Shown here one piece after another: positions 1 through 64,000 of a stretch of 64,000 bases of DNA (position 1 is its first letter; the number at the start of each line of letters is the position of its first letter). Source of the DNA: Polytrichum commune (taxonomy: Eukaryota; Streptophyta; Polytrichopsida; Polytrichales; Polytrichaceae); contig OX485804.1 of NCBI GenBank assembly GCA_950295325.1, forward strand, positions 51,260,429-51,324,428, written 5' to 3'. The notes beneath the pieces were generated by a model, which saw only the letters and a program-made list of their open reading frames with translations, was not told where the DNA came from and searched no databases. The position numbers and the translations under genes were made by a program.

Positions 1-2790
1 CAGTATGGTATTCACAAATACTAGAGGGCCATCTGGAGGTCTCCCTATGTTGGAAAGAGTTGAAGCAATTACAAGTGTAATACATTTCTTCTCCCTGCCT
101 CGAACTCCACTGCATGAGCCTCTATGTTTTATCTTGCAATCCATGTATTTGTTTAAGACATCACAATCTTCTACAGATAATGTGTAGACATCCTTATCTC
201 TATTAATGACTATTGAAATAATGCATACAACACTCTTCAAGCTAGTGAAGTCGCATTCGGCTCCTTCATAACCTCCATACGTGTATTCCAATCATGCAAT
301 GTGTTTGTAGTATTTCAGTTTCATATTGATGTTTTCATTATAAAGATAAATATTTTGGGCATAATCAACCTAGGCTCATTTTTCTCCAACAACCTTGACT
401 ATTTTTTGCACCCTTCCAATGTATCATACCAACTTTCCTTTACCCTCATCAAACAAGAGCCCTACATCATTAAACAATTCAACATGCTTTTGATCAATAT
501 CATACACATAAGCATATGGATATATATTCTTATATCTAACATGCCTCAATTTGTCCAAGGGCAATTTTCCAAGGGAGTTGTGAGCCCAAAAGTTGAGCCC
601 ACAATTGTTGTTAAACTCTTCAAGTCATTAGAACTTAGACTTTTATTTTTCATCAAGCTTATTAAAATATAAAAAGAGTGGTGTTAGTTGGATGCATTAT
701 TTAAAAGTTGGGCTTAGATGGTAGTGTTTGGGTTGACTGGTATTCAGGGGGATTACTTTGAAGTTGTTAATGATAATGCTTAGGCTTAGGATCATCAAAT
801 TCAAGCTTTAAGTCCTCAAGTTGGGTTCGGCTAGTTGAAATGGGACCAGTAGGTGTCCATTTAGGGGTGGAGGGCACTGCACCCTAGTTTTATCCGGGGC
901 CTAGGACCCCGAACAGTTAGGAGGGCAGCAGTTTGGAGGTGCGGCTCTCTCCTCATCACTGTGAACAGACCAGGGGGTTGGCGAGGCGGAGCTTCGCCCA
1001 AAAATCTCGAACGGGGAGGGTTCGGGGATTGATGCGGACTGCTGGAAAATGGCCAGGGGGTAAGTAGCAAGGAGGCGAGCTTGATCAAGTTGAGGACTTG
1101 CCCTCATAACCTTTGAAGGATAGACAAGGTGGTGGGTCGTCAAAAACAGGGGATGAGAGCGGAAGGTGGTATCCGGGAAGGAAGGGCTGCATTCTGCCGA
1201 AGTGGGTCAAGTAGTAAAGGGGGGGTAGAGCAAGAACGCTCAGCAATGAGCTGGGATTGCGGTGAAACAATGTGAGCGGGGAGGTGAATTTGGGATGACA
1301 ACCAGCAGGATTTCGAACTGGCTGCGGGTTACATGGCCATTCAGAGAGGTGCGGATGGTTGAGAATTCGGACAGACGAGCCTACAGGCATAAATTCAGGC
1401 GTGGGAATAATCTGGGCACTACAGGATCGGAGGACAAATGATAAAGCAAGGAGGGATGGTCCAGGAGACGGCCAGATCCGAATTCACAAGCAAAGGGCTG
1501 GCTGATTTGCGGGGTTTAGGCAGAGCAGCCAGATCCAGAAGAAGAAGGAGGAAGATTGTTGGTCTGCTGCAGCTGACTAGGAGCCGGACACCAAAATCGT
1601 GAATGGATACAGGCCGAGGCGGTGATACCACATAAATCATAGAGTGAGGCTGGCTGAATTGTGAATTTCAGGCAAGGTAGTAGGTAGTTAGTTGAATTAT
1701 TAAGGGACTAGTGCAAGTAGTGAGTAAGTTAATGAATTACCTAGGCAGTTACGAGTAAAGAATTAGATTAGGTGTTAGGCGTGTCTAGTTAATTAGTTGA
1801 GGGAGGGCTTGGATTCACAAGTTAGTGCAAAGTGTGCACTTGGCATTGTGGTAGACATTATCGAATGGGTGAAGGGGTTGTGTGCGTGGAATAGACACGA
1901 GGTGCGAAGTATTCTTAAATATTGAGTATCATGTGTTCCATAATAAAGAGTTGGTCATTTCCCAATAAGTGGAGTAAGGGGGACTAAGGGTGCTTCATAA
2001 TGGGAGGAACAAAGGAAAGGCATGTGAGCTCTAAACCCCCATCCGGACTATGACGCAATTAAGGGTGGAGGTTTAGGGCTGACAGGAGTGTATGTGCATC
2101 TCATAAATTAACATCATCTTTAATACTTGATCTTTATCGGTACTTTAATTGTAAATGAGTGTTTTAAGATAATTTTTTGAGCCCACACTTGATATTGTAC
2201 CATCTACATCATCAACATGTACTTTGCTCAAAAAGTACTTTGCTCAACATGTACCAATGTTGATTGCAAAATTATTGTGGCTTCTCTAAGAGGTCCATTA
2301 TCAAGAACATAATTGTTAAATCTCTCCATACAATTTTCATATGCACTGTAAACTAATAATTCACGACTAAATAAAGGGGGGCAAAGATCAATCAAATTTT
2401 ATGATGTTTGGAGTACTTCCTTCATGGAGTTTTTTCAACCCTATTTTGCGCCATGACAATATCCTCATGCCAAGCCTTCTTAAGATTTTTATCAATTATT
2501 GAGGCATAATCACACAAATTAGCACTTGTCACTTAGGCATTTGATAATCATCATATATTACTTCTCTTTTGGGATTGAGTAAATAATACTCCATCATCAG
2601 AATATTTGCTTAGTTCTACCAATGTAAAAACATCTTTCTATAGTTTCTCCGACAAAAAAATGTATGTTTGTTCTTCACTTGTTGTCAAAGGAGGAAAAAA
2701 AATCCTCACAACAATCTGAACCAATGATACCTAACGGGCATGACAAATAAGGACAATTATTTCTCATTATTCTAACATGATATGAAACAT
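1..2790 (-). pseudogene. decayed long ORF of unknown family, split by a solo LTR and cut by the window edge
   Basis: Reverse-strand translation of 2790-2085 and then 578-1 gives long protein-like stretches broken by a few stops and frameshifts. Recognisable pieces include CPLGIIGSDCCEDFF (about 2750-2705), KDVFTLVELSKYSDDGVLF (about 2630-2580), YENCMERFNNYVLDNGPLRE (about 2350-2290), KLPLDKLRHVRYKNIYPYAY (about 570-510) and ELFNDVGLLFDEGKGKLV (about 480-425). The LTR at 579-2084 sits inside the frame. Skipping the LTR and one copy of its 5-bp target duplication, the reading frame continues from the upstream to the downstream part, so the insertion struck an open frame. I do not recognise the family. 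A transposon-encoded protein is my first guess, a host gene the alternative. The 3' end lies outside the window. Confidence 0.55.
579..2084. mobile_element. solo LTR, 1506 bp, 5-bp TSD GGAGT
   Basis: The element begins TGTGAGCCC and ends CTGACA. It is flanked on both sides by GGAGT (574-578 and 2085-2089), the 5-bp duplication expected of LTR-retrotransposon integration. Its first bases and its last 45 or so match the element at 4906-7083, while the middles differ. The core (about 860-1650) is distinctly GC-richer than the surroundings. No primer-binding site, polypurine tract or gag-pol sequence is adjacent, so this is a solo LTR left by LTR-LTR recombination. The only ORFs inside are proline/serine-rich and on the minus strand; I do not regard them as genes. 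Confidence 0.8.
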
Positions 2791-4900
2791 AAGGTTAATG
2801 TTATAATGAAATTTTTATCTTTTCCAAATTTTTATCATTATCTAATGGCCACAAATTTTATTATGTCCATTTCAAAGTTTCAATTGTTGATAAAATCTCT
2901 AGAATGATTCAAAAAGGTTTTCTTATTATGTATCTATGAGATAGACCATGTGATTGTGAAATTTGTTACTATTTCCAACTTTCAAAATGCACACTTGATC
3001 TCATCGAGGTGCCATGTCAATGTATGTTGTTGTGTACAAGTGCTTTAGAAAATTATGCATTGCTTAAAGTGCATTCCACGTGTAATAACCTCCTTGGGGC
3101 TTTCATAACATTTGATCTCCTATGCCTTGGAGCAAAGCTAAGACATAAGCACCAGCAAGAGCAAGGAGCTTATGTTTGTGGATTTTATCTATATTTGGGC
3201 ATTCCTTCTTTTTATAGGGTACCCAAGAAACCCTTACTAATTTACAAGCAATCCATCAAAATTGAGGATTTTTAACAAGTTTCTCATAAATCATTACTAA
3301 AAATTGCAACTTTATTTGCCTCTCTAGAATGTAAATAAAATTTAATATCATTATAAATGTCATTGAATCACCTATTGGGGGTGAAGGGCATTCTATATTG
3401 GCCATACAACACCACATGGATGTACAAAATAAAAATAATATATATATATATATATATATATATTGATAGTGTTGACTTACACATAAGGGATGGTATTAAA
3501 GTTATTCATACGTTTCTCAAAGAGGGACGAAATTATGGGTTTTATCCTTCTTTGAATAAACTTTGTATTAAGAACTCGCTAGCTCATCATGTTTCAAAGC
3601 CTATTTGAAAGTTAAGCGCAAATTTTGGGACCTCCTCTTCCCACCTCTCAAACTTTGAGAGAATTTAGAATTTATAAAAAGGTAGGCGCACGCAAAGGCT
3701 AACACTTAGTATGACTTATGGGAACCACGTGCAGCGAGACTATAAATGTTTGGGGGGAGGGTAATTATCTTGCTTGCAAGCTATTAAATGACCCATTTAA
3801 TTATGTGACTTTCTAATTGTGTATATTTTGTAGTACCTTTCAATCACTTTAAAAGGTTGGGGTTCTTCATTTTCATGTATCATATGTTTATTATAAATCA
3901 ACAAGTGGTTGGTCAGAAGATTGCTATACCCTATGATTATCCTTCACATGTTGCCAATTCTAGTTGTTTATTCGACCGAGGCCAAACTTTGGCTCATTTC
4001 AAAAACCATCTCCAAACAAAGAGCCAGTAATTCATTGCAATGTAATTTAGCCTCGTAGCAATTTCATAAAGTTGTAATGCAAAACATACACACACAAAAA
4101 TGTTACACACTTAGAAACAACAAGAAATGCAAATCACAAAAGCATAAACCAATGACATCTCCAAACATAGTGATGGAAATCCTACTACATTTTTTTCATG
4201 TGAAAATATTACCATCACAAGCATAAAAATCATCAAAAAAGAATATGTGCCAACAACGAACTGCTAAGAGGAATAGAATTTGTAGTTACCAACAAAACAA
4301 GGCAAAAAAATGTTTGTTCATAAACACAAAGTTTAAAGAAGCAATTATCTATTGCTAAAATGATGTCTTTATTAAAGTGCTTGCAAAGTCTACTCCTAAT
4401 CCGTAAATAACATCTTTAACAGGTGAAGGACCTCTTTCCAACAAAGGTGTTGACTACAATGCAACTGAACTGTACAAACTAGTCACACAGAATTAGTAGC
4501 ATATACTATGAAAGCAAGCACAAAAATTGAATACAATATACATCAATATACTATTAAGGATTTACAAGTAATACTTCTACAAACCATTTGCTATTCCAAT
4601 GTCACCCACACACAAGGGTTTATCTCATGTCCATCACAACAACACACCATGGATGAAACCACGAGGCCAACCATCAACTTGTCCACCAAAATTGCAAGCT
4701 CACCCTCGACGAGTTTTTACATTGCAGGATCCAAACACAATCTGGTAACAATTCATTAAGAACCCATGAAGAACTTAAAAAAAATCCAAGGCGATGTCAA
4801 ACTCATCTCGATAAAAACAACCAACTTTGTCTTATTGGTTTTGTTGTTGACAATCGGCAACAAACTCATCCAAGGTTTGCAACATTTTTTCTCTCAAGAG
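2791..4900. other. intergenic, no gene seen
   Basis: AT-rich sequence between the decayed ORF and the second solo LTR. It holds a TA microsatellite near 3438-3463. ORFs here are short and lack protein-like composition, and nothing else stands out. Confidence 0.5.
3438..3463. repeat. (TA)n microsatellite
   Basis: An uninterrupted TA run of about 26 bases within AT-rich DNA. Confidence 0.9.
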
Positions 4901-4905
4901 TATAT

Positions 4906-7083
4906 TGTGAGCCCAAAATGGTGCCCACATGTGGTGATTAACTCTTCGAAACCAATTTTAGTTTGACTTTGATGTGTTATGACACAAAACATAAAAAGAG
5001 TGAAGTGTGGTTTGGATTTAAGTTTAGGCTTTAGAATGTGTTGTGTGATTATTTCAAGGTTGAATTCAATAAGAGGATGCCTTGATTATGTGAGTAAAGG
5101 GTAAGGTGAGGCAAGGTGAGCTCCGCGGGTTAAATGCCCACTTTTGGATCCACCTTGGTAGTTTAGGAAGAAGGAAGCTTGGTGGAAGGGGATTAGTCCC
5201 TACTTTGAAGGTGAAGGTTAAGGGATTGTGATTGGAGGTGCTAATCCTCTCACCCTATCCTCACCTCTCTCTCCCTCTCTCCCTCTCTCCCTCTTTGCTA
5301 CTTAAGGTGGTTTCTCTCTCATTTTCCTCTCTCTCCATCAAGCGCTCTCAAGGGAGCAAGCTCTTAAGAGCTTGAGCCACGTGTGTGGGTTATTAGTTTT
5401 TAGTGAAGTTAATTAGTTAAACTCTCCCTCTCAATGCCTCCCAAGTGAGTGAGCTCTTAGAGTTTAAGGTTGCACGTGTCGATTAGTTAGTAGTTAGTGG
5501 AATTAGTGTGTTAGATTAGTTCATTAGGAGCAAAGAAAAGGAAAGAGTAAGAGAAACTTAGAAAACATTTGGTTAGTGATTGAAGGGGGTTGTATTAAGG
5601 TGCAACTAGTAGGTGGGTTACCCATTCGGGTATTGGAGGTAGCTGGGATTACTGTTTACCTTAGGCAGCTGAAGGCCGTGGCCAACTGCAGCTGGGAATT
5701 ACTAGTATTTAGGCAGCTGAGGCCGTGGCCAACTGTAGCTGGGATTACTATCTACCTTAGGCAGCTGAAGGCCGTGGCCAACTGCAGCTGGTATTACTGT
5801 TTACCTTAGGCAGCTGAGGGCCTTGGCCGACTACAGTTGGGAATTACTAGTATTTAGGCAGCTGAGGCTGTGGCCAACTGCAGCTGGGATTACTGTTTAC
5901 CTTAGGCAGCTGAAAGCCGTGGCCAACTGCAGCTGGGATTACTGTTTACCTTAGGCAGCTGAGGGCCTTGGCCGACTGTAGCTGGGATTACTGTCTACCT
6001 TAGGCAGATGAGGCCGTGGCCAACTGCAGCTGGGATTACTGTCTACCTTAGGCAGCTGAGGCCGTGGCCAACTGTAGCTGGGATTACTGTCTACCTTAGG
6101 CAGCTGAAGGCCGTGGCCCACTGCAGCTGGGATTACTGTTTACCTTAGGCAGCTGAGGGCCTTGGCCGACTGTAGCTGGGATTACTGTCTACCTTAGGCA
6201 GCTGAGGCCGTGGCCAACTGTAGCTGGGATTACTGTCTACCTTAGGCAGCTGAAGGCCGTGGCCAACTGCAGCTGAGATTACTGTTTACCTTAGGCAGCT
6301 GAGGGCCTTGGCCGACTGCAGCTGGGATTACTGTCTACCTTAGGCAGCTGAGGCCGTGGCCAACTGTAGCTGGGATTACTGTCTACCTTAGGCAGCTGAA
6401 GGCCGTGGCCAACTGCAGTTGGGATTACTGTTTACCTTAGGCAGCTGAGGGCCTTGGCCGACTACAGCTGGGATTACTGTTTACCTTAGGCAGTTGAGGG
6501 CCTTGGCCGACTGCAGCTGGGATTAATGTTTACCTTGGCGGCTGAGGCCGTGGCCAACTGCAGCTGCGAGGCTTAGCAACAAACCACCATTAGGATATCT
6601 AGGGGTTAGCTAGGCTACACCCAATTAGTGGGTGTTAGCACATAAAAAACTAGATTACATTAGACCATTTTAGGAGTGGCTAAGTAGTTAGACCCATTAT
6701 GCTAGGTTGTGCTACGTGTGGGTTTGTATGAGTGTGTTTAGCCGTTGAGTAAAGTGTTTTTCAACACTTGAAGCTCCCGGTCAAAATAACTCACTTGCAT
6801 TATTAATGGAGAATGTGGAAGACTCTTGCAATGACAAGAAAAAAGAAGTGAAGGTTAAACGAGCGAGGGGAATGTCCTTAAGGGCATGTGTGGCTAAAGC
6901 CGCGGGGTGGACTCTTGAGAGGGCCAACTCTAGCACAAGCCAAGAGGCTAACATTAATAAAGCACATTGAGTGGAAACAATATGTGTTCTTTTGGACATG
7001 GTTCAAGGTTGTAAGAGATACATGTGATTCTCAAAGCCATCACCCGGACTAGGACGCTTAAGGGTGGTGGATTTGGCCTCACA
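4906..7083. mobile_element. solo LTR, 2178 bp, 5-bp TSD TATAT
   Basis: Begins TGTGAGCCCAAAA and ends CTCACA, so its first and last six bases are inverted complements (TGTGAG/CTCACA). Flanked by TATAT at 4901-4905 and 7084-7088. It shares its 5' start and its 3' end (about 7040-7083, around CCGGACTA and TTAAGGGTGG) with the LTR at 579-2084. It is longer mainly because of a CT-rich stretch (5262-5335) and a 49-bp minisatellite (5642-6562). No internal retroelement genes are next to it. Confidence 0.8.
5642..6562. repeat. minisatellite, about 19 units of 47-49 bp, higher-order trimer
   Basis: Units start at GCTGGGATTACTG and run through TTAGGCAGCTGA and a GGCC-rich part to ACTGCA. Unit starts are 5642, 5691, 5738, 5787, 5836, 5883, 5932, 5981, 6029, 6077, 6126, 6175, 6223, 6272, 6321, 6369, 6418, 6467 and 6516. 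Three variants differ in the GGCC part: AAGGCCGTGGCCAAC, AGGGCCTTGGCCGAC and AGGCCGTGGCCAAC. From 5883 on they recur mostly in that order, giving a period near 146 bp, so the array grew partly by trimer duplication. Units contain the palindromes CAGCTG and GGCC. The period is not a multiple of three, so the array is not selected as coding sequence. Confidence 0.93.
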
Positions 7084-7088
7084 TATAT

Positions 7089-9050
7089 ACATCAGTCGAA
7101 GAATTAAAATTAAAGCTAAGAGTTGTTATGATAGTGTCTATGTCTACCCAAATGAAATCAGTGTGAAATGAATACGTAATACTCTCTTAATGCACACCAC
7201 TTATCTCATAAAGAAAAATCTCCCCCATGATATGAATCAAAATCCATCTTGACATTGAAGAGAATTTACAAATATCATGTTGGTAGGCTTGGGCATAAGG
7301 AATGTAGAGGACTGCAAATCAATCTCACCATTCGCATACACCAAACTCTCATAATGCAAACCAACACTCTCATAATGCAAAGTCTCCTCCACACCTAAAC
7401 CCTATACTTGCCACCCAACACATTCTTCAACCATTTTTCATCCATTATGGGTAGGACAAGGGAGTGTATACACTATACCCCTTTTACAATGTTTTATACA
7501 ATGATGTCTTAGAAATAATATGAACCTAATTTCGTGGAATTTATAACAACAAGTATTATTTTGAAGTCAAGTCACATATTGTTTGGGGCATGTTTTATTT
7601 TGAAATCGATTCAATTTTTTTGATACCATCAATAAAAAAATATTATCTTTGGCCACACATAATTTATATTTCTCAGGGAGTGTTGGCCCTATGTGCACAC
7701 GGGACCCGTTGTCCTACATCTCGGATCAGCCTATGCAAGGCTAGCTTGGCCCACCTATCCTAGTAGGACAAACTAGAAAGCTAGTTTTTAACAACCCGAC
7801 ACCACCCCTTGCGGATGATAATTAAGCATTAAGAAAACTTAGGTGTCTTTGTGTTAAATTTCATAAACTCATGGTTTGGGACTAAAACCATGGGTTCATC
7901 CACTTTAATGTACATATAACTCTATTATTCCTCCTAGTTTTGTAGAATTAAATCAAGTATTATGAACTTTGGGGAGAGGTAATTGTACCCAAAGACTCTC
8001 CCTAAGGGTTCGTATGTGAGGGCTTTATTTCATTCAAGTATATGGTGTACCTTGTACAACTGAAGGTTGATACATGCTCTAATGAAGCGATAATGTCAAC
8101 CTCCATCACCCAAGATAATGGAGCCCAACTTCATATGAGCCCGGGAGAGGGTTAGTGTTAGTATTGGTTTTTGGGACCAATTGTCGTCTCCTTTCTAATG
8201 TGTAGTCTTGACACATGCCCGTCCCATACAAAAGGCCAACTTTCCCCTGCACATGGGGATCTAGATGAGCATATTAACCTTGTCATGACCAATATTATCA
8301 CCAAGATAACAATGGATTAGATCATCTTTGATGACTATGTCAATACAAAGCGATTTGGGAGCATATATACAAGAGATGCCTCTTCTTTTCAACCACTTAT
8401 ATTGGCATATATAGTTGAGACATTAAAACGGTGTATGTATACACAAAATCATTATGTAGTCTATGGGTTGTACATATACTAATCATTTCAGTCATGAGAT
8501 TTTATATAAAGGGTGAGAAGGGGGGGGGGACCATGTATTCACCTCCAACATAATGAAGGGCCCATGCAATACCTAGGCACTACCTTCATTTATGGGAAGG
8601 ACTAACACATGGGCACTATATATGCCACACTATATATACACTATATAATTTAGTTTCCACGCGGGATCAAAGAGGTCTCAATCAATGTAGGATCGACACA
8701 TGACAAACCATGCTAGATTTTTTGTCAAGATAGAATGCCCTCCATAGTGTAAACCTATGATGAGACCCTATAGAGTAGAGAGAGAAATCACTTCAGTCCT
8801 TGACCAATGCTTAGGTACATATGAATTGGTTGAATTAAAAAAAGTAATTGTTTGAAGTTCAAGACCCCAGAAAGATTGCCAATCATTTTAGAGGAATCCA
8901 TAGAATATATCTAAAAGTAATAAAGAAAACCTGAAAGATCACAACATGTAACTGGTTTGACTTGGAAACACTAAGATTTAGACCGATTATGCCCAAAAAC
9001 CTTCCCGGACACTGCTCCACCTAGTTCTTCATTAGATTGCCTTAAAGAGT
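7089..9050. other. intergenic, no gene seen
   Basis: AT-rich, with only short ORFs. A 10-base G tract lies at 8520-8529. I see no further structure. Confidence 0.5.
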
Positions 9051-12000
9051 TAAAATAAACCAATACCTGGACACCTTGACAATACTAGGCTAGGTTTTGA
9101 AATGATCACATGGAAGGATAAGTTCATCTGCTCATTAAACTCTCATCCATTCATATAGATGCATTCATTCGAGGACTAAGTTCCGGTCTTAAAAAAAGGA
9201 ATGCAATCAAGAGCTTTGCTCCGGGGTTAAGCGGATAAATGAAGACTTGGCATTGAACTTGCCCATGGCAGTGAACACCATTTAACTTAATACTTCATTA
9301 GGGTCCCCAGTTGTGGAGTTAAATAACAAAAGAAAAGAAGTTGAAATAAGATGACTTTGACACCTTTGGGATCCTAGGTTGGGCTAGTGTGCTTGAATGT
9401 ATAGTTAGAGTTGAGTTCATCCACTCCTATGGGTGCATTCAATAAGGTCGCGGGCATAAAAAGAATCGATGAAATTGAGACCTCTATTATGGGACAAAGC
9501 CAATGAATTGAGATTCGACATTGAACATGCCCATGCACTAGGGTAAGTGAGGTTCTCTTGGAGATTCGAAAGAAAAATAAAAAGACCAAAAAAACCCAAT
9601 GATATGAACACATCGAGGAGACTAGATTGGGACTTGAAATGAAAGCATGAAGAGAGAAGTGCATCCACTCACATGGACACATTCATTCATGGCCTAGACG
9701 AGCAATGAAATCGAGAGCTTTGTTTTAGGGCTGAGCCAATTAATGAAGATATGACTTTGAAGTTGTCCATATTGATATGGTAGCAAATGCCAAGTATTAA
9801 CCTTGTTGCATATTTGTATATTTTAGAAGGCTTACATATCAAATAGAAACACAATTTTGATGCAAAGAGAGTGATTGTAATAGGCTTGAGAGTAAGTTTG
9901 AGAGTATCACTTTGAGGCATCAGCGTAAATGAGCCATATGCATAAGGGAGAGGTATTGTTTTTCTCTAGTATGTATGTTAAGAATATCTAATGAGAAATT
10001 TGAAGTAAATGTAGGTGTACAAAAGGGGACCCTAAGGATTAGAATTTTTTTTTGACAATAGATGTGTAATAATCATCCAATCCACCTAGGCTTAAGTTCA
10101 TACAAATGACATGTGTTTTAGGGTCACATTATTATGAGCAGATCTCATGGTTGGAAAAATGCTCATTGGCTTTCTCATTAGAAAGTGAAAGTGGATTATA
10201 TAAACTAAATGCCTATTAATTTCATGATTTATATTTTAAGTTTGTAGTGAAGGCATTTATCACCTTAAATTAGAAAGCAAAGTATAAACACATGAGTCCA
10301 TTTTATAGCCTATTTTAAGTACATATACATTCGTTATTCTCTATATATTTATCGTATACAAGGAACTTTATTTCATAATCACCCACGCACATCATTTAGG
10401 TTTTCAATGAAGAATCTACCCCTAGAGGCGATGATGTTTCAATGCTTCATAGTTGTGAAGGTGGTAGTATAGTGTCACTAAGCTACGCATTCTATAGTCA
10501 TTTTATTCATCAAGGTGGCATTTCATCAAGAGCTTGATTGGTGTATCATGAGCATAAGTTGCCATGATTACCCCCCCCCCCACACACACACAACAAGATT
10601 CATGAAATCAAAAAATGAAGACACCAACTTACATTGGCATTGTCTTGAGAGGATGTTTCTTATCAATTCTCTTCCTTACAAGAGTTATTCTCTTAAAATC
10701 AAATAAAAACTCATGAGTTTCATAGGCGAATCCATACTTGCATACTTGCCTCCTTTGCCATGTTAGGACCTATAATCAAACAAACATGCAAAAAAGTTCC
10801 TCCTCTTCTAAGCCTTGTCGGAGTTTGGTATGAAGTTTGATTGTATTTTTTGGGGAACATGTGAATTGAACTTGAAATTTATTGGGAGCCACGATGTTGA
10901 TGGGATTGCCATGTCTATATATAGAACATATGTTGGAACCAACGAGTTTTTGGCCAACACACCAATGACAATATGCACCTACAAACATTGGATGGTTGCT
11001 CCCCATCCTTTTTGCGGATGGCCCTAATATATAATACACGTGTATAGATTGAATATTTGTATTCTTAATAAACAACTTTTTTGCACTTTGCTTTATTATT
11101 AGGGTCCTTTGTAAATTTGGAGAAAGAAAAGAAATAGAAAAAGAAATTGATGACATGGACACCTTGAGGAGACTACTAGGTTGGGCCTTGAAATGAAAGC
11201 ATGTAAAGACAGGTTAGAGCATGGCCACCATGCCATCCCACTTAGGGCATGCTTAGGTTAGTGACCATGAACTATGACCACCACTTTTTATGGTTGAAGA
11301 ATGAGTGGTGATCCCACTCCGCTTCACACAAGGTCACCAAACTAAGATTAACCATGTTAGAAAATGGATGAGAGAGTGATATGGACTCTTACATGTTCAT
11401 AAATGGGTAATGTATGGTGGTCACTTGATTTTTTTCCCGTGAGCCAGCCATGAGGAAAAAAAACACCTAGTCATAGTAGCATTTATGTTCAGTCCTAATA
11501 TTTTCCGCCAAATTTTTAAAGAATGTCCGGTGTAAATTCTTCAATACAAACACCACGTACCATGTTAAGCCCACTTTACGCTGAATCCCATCATTGAGAT
11601 TTTAAAAAAATGATGTGGATTTCTATTGTTTGTTGCTGCGGACCGCCAACCATGACCACAAAAATCCTCTATCATCTTTTCTCACGGTTGTTGGTCACAC
11701 TTGTAAAACGGCCCTAATCGTTTGTATTCCCAAAAAACAACTATTTTAATCTTCAATTTGTTTCTTCATTGGGGTCCTTCAAGTAGATTTAGAGAAAGAA
11801 AATAAAACGAACAACATGGACATCTTGAGGAGACTACCTACACACTTAGGGTCACTTCATACGAGCCAAGACCATGAGAATGTGAGAGCCCAAAAGAAAG
11901 TGTTCAAAGGCTATCCCAAGACGCCTCCAAAGTCATGTAGTGTCGTCAAGGACCCTCAAGTGTAGTATGAAGTCATACATGACCGGGCCCTCAACCAAAT

Positions 12001-12470
12001 ACTATTTCAATGAATTTATATTCATGCGGGCCCTCACACATGTAAAACATAATAAATCTTATGGTTGTGAGCATTCGGAGTGCCACAAGAGGTGGTTTTT
12101 GAGAATAGTCCAAGTGACCATGAACCATGATCCATTCGATGCCATGTAGGAATCCATGTAGACTTCACATCCATCTTGCATTCACATACTCCATTGGTCC
12201 CTCAAGCATAGTGTGAAGTAGCGAACTTGGACCGGCTCTGCCTTTTCCACCAATGAGAGTGCTTGAAGTGTAATGGTCACGGGCTCTCAGTCTAATGTGT
12301 GAAGTGACCCTTAGGTTGGGCCTTGAAAAGAAACCATGGAGAGTAGGTGCGCTACACCACCTTATGCCACGTACCCCTAGTTGTTAGTAGAATTGGGAAA
12401 AGAATAAAAAGAAACCAATGACATGGACATCTTGAGCGGCGACTAGGTTGGGCCTTGATATGAAAGCATG
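9051..12470. repeat. degenerate repeat field upstream of PRP19
   Basis: Related segments recur with indels. The phrase GGTTGGGCCTTGAAATGAAA or close variants appears near 11189, 12314 and 12449, with weaker forms near 9374 and 9630. It is usually preceded by a version of GACATGGACACCTTGAGGAG (about 11150, 11815, 12420). A longer segment around TTGTATTC...AAACAACT...GGGTCCTT recurs at about 11055-11115 and 11725-11780. Spacing is irregular because younger elements were inserted, for example the Harbinger-type element at 11849-12310. An 11-base C tract lies at 10571-10581. No gene is evident. Confidence 0.6.
11849..12310. mobile_element. Harbinger/Tourist-type MITE, 462 bp, TSD TTA
   Basis: Starts GGGTCACTTCATACGAG and ends with TGTGTGAAGTGACCC, imperfect terminal inverted repeats. 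TTA flanks it at 11846-11848 and 12311-12313. A three-base TTA/TAA duplication with GGG-initial TIRs is typical of the PIF/Harbinger superfamily. A 497-bp homologue lies at 38681-39177. There is no transposase, so it is non-autonomous. The flanks join into a unit of the surrounding repeat (GAGGAGACTA...GGTTGGGCC), giving an independent empty-site check. Confidence 0.8.
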
Positions 12471-12706
12471 GAGAAGTAGCCGGGGCGGTGTGAACAGAGA
12501 CATATGGAAGCCCGTCGAGGGGAGAGGGAACGTGGAGAGTTGAGGAAACCCTAGAACTCTCTCTCTTTGCCCTTCGCCATAGCCAGGCAAACTCGACTCG
12601 ACCCGGCTTGCGTCGCTCGTTCGCTCGCTCGGAGGGACAGGGCCAGGAGCTCCCGTGCTGCGATCTTTCGAAGCCTCGGAGCTGTGGAGTTCCACCATTC
12701 AGCATC
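12471..12706 (+). promoter_or_regulatory. probable PRP19 core promoter and 5' UTR
   Basis: GC content and CpG density rise sharply from about 12480, with a TCGCTCG-rich block at 12610-12640, just before the ATG at 12707. I see no convincing TATA box. The transcription start cannot be placed from sequence, but the CpG-rich leader fits a broadly expressed gene. Confidence 0.45.
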
Positions 12707-15700
12707 ATGTTTTGTGCCTGTAAGTTACGCAACAAATGCCGCTCCTTCCCGCTCCCCCTGTGCGTTTTTCAAACTAAATGCAAAGGGTTAGGATTAGGGA
12801 ATCGAGATTGACGCACCCTGAGCTCAGAGTTAGGATTAAGAACTCGAGAGAGCTTCTGTGCATTAGTTTGTATCATGTAGAGACAATGAGGAGAAGGAGA
12901 GAAGGGAATCATCGGCAGATAGTATTTATTGTTTGCATTGTCTTGACTATGATTGTGAGGAACACTACGGAGGTTCGGAATGGTTCTGAAGTGAGGTTGA
13001 AATCTGGTTGCAGTATCAGGTGTGACACCTGAAGATCCTGTGGTGTCACGCAAGTCTGGCTCGCTGTTTGAACGGAGGCTGATTCTCAAGCACCTTGCGG
13101 TAATATTTCTGTATTTGTAATATCTCTGTGACCTCTTTCTAAGTGTTTCTCCTGCAAATAATTAATAGGTATTGGCTTTTTATTTTTTTGAAACCATAAT
13201 CAGCTAATTAGAGGCCTGTACATGCGTACAGGATAATGGAACCGATCCTGTTACTGGAGAGGTCCTGTCTCTGGAGGACCTTATTGCAGTCAAGACTAAC
13301 AAGGTATATTCCTCAGGGACCTGCAATTGGAAATATGAAGCATGTATTTATGTATGTAGCTTATTATAAATAGTCATGTTTGGGTATTGCCTTCATGAAT
13401 GTTTTCCTCCTCATTCACGCCCTTATAAATTACATTCACAATTTTGATGAGCTGGTGGTTTATGACTGGCAGGCTGTTAAGCCCAGACCCTTGCAAGCAG
13501 CAAGCATCCCTGGCATGCTTGGCCTCTTCCAGAATGTAAGAATGGCTGTGTATCCTCTCTATGAGATGAGTTTTTGTTCTGGAGATTAGATTCGAGCAGC
13601 TGATGAAGTTGTCAAATTGTAATTTTCGGCCTTGGTAGTTGAAGCTTAGCTTCTGATGTGGGTGAACAGATGGATTGAATTGTGCTTTGCTGGTTTTTGC
13701 TTTGGGGAGCTGCTGTATACGAGTATAACATTAATCTCCTGACTTGAAATATCAACTAATGTTATAATGCTGTAAACAGGAATGGGACGCAGTTGTTTTA
13801 TCCAACTATGCATTGGAGCAGCAACTGCATACTGCTCGCCAAGAACTAAGTCATGCTCTCTATCAGGTTTCATCCAATACCTGTTAATCAATCTATGACT
13901 CAACTTGAAGGGATCATGTAGAGTGGTTGTCTCAGATTCTAAGTCTCATTAAATTTATCACTACACATTATGTTGTAGTGAGCGCATGGAATTTCAATCT
14001 CTTTTGATGTTTGTGGGAAAAATAATATCTCCTCAGTTTCTTGGCCATCACAGTCTAGAAAGGGCAGTGAATGATTTAGTGGTTCTGGAAACCTTATGAA
14101 TTGCAGCATGATGCTGCTTGTCGAGTGATTGCACGCTTGAGGATAGAGAGGGATGAGGCTCGGGATCTGCTTTTGAAAGCAGAGAGACAAGTTCCTTCTA
14201 CTATTTCTGCTCCTGCTCCTGCTGCTCCTACAGTTACTAGCAATGGCAAGCGAGGTGAGCTCAACAAGTTTGTCTACCTGCTATTGTTTGACTTTGTCCT
14301 TGAGGTCTATTATTTCTCATATCAGGGGAAAGGCTCTGAACTGCCTGATGTTGCCACCAATGACCCTGTTGTGCCAGATGTACTTTGGTTTTGCCAGTCT
14401 TATGGAAATTGACACTGTAGCCTGGATGTTGTGAAGCATTCTTGCGGCCTTCTCTTCACATTGTTTCCAGTAGTTTCCATTCTTGTTTTATATCTCTACA
14501 TATAAACATTGTGCTCAGCCGACTTCTTGAGGTTAACTTCCTTAAGAATTTTGTTCACTGCGTATTTGTCAATTATCTTCATAGGTCTTGATACCTGGTA
14601 AGGTTGAGATACAGTCTACTCCAAGAACTTGTGGAGTATGTTTCTACATCTTGCAAGTTTTGTTTTGTTGCAATCAGTGGTCGTGGAGGGTGGAGACCTA
14701 ATAGTGAACTGGCCTGTACAGCCCCCGAGAATGAATCTGAATCTGAGGTGCCTGGAAAGAAACCAAGGCAAGGAATCACATCCGAGATCATCAAAGAGCT
14801 TACTGATTGCAATATTCGACTCTCTGGACAGCGAAAGAAGCGACAGGTTTGACCTTAGAAACTCTTAGATATATTTCTAAATAGTATGTCTGGTTTTGTC
14901 ACTTGGATGTCAAGAACCTTCTGAGAAGGGAGCAGAGGGTTGGTTATTGTATGTCATCCAATTCAGCTTGTTGCAGTCTTGTGACTGAGAAGGAATTGGT
15001 TCTTGTGTGCAGATATCAACGACACTGGCCAGTACGGAATCTTTGGAAACATATACACAATTGTCCAGTCATCCATTGCATTCTAGCTCAAAACCAGGAA
15101 TTCTTTCGATAGACATTCATCAATCCAAAGTATTCACCTTTCCCCTTCTTAAGTGCATTGTTTTTTATTTATTACAATATGCACTATACTATTGTCTCCA
15201 TGTTTGGGGTGTATGGATGTCAATATTAACCTAATCTGTGTACTGCATTTTCAGGATCTTATATTGTCAGGAGGTGTTGATGCTACAGCAACAGTGTTTA
15301 ATAGAAGTTCTGGGGAGCTTTTGGCAACTCTTTCTGGTCATACCAAACGGGTAAGGGTGTTCATATGGGGCTCTTTGCTTCTTCTGTTGTCATGGCTGGC
15401 AACATTGCAGTGGACATTTTATGTATGTATTGAATCTCGATTGAAGTGGGAAATGTTGATCTATGTGGAGGTTCTGCTAAGTGGTCAAATATGTATGCAT
15501 ACATCATTTCATGAAGCCTCAGCTGATGTATATAACTGCCAGTTTGTTGGACCTGAAGAAGGTGATTTGGGGACTTACATCTGGTTTCATTTATTATGGG
15601 TTGATATCTTTGCAGGTCACTAGTGTGAAGTTTGTAGCACGAGATGAATTTGTTTTAACCGGTTCCATGGACAAGGTTTGTTTCAAATCTCTTTTGCTTA

Positions 15701-17906
15701 TTCAATGTCACACTAAAGAGTTCTGATTGCACCATTGTTGGAATAAGGTCTGTATATAATGCTTCTAGCACAGTTAGTAACTAACAAATGTGATGTTGGA
15801 TCCGTAGACTGTGCGAATTTGGCAAGGGAAGGATGATGGGAGCTATGACTGCAAGCATATACTGAAGGATCACACTGCTGAGGTATTTTCCAGTTTGTTT
15901 GGCGATGAGTGGGGTGGACCAAGTTTCTATTGAAGTGTTGCAGCTTATTCAAGTGTATCTGGCACCTCAGCAAATTGGACAGAACCTGATTCTATTTTGG
16001 ACCTCTGTTGCAGGTCAGGGCGGTAACTGTACATGCCACACAAAATTACTTCGTGACAGCGTCATCTGACAAGACATGGAGCTTCTATGATCTGTCTTCT
16101 GGACTTTGTCTGGCGCAGGTATAACTATCTCTGGGTTCTAATGGCTTTAGAGTCTGGTAGTATATTACAAGATGCTTTTGACATCCAAGACTGGAAGGAG
16201 CTGTTCTCATTCTTGCCTTCTGTGGTTGGTATGGAATTGTATTTTGTTTCTGTTATTGTTGGGTGCAGTGAGTTTGCCTGTGGACAAATTATCACCTCAA
16301 TTGAAGTCTTCTCGCAGATTATTAACTTGTTCTGGGTGTTGAATATTTGCCTTTGTACCAGGTTAGCGAGCCTACTGTGCAGGAAGGATTCACATCAGCT
16401 TCTTTCCATCCCGACGGTCTTATCCTTGGTACTGGAACTGCAGAGTCTCTGGTCCGAATTTGGGATGTGAAATCTCAGGTTTGTTCCTTATCCAACTTTT
16501 TCTGTAGAGACACTAAGATGCATTCAATATTTTTTTACTGTATAATGCTTGTGTTATATGTGAGGCTTGATAATTCAACATCTACTGATTCCATCTCTTG
16601 TGGTTGTAGGCCAATGTTGCCAAGTTTGAAGGGCACACAGGACCTGTTACTGATATTTCTTTCTCAGAGAATGGTTATTTTCTGGCTGTAAGTTTCGTAT
16701 TCATAAACCTACAAATGGATTCCTCAGTGTCGAGTCAAGGTTATATGGTGGAGGCATGAATATGCCTGCTATAATGACTGAGCTGTCGATTGCATTGTGT
16801 GACAAATAACATATACCCTTGAGAGGGGTTCTTAAATGTGTGTGCACTATTGGATTCACTTATCTGCATTTGCATATGTTTCTCTGAAAGTCCCTCATTC
16901 AGTTCATATACTCTGGATGCCTTTGTACAGACGGCTGCACAAGATGGAGTGAAGTTGTGGGATCTACGGAAACTTAAGAACTTCCGTTCATTTGCTCCAT
17001 ATGACAATAACACCCCAACAAATACAGGTTTGACTTATTAATTGTCTATTTATTTTTATATAATTGTGACAAAGTTCTCAATTCTTTCAGTTGGGAAGGG
17101 AAAACTACAAATGCAAACGTCCAACTCCAGGAGACTAGATTGATCTGAGAAGTATTCATGAGTGTGTTTTCATTCTGTGTCTGAATCATGTGATTTGTTG
17201 TTACACGCATGAAGTAACACCTCCAAGCAGTCAGTGGAAGATTCTTATGGATCTGTTTGTTTGCAGTGGAATTTGATTACAGTGGTAGCTACTTAGCCGT
17301 TGGTGGCTCTGATATAAGGTACACTTCTACCCCTGTTTTGTAATAGCTGCATATGTCTATGTATATTCTATTTGTTTAATTGACTACTTGTGGATTCACT
17401 AACAAATCATGTTATTTCAGGACTCCATTGAAGTCATTTTCTTGTTTAAGATACAAGTAGAAAGTTTTTTCAACTTGGCTTGGGTTCATGCAGGTTGTAT
17501 CAAGTAGCAAGTGTGAAGCAGGAGTGGAATACCATCAAAGTTTTTCCGGATTTGTCAGGCACAGGTGATCCATCACAAACCGACTTCATTGTACTCCATG
17601 TCAATTGCATGACTTCCAGAATGAATGAATACTCTATATGTTTCGAGGTTGTCCATGATCCATATTGACAGCATATCTGCTTTGATCTTCTTTCTAGTGT
17701 TCCTTCATAAAGAGGATGTTTTGAGAGGGCGATGCCATGTTTTTCATATACTCTGGTGAGCTGATTCTGACACTAACATGGTTTTGTCTGCAGGAAAAGT
17801 TACATCAGTTCGTTTTGGTCCAGATGCCTCATATTTGGCAGTTGGCAGCAGTGATCGTAACTTGCGCATATTTGGGGCTCCTCCTACAGCTACTTCGGAA
17901 TCATGA
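12707..17906 (+). CDS. PRP19: pre-mRNA-processing factor 19 (U-box/WD40 E3 ubiquitin ligase)
   Basis: Eighteen exons, all introns GT-AG (125-467 nt): 12707-12719, 13014-13099, 13232-13303, 13473-13535, 13780-13866, 14107-14254, 14722-14846, 15013-15129, 15255-15350, 15616-15675, 15808-15882, 16014-16118, 16362-16478, 16610-16687, 16931-17027, 17267-17318, 17494-17564, 17794-17906. They join in frame to 524 codons, normal for the family (about 500-525). Residues 1-72 form the U-box ([29 protein letters not shown]). About 78-145 is the Prp19 coiled coil ([31 protein letters not shown]), used for tetramer formation. A basic GQRKKRQ lies at about 192-198. About 224-518 holds WD40 blades ([35 protein letters not shown]). 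In plants this nuclear E3 (MAC3) belongs to the NineTeen/MOS4-associated complex, which activates the spliceosome and supports immunity. The tiny first exon (MFCA plus one base) is set by a perfect GTAAGT donor and by the family's N terminus. Acceptor 14721 is preferred over one at about 14690 because it gives the family's spacing. The gene looks intact; no neighbour shares its function. Confidence 0.96.
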
Positions 17907-18690
17907 TGACTCAATCTGGTCAGTAGGGGCAATAGTGGACTGTGTTGTTCTTCTTGGCAGTCTCATTGTGATCACAACTACTGATATCTGTGTAGTCTTT
18001 GGACGATCATACTGTACCAAGACATCTCAAGCCAAAGGCTAGGAACCAAAAAGTAGTTGAGACAGTTACCATCTGGGTCTTTTGATAAGACTGGTTGTTT
18101 GCAAGGCTCTTGGCAGAAGTCTTTAAAGCAGTCTTAACTCTGTTTCAGTAGATTGCCAACCCTTTTCTTCTTCAGTAATGTAGATGCAATTGAGAAGCCG
18201 AAGATTTTTTTGTTGAGGTGAAAGCATCACCAGTTCTTACAATGAATCTTGTCTGGAGTTACTCATTTTAAGATCAAATTGGCCTTCAAAGCTATCACAG
18301 TTCTCTATCACAGTAGGTGCTTCGTCCTCCTGTGTACTGTTTGCTCACGTAATGTCCATGTTCCCATATCCACATAGTTAATAGTCAAATGGTCAGAACT
18401 GTTTAGGCAACTTGGCCAGTTGATGAACTCCCAATCCTCCAGATTGTAAACTCGATCTGTAGAGAGAAGTTTTCTATTCACAAAAGCACATGCAAGTCAT
18501 GAACATCATTCACCCGAGAGTTGAGTTGTTGGATGAGGAAGAAGATTAGTTCATTGAATGGTGCGGAATTGAACACGATTGCTCATCTGAGCAGATCTGG
18601 AAATAGAATCAACATAGCCTCAATTTCATGTACAGAAGTCATGAATAAATGTGCTGACACTTTGGGTTTTCAAGCTCATCCATGAATTGG
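17907..18690 (+). other. PRP19 3' UTR and downstream flank
   Basis: Non-repetitive sequence after the TGA stop at 17904-17906. The short ORFs here are not protein-like. An AATAAA-type hexamer occurs near 18644, but the true polyadenylation site cannot be placed. Confidence 0.45.
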
Positions 18691-19845
18691 GTTGACAATT
18701 GAGCCTAGAATGGTTAATGTATTTTGAATATGTAGTCTAGTCTCTTTTAAACACGTGTTTTTGGTGTCCATTCTTGGAGCTACATCTAACGACATACCAC
18801 TCAAATAGGATGTCCCAAATACTAACAGCAGCAATTGTATTAGGCACATCTACCTTATTCATAATGCCAGCAATCGGCATTTTAGTGTATGGATTGAAGA
18901 ACTTATTTTGGTAGAATTTTTGCAAATGAGGAAGATTGTCAGTGAGAAAGTTGTCATTGAAGTTTGTACGCTCCTGGGATATATATCCATTCAACATGCA
19001 AATTCCATGATTTATAAAGTGCTTGGGGGGTCGGTTTGAAATTCACGTGTCTTTAGAATGGCATATATGCACACGTACTTGGGTGTCAGATGGTGCGTAG
19101 AAAGTTTTCTCAAATTTAAACACACCTTTGTGCAGGAAACTATGTCGATGAGGCACCGTTAGTAGTTACAAAAAAGGACTCCTGTCTTCCTTCAATTCGT
19201 TCTGCTCCTCCTACTGGCATTCAATTCCATAAATGAAAGTGGACTTGTGGTCTTTAGTTGTGAACTTGTTCAACTACCGTAGCTCTCTAGCAACTTGGGC
19301 AGAAAATAATTAATTTTAAAGGTGCCTAAAATTTTGGGAAATTAATTGCGTTGAGTGTCCAAAACAAAAAATCAAAATCAAAGAGTGCCTAAAATCAAAA
19401 AATTGGTATAGATGAAATTAGGAAAGCCATCCATGAATTATAGAAATGGTCAACTTGTTTTAAATTACTTTTTGAATCTGCCCAATTTTAGAATATTATT
19501 TTTTGGGCTACCTAACTTACTTTTGCACTTTAATTAGTTATTAGGTAGAAAGGTGTCCAAGCTGCTGGAGAGCTAGGGTATGCCTAGAATGGCATAATCA
19601 TTTGTGATTTACAAAAGATCACAATATGACCGATGTGTGCATGCTCAAACTTCAATTAGAACACCAAACTAGTTGGCCAGATAAGGTAGACATGCCTAAT
19701 TTAGACATTGTTCTTAAGTGGACACTGGACACCTATACTTGAGTAGTATGTGGTTAGGTGAAACTCCAAAACGGATACCAAAAAGAATCGCGTTTAAAAG
19801 ATAATTACTCAAATTAAGATAACTATTCTAGGCTCAATAGTCAAC
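18691..19845. mobile_element. possible MULE-like element with long inverted ends
   Basis: The left end is GTTGACAATTGAGCCTAGAA and the right end, reverse-complemented, is GTTGACTATTGAGCCTAGAA. Similarity continues more weakly for over 100 bp inward (GGTGTCCATTCTTGGAGC on the left, complement of GGATACCAAAAAGAATCG on the right). The flanking nonamers ATGAATTGG and ATAAATTGT agree at 7 of 9 positions, which could be a decayed 9-bp Mutator duplication. The terminal motif recurs at about 20560, 26147, 29290, 42237 (+) and 53050, 60190 (-). No transposase is seen. Similarity past 19845 to the 55.7-kb region leaves the right boundary uncertain. Confidence 0.45.
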
Positions 19846-21432
19846 ATAAATTGTGTTTGGGGGGGGGGACCTATACGACCATTTAACAAGCACGAGAATC
19901 GTCACTTTAATAATGAATAATATATTCATATAAGCTCCAACTTTTTTGAGGACAATGACTATGGCCTTAATTTGGATTTGCTAACCATCTTGTTCTAATC
20001 ACTTGTTTCATAGCCTAGGAGAAATGGGCTAGTAAATAAGTGTAACCAGTTTAGACCCACGTACCTTAATACACATGACCATAGAAGGCACACATGACTT
20101 AGGTCTAGCAATATGCTTGTGAAGTATAGAGGTTTACTCTCTCGTGATTTGTGCATAACATTATTCAAATCCATAACAATGTTCCATGGGACTAACAATA
20201 TTCCATAAAATATTCCTGGATATTCCCACATTCATATTGAATATGAGAATATTTCATGGAATATTTTCAGTCCCACGTAACATTGTTATGTATATGAATA
20301 ATGTTACTCAAGGTAAGACATCTTTAAAGGATTACTTATTTCTAATTAGTCTACTCTCCTAGTTACTAAGTAGGTGAATGGGTACGAGATGCTTAACAAA
20401 TCTAAAACCAAGTTATAGCCATTTTCCTCACATTTTTGGGAGCTTACAAGAATATCTTATCACTATTAAAGTGAAAAATCTTTGTCATCAAAGTGAAAAT
20501 TCTCTTTATTCTTGAATGATCCACATAGGTACTCACAATCATGTTAAACTATTGAACCCAAAATAATTAACAAATTTTGAACATTAGTCCAATTTCTTTT
20601 GAGCACATGTATTCTTTTTACATATGTTCATAGCTGCACATCTATTAACAAACCACTTAGATATAGGTGTTCTATAAATACGATTGACTGAATTTCTAAG
20701 CTCTTACCTGAATTGAAGAGAACGACAACAAGGATCACAACTGAGATAATTTCATTTGTTCAAACCATCCTCATTTTCATCATAATGCATGCTAAAATTG
20801 GCGAGAGAAAAATATCACATACAAATATACTTCTCATTCATCCAACATAAACACTTGACCCCGTATCAGTTTGTGGCTGATTCATCTCAAATGACTTAAT
20901 CCATGAACTAAACAAATTTGGAATCTCTAAAACTAACTCCGGCCTCAATTTAACTATTAAAAAAAGAAAGTAACCTCCGGCATGCATAGTATATCTAGGC
21001 TTTTACATCGGACGAGTGAGACGTAAGCTTGTACCATGCAAAAATTCCCACTCGCCGTTAAAGAGTTGAGACTTTTGACTACAAGTGCGTATATCAAAGT
21101 GTAACTTTTGGTGTGTCCTTTGGCAAACCTTGTGCTTTTGAGGGTACCCCATGCCATGAGGAAATTTTATATTGAGTGGGACTATGATTGCAATGGGATT
21201 CACGCTATGCCCCATTGGCTATCGACAATTGCACCCTACTTCGAGTCTCAAATATCTCGTGGACATAGATAAGGCTTGGGTCCTTTTAGCCCCGAAACCT
21301 CAAAGGCCCCTTGTACTATTTATCCAAGGCATGTGGTCCTATTGTGAGCACTTCCCACTTCACAAACAATTTTTGGCCATTGAAGTGGATCGGATTAGGA
21401 ATGGTGTTATTTGGTTAGCAACTGCGAATCGT
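19846..21432. other. intergenic with repeat remnants
   Basis: The part 19841-20090 resembles 55705-55960 (CACGAGAATCGTC... against CACAAGAATTGTC..., then related runs to GGAGAAATGGGCT). A 10-base G tract is at 19859-19868 and a foldback hairpin at 20156-20306. A MULE-family terminal fragment lies near 20560-20690. No gene is seen. Confidence 0.5.
20156..20306. repeat. foldback hairpin, arms of about 65-70 bp
   Basis: The left arm (TAACATTATTCA...CATAACAATGTT...GGGACT...AATATTCCAT) is matched by the inverse complement on the right (AATATTTTCAGTCCCACG...AACATTGTTATG...TGAATAATGTTA). Matching is about 85-90 percent by eye, with a short central loop. It could be a foldback MITE or an inverted duplication. 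If transcribed it would form a long imperfect hairpin RNA. Confidence 0.7.
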
Positions 21433-21440
21433 GTATATTA

Positions 21441-22229
21441 CACGGGTAGATTACTTAGTGCATTTTAAAAAACAACGTGCGGCATAATATAAAGAGGATT
21501 AAAATCATTTGAAATAAAAATTATAAAGGAATTCCAAATAATGAAGGGGCCATTAAATGTAGACAATCCCATTATAAGTAAGTTAGATGAACATAAAACG
21601 TGGGCCATTATTTTTTTGTATAATTAATATAGGGGCTGAAGACAAGGATCCTAAAAGGTATGTTTAGTATGGTATGTAAATGGGTTTAGGACTCACGGGG
21701 ATGGATGATAATTGGGATTTCCGTCTGTCCAACAATGGATGAAAAGGGAACGCGCCGTCGTTGGGGTCGTCTTCCCCACGCCCATTTGCAGATGGCTAGG
21801 GTTTCAATTTGCTTCGCGTTTTCGTCCACTGTGTTTGAGGAGGAGGCTTATAGCCTCTTCCCGAAATGCCGCCCTCTAGGGCGGCCACGTCACCTCAAAT
21901 TTTTTTTAGGGTTAGGGTTCGCCTAGGGGCCCTCGCATTGATGAGAGCTGCAGCTTTCCCGCAGCTTTCCATGCTTTCCCTCAACACTCGTTAATTGCGT
22001 TAGGAAGTAGATTAGCTTTTATTACTTAAAAGGAATATAGAGTACAAAAAATTGCAGTGACTTGGATAATATAAGTAATGGAAGGGTGCAAACAAATGGG
22101 CCATTTTTTAAATTTAAATAATTATAGGGAGGCTTTAATTCAACCCTTGAAGGTAAATAGCCCCAAAACAAAAAAAAAACCCCCAGCTGCACGTGGTGCA
22201 CAAAAATGCCTTAGAGTGATCTACCCGTG
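21441..22229 (+). mobile_element. non-autonomous hAT element copy 1, 789 bp, TSD GTATATTA
   Basis: TIRs are CACGGGTAGATTACT on the left and the complement of CACGGGTAGATCACT on the right. Perfect 8-bp duplications GTATATTA flank it (21433-21440 and 22230-22237). An 8-bp TSD with short TIRs is the hAT signature. Both subterminal regions match copies at 23789, 31243 and 44630. This is the longest copy: its middle (21690-21990) holds a CpG-rich block that the others lack wholly or partly. No transposase is encoded. Confidence 0.92.
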
Positions 22230-22237
22230 GTATATTA

Positions 22238-23780
22238 TCATTTCAATTTTCAACATCCGAGTTGAGATGCCAAAGTTATAAAAGGTAAAAAGGTAAAAAG
22301 TTCTTTTCAGATTCCATTCTCAACTACAAAATTTTCCACCTACATAAAGGTGCTCAATCAAGAAAAGTAACCACATTAGGCTCATGTAACCTACTCCATT
22401 TCTATGAGTCCTCTCAAAGTCTTCGAATGATTTTTTCTTCAATCCTAATCTTTAAAGTATATTTAGTCTATCATATTAGAAGATAAAAATCAAAATACAG
22501 TCACATGTGACATTGATGATTGTGAATGGCACGTAAATTATGCAGTTGAACTTGAATCTCTATTTTCTTTTTCTTTTGGTGAATAGAATAAAAAAATTGC
22601 TTATGCTGAATGACCTATTTCAAGTATGATCACTTTCAACACAACTGCATTGACCATGATAAGTAGTGTGTGTCATAATAAAAACATTGGGGATAAATAT
22701 TGTGGATGCACAACTTGCAATTCTAAACATTAGATATTCACATTGGTGGTTACAATATTTCTATCGGATTGAAAATAGTGTGTGTTTGCAATACTTCCAC
22801 CGTAGGGGTTGGAAATGGATACATGACCAGGGCATGACATGTGATATGTTTTGAAGTGTAACTGTGTAGAATGTGGGCCACACTATAAGTTGGTCCATGA
22901 TAAGTCACACTATACAAATGCTCACACTATATACCACAATCAATGTGGTAAAAATTGAAAACATGCAACTTCTAATAAATAATTTTTGGCATGTCGAGTT
23001 TAAAATCATGCCCTCTCATACGCTTAACCCTTAAATGACAACGCGGCCTTCTCAGGGTCGTGTTGACCCGGTTCTGGTCACCTGCCAATTATCATAAGGG
23101 ATTTTGACCATTTCAAGCTACGCATGGGGATCTTGCAAACCAATGAAAGGGGATCGGTAAATGGCATTGCGAAGGACCATGTGATGATTTGAAGTGGTGA
23201 AGAGTCATCATGGACAACAATTTCCTTGGCATCCTTCACGCTCAAGCTTGCCCAGGCTTCAATGTGGGCAATTCTACCAAGTGATTTCATCTACCATTCC
23301 TCGTTTACAGTTTATCTGATGGTTTTTTGAGGGATTTGATAGATTCCGCAAGGTCAGGGTTAGCATGTAGACGTTGAGAAGGGTGGAGTGAGCTAAGAGG
23401 CAAGCTCTTCCTCGCACATTGCATTCTCCATTGTTGCTTGGGTTTATTTCACTTGATTTACTGTCCACAAAGAATCAAGATGCCATCTTGGGAAGGATTT
23501 CAGGAAGTTGCTAGGGTGAGTTGCCGGTTGTCAAGGTTGGGGGATTGGGAAGAGAGGATTTAAGTACAAAGAACGTTATGAAAGGGATGTGATCATTTGT
23601 CAACATTTCTGCGGTAACTCATGTGAAGCTGGGGAGTATGAGCAAGCAAATGTGCCCATTCTCTGCAACAACTAATTTGATTTGTATGAGGTGGATGAAA
23701 CGTATAAGCAATTAAGGTTGATTGCATATTGCAAGTCTTTTTGCGTCTGATCCTATGACTACGAGAGGAGAGCTCGCTCT
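22238..23780. other. intergenic; weak minus-strand coding pieces at 23078-23468
   Basis: Mostly AT-rich DNA. On the minus strand two overlapping open frames (23468-23274 and 23290-23078) have protein-like composition, for example GRIAHIEAWASLSVKDAKE. They would need a frameshift to join. This may be a gene fragment with a broken frame; the family is not recognised. Confidence 0.35.
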
Positions 23781-23788
23781 GTCCTCTT

Positions 23789-24306
23789 CACGAGTAGATC
23801 ACTCTAAGGCATTTTTGTGCACCACGTGCGGCTAGGCGATTTTTGTTTTGGGGCTATTTACCTTCAATTGCTGAATTAAAGCCTCCCTATAATTACTTAA
23901 ATTTCAAAAATGGCCCATTTGTTTGCACCCTTCCATTACTTATATTATCCAAGTCACTGCAATTTTTTGTACTCTATATTCCTTTTAACGATGGCGCGTT
24001 CTCTTTTCATCCATTTTTGGACAGATGGAAATCCCAATTATCATCCATCCCCGTGAGTCCTAAACCCATTTACATACCATACTAAACATACCTTCTAGGA
24101 TCCTTATCTTCAGCCCCTATATTAATTTTACAAAAAATAATGGCCCACGTTTTATGTCCATCTAACTTACTTATAATGGGATTGTCTACATTTAATGGCC
24201 CCTTCATTATTTGGAATTCCTTTATAATTTTTATTTCAAATGATTTTAATCCTCTCTATATTATGCCGCACATCGTTTTTAAAATGCACTAAGTGATCTA
24301 CCTGTG
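23789..24306 (-). mobile_element. non-autonomous hAT element copy 2, 518 bp, TSD GTCCTCTT
   Basis: Inverted relative to the 21441 copy. The ends are CACGAGTAGATCACT and the complement of CACAGGTAGATCACT. Perfect 8-bp duplications GTCCTCTT flank it (23781-23788 and 24307-24314). Subterminal sequences match the other copies closely, including the palindrome-bearing GCACCACGTGCGG. Non-autonomous. Confidence 0.92.
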
Positions 24307-24314
24307 GTCCTCTT

Positions 24315-27300
24315 ATTTATCCACCATCTAGAAGCGGGGACTTGACCTTAAGACACTTAAATATAGGATATATATATATATATATATATCTCTTTTGGCA
24401 TTCTGTGAAGTGAATGTTGTGCAATTGGGAGATTGATTTTCAAGTTTCAATGTGTGAAATCACTGCCGTGGCTGGTCTGGTTCATATGAAGTGGATGTAA
24501 TGTAGCATTTAAGGTCGATTGCAAGTCGAAAGTCCTTCTCTGGGAGGCTCAGTCCAACCTTCTTGTCATGTATCAGTTGTTCAACATGATAATCATGTAA
24601 TTCAAGAAATTATCGGAAATGAGCCTGAAGTCTTCAACATCAACCAGTTACTTTTCAAACTCAACCGCTTCATCTGTAACTAGCATTCGCTTCTCTCCTT
24701 TTTATTGGTATGCTTTTTGCGACCCTTGATTAGTCTCCACTAACTTAGGTGCCTGGAGTAAAGGCATAGAAAAGCATGAGTTCGAGCCTTGGAAGGAGGT
24801 CACAAGGACGAGCACCTTGGATGAACACAAGGATGGTTTTTTGAAGAGAGGGTCAACCCATTTGGTGATTGGATCTCTCACTTGTGGAAAGAAGAAGAAA
24901 TAATTGAAAGTCAATGTACTTTGACCACTCCTCTAAATTGCAAACGGAATCCAAATGATATTTTATTAAAAAAAATCACAATAGTGAGAACATAAACCAA
25001 TTCTAAAATTTAAATATCTTTTCCTATTTATGGCAATCATGTCATTCACATACAGAAGAAGAAAAACTATTTTGTCTTATGTTGCTCCCATCTCTTTACC
25101 CTAAACTATTTGACCGTAAGATAACAACCTTTTTTGGTCAAAGTGTGTATCTCAAAATTTCACTAAAATATTGACAAGGGGATTTGAAACAGGGTAAACA
25201 AAGGCTGAAGGGAGAGGTCAACATCAACCCTCTCAAACCCCCTCCCCCCCCCCCCGGTGTGACCTTTAAGAATTAAAAAGATAATGGCCTAAACACCCTC
25301 ACATGGGACTCTCAAGATTAGATTTTGCTTATAGAAACCATTTTTAGTGCTTTATTGCTTTATTTGAATTTTGATTTGATGTAGCTATTGAAATTGTCTA
25401 ATGCTTATAAAAGCTTCATCAAACTACAGTTTTTAAATGGTCATGCTTTTTGCCTCATGCTAAGAAACATTTTGAATAGTTGATTACTTCAAGAGCATAT
25501 TATGCTTGCACTTATCCACCAATCTCCAATAACTATATTTCCAGCCAATCATATCAAACTTCTCAATGAAACAATGAGGTTTGTGATTTCGAAGAACTTC
25601 CAAAGTCCATGCTTATAATTTTTTTTTGTGGGAGGACATGTTCATTATTTTCGACTTCATGGATGGGTTTGACTTTGGAAAGGAGTTGACTTGTCTCAAA
25701 GTCTTACTTTATCTAATAATTTGTGTAGGAGAATTACTTCCATTGTTCATATGGATTTTGAACCACATCCCAAACACTTCTAAAACCCTAGTTGTTTTCT
25801 TTTGTTGTTGCCAAATAGCGGTTTATGGGTCGATTATGATATGGACATTGTTTGTGAGCTAGTTTGGAACCAAAGAGTCAACTTCTAATATAATTTTGGG
25901 CCAAAAAGAATTATATGGATGTGCTTGATGGCATGTGTTTGCACACTAAGGCAGGCGGGTCGCAAATGGACACTTTAAGTTGTGCGCCCACTTCTCATAG
26001 GATACGAAATCACACGCAATCCACATCATGTCCATTGTCACTTTCTCATCATGCAAATATCTCACTCAATGTCACAATGAAGATTAGTTCATTGTTTTCA
26101 TGCATTGATTATGTAGGCTCCCCCAATCATGTGGACTACTCAAGCTAGAATGGTTATCACATTTTGAACAGTTGATCTAATCTCTTTCAAATACACATCT
26201 TTTTGACGTCCATTCTTAGATCGAACTCTAACCTTTCATCACTCAAACATAGAAGGTCCACTTAAGACAAGTAACCGAATCAAGCCCACATACACACTAC
26301 CAGCATATGAGTCCTCGACAATCGTCATGTGTCATAGGAAGAAATCTACCACTATGTTAAATCTATTAACTTTTCCAGTGACATAGCACAAACTCCCAGT
26401 GACGCATGTCAACCATCCAAAACTCATATGCTTGTAATGTTATTTATATATAACCTTTGCAAGCACAATGGAGATGACTTCTATCATTAATTTTGTATTT
26501 GTTTTTGGTTCGTTTTTGGTACGATTGGTCGTCAACGACATGCTTTTGGATTGGAGCATCTTGGCCAAAGTAGAGTAAAGGCAAAAGCTACTCGATCGAA
26601 ACACTGACATGCCTAAAGTGGGGCCTTTCGCTTCATGGCCAAAGGGAAAGAAATTAAGTAAAGTAATGCAAGTGAATCCGTTTTCGATACGTTTTCACGT
26701 GCAACAAAAGGACAAGAGGACATGACAAACGAGGCCAAAGAAATAATATGTGAAGGCAAGGGAAGGGTTGACATGCCATGTCATAATTGAGGGCTTCGGT
26801 AAGTGAGACATGTGCATATATAGGTTACATACACCTAGTCATCAATTAACTTAAGTACCAAGTTTGTCTCTCTAGCTAGGACGTTTTGGGGGACGGAGCT
26901 TGTGTGACGGAGCTTGACTTATTAGCAATGTGTGTAACTATAAAGGTACATACACACGGCCAAGGCCGGTATATGTGTCCTTGGAAGTGGTTACATTACT
27001 TGAAAGGTGTGCTTGCGGTGGGCCGCTTAATGGAAACCGCAATAATTCACTTGATTAAATACCGCTCACATAAGTTACTAGAACTAAGGTAGGAAAAACG
27101 GAAAGCGGTGGACATTAAGCTGAATGATTGGCTTGAAATTTGGGCAATATTTTTTAGGGTTGGAGTAGAGGAAATGATGAGGAATGCAAATTGTTTTGTT
27201 ATTTTATTTGGTTGTAGATAATTAGTTACACTTTCCCAAAGAGGCAAGTAAGTTAAGCCCACTACTTGTGTAATAGAGTTTCCTTGATTTTAGCATCAAA

Positions 27301-27914
27301 ATAACCTACTTTGCATACAAATGCACACAAAACAACCAACTCAAGGCACCCAAAAGTGATTCCAAGTGATGTAAAACTTGACCTATCTAGCCAATCACTA
27401 CATGTGGCCTATCAATGTATCCTTTTCAAACCACCACTTATACAATTAGCAATTTTGTATCCACACGAGAATCATTCTACTCCTAGTCTAGTGCACTGGT
27501 AGTGGTCATTCATTGTTTTCCGATTTTTTTTACTTTATCCATCTAGCTGCATGCTATGGAACTGGGTATCACATGAGCATAATTCTTCTTTAATACCGGG
27601 AACCCATGTTCATGGGGATCACTCAAGATGTGTATTATGTACTTTCCAACAAGTAACTGTAGACAATCAAACATTTTTTTTAATCGTAACATCTTTCTTT
27701 AGAAAGAGACCATCATGTAGTTGCTTAATAACGTTATGTGAATTTTTGGGTCAATATTGAAATATGAAATAAGTGGGTCCTAAACAGTCACTTTTCTCTG
27801 TGCACCCACTTCTCGTAGGATATGAAACATGCTAATTGTGTGAGATGCTCAGTAAATCCAAATCGTAGCTTTAACTTTCCTCATAGGCTCGTCGCCGTTT
27901 TTAGAGCTTGTATC
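24315..27914. other. intergenic, no gene seen
   Basis: A TA microsatellite lies at about 24368-24388 and a 12-base C tract at 25244-25255. One copy of a short hairpin-like motif is at 24642-24683 and a MULE-family terminal fragment at about 26147-26280. ORFs are short and not protein-like. Confidence 0.5.
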
Positions 27915-28283
27915 AATACAATTTATATTGTATTTAGTGTCACCATTTCTATTTGTATTGCTCAACACTAATTGTAAACTGCCCTCGTAGTGTCACTAAC
28001 ACTAAATGTAAACCTAACATTACTTGTCATTCCTTGTTGAGCTTTCGGGGTGTTATAGATCTACAGTTTTGCAATTACTTTCACTTACTAAGTGATTTTT
28101 CATCCAAATTTCAATCATCCATGACAATATTTCATCATAGAAATGTTCGGATGCATAATATACCAAACTAAAAGTAAGTTGGGATGACCAATGTAGTTTG
28201 TTAACTAATTCATAAGAAGTGTCATTAGAAAAGTTACCTTGATGACAAAAATTATCATATGACACTAAATACAATATTTAGTG
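27915..28283 (-). mobile_element. MITE family P copy 1, about 370 bp
   Basis: Ends in palindromic modules of the type CACTAAATACAATATTTAGTG. Internal sequence (CATCCAAATTTCAATCATCC, TCACTTACTAAGTGATTTTT) matches copies at 29679, 37998, 46905, 49399 and 55990. No coding capacity. I could not find a clear target duplication, so the superfamily is open. Confidence 0.75.
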
Positions 28284-28529
28284 AGTAGAGAAGTGGGAAG
28301 CTCCATGACAACACCATCTAACACGAAATGACCAAATGATAGGTGGAGGTCTCATTTGGGTCACTTCGTATTAGGTGGTGTTCTCATGTAGCTACCACTT
28401 CTCTATTAGTGAATAAATACCCTATTCATTATCAAAGTGAAGATCCCTTGAGTTATTACATGTCCATGTGAGGTCCCTACCACTTATATTGACGATTGCA
28501 ATTAGATGAATTAACAATTTATGAGCATG

Positions 28530-29293
28530 TACAGTCTAACCTCGTTTATTACGACACCCTTGATATTACGACACATTTTTGCAAGACCAAACTTCTTAGT
28601 TCACCCCCCCCCCCTTCTTTTATACGACTACGACACTTGATAAAGCGACATTTGGAATCTCCATTTCGTCATATTAAAGAGGTACTCAATGCTAAAATTC
28701 CTTTCATCTATGTTATGTACATCTAAAATACATCCACTTTTCACTTGGGAACTACTTGGGAACTTCACTTATTGTTGGGAACTTAATGATAATTAGGGCT
28801 ACTAGTGTAGAATGGACGTGGCTAGGGTTAGAGTGGCCTCTTGCCTAGTATGTTGCCTTGTACATGGGTGATATAGTATCACCAATATCTTGATGTTAAG
28901 CATCATGCATCATTGTTGTCTAGGTTCTTATTGGAGAACTCGTTATATTTTGGTGTTCATGAAATTATTAGTTTTCAAAAGTTAGTAGGGAATGTAGATA
29001 AGATGACAGTTGCTAACTTGGGTAGGCAACACCAAAGATCTTTGGACTCCTATTTCAAGAGTTCTTGAGAATATTTGGACTTTTTTGGAGTTATAAGTTA
29101 ATTGTTTCATGCCATCCATATTGCTTAAACTCATTGTATATACTTTCAAGCTCATATGACTTATGTTTTCATATTTCCTCAATAATACAACAACCTTATA
29201 CTATTTGTCATATTAATGAGAAGACGACACCTCGATAATACAACTTTATTTTTCTGTGTTTCCCAAACGTGTCATAATAAAGAGGGAGAACAA
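28530..29293. mobile_element. possible Tc1/mariner (pogo-like) element, about 760 bp
   Basis: The left end CAGTCTAACCTCGTTTATTA follows a TA and resembles pogo/Tigger-type termini as I remember them. The right end around GTGTCATAATAAAGAGGGAG is an imperfect inverted match. The right-hand TA is not preserved. An 11-base C tract sits inside (28604-28614). No intact transposase. Confidence 0.4.
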
Positions 29294-29678
29294 TAATCCA
29301 ATTTCAATGCATATCATATTTTTGGTGTCCAGTCTTAGATTCACACCCTAGCGTGCACCACTCAAACATAGGTGTCCATTTAAGATCATAAACCCAAATG
29401 AGGCACATGTACTTTAGGTGCACCCCAACTGCTTTGATACCAAGAACATTATAAAAACTCCATCATCGAGAACGTTGAGATCCAAGTTCAGACAATTAAC
29501 GTCTTTTAAAAATTTTGGTTCTAGAAAACATGCTCTTACAAGTTTCAACATTAAGCTCCAACACCCTAAACCTTTTGTGAGAATTGAGATCATTACAAAG
29601 AGGCACCAAACTCGTTGCTTTACATACAATTCAAAGAAATGGGGCCCATGTAAAGGAAATTGTGATTCTTCAAGAGAA

Positions 29679-30060
29679 CTACACTAAATATGGTATTTAG
29701 TGCCATAAGGTATTTTATGTCACTATGGTAACTTTCTTGGATGGCATTTCTTATGAATAAGTGAACAAATTATGTCATGGATGATGGATGAGTTCATCCA
29801 TTGGTTCGAAACCCTACCTTCTCTTGTCAGCAACTTGTGATGAAATAGTGTCATGGACGATTGAAATTTGAATGAGAAAAATCACTTGGTAAGTGACAGT
29901 AATTGCAACACTGTAAATCTATATTCCCCGAAAAAAATTACAAGGAATGACAAATAATGTTAGGTTAACATTTAGTGTTGGTGACACTATACCGCAGTTT
30001 ACAATGAGTATTGAGAAAGACAATTAGAATTGGTGACACTAAATATCATATTTAGTGTAG
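29679..30060 (+). mobile_element. MITE family P copy 2, 382 bp
   Basis: Starts CTACACTAAATATGGTATTT and ends with the inverse of CTACACTAAATATGATATTT, so each end is an inverted repeat and is itself nearly palindromic. Homologous throughout to 37998-38371. Flanks show no convincing target duplication. Confidence 0.8.
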
Positions 30061-30610
30061 CAACCTACCTATCTGTGTGTATTTTTGACAAAGCTTTTGC
30101 AAGTTTTTGACATTTGACACGCAATAACTTGCACACACAAAACGTAAAATGCATTTCAAATGACACGCACAATTTAGAATTTGGCACGTAGTGTGACTTG
30201 TGAAGAAAGGAAGCACACATCAATTGACATGTTAGAAATTGAAATGACAAGTACTACTAGACAACCAAAACTGAGGTGATGGTTTAAAATATAATTTAGA
30301 TGTCAATTGACATTCATTTTTGTTTATGGAAACATCACATGACACTTTGGATTTCGTCACATTGCTAAGCAACTCGATGATGTTCTTTTTCTTAAAGAAA
30401 GAGGTTATGATTTTAAAAAATCAAACAAATCATAGTTGCTTGTCTAAAACTCTATAATAAACAACCCGAGTGCTCCCAATAAAGAGAGAATCCCGGTATT
30501 AAAGAAGAATTATGCTTGCCCGATACTTGATCCCACGGAATGCAGTCATGGAGTTGAATAATGTTGTGTTAGAGTTTAATGTCAAAATGAAATTTGTCAA
30601 ACATGCACAC
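30061..30610. repeat. dispersed repeat shared with 39190-39510
   Basis: A stretch rich in GACATTTGACACGCAA, TGTCAATTGACATTCATTTT and CATGACACTTTGGATTT recurs in the same order at 39190-39510. At both sites a family P MITE lies upstream. It may be an internal part of a larger element. No coding capacity. Confidence 0.65.
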
Positions 30611-30736
30611 TTGCTACCCATACGTGTGGCACTCCCAACTGGGCCCCAACTACATAGGAGGGTTGTCAAACATTTTTTTAGGTGGATGTAATAGTGTTTT
30701 TTTATCAATAGTTTTTATAAAATGCTTCTTCAAATA

Positions 30737-31191
30737 CACTCTAAACTCCACAATATCACACCTGCGGCAACCAAAGTGCACATGACATTATAGAGTTTTA
30801 TAGTGTCAACATGGATGCGTGGTACTATACAATTATTGTAGCATGTGACACTATGGAATAACACAAAGTGCAACATTTTAATGGTGTGGTGTGGTCCACT
30901 CCACTTGGCCTTCCCGGCGATGTGACATATGCATGCACCAACATTCAACAAGTGGCATAAGAAGTAGAAAAAGAAGAAGAAGGTGACACTCCACATATTG
31001 ACACATGGCGCAATGCGAGGGTGTGGGTTGACTTCTTTGGTGATTTGCATTAATGACAATATTTGTGATATAAGGGAGAGAAATGTGACAATAAGGAGTG
31101 ATATTTGAACTTTGAACATCCGTTCCCTAGGGTTTCAGGATATTAGAGAGTTTGTGACATAATGGAAGTTGATATTACGGAGTTTAGGGTG
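30737..31191. mobile_element. possible Tc1/mariner-type MITE, 455 bp, TSD TA
   Basis: Left end CACTCTAAACTCCACAATAT and right end (complement) CACCCTAAACTCCGTAATAT form imperfect TIRs. TA flanks both sides (30735-30736 and 31192-31193). The interior (GAACATCCGTTCCCTAGGG, complement) is related to the 97-bp tandem repeat at 48062-48352. No transposase. Confidence 0.55.
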
Positions 31192-31242
31192 TACCTCAAA
31201 GTATGTTGTACTAAAAGTGTGATTGGAGTGTCAGATGGTGGC

Positions 31243-31806
31243 CACGGGTAGATCACTTAGTGCATTTTAAAAACGACGTGCGGCATAATATAGAGAGGAT
31301 TAAAATCATTTGAAATAAAAATTATAAAGGGATTCCAAATAATGAAGGGGCCATTAAATGTAGACAATACCATTATAAGTAAGTTAGATGAACATAAAAC
31401 GTGGGCCATTATTTTTTGTAAAATTGATATAGGGGCTGAAGATAAGGATCCTAGAAGGTATGTTTAGTATGTTTGCTATGGTCTCCTATGTGTTTTCTTC
31501 ATAACTCTGTTTGCAATGGTATTATTGTTCGCACCCTTCTTTGTTTCCATGCTTTCCCTCAACACTCGTCAATTGCGTCAGGAAGTAGATTAGCTTTTAT
31601 TACTTAAAAGGAATATAGAGTACAAAAAATTGCAGTGACTTGGACAATATAAGTAATGGAAGGGTGCAAACAAATGGGCCATTTTTGAAATTTAAGTAAT
31701 TATAGGGAGGCTTTAATTCAACCCTTGAAGGTAAATAGCCCCAAATCAAAAAAAAAACCCCAGCCGCACGTGGTGCACAAAAATGCCTTAGAGTGATCTA
31801 CCCGTG
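31243..31806 (+). mobile_element. non-autonomous hAT element copy 3, 564 bp, TSD ATGGTGGC
   Basis: Perfect 15-bp TIRs CACGGGTAGATCACT and perfect 8-bp duplications ATGGTGGC (31235-31242 and 31807-31814). Ends match the 21441 copy closely, but the centre (about 31465-31545) differs, so the copies share termini with different fillings. Confidence 0.94.
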
Positions 31807-31893
31807 ATGGTGGCCAGCTTGGCATGTGTCATACACATGCATAGTAAATTAAGTCAATATGGCCAACCCTTGCAAAACAACATAACATTCCAA

Positions 31894-32221
31894 GGGCCAC
31901 TTCACACACGAGATTGAAGGCCCATGACCATTGCATTCTAAGATGTCTCACTAATAAAAAAAAGCTGAGGCTGTCCAAGTTCACTTTTTCATTAAAAGGT
32001 GAAGGTCTAAGGGACCAAAGAAATTTTCATGGATGAAAAGGCTACATGGATTCTTACATGACAAATTATGAGTAATATTTTATGATATGTTGGAATTTGC
32101 GTTAGACCCATCTCCAAGAGGTAGGCTTGATAAGCCTTGTCAGTGGTACGGCCTTTAGATGACAATCAAGGGTCCCCACAATCACATGGTGATAGCCTTT
32201 GGCTTGTGTGTGAAGGGACCC
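31894..32221. mobile_element. Harbinger/Tourist-type MITE, 328 bp, imperfect TSD
   Basis: Starts GGGCCACTTCACACACGAG, identical to the 38681 copy. Ends TGTGTGAAGGGACCC followed by TAA; the left flank is CAA. The inside differs from the other two copies, so it is a diverged or rearranged member. Confidence 0.6.
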
Positions 32222-32224
32222 TAA

Positions 32225-35200
32225 GCTTTGTGAGGATATTATGTGGGCATGCAAACAAATAGAGTATTAGAGATGATTGTAAAGTATGGGGATGATATGG
32301 GGTTGAAATTTCCTAGTGGTAAAGTTTTGAAAGGCTTCTTTCAGTTTTAGGTGTCAACATTTTTCATCAGAATCTTCTCATTTTCATTATTGTGAGGAAT
32401 ACATGAGAATCTCTTAGATTATTCTATTACACAAATGGAATTCTAACTATAAACAAAACATTCGACTTTTTTGTTGTTGTTGTAGAAATGCAACCTATAC
32501 AACGAAATTTTATACATTTCGTAGGACTTTGGTAGTTTTTACAATTAATGTGATTAAAGTCATGTTCTTTCTGAAGTTTGTCGAATGGATTTACCCTGGT
32601 CAAGTTAGCTCCTATAAATATTGCCTATATGTACATAGGAGGGTTCTACAACTGATAAAGAAATATTTCAAAAGGTTTGTTTAGTGGGATGTTAATTTGG
32701 GGGTCACAATATATTAGTGGTTTTGAGGCTCTTGGGGGTTATAGGGTTGCGTACAGGGGAGGATTGGATGTGTTGGGCCTTCCATATAAATTTGTGTAGG
32801 AGTTGTGGAGTGGGCATGTTGAGATTGCGTGTTTTAAGGGGTAATTTTGACTTTGTTATGCATGAAAGGTTGAGGTCAAGCCCTTGTGCACCTACAATGC
32901 TAGTTGATGCATGAAAGCGTTACTCCCAATTTCTAGAGTTAAACTACTTGGGGCCCTTTCCTAACACATGATTTGGGCATTTCTTTATTATTGTGAAAGA
33001 GAGGTGGAAGGAGTGTGGTGATGTGCGGTGCTTGCAAGATATTTTGTTAGGTTGTGGACGAAGTGATAGTGTGTGGGTTTTTAAATGGGTTAATGTTTGT
33101 AGGGTAGGATTGCCAAGAAGTATTATTTTGTTCTACTTATTAAGGTGGTCATATGTGAATTGGGGTGTTGTGTTTGCATTTGCCTCTACACTTTTGAGAG
33201 ATGACTTTAGTAGATGGTGAATTTGACTTGGAGGTGGTAATTCCAACAACAACGAGAGGGGTAATCCAGTTGAAGATGGTGTGGGACCTCCTCCATAATA
33301 ATAGGAGAGGAGGTTGCATTAAACGAGGCTCCAGCTACAGTCTCTTGTGATGTGGTTTTACCGTAGTCATACTTGTAAAGGTCTTGGGAGGGACAACCTG
33401 ATGATGGTTTTGTTCATTGTGTGTTGCCTCACATAGCAAGACGGGTGTCCAATTAAAACGGGCCTCATGATGTGCCAATTTGAGAATTAATGATCGTGTT
33501 GGAGGAGGGCCTTGCGGTTCTTGGATTTGATCAACCAATAATTTATTGAGGGCCTTATGAGGGGATACGTAAGCCCATTTCGAGTAGGACTAAAGATGGT
33601 GAAATGATTTACAACAATCTTCTGTGCTTAATATGCAGGGTTCATTTGATTAATTGATCAATTGACCTCTTCATAATGGTGACTAAGAGTTGAAAGAAGA
33701 ATGGTGAAGTTGGTTGGATGATTTTAGATATGAAAAGTAGCTTAAGTTATTGCATAAATAATTGGGGCTAAGAAGTTATTAATAGAAATGACTAAGTTAA
33801 AATCAAGGGTTTAAGTAGTAGATAAGAATATATATTTGGATATAAAGGTAATTTTGAAGATCCAAGAGGATTACACGCCAAAATGATTGAAACAGTGGAA
33901 TTAAAGTTAACAAGTGAATTGTTATATCTATCCTTTAACCTAGTTAAATATACCTCAACAAGGCAAAACCTATATTTGTTTGACAAGTTTTTTTGACACT
34001 ACAAAGTCAATGACGATAAATATATGGGATAAAAATTGTTGGGATAAAATTTTATATAGGTATCCAAAACAAGTTACACCAAGTTAAGCATGGATTCATT
34101 AGATACAAGTCAAGGAAAATGTTTATCCCCTCTCCACCACTTAAGGCAATCCTTTAGAAGGGGTTTTGACTTCGGCTATTTCATCTCTTATTTTTTCGAC
34201 TTGTTCTTTTATTTTGAACTTGGATCTCAGGAGGGTAGTTTTTTTTTCCAATCAACCCTTATATTTTTTCAAAAGGACACATATTTTTAGTGGATTTCAA
34301 TCAAATTTTAGTATAGAGTAAATAATATGATTTTTACTTCTTCAATAAAAAATTATTTTGTTTGTTACATTTACAATATAACCCATCTTCTTAAGTTGAT
34401 AGCTGGTACATAGTTTTGATAAGGTGTTTGACTACTGAATGTTTTGAGCCAATGAAGATAACTGGCTTAAGTATGCTCATGGAAACAACTTCAATTTCAA
34501 TACACCTTGTTTTGTAGTTTAACCACAGCTTGCCAAAGTTATCATTTTCTATAAGTTGTACATTCATAGGTAGATTTTTAAGTTATTTTTTTTCCATTTT
34601 TTTAAAATTATATGAAGTTATAGATGTTTGTGTGAGGTTGTTCAATAAAAACTCTCTTATTATTTTAAATATTATTTTAATTTACATAAATGATCATATC
34701 GGATTTTAAGACCATAGATTTGCTTAATAGTGACACACATGTTGTTGTGATGTTGATGGAGCAATCAGTAGCGTTTATGTCTCCCGACTCTAAATTTGTG
34801 GATAGATTGGGGTAATATTGGGATATATTTGATCATGAACGAAGCACACATGAAATTATGACTTCTTTTTTTGGCTTAAAACTTATGGTTTGTCACTGTG
34901 AGCTTCAAGTTATGAAGTATGTGTAACACAATGGTTTTGGAAATATAAGGATGTATGTTTACTCGTGAATCTTGATTAATATTGATGGTGTCCATAATAG
35001 ATTTGACCATTTTATGTGTATGTTGTGTAGGAGAGCCATTTGTCTATATAAGGTATTATATTTTTGCATGGAAGATGAGTGCACTTACGTATCCTATTTC
35101 AATATAGTGTTTTAGGTTGTAGATTGAACCATCATGTTATGTGGATGTCAGGGGGGTAGATGGCCAATATGGTGTTTGATGGCCAATGAGGTGGAAAGGG

Positions 35201-37207
35201 ATTTTTTTAATTTTTTTAATGCGGGGTTGTTTTGCTCCTCGTTTGACCAATTTATCATCCTCCTCATTTCCAACGATGTTTGTGTGGGCTCTGACTTTAC
35301 ATATTATGATATTGTGTTGGGATGGTTTTAGGGCATTTACTATTCGGGTTGTGAGGAGCTTATCTGGGTGGTTATAATGGTTGCATGAGTTTCTTATTGG
35401 TTGAGGAGAAGATATATGTTGATGAGGCTATATGAGAATATGAATGTATATGTTGAGAGCATTTGGTGTATTTCACGGCGATCAAGAATGCATATAAGTC
35501 TACTATGAGAACAATGGGGTGTCCGGGTAGGCGAGCAGCGATCTTGACTTGTAGTGGTCCATTGAAAACTCTGGCTCGTGCAATATTGCCTTTTCCTTCT
35601 CCATCCAACGGCATGAATGAGTCATCCGTATAGTAGAATTGGGTAGGAGGAAAGCATAGGGGGAAGGATTGATGTTACAGTTGGAGGGAGGGGGAGGAAT
35701 GTTGGCGGGTTGGGTTGGTGGTGAGGAGGGGGGGGGGGGGGGGTTGGGCTATGTGCCATGCTTTAGGGATTTTGATGCACGTTCTATTTGTATGGGGGGT
35801 GGGTGGGGTGAGGTAGGTGGTGCAAGTGGGGAGGAGTGTTCTAGGAAGTTGTTGGAGGAAGGTGGGTATATGTGATCCATGAAATCCTTATCTTTTTGGC
35901 AATCATGTAGAACTTCATAAGACTGACTCCTTGTATTTTACATCATTAGTTTGTGGACCTAATGAATAAAATGCACAAAAATTCAGATTTAACCTCATAG
36001 TCCTTTATTGGTTAAAAAATAAAGTAAAAATTTAAGGCCCCATGCCTTAACATTAACTAGCATCAACTATAATGTAAACTTGGCCCACTGGAACATAACT
36101 CATAGTAAATGTTTAAAAAGTAAATTATGCATGCATGTCAAGGCCCCGCGTGGAGCTTGACACTGGTTGGCCAGGTTAGCGTCTATGCTAAGTGTGATGG
36201 GGCCAACATCTTGGCCATTATTGTTTATTTTTGCTATTGTCATGAATTTTGCCTAAGCCTAACCCTCCCCCTTTAGAAAAGATGCTATGTTTGACACACC
36301 AATAATCATTGACTAAAAATGAAATGTCCAAAACTTTGTGTTAATAAATTCTTTCAAGAAGCAACAAAGTCCACAATTGTCTAAGAATAACGCATATTTT
36401 CACATACTTATTTGGGACACATGTTTGTGTGTTTGTACGTAGTTACCATATGGGTGATCTAGCATGCAATTAGATCGATCACTTAATAATAAATCATCAA
36501 GCATTCACTTCAAATTCCCCTTACCCTTTCAACATCTTAGAGGCCCATACTAGGTCTCTCCAATCCAAAAACAATGTATTTGAGTTAGATATTGTCATAC
36601 TCAACTAACCATGTCGAAATTGACCCTAACTAAAATCAATTTTTACTTCAAGTATATGATTTTAACAAGTCAAAAGCACTTTGATGTTATTGAAGATTCC
36701 AACTCAAATATGCAGCATGGATGCCCTTAACTGCAAATACAGGTGTTATATTTTGATCATTAATATTTAGTCTAATATAAGTAAAATTTAAATTGTCTCC
36801 TATAAGACATTGTGTATAATAAAATCATTAACACATAAATATTCAAATATATGATACACGAACTCCGTGAATCCCATGTAAATTGTGTATGTGGCCGTAT
36901 ACCGAGACCCCACATCCTTTAAGGGTTTCCATGCTTCATCAGTGCATGCCAAAGGACAGCAGCTGCATTAGCTATGGATTGGAGAGGCCCATCCCAAACC
37001 TCTTTTCCAACTTTAACTTCGACAACTTTGCCATCATTAATTATCCTTTTGAAAGCACGCCCATTTCACGTACTCAATTTGCAGTGATTTATAGAAAGTA
37101 CCTATTTATTGTCCTCCCCACCCCACACTCGTTTCCTAATAAATAAAAATTGTGAAATTGTGAAATTGTAACCTCTAAAACACACAAGAACCTCAAAATG
37201 GGTTGTA

Positions 37208-37239
<32 letters not shown>

Positions 37240-37294
37240 CATATAATCATTTTCAATTATAAAACCTAATTTCTGTATGAATTTACACTTAGAG
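32225..37294. other. 5-kb intergenic stretch, G+T-skewed in part
   Basis: No gene is recognised. From about 32700 to 33350 and 34700 to 35880 the + strand is strongly enriched in G and T. ORFs there look like composition artefacts (many W, G, V, L, F). A G-rich block with a 16-base G tract is listed separately. A TA microsatellite is at about 37213-37240. Confidence 0.5.
35640..35875 (+). repeat. G-rich block with 16-base G tract, quadruplex-prone
   Basis: Many GGG and GGGG runs on the + strand, including 16 consecutive G at 35728-35743 and GGGGGGTGGGTGGGG near 35796. The spacing would permit intramolecular G-quadruplexes. The ORF across it is glycine-rich by composition only. Confidence 0.7.
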
Positions 37295-37518
37295 CTACAC
37301 TGAAAATATTGTATTTGGTGTCACTTACTACTTGGAATTATGCAATGTTGTGATTATTTACTTTATATCTCATTTTTGCCAACAAGGGTCAAACCGGTTG
37401 TGTGGACATCACAGAACATTAACATCTTTACTTGGTTCTGAAATATGTTAATAGTAAATCGATATAGCATTGTGTAACTCCAAATAGTAAGTGACACTAG
37501 AAACAACATTTAGTGTAG
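37295..37518. mobile_element. foldback MITE, 224 bp, related to family P ends
   Basis: Left CTACACTGAAAATATTGTAT and right (complement) CTACACTAAATGTTGTTTCT continue as inverted repeats (GTGTCACTTACTA...TTGGA) for about 55 bp. Termini resemble family P. A diverged relative without these outer ends lies at about 51245-51420. Confidence 0.65.
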
Positions 37519-37997
37519 TGAAGTTGTACACCTTGAACAAATAGATTGGACTTTTGTGATAATGAATTAGTTGTATGGACCTTGAAGTGATTGGAACACT
37601 TGAGTCATTTCATCATATTATACATTTGATTGCCTCAAATTTTTTTTATTATGTGTTGAACTCGACTTTTGAAGGAAATTTTTAAATATATTTCTAGCTT
37701 AAAACATCAGAAGTAAGTCTCTTAAAATAACCCATTTATCCAATGCATTATTTCGACTCGAACACACATATATGTAAATTTTACTACAATGAGCTTCAAA
37801 CGTGTATAAATGACCTAGACTCAAATACGTTGTGCACATATCTAGTCACCATTGGCGTCGATGACTTCATTTTCACTTCCTCTTTCTATCAAGTTGTGCT
37901 AACTATGCATTCAACATCATAGACTATCATTTCAATACTTGCCGGGGGGGGGGGGAGGTGGGAATTGTACAAATCTACAAACGAAGAGTGTTGACCA

Positions 37998-38371
37998 CTA
38001 CACTTAATATGATATTTAGTGTCATATGGTATTTTATGTCACTATGGTACCATTTTGGATGACACTTGTTATGAATAAGCGAACAAATATTGTCATGGAT
38101 GATGGATGAGGTCATCCATTGGAACAAAACCCTACCTTCTGTTGTCAGCAACTTGTGATGAAATAATGTCATGGATGATTGAAATTTGGATGAAAATTCA
38201 CTTCGTAAGTGACACTAATTGCAACACTGTAAATATATAATCGCCCCAAAAAAGTCACAAGGGATGACAAATAATGTTGGGTTAACATTTAGTGTTGGTG
38301 AGCCTACACCACGGTTTAGTATTGAGCAAGACAAATAGAATTGGTGACGCTAAATATCATATTTAGTGTAG
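37998..38371 (+). mobile_element. MITE family P copy 3, 374 bp
   Basis: Begins CTACACTTAATATGATATTT and ends CATATTTAGTGTAG. Co-linear with 29679-30060, including GTCATGGATGATTGAAATTT and TGACAAATAATGTT. A 12-base G tract lies just upstream (37944-37955). No coding capacity. Confidence 0.8.
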
Positions 38372-38680
38372 TTGTGTTTGAAAATAGTCGGTTTTAAGCT
38401 CAAGATTATCGGCAAATTGTGTACACCTAGACTTAATAACATAGGAAATCCCAAAGAGATCAACTTGTAACCAGTTGGACTCTAAAACACTTGGATCTCA
38501 ACCAATTTGGCCAAGATTCATTCTCCCCGTTTACGGGTACAAATCATCACGTATCCCATATAATCTTGGGGTTAAGGCTTATCCATCCATGTCAAAATAA
38601 TACCCATTCCGATAGAATAGGACAAAGAATATGGAGTATAAGGAGCCATGCGCCTAGAGTGAAGACAAGCTTGAGAGTAA

Positions 38681-39177
38681 GGGCCACTTCACACACGAGC
38701 CAAGAGCCATGACCATGAAATTGTGAGAGCCCAAAAGACAGTGTCCAAAGGCCGTCCCAACACACCTCCAACATCATGTAGTGTGGTCACGGACCCTCAA
38801 GTGTAGTGTGAAGCCGTATGCGACCGGGCCCTCAACCAAATGCTATTTCAATGAATTTCTATTCACGCGGGTCCTCACACATGATAAAATAGAATAAACC
38901 AACAGTTGTGAGCATTTGGAGTGCCATGGTCTCCCGGTTTTGTGTCATGCCTACCTCCAAGAGGTGGTTCTTGAAAATAATCCCAAGTGACCATGAAACA
39001 TGATCCATTCAATGCCAAGTAGGAATCCTTGTAGACTTTACATCCATCTTGCATTCACATACTCCCTCAAGCGTAGTGTGATGTGAAGCAAACTTGGACC
39101 GGCTCCACCTTTTCCACCAATGACAGTGCTTGAAGTGTAATGGTCACGGGTGCTCAGTCTCGTGTGTGAAGTGGCCC
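38681..39177. mobile_element. Harbinger/Tourist-type MITE, 497 bp, TSD TAA
   Basis: Perfect 19-bp TIRs GGGCCACTTCACACACGAG, flanked by TAA on both sides (38678-38680 and 39178-39180). About 80-90 percent similar by eye to 11849-12310 along its length, including ACCGGGCCCTCAACCAAAT. Perfect TIRs suggest this is the younger copy. Non-autonomous. Confidence 0.88.
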
Positions 39178-39189
39178 TAAGTAGTAACA

Positions 39190-39510
39190 AGCAATGTGTA
39201 TTGTTGACAAAGTTTTAACAAGCTTTTGACATTTGACACGCAAAAACTTGCACAAAAATAAATTGCACGTCAATTGACACGCAAAATTTAGATTTTGACA
39301 TGAAGCGTGACTTGCGAAGAAAAAAACCACAAGTCAATGGACAATTTAGAATTTGAAGATGACATGTATTACTAGGCATGTGACATCAAGGTGACATTTT
39401 AGAAGAAAATGTAGATGTCAATTGACATTCATTTTCATTTTTGAAAACATCACGTGACACTTTGGATTTGAAGTTGAACGTCAAATGAAATTTGTCAAAC
39501 ATACACACTC
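39190..39510. repeat. dispersed repeat shared with 30061-30610
   Basis: Same order of motifs as the 30-kb copy: GACATTTGACACGCAA, GTGACTTGCGAAGAA, TGTCAATTGACATTCATTTT, CACGTGACACTTTGGATTT and AAATTTGTCAAACAT. Confidence 0.65.
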
Positions 39511-40106
39511 GTAAAAAGTGTCCTCGAAGATTTTTGAGCATAATTAGTCGAGATCCTAGTGCTATTCATGACGTCCACCCCAGAAAACATGTTGACACCT
39601 TTCAGTTTTTTCTTGGTAAAATGGGAGTATGTTCTATAAAATGATGCATAATTTTTCCGGATTTCCGGTTATTTCTCAAACTCAACTAGTTCATCTGTAA
39701 CTAGCAACCGGTTCTCCCCATTCATTGCGTAACTTAGTAAAGGGATGAGCATTGGAAACTTAGAAGTTGGCGTAAGAGAGGGGTTATCCATGATTACACT
39801 TGATGGCAAGTACCTACACAAGACCATCATTCCACAACCGTCCAAATATTTGGGCCTAAGCTACAATCATCACATTGAAGCCATTCTTGTCTTCCATTTG
39901 ACGGTCAACTTCGTTGTAAGATAGCGTAATATTACCCACCTTTTCTTGGGTTATCACTATCAACCCGACCTCCGATTTGGTATATAACTCGGTTGATGGT
40001 TGGTAACTTTATCTTTTGGATGTAAAAACATTGTTCAATGTAACAATTGACACTTAGCTTCACCTCTAACTCTTGAAAGTTAGAATAGACTTATATGTGA
40101 AGTCTA
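39511..40106. other. intergenic flank of the large hAT element
   Basis: No gene. One copy of the hairpin-like motif with CAACTAGTTCATCTGTAAC is at about 39665-39712. Its close relative lies inside the neighbouring element at 40708-40757. Confidence 0.45.
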
Positions 40107-40443
40107 CTTGGATCCCCGGGGAGATCACTGGGCGAAAATCGTAGAACCACATGCGATAAAAAATAGGGTCCAATATATTCATTGTAGGTAAATTTTGTAA
40201 AAAACTTACATATAATATAGGGGTTTGAAAATAATGAAAAAGGATTACATGTAAAATACCATCACATATAATGGCGTCTTTTATCTAGTCAGTACATGTA
40301 AAATAACATGGAAACAATTATTAGGGGTAGCGGGTTTAGGATAGGGTATGTGCTAGTGGATGAAAAGAGGTAATTTTCGTTGGAAAAGCTTGGATGGATG
40401 ACTTCGCATGCTAATTGGCTTCACCATTACTGAACCAAGGTAT

Positions 40444-40533
40444 CCAAAACTAGGAGGGAAAATTTGAACACGTTGGGTAGTGGACGTTCCAAAGCTGGGA
40501 GGGAAAATTTCAACACGTTGGGTGATGGACGTT
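40444..40533. repeat. 45-bp tandem duplication in promoter-like sequence
   Basis: Two exact-length 45-bp units (40444-40488 and 40489-40533) differ at about five positions, each containing GGGAGGGAAAATTT or close and CACGTTGGGT. They precede sequence resembling a plant 5' leader (TTCTTAGGGTTTAGCG). Confidence 0.85.
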
Positions 40534-41624
40534 AGGATTTCTTAGGGTTTAGCGTTTTTGTGAAGTTCCTTCTTTGTTGCCGATGGTCTCTGGGTGTTGA
40601 GGAGGTACGTTTACGTTGCTGGAATGAGTTTACGTTGCCATGAATGAGGTCTGGAGGTCAAGATTCCCCTAAAACGATGGGTAAATCTCCTAAGTCTTGA
40701 ATCTCAACTGGTTATTTCTGAAACTCAACCACTTCATCTGTAACCAGCGGCCGGTTTCCAGGGTTTTCTGTATCGCTTCTAATGTTTGTAATGAATGGAT
40801 GTTTTGTTATTTGACGGAGAATTAGAGCACTGTGCTTGGAAAGAGGGCACTGAGAGGTGGAGTCTATTCATACCATTCGTGTCTACATTAGGAAAAGGTT
40901 TGCATTTTCAAATGTAGTTCCTAGAAGAATTTTTTTGCTCCTAAATGAGCAAGGGTTTGATTATGAACATCTGCATTGGTGACACACATGCATCTCGATA
41001 TTAGAGTTTTAGAAATACACGAGACTCAGGAATATTTGTAGCAGTAATCTTCGACATCCATACACTACTTACACATGTGGACTTTCCTGGGCTTGTGCAG
41101 ATCGAATCTAAGGTTTAGGTTTCGAAGCAACTGCCGATAAAAGGAGAGGTAGTGAGCGATGTTCAAGGGAGGCAGATGATCCAGGGAGTTTATGTACCCG
41201 GTTGGTGAATGGACATTCTGAGGTATGAAATTCTTCAGAAGGAATAACTTCTATCTTGTTACAATTCTCAAATGACGCTTGGAAACATGCTTTTAGACAC
41301 ATCTTAGAATGCGCATTACCCTCCTCGTACTTTGAGGGTAAATGCCCTGGTTGTTCCAGTTACAAAGACATTGAGGTTGAGGTGATTCCTTCTATTGATG
41401 ACATAGACTGCTCCATCTTAAAAAGAAATGGCATTTTATTCCTAGATCTTCTCCTAGTGGCGAGCATGAAGTAGAGGATTTCATGTTTACACCCGAATTT
41501 TAACAAGCCATGATAAAGGAAAGGAATGTTACACTGGAGTTCACTATGTCAAATAAGCTTTGGGTTTTATATGAGAATTTGTTGCATGGAAACTAATCTC
41601 TGATGTAAGTTTGTGTAAATTGTG

Positions 41625-42610
41625 ATGGCCGAAACAGCGGGTCCAAAGGACTGGTTGAAGGCACAGAAGCGGAAAACAGTCCAGTTTCTCTTAAATCCCA
41701 TTGAAGCCTCACGCAACCACCTCAATTCAGCTGTGCTCCTTCTTTGTAAGTATTGCCTATCTGGACCTCTAAAATGCTATGAGGTGGGATTGATTACTGC
41801 ATGTGTTATATTTGAGCTTATTGTAGAATGGTAAAATAACATATCAATAGATTTGGCAGTGGTTAGGGTTGAAGGTGTCTTTCCATCCATACATTGTTCC
41901 AGTTGTCAGAAGCCAGGGTACTTTTGGGAAAACCTATGTGTTCATGTCAAGCACAGAACAAATGTTTGCCTCGGGTAGTTTTGGTGGATGTTTTGGTAGG
42001 TAAGGTAGATGAGCCTTGTTCGGTTACAATTTGTTGTATGCCTTACTACTTGGATTTGCGAGGTTGAAGTTTCTGTGCGTCTGCAAATGTATGTGAAGAA
42101 GCCTGGATCAATCCCAGAATTTTTTGGAGCTAATCTCGAATGGTTATGAATTATCAAAGTCCATTGACATAGAATTATGAACTATGTTAGCCATAAGAAA
42201 GCCACATAGGTCCCCTCCTCCGAGTTTTGTTGGCTATTGAGCCTAGAATGGTTAACAAACACATAGTCCAATCTCTTAGAAAACACAAGTTTTTTTGGTG
42301 TCCGTTCCTAGATGTGCACCAAACCACCCATACTCCAATGTAGGCAGCTCTATTCGACTCACTGGATAAATTCTATCTCTTGAACCCAAAATTGGATGTA
42401 TGATTACTGTAGACACAATTTAAAATCTTGAACTCCTTGATAGCCTGTTTTTTGATCGTTGATCCTTGCAGATCTGGGATTTCCTGAGTTCTGAATTGTG
42501 GGCTCTCTTCTCAATGGCAGCTTCAGCAGATGGTTCATCTTTTGAAAATTATGAGGAGGCTGGAAAATTGGTGAAAGTTGCTGCTCGTGATTGTATGCCC
42601 GCAGAGTCAG
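41625..42610 (+). pseudogene. captured or broken gene fragment, unrecognised
   Basis: An ATG at 41625 opens a 40-codon exon (MAETAGPKDWLKAQKRKTVQ near its start, NHLNSAVLLL at its end) closed by a perfect GTAAGT donor after 41745. A second exon-like piece, 42472-42610, follows a TTGCAG acceptor, reads FLSSELWALFSMAASADGSS and KLVKVAARDCMPAES, and ends at a CAG/GT donor. Direct joining of the two is out of frame and reaches a stop, so an exon is missing or the copy is broken. Another open stretch (about 41230-41474) contains WKHAFRHILECALP and CPGCSSY. I do not recognise the parent gene. Lying wholly inside a hAT element suggests transduplication. Confidence 0.5.
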
Positions 42611-43390
42611 GTTCCATCCTAGTTTAAGTTCTCATCCTAGTTTCAATTTTGCATTGGCTGCAGATTTCAAGACTGAAGTTTGGCTACAAGATCTGTGGAC
42701 ATGGCATGTAGTTGTTGTAGAGTTTTGTATGATATTTGCACATTAACACTATTTTTTTGTGATTAGCCTTAGTTTTTGTGGTTACCCTTGTAAATTGCAT
42801 TCTCAATTTTCTGGGATGTCAACAAGCTGCATGTATATATTTGAGATTATACACTTTCCGGAAGTATAAGACTTATAGACCTTGTGAAATTGTAAATTCT
42901 ACAAACATAAACTACATTGTGTTGAGAAACACAAACTGACTTCTATATCATACTTGAATTTCATTTCAGAGTTTACAACAATGTTTAAATTCCATACCTT
43001 TGCCTTAGGTTTATTGTTTTGATTCATTTCATGTAAGTTTAGCATTGTAGTTGAGCTTCACAATTTACGGTTGTAAGAAGAGAAATGTCCTTTATGAAAA
43101 AGAATGTTGTGTATAGAACCCAAAAAAATGAAGTGTATTGGAGTATAGTCAAAAGAATTGGATACTTGGAGTATAAGAAAGAAAATTTAGTATAAGTAAA
43201 TTAGGGTGTTTTTTAATGATTCCTCAAATAAGTACTGATAGGGTGTACTAAAATACAAGCATTTACCTTTATTTTGAAAAATACCATACCTTATAATCTT
43301 TTTTGCAAGGTAAATAGCCCCCCAAAAAATAGGTCCCGAACGCACGTGTATGCAAAATATAAGAGGGAGTGATCTCCCCGGGCTTGGATC

Positions 43391-44621
43391 CCATTTTGGG
43401 TGGGTTGATTAAGTCTAGAAAATCAAGGGTTTTGCTTGGGTATTTTTGAGTTGATTTCAGACATTGTATTCAATTTGAAATACATATGGGGCATATGAGT
43501 AGTTGATGAACACATCTCAACCAAAAACATCAAATTCACTTTGTTCTACATTGTAGGTTAGCCTGTAAAAAGTTAGCTAACCGTTTTTGGACCGTTTAGG
43601 CATTTAGGGTTTGAAAGGTGTGTTTGAAAGAAAATCTCTAAAGTCATTCAAGTCTTTGACTACTTCAATTAGTATGTTAAAAAAGTGGGGTTAGGCTTTA
43701 AAAAAAATCACTTTCTACCTTGGTATATTAGATTGGTGGACTGAGCTAGGTTTGCATAAGCTAATCTGGAATTTTTGGTGGAGGGTCCCAAGGATAGGGC
43801 ATGAAATTCTCTCTAAGATTTTTAGATTGAAAGAGGAAGTCCAAGGAGTTTGGACCCTTCTTGAGATATTTTCTAGTGTTTGCAACAATCGCTACAAAAT
43901 TATTATCTTCTTATTTGATTTTAAAGTCTTTTTAGGGAGCAAAACAACATGCTCATTCCACCCTCAAAGCCCAAATGTTTTCCAAGTCTTATTGCCCATC
44001 AACCCTCTAAATCTATCCATCCCATAAAATTGAGCAACCAAAGACTCTAAAGGTTACGTCTTTGCTCTCTTAGTAATTGATGACCACTAACGATTTACTA
44101 TAAACATGAAATATCATGAACGAGATGATATATTCGACCCAAAAACTATGAGAGACGATTATTGAAAGAATGGTTTTAAAGTGGTTGTTGGACTTACTCT
44201 AGCATTAAATATGATGGATTACTTAAAGCCTTGAATTGACATTTCGGTATATCTGGACAACCCACTTGTCTAGAAACAATGAAGGGATTTGCACTTGTGG
44301 GAACAAAAACATGAAATGACAGCACCAAATGCAACTAAACAACACCCAAAACTTCAAATGTTCATATTCCATGTTTATCAACCACCATATTTGTGTACAT
44401 TTGGCAATCTAATATATGTCATATTGACGGTTTAAATTATCCAAATTTCTTGCATAAATTTAAATACTCTTAGAATCCTAGTTCTGAAATAGTTCTTCAC
44501 CCTTTTCTAATGTCATGTATAACTTGGTGGAATAGTTCTCATGTGGTGGGATTTATGAGTACATCGAGTAGAGTAAAATTCAATCCAATGAATGCAAATT
44601 CATTCAAGACACTACCGCTAA
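43391..44621. other. intergenic, no gene seen
   Basis: AT-rich DNA between two hAT elements. The ORF at 43752-44027 lacks recognisable similarity. Confidence 0.45.
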
Positions 44622-44629
44622 ACGCTAGG

Positions 44630-45179
44630 CACGGGTAGATCACTTAGTGCATTTTTAAAACGACGTGCGGCATAATATAGAGAGGATTAAAATCATTTGA
44701 AATAAAAATTATAAAGGAATTCCAAATAATGAAGGGGCCATTAAATGTAGACAATCCCATTATAAATAAGTTAGATGAACATAAAACGTGGGCCATTATT
44801 TTCTGTAAAATTAATATAGGAGCTGAAGATAAGGATCCTAGTAGGTATGTTTAGTATGGTATGTAAATGGGTTTAGGACTCACCATGATGGATGATAATT
44901 GGGATTTCCGTCTGTCCAAAAATGAATGAAAAAGGAACGCGCCGTCGTTGGGGTCGTCTTCCTCACGCCCGTTTATTACTTAAAAGGAATATAGAGTACA
45001 AAAAATTGCAGTGACTTGGACAATATGAGTAATGGAAGGGTGAAAACAAATGGGCCATTTTTGAAATTTAAGTAATTATAGGGAGGCTTTAATTTAACCC
45101 TTGAAGGTAAATAGCCCCAAAACAAAAAAAACCCAGCCGCACGTAGTGCACAAAAATGCCTTAGAGTGATCTACCTGTG
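44630..45179 (+). mobile_element. non-autonomous hAT element copy 4, 550 bp, TSD ACGCTAGG
   Basis: Left CACGGGTAGATCACT and right (complement) CACAGGTAGATCACT, with perfect 8-bp duplications ACGCTAGG (44622-44629 and 45180-45187). It keeps part of the CpG-rich centre of copy 1 (CGCGCCGTCGTTGGGGTCGT) and has lost the rest by internal deletion. Confidence 0.93.
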
Positions 45180-45187
45180 ACGCTAGG

Positions 45188-46319
45188 ATGACCAAAACAT
45201 ACATTGGTACCTTTTCTTTCTTTCTTTCTTTCTTTTTAAAAGAGCATGATGTGAATATTGTTTCACATTGCAGACTGGAACCTTGAGTTCAAAACAAAGA
45301 GCCGTATACAAAAGTACCTTCACTTCCAAGTACCCCCCCCCCCAAAAGAGAAAGAAAAGAAAACTAAGAAATCTTGTACATTTTGGCAATGGCCACACCT
45401 GGTCACATTTATCTTGAGAGTAAATGAGTCTTTACTATATATATGTAGTGGTTTTAAATCAATATTTAAACTGAGCATTTCAATTTGATGTGATAAATGT
45501 TTTTATTACATAAAAAATGTATATTATGAATTAAATATGTCGTTATTATATGTAAAATTCACGTTCAGTTTCTAATGGAAAATTCATTGAGCAATTTTTC
45601 ATTCATAGCATGTAACTCAACGATCACATCAAGAAAGACAAGAGCATGATAACCACAACTTGGAGAGCAAAACTCAAGGGAGCCCATGAGCACTCGGAGC
45701 GCCTTTAGCTTATCCTACAACCCAAATGCGAACCCTCACAAGAATGGACAAGGGGGTCATTGAGGATTGTTACCATACGACAACAATGAATGAAAATGTG
45801 AATTAAACAAAACTAACACATCTATTGTCAAAAAATCTCTAAACATCAGGGCCATCTTCTGTACATCTACCTTTGCTTCAAACACTCATGGCCTATTAAA
45901 TTATACACATCATAGAAAATTAATACCTCTCCCTTATGTACATTGTGTACACTAACGCCTCAAATAATACCCCTTCTTACACTCACGTTAATTTGTATGA
46001 GGTATGAAGAGTCCAACCAAAATTTCCTACAGTAGTTTCCGAGAGATGTGCCATACCAAAATTTAAGGGTTTTTGTGAGTTGTGGGTTTGTGATCCAAGG
46101 CGCATCCCATAGAAGGTTATACCATTTTGGGTGAGATTATTATTGACATAACAAACACAACATACATGCAACAAACAAGAAACGTAGGTCACCTGTCAAG
46201 CTCAAACTGTATCTATCACTTTTTCCATAGGACCCATCAACATAAGTTTATGTATACAAGCTAAGTATGACAAACATTCACACACTATGACTTAGTAAAT
46301 TTCGTAAGGTCCAAGATGA
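45188..46319. other. intergenic with simple repeats
   Basis: A CTTT microsatellite is at about 45211-45237 and an 11-base C tract at 45333-45343, next to a purine-rich run. No gene is seen. Confidence 0.5.
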
Positions 46320-46580
46320 CCCTAAACTACCGGGTGATAGTGGAGAGGTACCCATTTTCCGAATGGAGTGGTTGGCGGTTTGATTCCCGCTGTGAAATTT
46401 TCTATTTACTGATGGGAAAAAACACTAACCTAGTAAGTAGGAAGCCACAAGCCCACCCATCGCAAAGCAGGCAGTAAACCCCACCCTGCACCAAAAGAAT
46501 TCTTCAACAGGGTAGGACCAACAGGCTCAAATTCAATTCAAACTGCCTGACATTATTTATTTATTTATTTATTTATTTAG
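46320..46580 (+). mobile_element. candidate tRNA-derived SINE, about 260 bp
   Basis: Position 46338-46348 (TAGTGGAGAGG) fits the RNA polymerase III A-box TRGYNNARNNG at every position. Position 46377-46387 (GGTTTGATTCC) differs from the B-box GGTTCGANTCC at one base. The boxes start 39 bases apart, as in tRNA promoters. The element ends in about six TTTA repeats (46553-46580), a typical SINE/LINE tail. I did not find another copy in the window or define a target duplication. Confidence 0.55.
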
Positions 46581-46904
46581 TAAATTTAGTATCCTATTTT
46601 GTTTTATACACTACATTTTGAGGGGAGAAATTTTTATGTCGCACGTGATGCACCATTCATGGCACTTAATATCGCCTACTATTGGGAATTACAAAGTGCA
46701 ATAGGTTTCTACATAAATTGTCAATATTTACCAAGCGGTGTATGTTATGTTGTTGTACAACGTTCATACAACTTGTCTTTATTGTACTCGTAAAATGATT
46801 TGTAGTTGAAAATTTTATAGCATCTCGTATATTTGAATAGTATGCTCCCTATATGCAATAAACTAACAAATGTCATTTTACAAGCCACTTGGATGTTTGG
46901 GCGT

Positions 46905-47284
46905 CTACACTAAATGTTGTATAAATCAGTGTAACTAACTCGATTTGTCTTGCTCAATACTAATTGGACACTGCCTCATGTAGTGTCACAAACACTACAT
47001 GTAAACCTAACATTCTTTGTCATGTGTTGTAAAATTTTCGTGGGTATTATGGACTTACAATCTTGCAATTGCTGTCACTTACTCAGTGATTTTGCACCAA
47101 AATTTCAATCATCCATGACAATGTTTCATTATAGAAATGTTAGTATGCAGAATATACTAAAAGTGGATGAACTAAAAGGAAGTCGGGATGACAATATCGT
47201 AAATTTAATCATAAGAGGTGTCATTAGAACAATTATGATGGCGAAATTAAATTGCATATGACACTACATTCAATATTGAGTGTC
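46905..47284 (-). mobile_element. MITE family P copy 4, about 380 bp
   Basis: Runs from CTACACTAAATGTTGTATAA to CAATATTGAGTGTC. The interior is co-linear with 27915-28283 (CAATCATCCATGACAATGTTTC, complement orientation of copies 2 and 3). More diverged ends than copies 2 and 3. Confidence 0.72.
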
Positions 47285-48061
47285 ATAAACTCCATAAGCG
47301 GAGGGCTGATTCGTTCCAAGTGAATCCCACCCATGTTTACCATTAAATAACCTAAAGCTTTGGAAAAACACTTCATATTTAGAATAGCTCTTTGCATTTT
47401 CACCTTCCCAATGAACGAGTTTAATTGGACATCATGAAGCTCTCGCCTTGGACATAGGGACTATGATGAAAGCCATATGATCTGAAAACAACCACTTTTG
47501 GGAAGTTGTACTTTGGCATGACGGTCATTGGAATTGTTGCATTTGACTACCATACCATTATCTCTGGGGGGGGGGGGTAGTCATTGGTTGGAGTAGCAAT
47601 ATACGTGCGAACAAATGATAGGGTATTTTAAAAACATGGGGGCTAAAAATTATAAATGGACTTAAGAGTAATATAGGGTATCAAAAATGGCACTGGACAT
47701 CTTTAAAGTACTATAGGGTATGGAATAATAGATAATTTGGAATTATAAGTAATGCAAGCCATTTTTCTATTAACCCAAAGTAGAAATTTACATAATGATA
47801 GCATGTGAAAAAAAGAATAGAATTGAAAGTAATACCCCCCTATAAAATAGTGGTTGTTCGCACCTATATCCTTAACTTTTCAACACACTGCCCCCCCCCC
47901 CCCCCGAGCATTATCTATAAGTATATAGGAATGAAAGAAGGGTGAAAGAAAGGACACCAATGAAAACAAGTCCACTCATAGGTCGAGAGCTAACCGATTA
48001 CAACAAGAACCCACTACACCTCTTACGTTTGTGATGTCACTCCCTTTCTTCTATCCCCAAA
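47285..48061. other. intergenic, two long homopolymer tracts
   Basis: A 12-base G tract lies at 47566-47577 and a 15-base C tract at 47891-47905. The part 47360-47480 is weakly repeated at 48970-49080 (CTTTCCCAATGAA, GGGACTATGATGAAA). No gene. Confidence 0.5.
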
Positions 48062-48352
48062 CCTTAGAGAACGGATGTGCTTGGTTTGAATATCCCTTCT
48101 TCTTGTCACATTCCCCTCCCATATGTCACATGTTTTGACCTAAAAATAATCCACCAATCCCTAGGGAATGGATGTGCTCAATTCGATTATCCCTCCTTGT
48201 TTTCACATTTTATTCCCATATGTCACATGTTTTGACCTGAAAATAATCCACCAAACCCTAGGGAACGGATGTGCTCAGTTTGAATATCCCTCCTTGTTGT
48301 CACATTCCCCTCCCATATGTCACATGTTTTGACCTGAAAATAACCCACCAAA
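48062..48352. repeat. tandem repeat, 3 units of 97 bp
   Basis: Units start at 48062, 48159 and 48256. Each contains CCCTAGGGAACGGATGTGCT or a close variant, then TGTCACAT, CCATATGTCACATGTTTTGA and AATAATCCACCAA. Each unit matches, inverted, part of the Tc1/mariner-type element at 30737-31191, so the array probably derives from such an element. Confidence 0.88.
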
Positions 48353-49398
48353 GAATTCAAATCACATGCTCGCACGCCTCACGTTATCATCATTGTCATT
48401 ATTGCAATGTTGACTCTGTTTTATTTCACAATGTCACATGTTACACCATTTCTCTACTATCACACATCCATGTTAGCACTGCATACCTCCTTAATATCAC
48501 GTGCATTTTTTATATTGCCACATGCATAATATTAGGGAGGTTTATAGTGTGCACTATTTTAGGGCCTCTAATACCATTTTCTTGATTAAACAACTGCATT
48601 TTTTTATAAGGAAAAACAAGACCATAGCATAAATCCACCATAACATTACTAAGCTTGGGATCTCAACACCTTTTTTCCAAACAAGGAGGCTTCATCTAGG
48701 TTGGGTAGAGTCAACTTGACACCATGCTTTAATTCAAATTGGATTTGCTAATCTTCATGCTAGCGCCGGCAACGATTTGTTGAGCAAGTGTGTTGCCCCA
48801 TGTGGGCTCCAAGCACATACTAACAAATCATTATTTTAGTATTGAATCCAAAATACCCAACTGCCAGTGATTCATTGTTCAGACTGAATATTACTCGTTT
48901 CATAAGACGTTCCCAACATAAAATAAACATTATACCCATTTTAGTCTCAACCCCAAAATGCAAGAGCCTATTGTTGAGTAACGTTATGATGCGTTTTCGC
49001 TTTCCCAATGAATGGGACCACCTTGACACCACAAAGCTCTAGCCTTTTAGACCTACTAGGGGACTATGATGAAACCATACTATTATTATTCGATTCACTT
49101 TCGGGCAAAAGTCCGTAAGAAGTAAATGGGGCACGAGTGAGAGTCGCTGAATTTTCATGTTTGACTAACCGACAGTTACCTATAGGGTTCACCGGCCGCT
49201 CCACTAGGGCTTCATCATTGGTTGCCCCCCCCCCCAAAAAAAAAAAGAAAAAGAAAAAGAAAAAGGTAAAAGGTAAAGCAGGATATATAGAAAGCTACAT
49301 TTGCAAAAGGCAAAAGGAAAAAGAAAAGAAAAAGGAACATGGTAAAAGAAAATGTCTGTGGAGAAAGTTACTGAAAAGGTGGTGAGGTATGAGTTTCT
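48353..49398. other. intergenic, no gene seen
   Basis: The first 200 bases are related to the 30.8-kb element in inverted orientation. An 11-base C tract followed directly by an A-rich run lies at 49225-49265. The paired ORFs around 48820-49040 are mirror-strand shadows of one another. Confidence 0.45.
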
Positions 49399-49783
49399 GC
49401 ACTAAATATCATATTTATTGTCACTAAATTCCCTATGTCTTGCTCAATACGAATACTAATTGTAAACTGCACACGTAGTGTCATCAATGAACCTAGCATT
49501 ATTCATCATTCCTTGTAATGAAATTCGGGCATTATGGATTTACAATGCTTACAATTACGTCACTTACTAAGTGATTTTCCATCCAAATTTCAATCATCCA
49601 TGACACCATGTCATTACATAAACGTTCTGATGCACAATAGACAAGACTTGGCTTCAATAACGTGAGTTGAGATGACAACGCCTATAAATATGCATGTTCA
49701 CAAGAAGTGTCGTTTAGAAAACAGTTACGAGGGTGGGTGTCATACAATACCGTACGACACTAATAAATACGATGTTTAGGGTC
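49399..49783 (-). mobile_element. MITE family P copy 5, about 385 bp
   Basis: Starts CACTAAATATCATATTTATT and ends near ACACTAATAAATACGATGTT. The interior has CAATCATCCATGACACCATG and CACTTACTAAGTGATTTTCC as in the other copies. Degraded ends suggest an older insertion. Confidence 0.7.
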
Positions 49784-49883
49784 GGTTCACACGGGCCCCG
49801 AGTCCTACATCCCAAGTCACTTTAGGTCAATCCGTGCAACAATCTTAGCCGTGGTGATGAGCGTGGAGGTTGGGACTTACCAC

Positions 49884-49985
49884 TTCACACGGCTCCCAAG
49901 CTATGACATGGATGCCTTACATGACAACACTTTTTGGAGGCGAGGCTTGGGACGTGCGTGTGTAGAGAGTTGGGTCGAGCAAAAA
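49884..49985. repeat. dispersed repeat shared with 63615-63740
   Basis: Contains GACATGGATGCCTTACATGA, GAGGCGAGGCTTGG and GGGTCGAGCAA, repeated in the same order near 63650-63735 with about 80 percent agreement by eye. Family unknown. Confidence 0.6.
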
Positions 49986-50066
49986 GCTAGCTGAACCCAA
50001 CTCTCTAACACAAGGTCCCGTGAATATTCCGCATAAAATAATCACCAACCCTTACAGGACCAAGGT

Positions 50067-50136
<70 letters not shown>

Positions 50137-50550
50137 AGTTGTGGGTTTAAAACTAAGTTCCAATTAAACACACATTTTAAGGGTTTCTCGAGGCTCAAGA
50201 GTTGGGAGTTGGGACGCCATGTGACGCAGAGAGTTGCGTCGAACAAAAAGCTAGGTGAACCCAACTCTCTAACACAAGGTCCCGTGAATATTCCACATAG
50301 AATAATCATCAACCCTTAAAGGACCAAGATACTCACTATATGATCTATACACACAATTTCTATGAGCCTCACTAAGTCTCAAAATCATAATTTAAAATCC
50401 TAGTGTCTTTGTATATTTGTATATTTATATATTTATATATATATATAAGTATAAAAGTAAGTTATGGGTTTAAAAGTAAGTTGCAATTAAGCACACATTT
50501 GAAGGGATTCTCGAGGCTGAAGAGTTGGGAGTTGGGACGCCATGTGACGC
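49965..50550. repeat. imperfect tandem duplication, units of 264 and about 322 bp, with CT/TA tract
   Basis: The block from GAGAGTTGGGTCGAGCAAAA through GTCCCGTGAATATTCC to GGGACGCCATGTGACGC (49965-50228) repeats at 50229-50550. Unit lengths differ mostly in the spacer: copy 1 has a pure CT tract (50069-50110) followed by a TA tract (50111-50136), while copy 2 has a different AT-rich spacer. ORFs here are microsatellite translations. Confidence 0.85.
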
Positions 50551-50834
50551 GGCCCCATTAGTGTTAAGTAGTAAAGTAGAGTACCTGACTCCCACACAGA
50601 ATCTGAGCATGAAGCACATTCCAGCAGTCCACCTTGACTCACAGGTCCTTGTGGCCCCTGACGCTCTTCTGTCGCCCCTGACGCTCGCCTCCTGACGCTG
50701 ACGCTGACGCCGTCCAGGCCGCCAGCCGGACGGCAAAGGACGCTCATGACACGCAACAACAGCCACTGTGTTCTCTTCTACGTTTTTCCTTTTTCCTTTT
50801 TCCTTTTCCTTTTTTTCCTCTCTCTCTCTCTCTA
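50551..50834. other. GC-richer stretch with CT tract
   Basis: CCTGACGCT-type short repeats (about 50640-50715) precede a pyrimidine-rich run (50765-50835). The minus-strand ORF through this is low-complexity (E, K, R). No gene is recognised apart from the coding-like piece just downstream. Confidence 0.5.
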
Positions 50835-51230
50835 GCTTCTGGCCAGCCTGGCCGCTCTCCTCCATAACCGACCCCTCATCCATGAGCAAAAGGGCTTCAC
50901 GATCTTTCATCCGTGCAAACACAATATCATCCATAATTTTGAGATTTTGTCCACGAGTTGATCGGTTATGGATGATACCCAGCTCGAGCATGTGGATGAC
51001 TCGCCACTTTCGTGGCTCATCATCTACTCTCCTCTTGCTAGTTATCTAGTCCACGTAACTAATCGCTCATCCAATATCAGAAGGGGTTATCAAGCCTTGG
51101 TCACAATCTAGTCGTTCATGAAGGCGCAATAACATCAGTTGTGATTCATGAACAATAATCAACTCAAGTAGGTGGACGATTTGTTGCCATGCAGCTCGTC
51201 ATCTACTCTCCCCTCTAACTACACCGCTTA
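50835..51230 (-). pseudogene. coding-like fragment with an internal duplication, unrecognised
   Basis: On the minus strand about 51036-50835 reads as an open, protein-like stretch: RRVDDEPRKWRVIHMLELGI near its start, then KIMDDIVFARMKDREALLLM and DEGSVMEES. The segment upstream on that strand (about 51230-51060) is a decayed relative with QQIVHLLELIIVHESQL and RLHERLDCDQG after a similar GAGTAGATGACGAG start. It looks like a duplicated exon or protein repeat that has lost its frame. I cannot name the family. Confidence 0.4.
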
Positions 51231-51244
51231 CCTCAATTAGTGCG

Positions 51245-51420
51245 TGTTATTATTCGGAGTTACACTTTGTAATAACATCTTACTCTGGAGGTCAAGTTTT
51301 TTACTAATGAAAGTTCAATAGGTTGTTTGGACATTATAGAACATAAATGACCTTGCTCAGTAAGATGTTACGTTCTTATCAAATAGTTATAACGTTGCGT
51401 AACTTCAAGGAGAGTTGTGA
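51245..51420. mobile_element. foldback element related to 37295-37518
   Basis: GGAGTTACACTTTGTAATAA on the left is answered by the complement of GTTGCGTAACTTCAAGG on the right. The internal AACATCTTACT is answered by AGTAAGATGTTACG. The centre (GGACATTATAGAACATAAAT) resembles GACATCACAGAACATTAACA at about 37405. Confidence 0.55.
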
Positions 51421-53950
51421 CATTGAGTAGCTCCATAATGATGAGTACAATGAGAAACTACTACAATTTGGATTTGTTTCTGGTACCTATTGCAATTGGT
51501 GCTTACATATGGGTGAGGGATTCATTGATATTATTGCCAATTTTTAATGTTATATGCCCACTTTAAAACTTTTTTTTCCCTTTAAAAGGAAAAGCATTGC
51601 AGACAAGTAGAGACAACTACTATAACCTCCACTTCAATGAAGTATATCCTTCATGAGAGCATGGCCGGTCCCATGGAAAGATCAAGATGTGCATGAGTAT
51701 CAACAACTAATGAGGTTGTCATTGATAATCTACAATAAGTTCAGCCAATGACAAAACTTGGTCTTGTTACGATTACCACGAGTATATATCCATCCTCAAT
51801 TCTTGGTACCTACACTAAATAGGGTCATTAGTGTGACTAACATTGATTTCTCTAACATTTCAGAAAATCTATAATACTTACTTTTACTATGAGAGTAATG
51901 ACAAAACAAAATACTAGAGAAAATAATTTGTTGCATTAAATAAGTAAGAAGACACATCACATGGCTTCACTTGTTTCCAAGTGCCAAAAAGTGAAGTTGA
52001 CCTTGTTCTAGGGCTGGGGGGGCGAACCAACCCGTACACTGGTTCCTTGGAGGCAAGGGTTTAGACATCCAACAAGGAACGAGTGTATGGGTTGGTTTGC
52101 CCAAATCTTATTCGAGTAACTTGGAACTATAAGTTAATAGAGTAAATCACTTTAATTTAAAAGGTCACTCTAATAATCCTATTTGGTGTGTTAATCATTG
52201 GAGTATCTTAGTAGTTTTAAAAAATAATAGTTATGTTTAGGTGCCTCGGGGGGTGCACTGTACTAAACATGTACGAGTATATGTGAGTGCACAGGAGGGG
52301 TATTGATTTGGACCTTGCCGTATTACGTATACATATGGTATACATGTTATAATTTATAGTTACGTACATATATGAAAGGCCTTTAAAAAGTATACAATAA
52401 TTGTACTTGTATGGTATTGTTACTATACTACATATCATAAGTTTTCATATTGGATGAAATCGTTTGGAAATCGTTTGGTAATCGTTGGGTGGAGTATAGG
52501 GATCCAATTGACTTGATGGACCGTCCATCAAACGTGGAGATTGGTTTATGTTGGTATCAAAAAAGGGCTAACAACAAGTGGACATATGATCTTACTGATC
52601 ATTTGATGGTAGACTTAGAGACAATAATTGCATTGGCTACAATGACATATATTGGTGAATCAAATGTTTATTAGTTACATCCGGGAGATGAAAAAGTTTT
52701 CAACGACTTTGCTGATGAAAGCTAGGATATTTTGTTATACATATTGTGGGGGTTGATTATTGTTCAAAAGTATATTTGTATACTTATGTTAATGACTATA
52801 TATGAATGGATGTTTTTTTTGTGTATACATATTGTCACTTGTATATTTATTGTTGCAATTGTATGTGTATTACTTCATTTCACAAAAAATAACTTGTATA
52901 TAGGGGGTTTTTAGAGTATGCAGTGAACGCACGTGATTCTAGGTTTTAATGAAAGGTGCACCCCCTGAGTTAGGTGCCCCATGTCACACAATGGTTGACA
53001 AGCAAAGTACCTGAACGCGTAAAGGTGCTACATTATTAGACTAAGGGCGAGAGAAACATCAAGGTAGATGTGCCTAATTTAGGTATTTATCTTATCATCA
53101 TATACTTATATTGGAGTGGTATGTGATTAGTGTGCATCCAAGAACGGAAACCAAAATGACATGTGTGTTAAGAAAGATTGTATTTGAACTACGTGCTCAC
53201 AAAGAAAAGAAAATGAAACAACATATTGATGTCCACTGTCCATTCATCATCTCTTGTTCATGCCCATGTGGGCATGAGGGGTTGACCATGGGTACACAAC
53301 TCCCATATCGTATGCAAGGGGCATCGGCATCAACACATCTTACAGGATGGCTTTTGTAAAAGTTATATCAGATTATACAAAAATAAGAAAGACCAAAAAG
53401 TTGGGTGAAGACCAAATAAAATAAAATGAGGTTGCATGTTTTGAGCACATAGTTGGGTTGCATATTTATTTTTTGAAAAACTCCACAATGTATATGAAGA
53501 ATTGAAACACCTATTTTAAAAAACCTTGTAGAGCGTCTACTTTTAAAGGATTCACACGAATAGTTACCTCCAATAAAAAATAAGAGTCAATGGCAATTTT
53601 TTTATTCATAATAAAATTTAATAAATTTTCAATAAGAAATCCAAAAAGTTGGGTAGTTTGGCCTATGGTATTATATTTCAAAAATCATATAATTAGGTTT
53701 ATAATGCAATGATATGCTTCAAGGAATATCCATTCCCTATATATACTTACTGTAGTAAGTTTTTGCTATGGCTCAAAACAACAAAACCCAGGGAACAAAG
53801 TCTCCAGGAAGACTGAGCTAGTGTCTATAAGGGTTATTGTCACATTGGATTAAGGATTTTAATAACATGTTAAGATCTTTCTTCCTTCATTACTTCTTAA
53901 TTCCAGTTATTTTCCCACTCTTATGGTTCTTTTGTGCTTCCTCAGTAGTG
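51421..53950. other. intergenic; one protein-like ORF at 52450-52674
   Basis: AT-rich. The + strand frame at 52450-52674 (WVEYRDPIDLMDRPSNVEIG, LCWYQKRANNKWTYDL) has protein-like composition and continues, after one stop, as HPGDEKVFNDFADES. It may be a decayed gene or transposon piece. MULE-family remnants are at about 53050-53200. Otherwise nothing is recognised. Confidence 0.4.
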
Positions 53951-55690
53951 AGTGACTCCGTCCTATCAAAAGGTAATTTTCTATCATTCTATGGTTTCGA
54001 CCTATGTCAATCGTGAAGCTCAACAGCTTGGCAAGTAGTCATTGGCAATTTGTCAGGACCGAAGTCCGGGGTAATGTCTTTTAGTAACCGCATCGTCTTT
54101 GATCAATGTAAATCACAATTGCAACAATTCAACATTTTAATTTCCTTTTAATTGAACTTACAACCATCATGCCTATCTTCACATGCTCAAGTCACCACCT
54201 TAGTCTTCGACCATCTGGTGACTCATCTCAAACAATCATCCATTTGTCAATACGGAATCAATACATCAACAGCTAGGCGATATTCTTCCTTAAGGCTTTA
54301 GTCCTCTATAGACTAATCAATCAACATACAAAGGGTAAAGTCTTACTCCAGTAAGATATTCTTTCCTTCAGGGGAAGGTACAGCTTTGACAGCCTATAGC
54401 CTGCCTCTAGCCCTTCCATCTTTTCCGCTGACACTTTGCTTAGCTCTTCTCTTCTTTCCCTCTCTGACACACTAGCTAATGGCTGTGAATTTGGGGCGCT
54501 AGCCCAGGCGATGGCCTCACTCTAGCCTCCCTGTCTTTCTCTCTTCCTAAGACTATTGCCCTTCTCGGCTGGCTACTAAGCAGCCCCTCGGGACCTCTCA
54601 GTCCTCTCTACAGACTATGGCCATTATCTTTTCTTGACTTGGCCCATGGCTTGATCCCACTGGTCTCGGCTACTAGTCTTTAGCCAAGTCTATTGCCCTT
54701 CTTGCTTCCTATCAAGCCCTTTCTTACTTGCCTTCTTCACGACAGGCGGTATGTATCCGTCAAACTCTCTCTGACCAGTTGCCTTGCCACTCTCTGGCCT
54801 TTTATCAGACTATTGCCTGTCTTAGCCTTGCTCTCGGCCACTTCTTGATCTTTCAGACCATTGCCTCACCTCAGTCACACTCCATATCTCTCAACCTCTT
54901 TCCGTCTCATCTCTGATCACTCACTCTGAACCAATCTCTACTCTTCCGAATGCAGATTTCCTCTCAAACTACTTGCCTGATTTTGTCATTACAATGCTAT
55001 GTCAGACTACTTGCCCAACCTTACTTCCAAATATCACTCACAACATTTCACATAACTTACTTCAACAATCCTCTTCACTCATAAGACAAACAATTTCACA
55101 TAATACTTCACTCATAATCATCTCATTAACACAAAAGAGATAAGTCCACTTCAGGGTCCAAGTTTTTCGGCCCTTTAACTTCCTAACATTGTCATTCCAA
55201 GCTTCCTGCTTGTTCAAGACTATTGCCTGACTCAATCACTGAGCTACAGACTTCTACGCCTATTGCTAATCTGAGACTATGTAAGATCTTGCTGCTTGCA
55301 AATAGCCTGTCTTCCTACTTGCCTGGCTCCTTCTTAATGTCGAGAGAGAAGACCAGGTGGTTTAGCCGTCGTAACCACTTCTTAACGGCTATTGCCTGTT
55401 TTCATCCCTTTGGATGGCTACTGACTGCCTATAGCCGAATGAAAGACGTTAAATTTCAAGAATTGTCCTTTTCAGACAGGCGATAGCCAAAAAATCAGTT
55501 CTACACTTACATTTCTAGATTCCTTGTTAGAAGGGCTACAAGAGTTTACTACGTTAAAACAAATTACATCACTCAATATCGGACTAAAAATACACTATAA
55601 GTGGTTATACTAATCAGGGCCATACAATACAAGAGTTGTGTACACGGGAGGCTAACTACGTGCTCAAAATATATCAAGTCACTATTATGA
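53951..55690. other. pyrimidine-rich region with recurrent GACTATTGCC motif
   Basis: From about 54360 to 55490 the + strand is C+T-rich. GACTATTGCC or one-base variants recur at about 54551, 54688, 54808, 54856, 55218 and 55387, usually preceded by CA or AA and followed by C or T. No open frame persists. It could be a decayed LTR or a transcribed non-coding sequence. Confidence 0.45.
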
Positions 55691-55704
55691 GCTCAGTATT
55701 CAAC

Positions 55705-55960
55705 ATAATCAAGGGGAATCTAATATCTCTATAGCCAATTACTATTATACTAATGAGCACAAGAATTGTCCCTTTGACAATGAATAAGATATTCGTACGA
55801 GCTCCAAAATTATAAACAAAGTTGCTAACGGCCTAGATTTAGATTCGCTAACCAATTCATATAACTTGTCCATTTCATACCATAGGAGAAGTGGGCTGGT
55901 TGGGAAATCAACCATTCAAGACCATCTACCTTATGTCATTTAGCATATTTGGGCTTTGCA
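55705..55960. repeat. dispersed repeat shared with 19841-20090
   Basis: ATTCAACATAATCAAGG, AGAATTGTCCCTTTGACAAT and TAGGAGAAGTGGGCTGGT correspond in order to sequences at 19841-20060. Probably part of the MULE-like or an overlapping family. Confidence 0.55.
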
Positions 55961-55989
55961 ATTTGCCAGGCCGCCACGGGTCAAAAGAA

Positions 55990-56372
55990 ACACTACTTTA
56001 AATATTGTATTCAATGTCATATGGTATTTTATGTCACTGCGGTAACTTTTCTAATGACACGCCTTATGAATAAATTCACAAATAATGTCATCCTAACACA
56101 CTTTAAAAGTTCATCCATTTTTGGTACACTCTACATCCTAACATTTCTGTAATAATATTGTCATGAGTGATTGAAATATGGACGGAAAAGCATCGAGTAA
56201 ATGGCAATAATTGCGACACTGTAAATACATAATGTCCAATGGTTTTAAAAGGAATGAAAAATGACGTTAGGTTTACAGTTAAGTGTTGGTGACACTATTA
56301 CACGGGCGGCTTACAATTGGTAACGTGCCAGAGAAATAGAATTGGTGACACTAAATACAATATTTAGTGTAC
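55990..56372 (+). mobile_element. MITE family P copy 6, about 383 bp
   Basis: Starts ACACTACTTTAAATATTGTA and ends CACTAAATACAATATTTAGTG. Co-linear with copies 2 and 3 (CATATGGTATTTTATGTCAC, GGTGACACTA). It ends abruptly against the CpG-rich island that follows. Confidence 0.78.
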
Positions 56373-58330
56373 TAATCAGCAGCAGAGGGAGGCAAAGGGT
56401 AGGTTAGCGGCCGTCTCCGCCGCAGAGGCAGACGCGCGGCGGCCGCTGGGGCCAATGGGATAGCAGCTAGCGACCTGCACTGCCGTTCTGCAACGGACCA
56501 TATTCCCTAGTTCCTGACGCATTGGGTCATTCATGACTCCATCGCCAGGGACTCGCGGATCGGTCGATCGATGAATTCGGAAGGAACGGAGCTGGGAAGC
56601 ATCGAGATGCGGAGGGAAGGGATGAGATGAGGCGAGCAGATTGCGTAAGCAGAGCGACGGGGTGCTGACATGGGAAAGCCACCTGTGGAGGTTAGGGTGG
56701 GGAGGTTAACTTAGAGTTTGCATGTCAAGCTTCGTCGTTTTGCAAGCGAGAAAAACAGCTTTTGGAAGTAGATTCGCCGGGCCAGGGTCCTTCTCCTCTT
56801 TGGTAACCGTCTTCCGAGGGATTTGTCACAACTCATTCCAGAGCCTAGCTATCGAGTAGTAGTAGTAGTTGTAGTAGTCTGGCTGGAGAGGACTGATTAA
56901 GTTATTGTCGGGAGTTGGTCACTCTTTGCAGCAGGTTTGGTCCCCCTTCGTGGTTTAGAAGATTGTGCCGAAAGCCTGAGGAGAGGGAGGGTAGTAATTG
57001 GACCTCTGACGGTGTAGTTGGATTCAGATGTGATCTGCTGTAAGACTACTTGAGGCTTGGCAGGGTGGAATTTGGGAGACGATGAAGGAAGAGGTTGACG
57101 TAATGACCATGGGGAGGAGCTGGATCGAGGAGGTGATGGAGAGGCGAGTGGCAGCAGAGAGGATAATGTTGTTGTGATGGCAGTGCATTAGGAATTGGCA
57201 GTTCGGAGTCCGGACATGGTGTGCACAGATTGATGTGTATGTCGTGGAGTATTGCTGCTGCTGCGCTGTAGCGCAACTTGGCTTTGAGTGCGGATGGTGC
57301 TGGACGTGTGACTCTTCTTGTTCTAATTTGTGGCGCTGGGGCTCGGGAGTCAGGAGTAGGAGTTTCCTCCGGTACCCGTGCTGGAGAGAAATCGCAGAGA
57401 GGATAAATGAGATTGTGATGACAGCGCGTTAGGACGTGACAGTTCGGACATAGTTTCCAAAGATCGACCATTGCTGCTCCTGTACGTTGGCTTCGAGTGC
57501 GGATGCTGCTGCTGGACGTATGACTCTTCTTGTTCTAATTTGTGGCTGCTGGAGCTTGGGAGCCAGGAGTTAGAGTGTGCTCCTGTAGCGGTGCTGGAGA
57601 GATTTGCAGAGAGGATAACATTGTTATTGTGACGACAGTGCTTTGAGGATTGGCAGTTCGGACATGGTTTGCAAAGAACCTGTATCTCGTGCGGCATTTC
57701 TGCTACAGCGTTGGCTTCGAGTGCGGATGATGCTGGACATGTGAGTGTAGTTTTTGAGACTGTGCTCGTGGAGTTCGGGAGCCAGGAGTAAGAGTGTGCT
57801 CCTTGTACGTCACGTGGCACCGGAAGGGCCGTAGAGGAATGTATTGTTGTCACGGAAAGTAAGTGAGGGTAGGAAGGAAGAGTGAGCTCACGTAGTCCTC
57901 GTGGGAGGGATTTTCGTAGCTGCGGGGAGCGCGGTGTCAAGAAGTGGTTTTGCTATTGTATATTTCTCTCTATTAGATGTCGGTTGGAAGGATAGATTTT
58001 CAGACATTCAATGGTTTGAGAGCTCTCGCGGTAGGGGAGTTATGCAACTGCCGGAGATTGGGAGGATTGGAAGGAAAGGAAGTTATGGTGGCCCTGTCGA
58101 CATAGTACTTGTACCTTAATAATCGCAGCTGGATATCCGGAGCTTTCACATTTAGTGACCGAACGCTCGATCGACAGGTAATTGTATGGAACAACGTCAA
58201 ACATGCTTCTTCGTTTCCGAACGACAAGGATTACAATCCCTTGTGCACAGCCAATTCCATCAGCACACCCGTGCAGCTAAAGCCTAGACTGCTTTCTTCT
58301 TGTATCGAGTTTTATTGTTTGATTCTAGAT
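56373..58330 (+). promoter_or_regulatory. CpG-rich island, probable promoter and leader of the small basic protein gene
   Basis: A sharp change to CpG-rich, low-repeat sequence at about 56395 (GCGGCCGTCTCCGCCGC, then GCGCGGCGGCCGC) marks a likely promoter. GTA-rich triplet repeats lie at about 56857-56878. A three-copy tandem repeat spans 57150-57830. No long frame on the + strand is protein-like. Minus-strand ORFs of 141 and 196 codons here are translations of the tandem repeat. I infer a long 5' leader, perhaps with introns, for the frame at 58331. Confidence 0.45.
57150..57830. repeat. degenerate tandem repeat, 3 units of about 210-245 bp
   Basis: Units begin at about 57152, 57396 and 57607 with GCAGAGAGGATAA. 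They run through GGCAGTTCGGACATGG-type sequence, TTGGCTT(C/T)GAGTGCGGATG, then CTGGACGT(G/A)TGACTCTTCTTG in the first two, and GGGAGYCAGGAGT. Divergence is moderate and indels are frequent, so the duplications are not recent. Confidence 0.8.
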
Positions 58331-58699
58331 ATGGCGAGGAAAAGAGTTTTGGCCTTAGGTCCCGCGCTCTCTCGCATGATGTGCTTACGCCACCCGTACC
58401 AGCAAATCAAGAGCGAGGAGGCGCGGCCGAAGAGGTCGTGGAGTTGGCGGAGGAAGTCACAGAAATCACAGAAGCTCGGTAGTGGTGGCGCGGCGAAGAA
58501 ACCAAGGAGACAATGGGGCATTCGAGTGGGTCGTCTTCGCATCCGATTTCTGTCACCTCTCGCTCTTTTGAAGCGCCTCAACGAGGCTTATGTCCGCATG
58601 ATGCTTGCGTTAGAACATAAGACGGCCACGGGCGGCTTCGCCATGTGCGCCAGTGGTCCAATCTACCCCATGCACATGCCCGGAAGAATGGGGTACTAA
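58331..58699 (+). CDS. small very basic plant protein, function unknown
   Basis: ATG at 58331 opens 122 codons ending at TAA 58697-58699. The frame stays open upstream to a TAG at 58103, but 58331 is the first ATG in it. The product starts MARKRVLALGPALSRMMCLR, is rich in K and R in residues 30-65 (SWRRKSQKSQK, KKPRRQWGIRVGRLRIRF), then has a conserved-looking helix LSPLALLKRLNEAYVRMMLA at about 72-91 and ends GPIYPMHMPGRMGY. Basic N-terminal region plus one amphipathic helix, no signal peptide or membrane segment. I vaguely recall small plant proteins with a similar SP-LL-RL-AYV-MM segment but cannot name the family. The CpG-rich context and lack of stops support a real gene. Confidence 0.6.
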   Translation: MARKRVLALGPALSRMMCLRHPYQQIKSEEARPKRSWSWRRKSQKSQKLGSGGAAKKPRRQWGIRVGRLRIRFLSPLALLKRLNEAYVRMMLALEHKTATGGFAMCASGPIYPMHMPGRMGY

Positions 58700-58803
58700 C
58701 TTGTAAGCCTTCCTCTGGTACCTAATTCTCTGGTTACTCCAAGTTGTGCAATTTTTTTCACAAAGCTGTGAACAAAGAAAGACAGAAAGAGAGAGAGAGA
58801 ATC

Positions 58804-59163
58804 ATGGCCTACTTCGCCTGTCCTGATGATGCTATCGCCGCTTCACGGAGCTGTTCTTCCAATATGCGACGGAATTGGAGGGCTATGGTGTACCATGGTG
58901 CACAACATCACGAACGTCGAGAACAGAACCTGCAGATCATTATAAGCTTCGGAGAAGAACTTGGTAACAACAACACTAGTATTCTTTACTTAGTTTTTTT
59001 ATCCTCCATCTTCTCCCTCTCTCCCCTCCTGTTATTTGCTTCTTGGCGAGGCGCAGGTGATGCATCAATGATGATTGTCAGCAATAAACATATTTCCTCT
59101 TTCAGCTTTTGGGAGGATTGCGGAAGGCTCGGGGACATCTCTATACATGGACCTGCTCCATGA
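58804..59163 (+). CDS. possible short ORF or exon, uncertain
   Basis: An ATG at 58804 after an AG microsatellite, in good context (AATCATGGCC), opens MAYFACPDDAIAASRSCSSN and NWRAMVYHGAQHHERREQNL. After GEEL a GGTAAC donor-like site occurs at about 58962, and the remaining codons look like intron translation (FLSSIFSLSPLLLF). It could be a short exon of the local transcript or a chance frame in its 3' UTR. Not recognised. Confidence 0.28.
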   Translation: MAYFACPDDAIAASRSCSSNMRRNWRAMVYHGAQHHERREQNLQIIISFGEELGNNNTSILYLVFLSSIFSLSPLLLFASWRGAGDASMMIVSNKHISSFSFWEDCGRLGDISIHGPAP

Positions 59164-59225
59164 CAGGTGAACAACTTAACAGAATGCATGGACAATTGGA
59201 GGGTAGTGTTTATTTGCAGCGATAG

Positions 59226-59525
59226 AAAGCTGTTGGTGATTCTGGGATACTCAGATCTGCCTCACTTGTGTGTGATGATGGTTTTCTCACAACACAGTCC
59301 AATTGTGTCCTCTCTCACTCGTTCAACTCCTCTTCAGAGTTTATGGATATTGCCTATTATTCAGAGAAAGAGAACGATCAAAGACTGGCCGGTCTTTGCA
59401 TCTCTGAATTGGTTGTAACTTATCTCATCAGGGATCCACTTCTTGTAGATTTCATTGAGACTGAGTTTGCAAAGATGAATATTCTTAACGCCTTGCATCT
59501 TTCAGTCTTTCAATCTTCAATTTAG
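59226..59525 (+). CDS. exon-like open stretch, unrecognised
   Basis: After an AG at 59224-59225 the + strand stays open for 99 codons to a TAG. It is strongly protein-like in the middle: EFMDIAYYSEKENDQRLAGL, CISELVVTYLIRDPLLVDFI, ETEFAKMNILNAL. No ATG at its 5' end, so it would be a terminal exon of a spliced gene, perhaps sharing the transcript of 58331 or 58804. Family unknown. Confidence 0.35.
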   Translation, partial: KAVGDSGILRSASLVCDDGFLTTQSNCVLSHSFNSSSEFMDIAYYSEKENDQRLAGLCISELVVTYLIRDPLLVDFIETEFAKMNILNALHLSVFQSSI

Positions 59526-62500
59526 GTCTGACCGATGAGGACTCGGTTGACCGGATTGGAAGATGCTACTATGTGGTCCAGCCTGTTAGGTTATGTACAA
59601 AAAATAACAAATACTTTCTTCATAATAAACCCTTCTCCAGTTCTCGTTCATTGACACCATTAATGAAAAGTTTCCTAAAGACTGAACTACTAAATTCTTA
59701 TTGCGCTGTCAGGAAAGTTACCATTCACATTGTCCTTGCCTGAGGTGGCAAGCAGACACCCATTTACTGGTTAGGCACAGGAGGAACCACTTTGCTGCAG
59801 TCTGCCAGATGATCTGATTGTAGCAGACTCACTTGCCAATCCTTTAAGGTACTGGAAATCTGGATACAAGTGCCTCGATCTTCCTTGTTTTCACACACGG
59901 ATCAGAAATAGTAAATGAATATCAATGCGATGGTGCCGGCCTGCGAGATATGTCATGTTCGAAGTGTCGTCTTTTGTTGGCCTTCCACTGCAGAGTAGTA
60001 TAATTATTTGACGTGATGCATCAGAGTTCCCTACCACCATATGAGGTCTGGGGAATCGTTTTGCCATGTCGAAAGGAAGATGCAAATCTACCACTATGAT
60101 AGATTTATAAATATTTTAATGAAAAATTACAAATTCCCAATGGAGGATAATTGCCCATGACTCATATGCTTGTAGTGGTTCTAAGGTATGTGGGCCTTAC
60201 GTGGTCACTCTTTTTAATTGCACACTTATATTTGAGTAGTTTATGGCAACGCTTCTAGTTAGGAACGGGCATCAAAAGACATGTGTAATAAATTAGATTG
60301 GACTATGTGCCCAAAATTTAGACATTGGTTAGTTTCAAGATATAGTATAAAAATAAACGACGGCTTCTTGAGGAAGCAAGCATAAATGAAGAGCCTCTAC
60401 ATCTTCATCCTATTGGCATCTTTTGGTGGAGGTTTAACAATTAACACAACCTAACCTATATAGACTAGATAACCAATGAGAGGAGAGTGGTTATTTAGCC
60501 GTGGGAGCAACGAGTCATCCACCTATTCAAGTTGGTTATTAGTCATAACCGACCAATTTATGAACACAATTTGAGAATGATGGATGATATCGGACCTCCA
60601 TGGATGAAGAATTACAACACATTTTGATTATCTTCTCCTTTTTCCCCCCCTCTTGGATGAGTGATGAGTTATGATTGTTTAACAAGTAGATCGAGAATCT
60701 TCATTTTAAACTCTTACATATTGTGCACTGCAACTCCATTTCATAGGTTTGAAATGACGGTTTTTGTTGATTCGCAATTATTAAACAGACGAGGAAATTC
60801 CCAATCCAATCCGACGGCTAAGATTGAATGTGGAGTAACTTGGAAGTGCCCACAGTCGGGTCACAGATCTCATTCCCTCAGAGAAAAGAATTCTGTCCTG
60901 CCCAAAGCACACAGTGAAGCTACAAGAATCCAGAAGGATGCATGTAGTTTCTTTTTTATTTTAGTTTTAGGGGTTTAGGTTCTAACAGTTCCTATGTAGA
61001 TGTATAAGTTACACGTGCTTGTGTTGGAGAGACAGTCTGGATGTGGCACAACTTTTCATGAGAAATATGATGCAAATGCTTTGGGCACGGACTTCTAAAT
61101 GCGACTGGAGCCCAGGCACTACTATCCAAGCTAGGTCACTCCATGCGAGATACCTAGGTGGACAGCCAGCCCTCAAACATAAGTTTGTTAGTTTTCGGAA
61201 AATATAGCCATATTTTGTCAACTTCTTTGATCTTTCATGTATAATTGCCGGAACATGGGGATATTGTCGCTTCCACAAGAGCGTGCTTGTTTGCGATTGA
61301 CTATTATATGATATTAAGGGGAGAAGGAGTCATAACATTACTCAATTTAGTAAGAGTGCGCCCTGCTAAAGGTGGAAGAGGAAAACATAAAGTGTGTCAA
61401 GGTCATCATCAAAACTGTCTAAGAGAAGGGTTTTTTTGGCAACAGAGAACCGGTAATTGGTGAGCGATGGTGTCAGATAGTTGCAAAATTGCATATAAAA
61501 GCTCCCACTTGCCAATAAATTGCAACGTCAAAAGTCTATATGAGTCAGGCTTATTGTGGCAAAAGATGTGGGCTACCCACAAATAAGAGACACACAATGC
61601 AAGATATATTACCATACCCACAATGCAACACATAGTTGTTAAGTAATGTTGTAATTGATCTTGTAGTGAAGTTTATTGTAACTCGTTCTCAAAGAATATG
61701 GGTTAATGTCAAATTGCAAGTCTACATAGAGTTTGTTGTAGTGTCCCTCAATAAATATTGAAATTTAATTGCACATAGAAAGTAACTTTGTTTTTTATTG
61801 TGTCCAACTACAGTAGCTTAAGCTTAGTCATGGAATTAGACAACGTATCACATCGAGAAAATATGGGAGTTGAAGTCTTTATCCATATGATATGAACAAC
61901 ATTTAGCAAGCTTTTCCAAGAGGTGTAGGAGGTCCAAATACGAAGAAGTATTCTCAACTTGTTCTCAAAGTTCAATTCTACATAAAACACGAAATGTTTT
62001 TGGAATGTGTTTGATCAAGAAAAACTAGGAAATCAAGTAACTTGTTATGACCTCCATATTGGTTTTTTTGAGGTTTTAAGTATGTTGCATGAATTATTTA
62101 CAAATACATACAAGAGGATTATTGGGACTATATTGCATATACAAAGATAACATTAAATATTAATTGGATCATATGACATGGAGAATGAAATGTACATATT
62201 ATTGTACATCACATGAGTATAACATTCCCTAACCCTAGCATAATTGATTTGATCTTTATGTCTTTGAGACAAACACATTGATATAAATAAACTAATTTGA
62301 AACTAAGATTCATGGTCACGAGGTTCACTATGAATGCCCTATTCTAAACCCCATTATGCTCCTTTTCCTTGACCATTGGTAACCAATGGTTCTTAGCACA
62401 TATTCCAAATGGTCGTCAATAGTGATCTTCAATATGGTGATCTATTGCTAATTTGCAATTGTAAAAATGAGAATATAATATTTCATAATAACTTCATGTT

Positions 62501-64000
62501 TTGTAACAAATGGAATTGTCAAAAGAATCCCTAAAACCCATAGAAAGCGAATGAATGAAATCAACAACTTTGGAATGATTACGTACACATGTGGATGAAA
62601 ATTGTATAACTATCCATATGTGGCCTCGTCACTCCAATGATTGTAACTAGTGCTCCCCTCTTGAAATTTTTTAAAAAGTATAGAAAATCCATTGATCATC
62701 AATGAACAATCCTCAAAATGTTCTAAGATGTGCCTGAAAAGACAAACAAATGAACCAACAAACAAATCGTGGAACATGTATGTTAACAAGTCAAAATCGA
62801 TACTTTTGTTAAATAATTTAAGGATTTCGTTATCACACATGTGTCGTGTCCGAGTCTTACAAGACGGCGGATGACCATCAAAGAGGAAGTTGGTGATTGC
62901 ATGAGAGAGAAAGCCCAAGGAGGTGTACCAAGTGTGCACATTATGTCCCTAGGGCCCGCCAAAGAGGCCCCACAAGAACTAAGCATGGAGGCGGCCAAGT
63001 GCACCCAAAACACTACCTCTATTCAAGTACATGTACCTTTGCAATTTCTCATATGATTGGGATGATTGAACCAACATTGTCAATACATTTGCCAAGGGCT
63101 TTCTAACAATATATTGAACGCCACGATTGGGACTAGAATACACTCTTATTGCTGACAAACGTATGTAGTGTTTAGGGATTACTTAAGTAGAGTCTCGACC
63201 CTCTCACTATTTTGTTTCTTGAAGATTGTCCAGGATGGAAACGGTGAACAACTCGGAAACCTCGCACCTATTTTAATACTATTATCCAAAAAAATTGAAA
63301 AGTTGTGGATTTGAACTAAAGACATGAGGCGGCAACATCTGTATAATAATTAGATTCATTGGAAAAAGTAACTTGCCTATTTATAACAGTTTGTAATAAA
63401 GCATAAATATGTTATGATAAAAGTATAAGATCGTAAACAAGATACAATAGGTTATAATAAGGCATGCTAAGGAAAATTAGAGGACATTTTTATTTAATGA
63501 GATGTTTGAAACATGTCAATACACCTAAGACCCATGCATATTGGTTTTTATTATTCCTTTCTTGATATTCATTGTTTGTGGGAAATGCGGAGGTCAGCAA
63601 TGTCAAGTAAGGGATGGTTCACAGGGGGTCCCAAAATCTTGAAGTCCCAAGTACGACATGGATGCCTACATGGCAACGTTTTTTGAGGGTGAGGCTTGGA
63701 ACTAAGTTGTGTTGAGAAATGGGTCGAGCAAGTTTTTGTGACAAAAAATAAGCAAAAAAAACTCTTATTTTAGAAGTCATGTTGTTGTCTCGGGACTAAA
63801 GATAACATCCAAATGGTTTATCCGATCATACCCTCTTGGTAATACAGTTTAAGAGTGAAAAAAAATGGAACAATACATGCTTTGGTTTTTGAGCTTGAAT
63901 GTTGGTTTAAGTACAACTTATTGCAACATATGTGAAGATCATATTATATGAGGCAATGGTGACCAAATATAGTATGTAAATGTGCCATCTATTTGAAGCT
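59526..64000. other. intergenic, little recognisable
   Basis: The first 550 bases are low-repeat and may be the 3' part of the genic island. A MULE-family fragment lies at about 60190-60320. One copy of a dispersed repeat is at 63615-63740 (see 49884). Remaining ORFs are short and not protein-like. No RNA gene was recognised. Confidence 0.45.

Follow-up and report, generated by a model that had tools for sequence, protein, structure and literature searches.

The capture of host-gene exons by transposons is a kind of event already known in plants. Pack-MULEs usually have long terminal inverted repeats (TIRs) and have a target-site duplication (TSD) of 9-11 bp; Helitrons have neither TIR nor TSD and insert between A and T. 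Pack-hAT and other Pack-TYPE elements are known from maize and rice (Gisby and Catoni 2022, PMC8903248), and the accessible part of that article describes non-autonomous TIR elements, with an 8-nt TSD in the case of hAT, which carry gene-derived DNA, lack a transposase and occur in multiple copies. For their formation a model of tandem insertion and subsequent re-mobilisation is put forward in the accessible parts of two articles (PMC13317346, PMC8903248).

Here we describe a locus in Polytrichum commune that resembles the Pack-TYPE elements in all these respects: it has TIRs and a TSD, codes for no transposase, contains copied host-gene sequence whose source lies elsewhere and is found at several unrelated sites. 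With Pack-MULEs it shares transduplicated exon-intron fragments that are amplified by a TIR element, but its TIRs measure 15 bp and its TSDs 8 bp, and it differs from Helitrons in possessing both. Compared with what the accessible part of PMC8903248 reports, the present case combines vehicles without and with cargo as well as several 3′ edges of the cargo, and the donor probably differs from the resident gene. We conclude with high confidence that a non-autonomous, recently active cut-and-paste element, likely of the hAT superfamily, caught a stretch of a host gene and that the loaded form was then amplified.

Anatomy of the element

The window, that is the whole 64,000-nucleotide stretch of DNA analysed, corresponds to C2:51260429-51324428, and the genome searched is an assembly of 407.8 Mb in 64 contigs, seven of them large. 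The element and its parts are located in the window as follows.

40107..40114, no strand: left 8-bp TSD CTTGGATC, same letters as 43383-43390
40115..43382, + strand: whole non-autonomous Pack-type element, 3268 bp, with TIR and TSD and 17 further family loci
40115..40129, + strand: left TIR CCCGGGGAGATCACT, 15/15 complementary to the right TIR
40115..40447, + strand: left subterminal region, 86-88% identity to short (~0.6-kb) non-autonomous relatives
40443..40532, + strand: two tandem 45-bp units, 89% identical, direct repeat
40661..40756, + strand: dispersed ~96-bp genomic repeat within the vehicle, from genome matches
40754..41158, + strand: B3-upstream-like segment, 69-75% identity to C1:57.54-57.55 Mb
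41321..42618, + strand: captured cargo, consisting of part of intron 1, exon 2, intron 2 and most of exon 3
41638..41745, + strand: captured exon 2, AG and GT borders intact, from the parent gene model and alignment
42521..42618, + strand: captured exon 3, 98 of 128 bp left, cut by an internal deletion
42619..42625, + strand: filler CTAGTTT at the internal-deletion junction, identical in the window copy (L001), L002 and L003
42626..43382, + strand: 3′ module of the vehicle, present in 18/18 loci
43368..43382, - strand: right TIR, 15/15 complementary to the left TIR
43383..43390, no strand: right 8-bp TSD CTTGGATC, same letters as 40107-40114

Both the TIRs and the TSDs are thus as perfect as an earlier note on this DNA had described them, and its statement that no transposase is encoded inside holds as well: the longest stop-to-stop frame of the element comprises 83 aa, and its six-frame translation (40115-43382) contains no Pfam family at E 0.1. 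The internal open exons have retained their splice signals. As an exact 15-mer, CCCGGGGAGATCACT matches the genome 34 times, compared with 0 for the reversed control; 33 of these matches are ends of the element family, and the remaining one (C7:22574137) lies without other similarity to it. The ~96-bp dispersed repeat is found in the window at 40661-40756, 39667-39713 and 24628-24684 as well as in L053 (282-1306), and at C2:3.398 Mb several copies of it, lying on the opposite strand, are packed into 1.1 kb.

Empty and loaded copies

Searching the genome with the whole element revealed a family of at least 18 loci, including the window copy, so that further copies with the same TIRs, for which the earlier note had suggested a search, do exist. 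The main pieces of the 18 loci are 94-100% identical, except for the left part of L021 (89%, with gaps), and the vehicle sequence common to the copies is ~1% apart in the 14 copies measured. The left end is missing in L011 and L028. Among the 16 two-ended copies, 14 are flanked by a perfect 8-bp TSD, each of a different sequence; L014 matches in 7 of 8 bp and L021 has none.

Seven loci (L014-L019 and L021) are empty vehicles, in which the 5′ and 3′ modules are linked by vehicle sequence and cargo is absent; five of the seven are ~2.4 kb long. Cargo or a remnant of it is present in 11 of the 18 loci (L001, L002, L003, L010, L011, L012, L013, L020, L022, L026/L027 and L028), and each of the nine cargo-bearing copies with two ends has its own, perfect TSD. 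In L020 and L026 the cargo is reduced to 145-189 bp. The copy L026/L027 (C6:40866989-40887990) is interrupted by an insertion of ~19 kb and still keeps its TSD CACTTTTC; the insertion has the ends CACTACTACAAA / TTTGTAGTAGTG, which we take to be those of CACTA elements.

Three diverged relatives (L023-L025) share 75-78% identity over the 3′ module. The vehicle middle is present in them, whereas nothing longer than 40 bp matched the cargo. For this reason, the empty state is probably ancestral. A search for the left end of L023 did not find it, and L049, fetched as an extension of L023, matched neither the vehicle nor the parent gene; translation of the middle of L025 in six frames gave no Pfam match. 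When the two flanks of the window copy were joined and used as a query for an empty insertion site, they matched the window alone and no second site. L019 and L021 contain an identical 340-bp segment at element position ~1165, part of which also occurs in the diverged L023 and L025; it is probably ancestral vehicle sequence that was lost from the other copies.

The source-type gene and the cargo

The intact parent gene that the earlier note had supposed to lie elsewhere has a counterpart on C5. According to a model made by eye, the complete gene at C5:27405299-27409729 (minus strand) has six exons with GT-AG borders and encodes a product of 265 aa, the N-terminus of which appears plastid-targeting-like, likewise by eye. 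The cargo at 41321..42618 aligns with C5:27407570-27408843 at 91.5% over 1306 columns and is a single continuous genomic stretch of the gene, introns included. In protein searches of the genome, exon 2 gave 9 matches and exons 3-5 gave 12, all of them on C5 or in element copies. The exon-like pieces described before are host-gene exons, as claimed, with their boundaries shifted from 41625-41745 to 41638-41745 and from 42472-42610 to 42521-42618; under the C5 gene model, the ATG at 41625 is intronic in the parent.

Open exons with intact splice signals would also be expected of a local gene, functional and single-copy or else decayed, that is flanked by TIR-like sequences by chance. This reading is refuted by the 17 other loci with the same TIRs, the two-ended ones of which have different TSDs, and by the complete gene elsewhere, whose exon 1 and exons 4-6 are absent from the window copy; we give it practically no credence. 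A single-copy functional gene without a parent and a match of the exons to a hAT transposase, the two outcomes that would speak against a captured host gene, were both not seen. Duplication of part of a host gene, as proposed from the window, is borne out by the flanking exons that the C5 gene has and the element is missing.

For the parent protein, the sole Pfam match was PPO1_DWL (E 0.041 and 0.076, far under the cut-off), and the best match in a search of the PDB had an E of 0.34. An assignment to Arabidopsis TLP15 was considered and dropped, as the one TLP15 peptide in the accessible part of PMC8346976 was unlike the parent protein by eye.

Side-by-side alignment of nine loaded copies visualized one common left junction, placed by the alignment at C5:27408843, and four different positions for the 3′ edge of the cargo: C5:27407076 in exon 4 (L028), C5:27407287 (L010), C5:27407459 (L011-L013 and L022) and C5:27407570 in exon 3 (L001, L002 and L003). 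The last three copies have an identical deletion junction, with CATC microhomology followed by the filler CTAGTTT. Since the same letters are found again 18 bp past the filler, it is probably templated. Because L001, L002 and L003 share this junction, they go back to one deletion that was inherited by copies which later moved apart.

Timing of the capture and identity of the donor

Vehicle divergence and a clean-region tree were calculated from 5 empty and 9 loaded rows (L019 and L021 were dropped, their left part not having been found by the anchor). The mean divergence of the left and right vehicle parts is 1.37% and 1.01% between empty copies, 1.13% and 0.94% between loaded copies, and 1.28% and 1.02% between empty and loaded ones. 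As these values are alike for both kinds, the capture falls near in time to the burst. For the clean-region tree, 4% of 200 bootstrap trees united the loaded copies in a single clade, a p-AU of 0.825 did not reject this grouping, and no branch was starred. The burst being star-like, such an ungrouped pattern is expected, and the case for a single capture therefore rests on the shared 5′ junction. A first tree, in which a fully supported split divided the loaded from the empty copies, was discarded, its columns being judged to mix cargo with vehicle middle.

In the cargo introns, divergence amounts to 1.2% among the copies (28 pairs), whereas from C5 it is 6.1% (8 copies). Had C5 been the donor at the time of the burst, about 1.2% would be expected; the difference argues that the present C5 gene is probably not the literal donor. 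Restricted to columns that every one of the 8 copies fills, the count is 4 fixed and 13 varying positions of 206 in exons and 55 fixed and 50 varying of 1047 in introns (Fisher p = 0.036, with small numbers; the p is 0.013 once L028 and exon columns absent from some copies are added, which brings the varying exon columns to 15). The four fixed exon differences from C5 are silent without exception, compared with 9 replacement to 6 silent changes in the exon variation among 9 copies (one-sided p = 0.054 against the fixed ones). To judge from these columns, the cargo shows no sign of constraint since amplification, and on the simplest reading it was an already diverged, functional gene copy when captured. 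We are evenly divided as to whether the donor was a functional homologue, ~5% diverged from C5 and absent from this assembly; it may have been another haplotype, a lost paralogue or a gene of a related lineage. The numbers behind this proposal are small, and differences in rate may have contributed, as may copies exchanging their vehicle ends.

Such exchange is central to a different explanation, according to which C5 itself was captured long ago, the cargo evolved under selection inside the element and the vehicle ends were later homogenised with those of empty copies. It would account for the gap between 6.1% and 1.2% in the introns and for the fact that 0/4 fixed exon differences alter the protein. 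The vehicle sequence, however, is without any split between loaded and empty copies, repeated exchange would be required, and the exons appear unconstrained now (13/206 varying columns against 50/1047 in introns). We consider an old capture from C5 rather unlikely and favour the absent, diverged homologue as the candidate donor.

Superfamily and search for a transposase

The earlier note had assigned the element to hAT, and membership of the family in this superfamily is likely because of the 8-bp TSDs and the short TIRs; the searches described below found no transposase with this TIR. The hAT consensus TIR is short and has an A as its second and a G as its fifth base. The TIR of the family begins with CCCGG, so that the G at position 5 agrees with the consensus and the C at position 2 differs, and relatives with CACGG agree at both positions; the CACGGG form of the TIR is close to the hAT consensus. 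The family TIR is one of a large set in this genome, in which the second base is C, T or A. Genome matches number 2284 for CACGGGTAGATCACT compared with 0 in the control, and 440 for CTCGGGGAG[N]TCACT compared with 1.

The relation of the termini to nearby short copies, also claimed from the window, is confirmed by four short elements.

21441-22229: short element, TIRs CACGGGTAGATCACT (0-1 changes), TSD GTATATTA
23789-24306: short element, TIRs CACGGGTAGATCACT (0-1 changes), TSD GTCCTCTT
31243-31806: short element, TIRs CACGGGTAGATCACT (0-1 changes), TSD ATGGTGGC
44630-45179: short element, TIRs CACGGGTAGATCACT (0-1 changes), TSD ACGCTAGG

Short elements with the TIR CACGGGTAGATCACT / CTCGGGGAGKTCACT resemble the family in their related TIR, partly related subterminal sequence and, in many of those examined, 8-bp TSDs; they differ in their length of ~0.5-1 kb and in that no cargo was seen. 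For eight ~0.6-kb relatives, the TSD was perfect in one, had one mismatch in three, two in two and four in two, and a strict scan returned a TSD in 1/8. The 8-bp duplication is present in L046, L047, L048, L052 and the first TIR pair of L051, and a matching one is absent in L050 and the second TIR pair of L051.

The hAT dimerisation domain PF05699 yielded 150 scored matches of 1060 candidates in the genome, and a comparison by eye of these with the listed TIR places (~100 per list) revealed no pairing. Five long hAT frames (L029-L033) have single TIR look-alikes with 1-2 mismatches and no facing pair around the frame, and in L052 a distance of ~3.5 kb separates a hAT frame from a short element of its own, again with no facing TIR pair around the frame. 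The 552-aa frame of L046 had a best Pfam E of 0.00094, under the cut-off, and matched no transposase family; the 120-aa frame of L047 had no Pfam match.

Two of the fetched loci deserve a description of their own. L012 contains, at 45-395 (C7:29703344-29703694), a frame for the C-terminal part of a hAT transposase, outside the element and ~400 bp from its left end. L046 comprises, at 174-5233 (C1:63608573-63613632), a 5-kb element with the TIRs CTCGGGGAGTTCACT and the TSD CTTGTCAC around the 552-aa frame.

That no transposase was tied to the TIR, and that its second base varies among C, T and A across the larger set, would suit a superfamily other than hAT that also makes 8-bp duplications. 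Against this stand the 8-bp TSDs in the family and in many related short elements, the abundance of hAT dimerisation domains (150 matches scored of 1060 candidates) and the CACGGG form of the TIR with its nearness to the hAT consensus. Membership in another superfamily is thus doubtful, and hAT is the assignment we retain.

Sequence upstream of the cargo

The 45-bp repeat, which had been called promoter-like, consists of two tandem copies in the window, 89% identical; it is a part of the vehicle with one, two or three units depending on the copy, and nothing points to a promoter role for it. Another part of the 5′ module (40754-41158) resembles, at 69-75% identity, sequence that precedes B3-domain frames by 0.3-0.9 kb in a tandemly duplicated region of C1. 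It has the orientation that matches the B3 frames and lies 5′ of the cargo. The segment may stem from an earlier event in which a leader or promoter was captured; since the comparison consists of two duplicated places, it may equally well be an old transposon common to both.

If the segment were a captured promoter or leader of a B3 gene, it might drive the captured exons as an expressed chimeric gene, a reading with which its position and orientation and the intact acceptor and donor of exon 2 would agree. Yet the similarity of the putative promoter is 69-75% only, the exon changes among copies look unconstrained and the putative product would be without the targeting exon; on the sequence evidence, we hold such a gene to be improbable. 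Nor does the cargo presumably serve as a functional second copy of the gene, because it is missing the exon for N-terminal targeting as well as the final exons.

Discussion

Judging by its anatomy, the element would move in trans, by means of a transposase encoded elsewhere. We propose that an empty vehicle of 2.4 kb took up one contiguous intron-exon-intron-exon stretch in its middle part, and that the loaded form would then have amplified in parallel with the empty one. The sub-lineage of the window copy would subsequently have lost ~433 bp at the 3′ junction of cargo and vehicle when a break was repaired with the addition of filler DNA; the deletion-bearing sub-lineage would afterwards have reached at least three sites.

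The capture itself may have occurred by template switching during repair of the element, or by tandem insertion and re-mobilisation. The order of vehicle left end, host DNA and vehicle right end agrees with the latter model as presented in the accessible parts of PMC13317346 and PMC8903248, but both routes yield vehicle, host DNA and vehicle and are therefore not told apart here. Apart from one site with 3 mismatches, nothing resembling the TIR is present in the 9 kb that surround the C5 gene; as C5 may not have been the donor, these surroundings are uninformative about the route.

What this locus adds is the complete series of states and the mismatch of the donor. As empty vehicles, loaded copies, a source-type gene and outgroup vehicles coexist in one genome, the order of events can be read: empty vehicle, capture, burst and erosion. 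If the donor was indeed an absent homologue, the loaded element would be the fossil of a vanished or foreign allele, and a foreign allele may have come by hybridisation along with the transposon burst. The combination of young copies with an older-looking cargo suggests a simple way of testing whether captured exons are records of lost or introgressed alleles.
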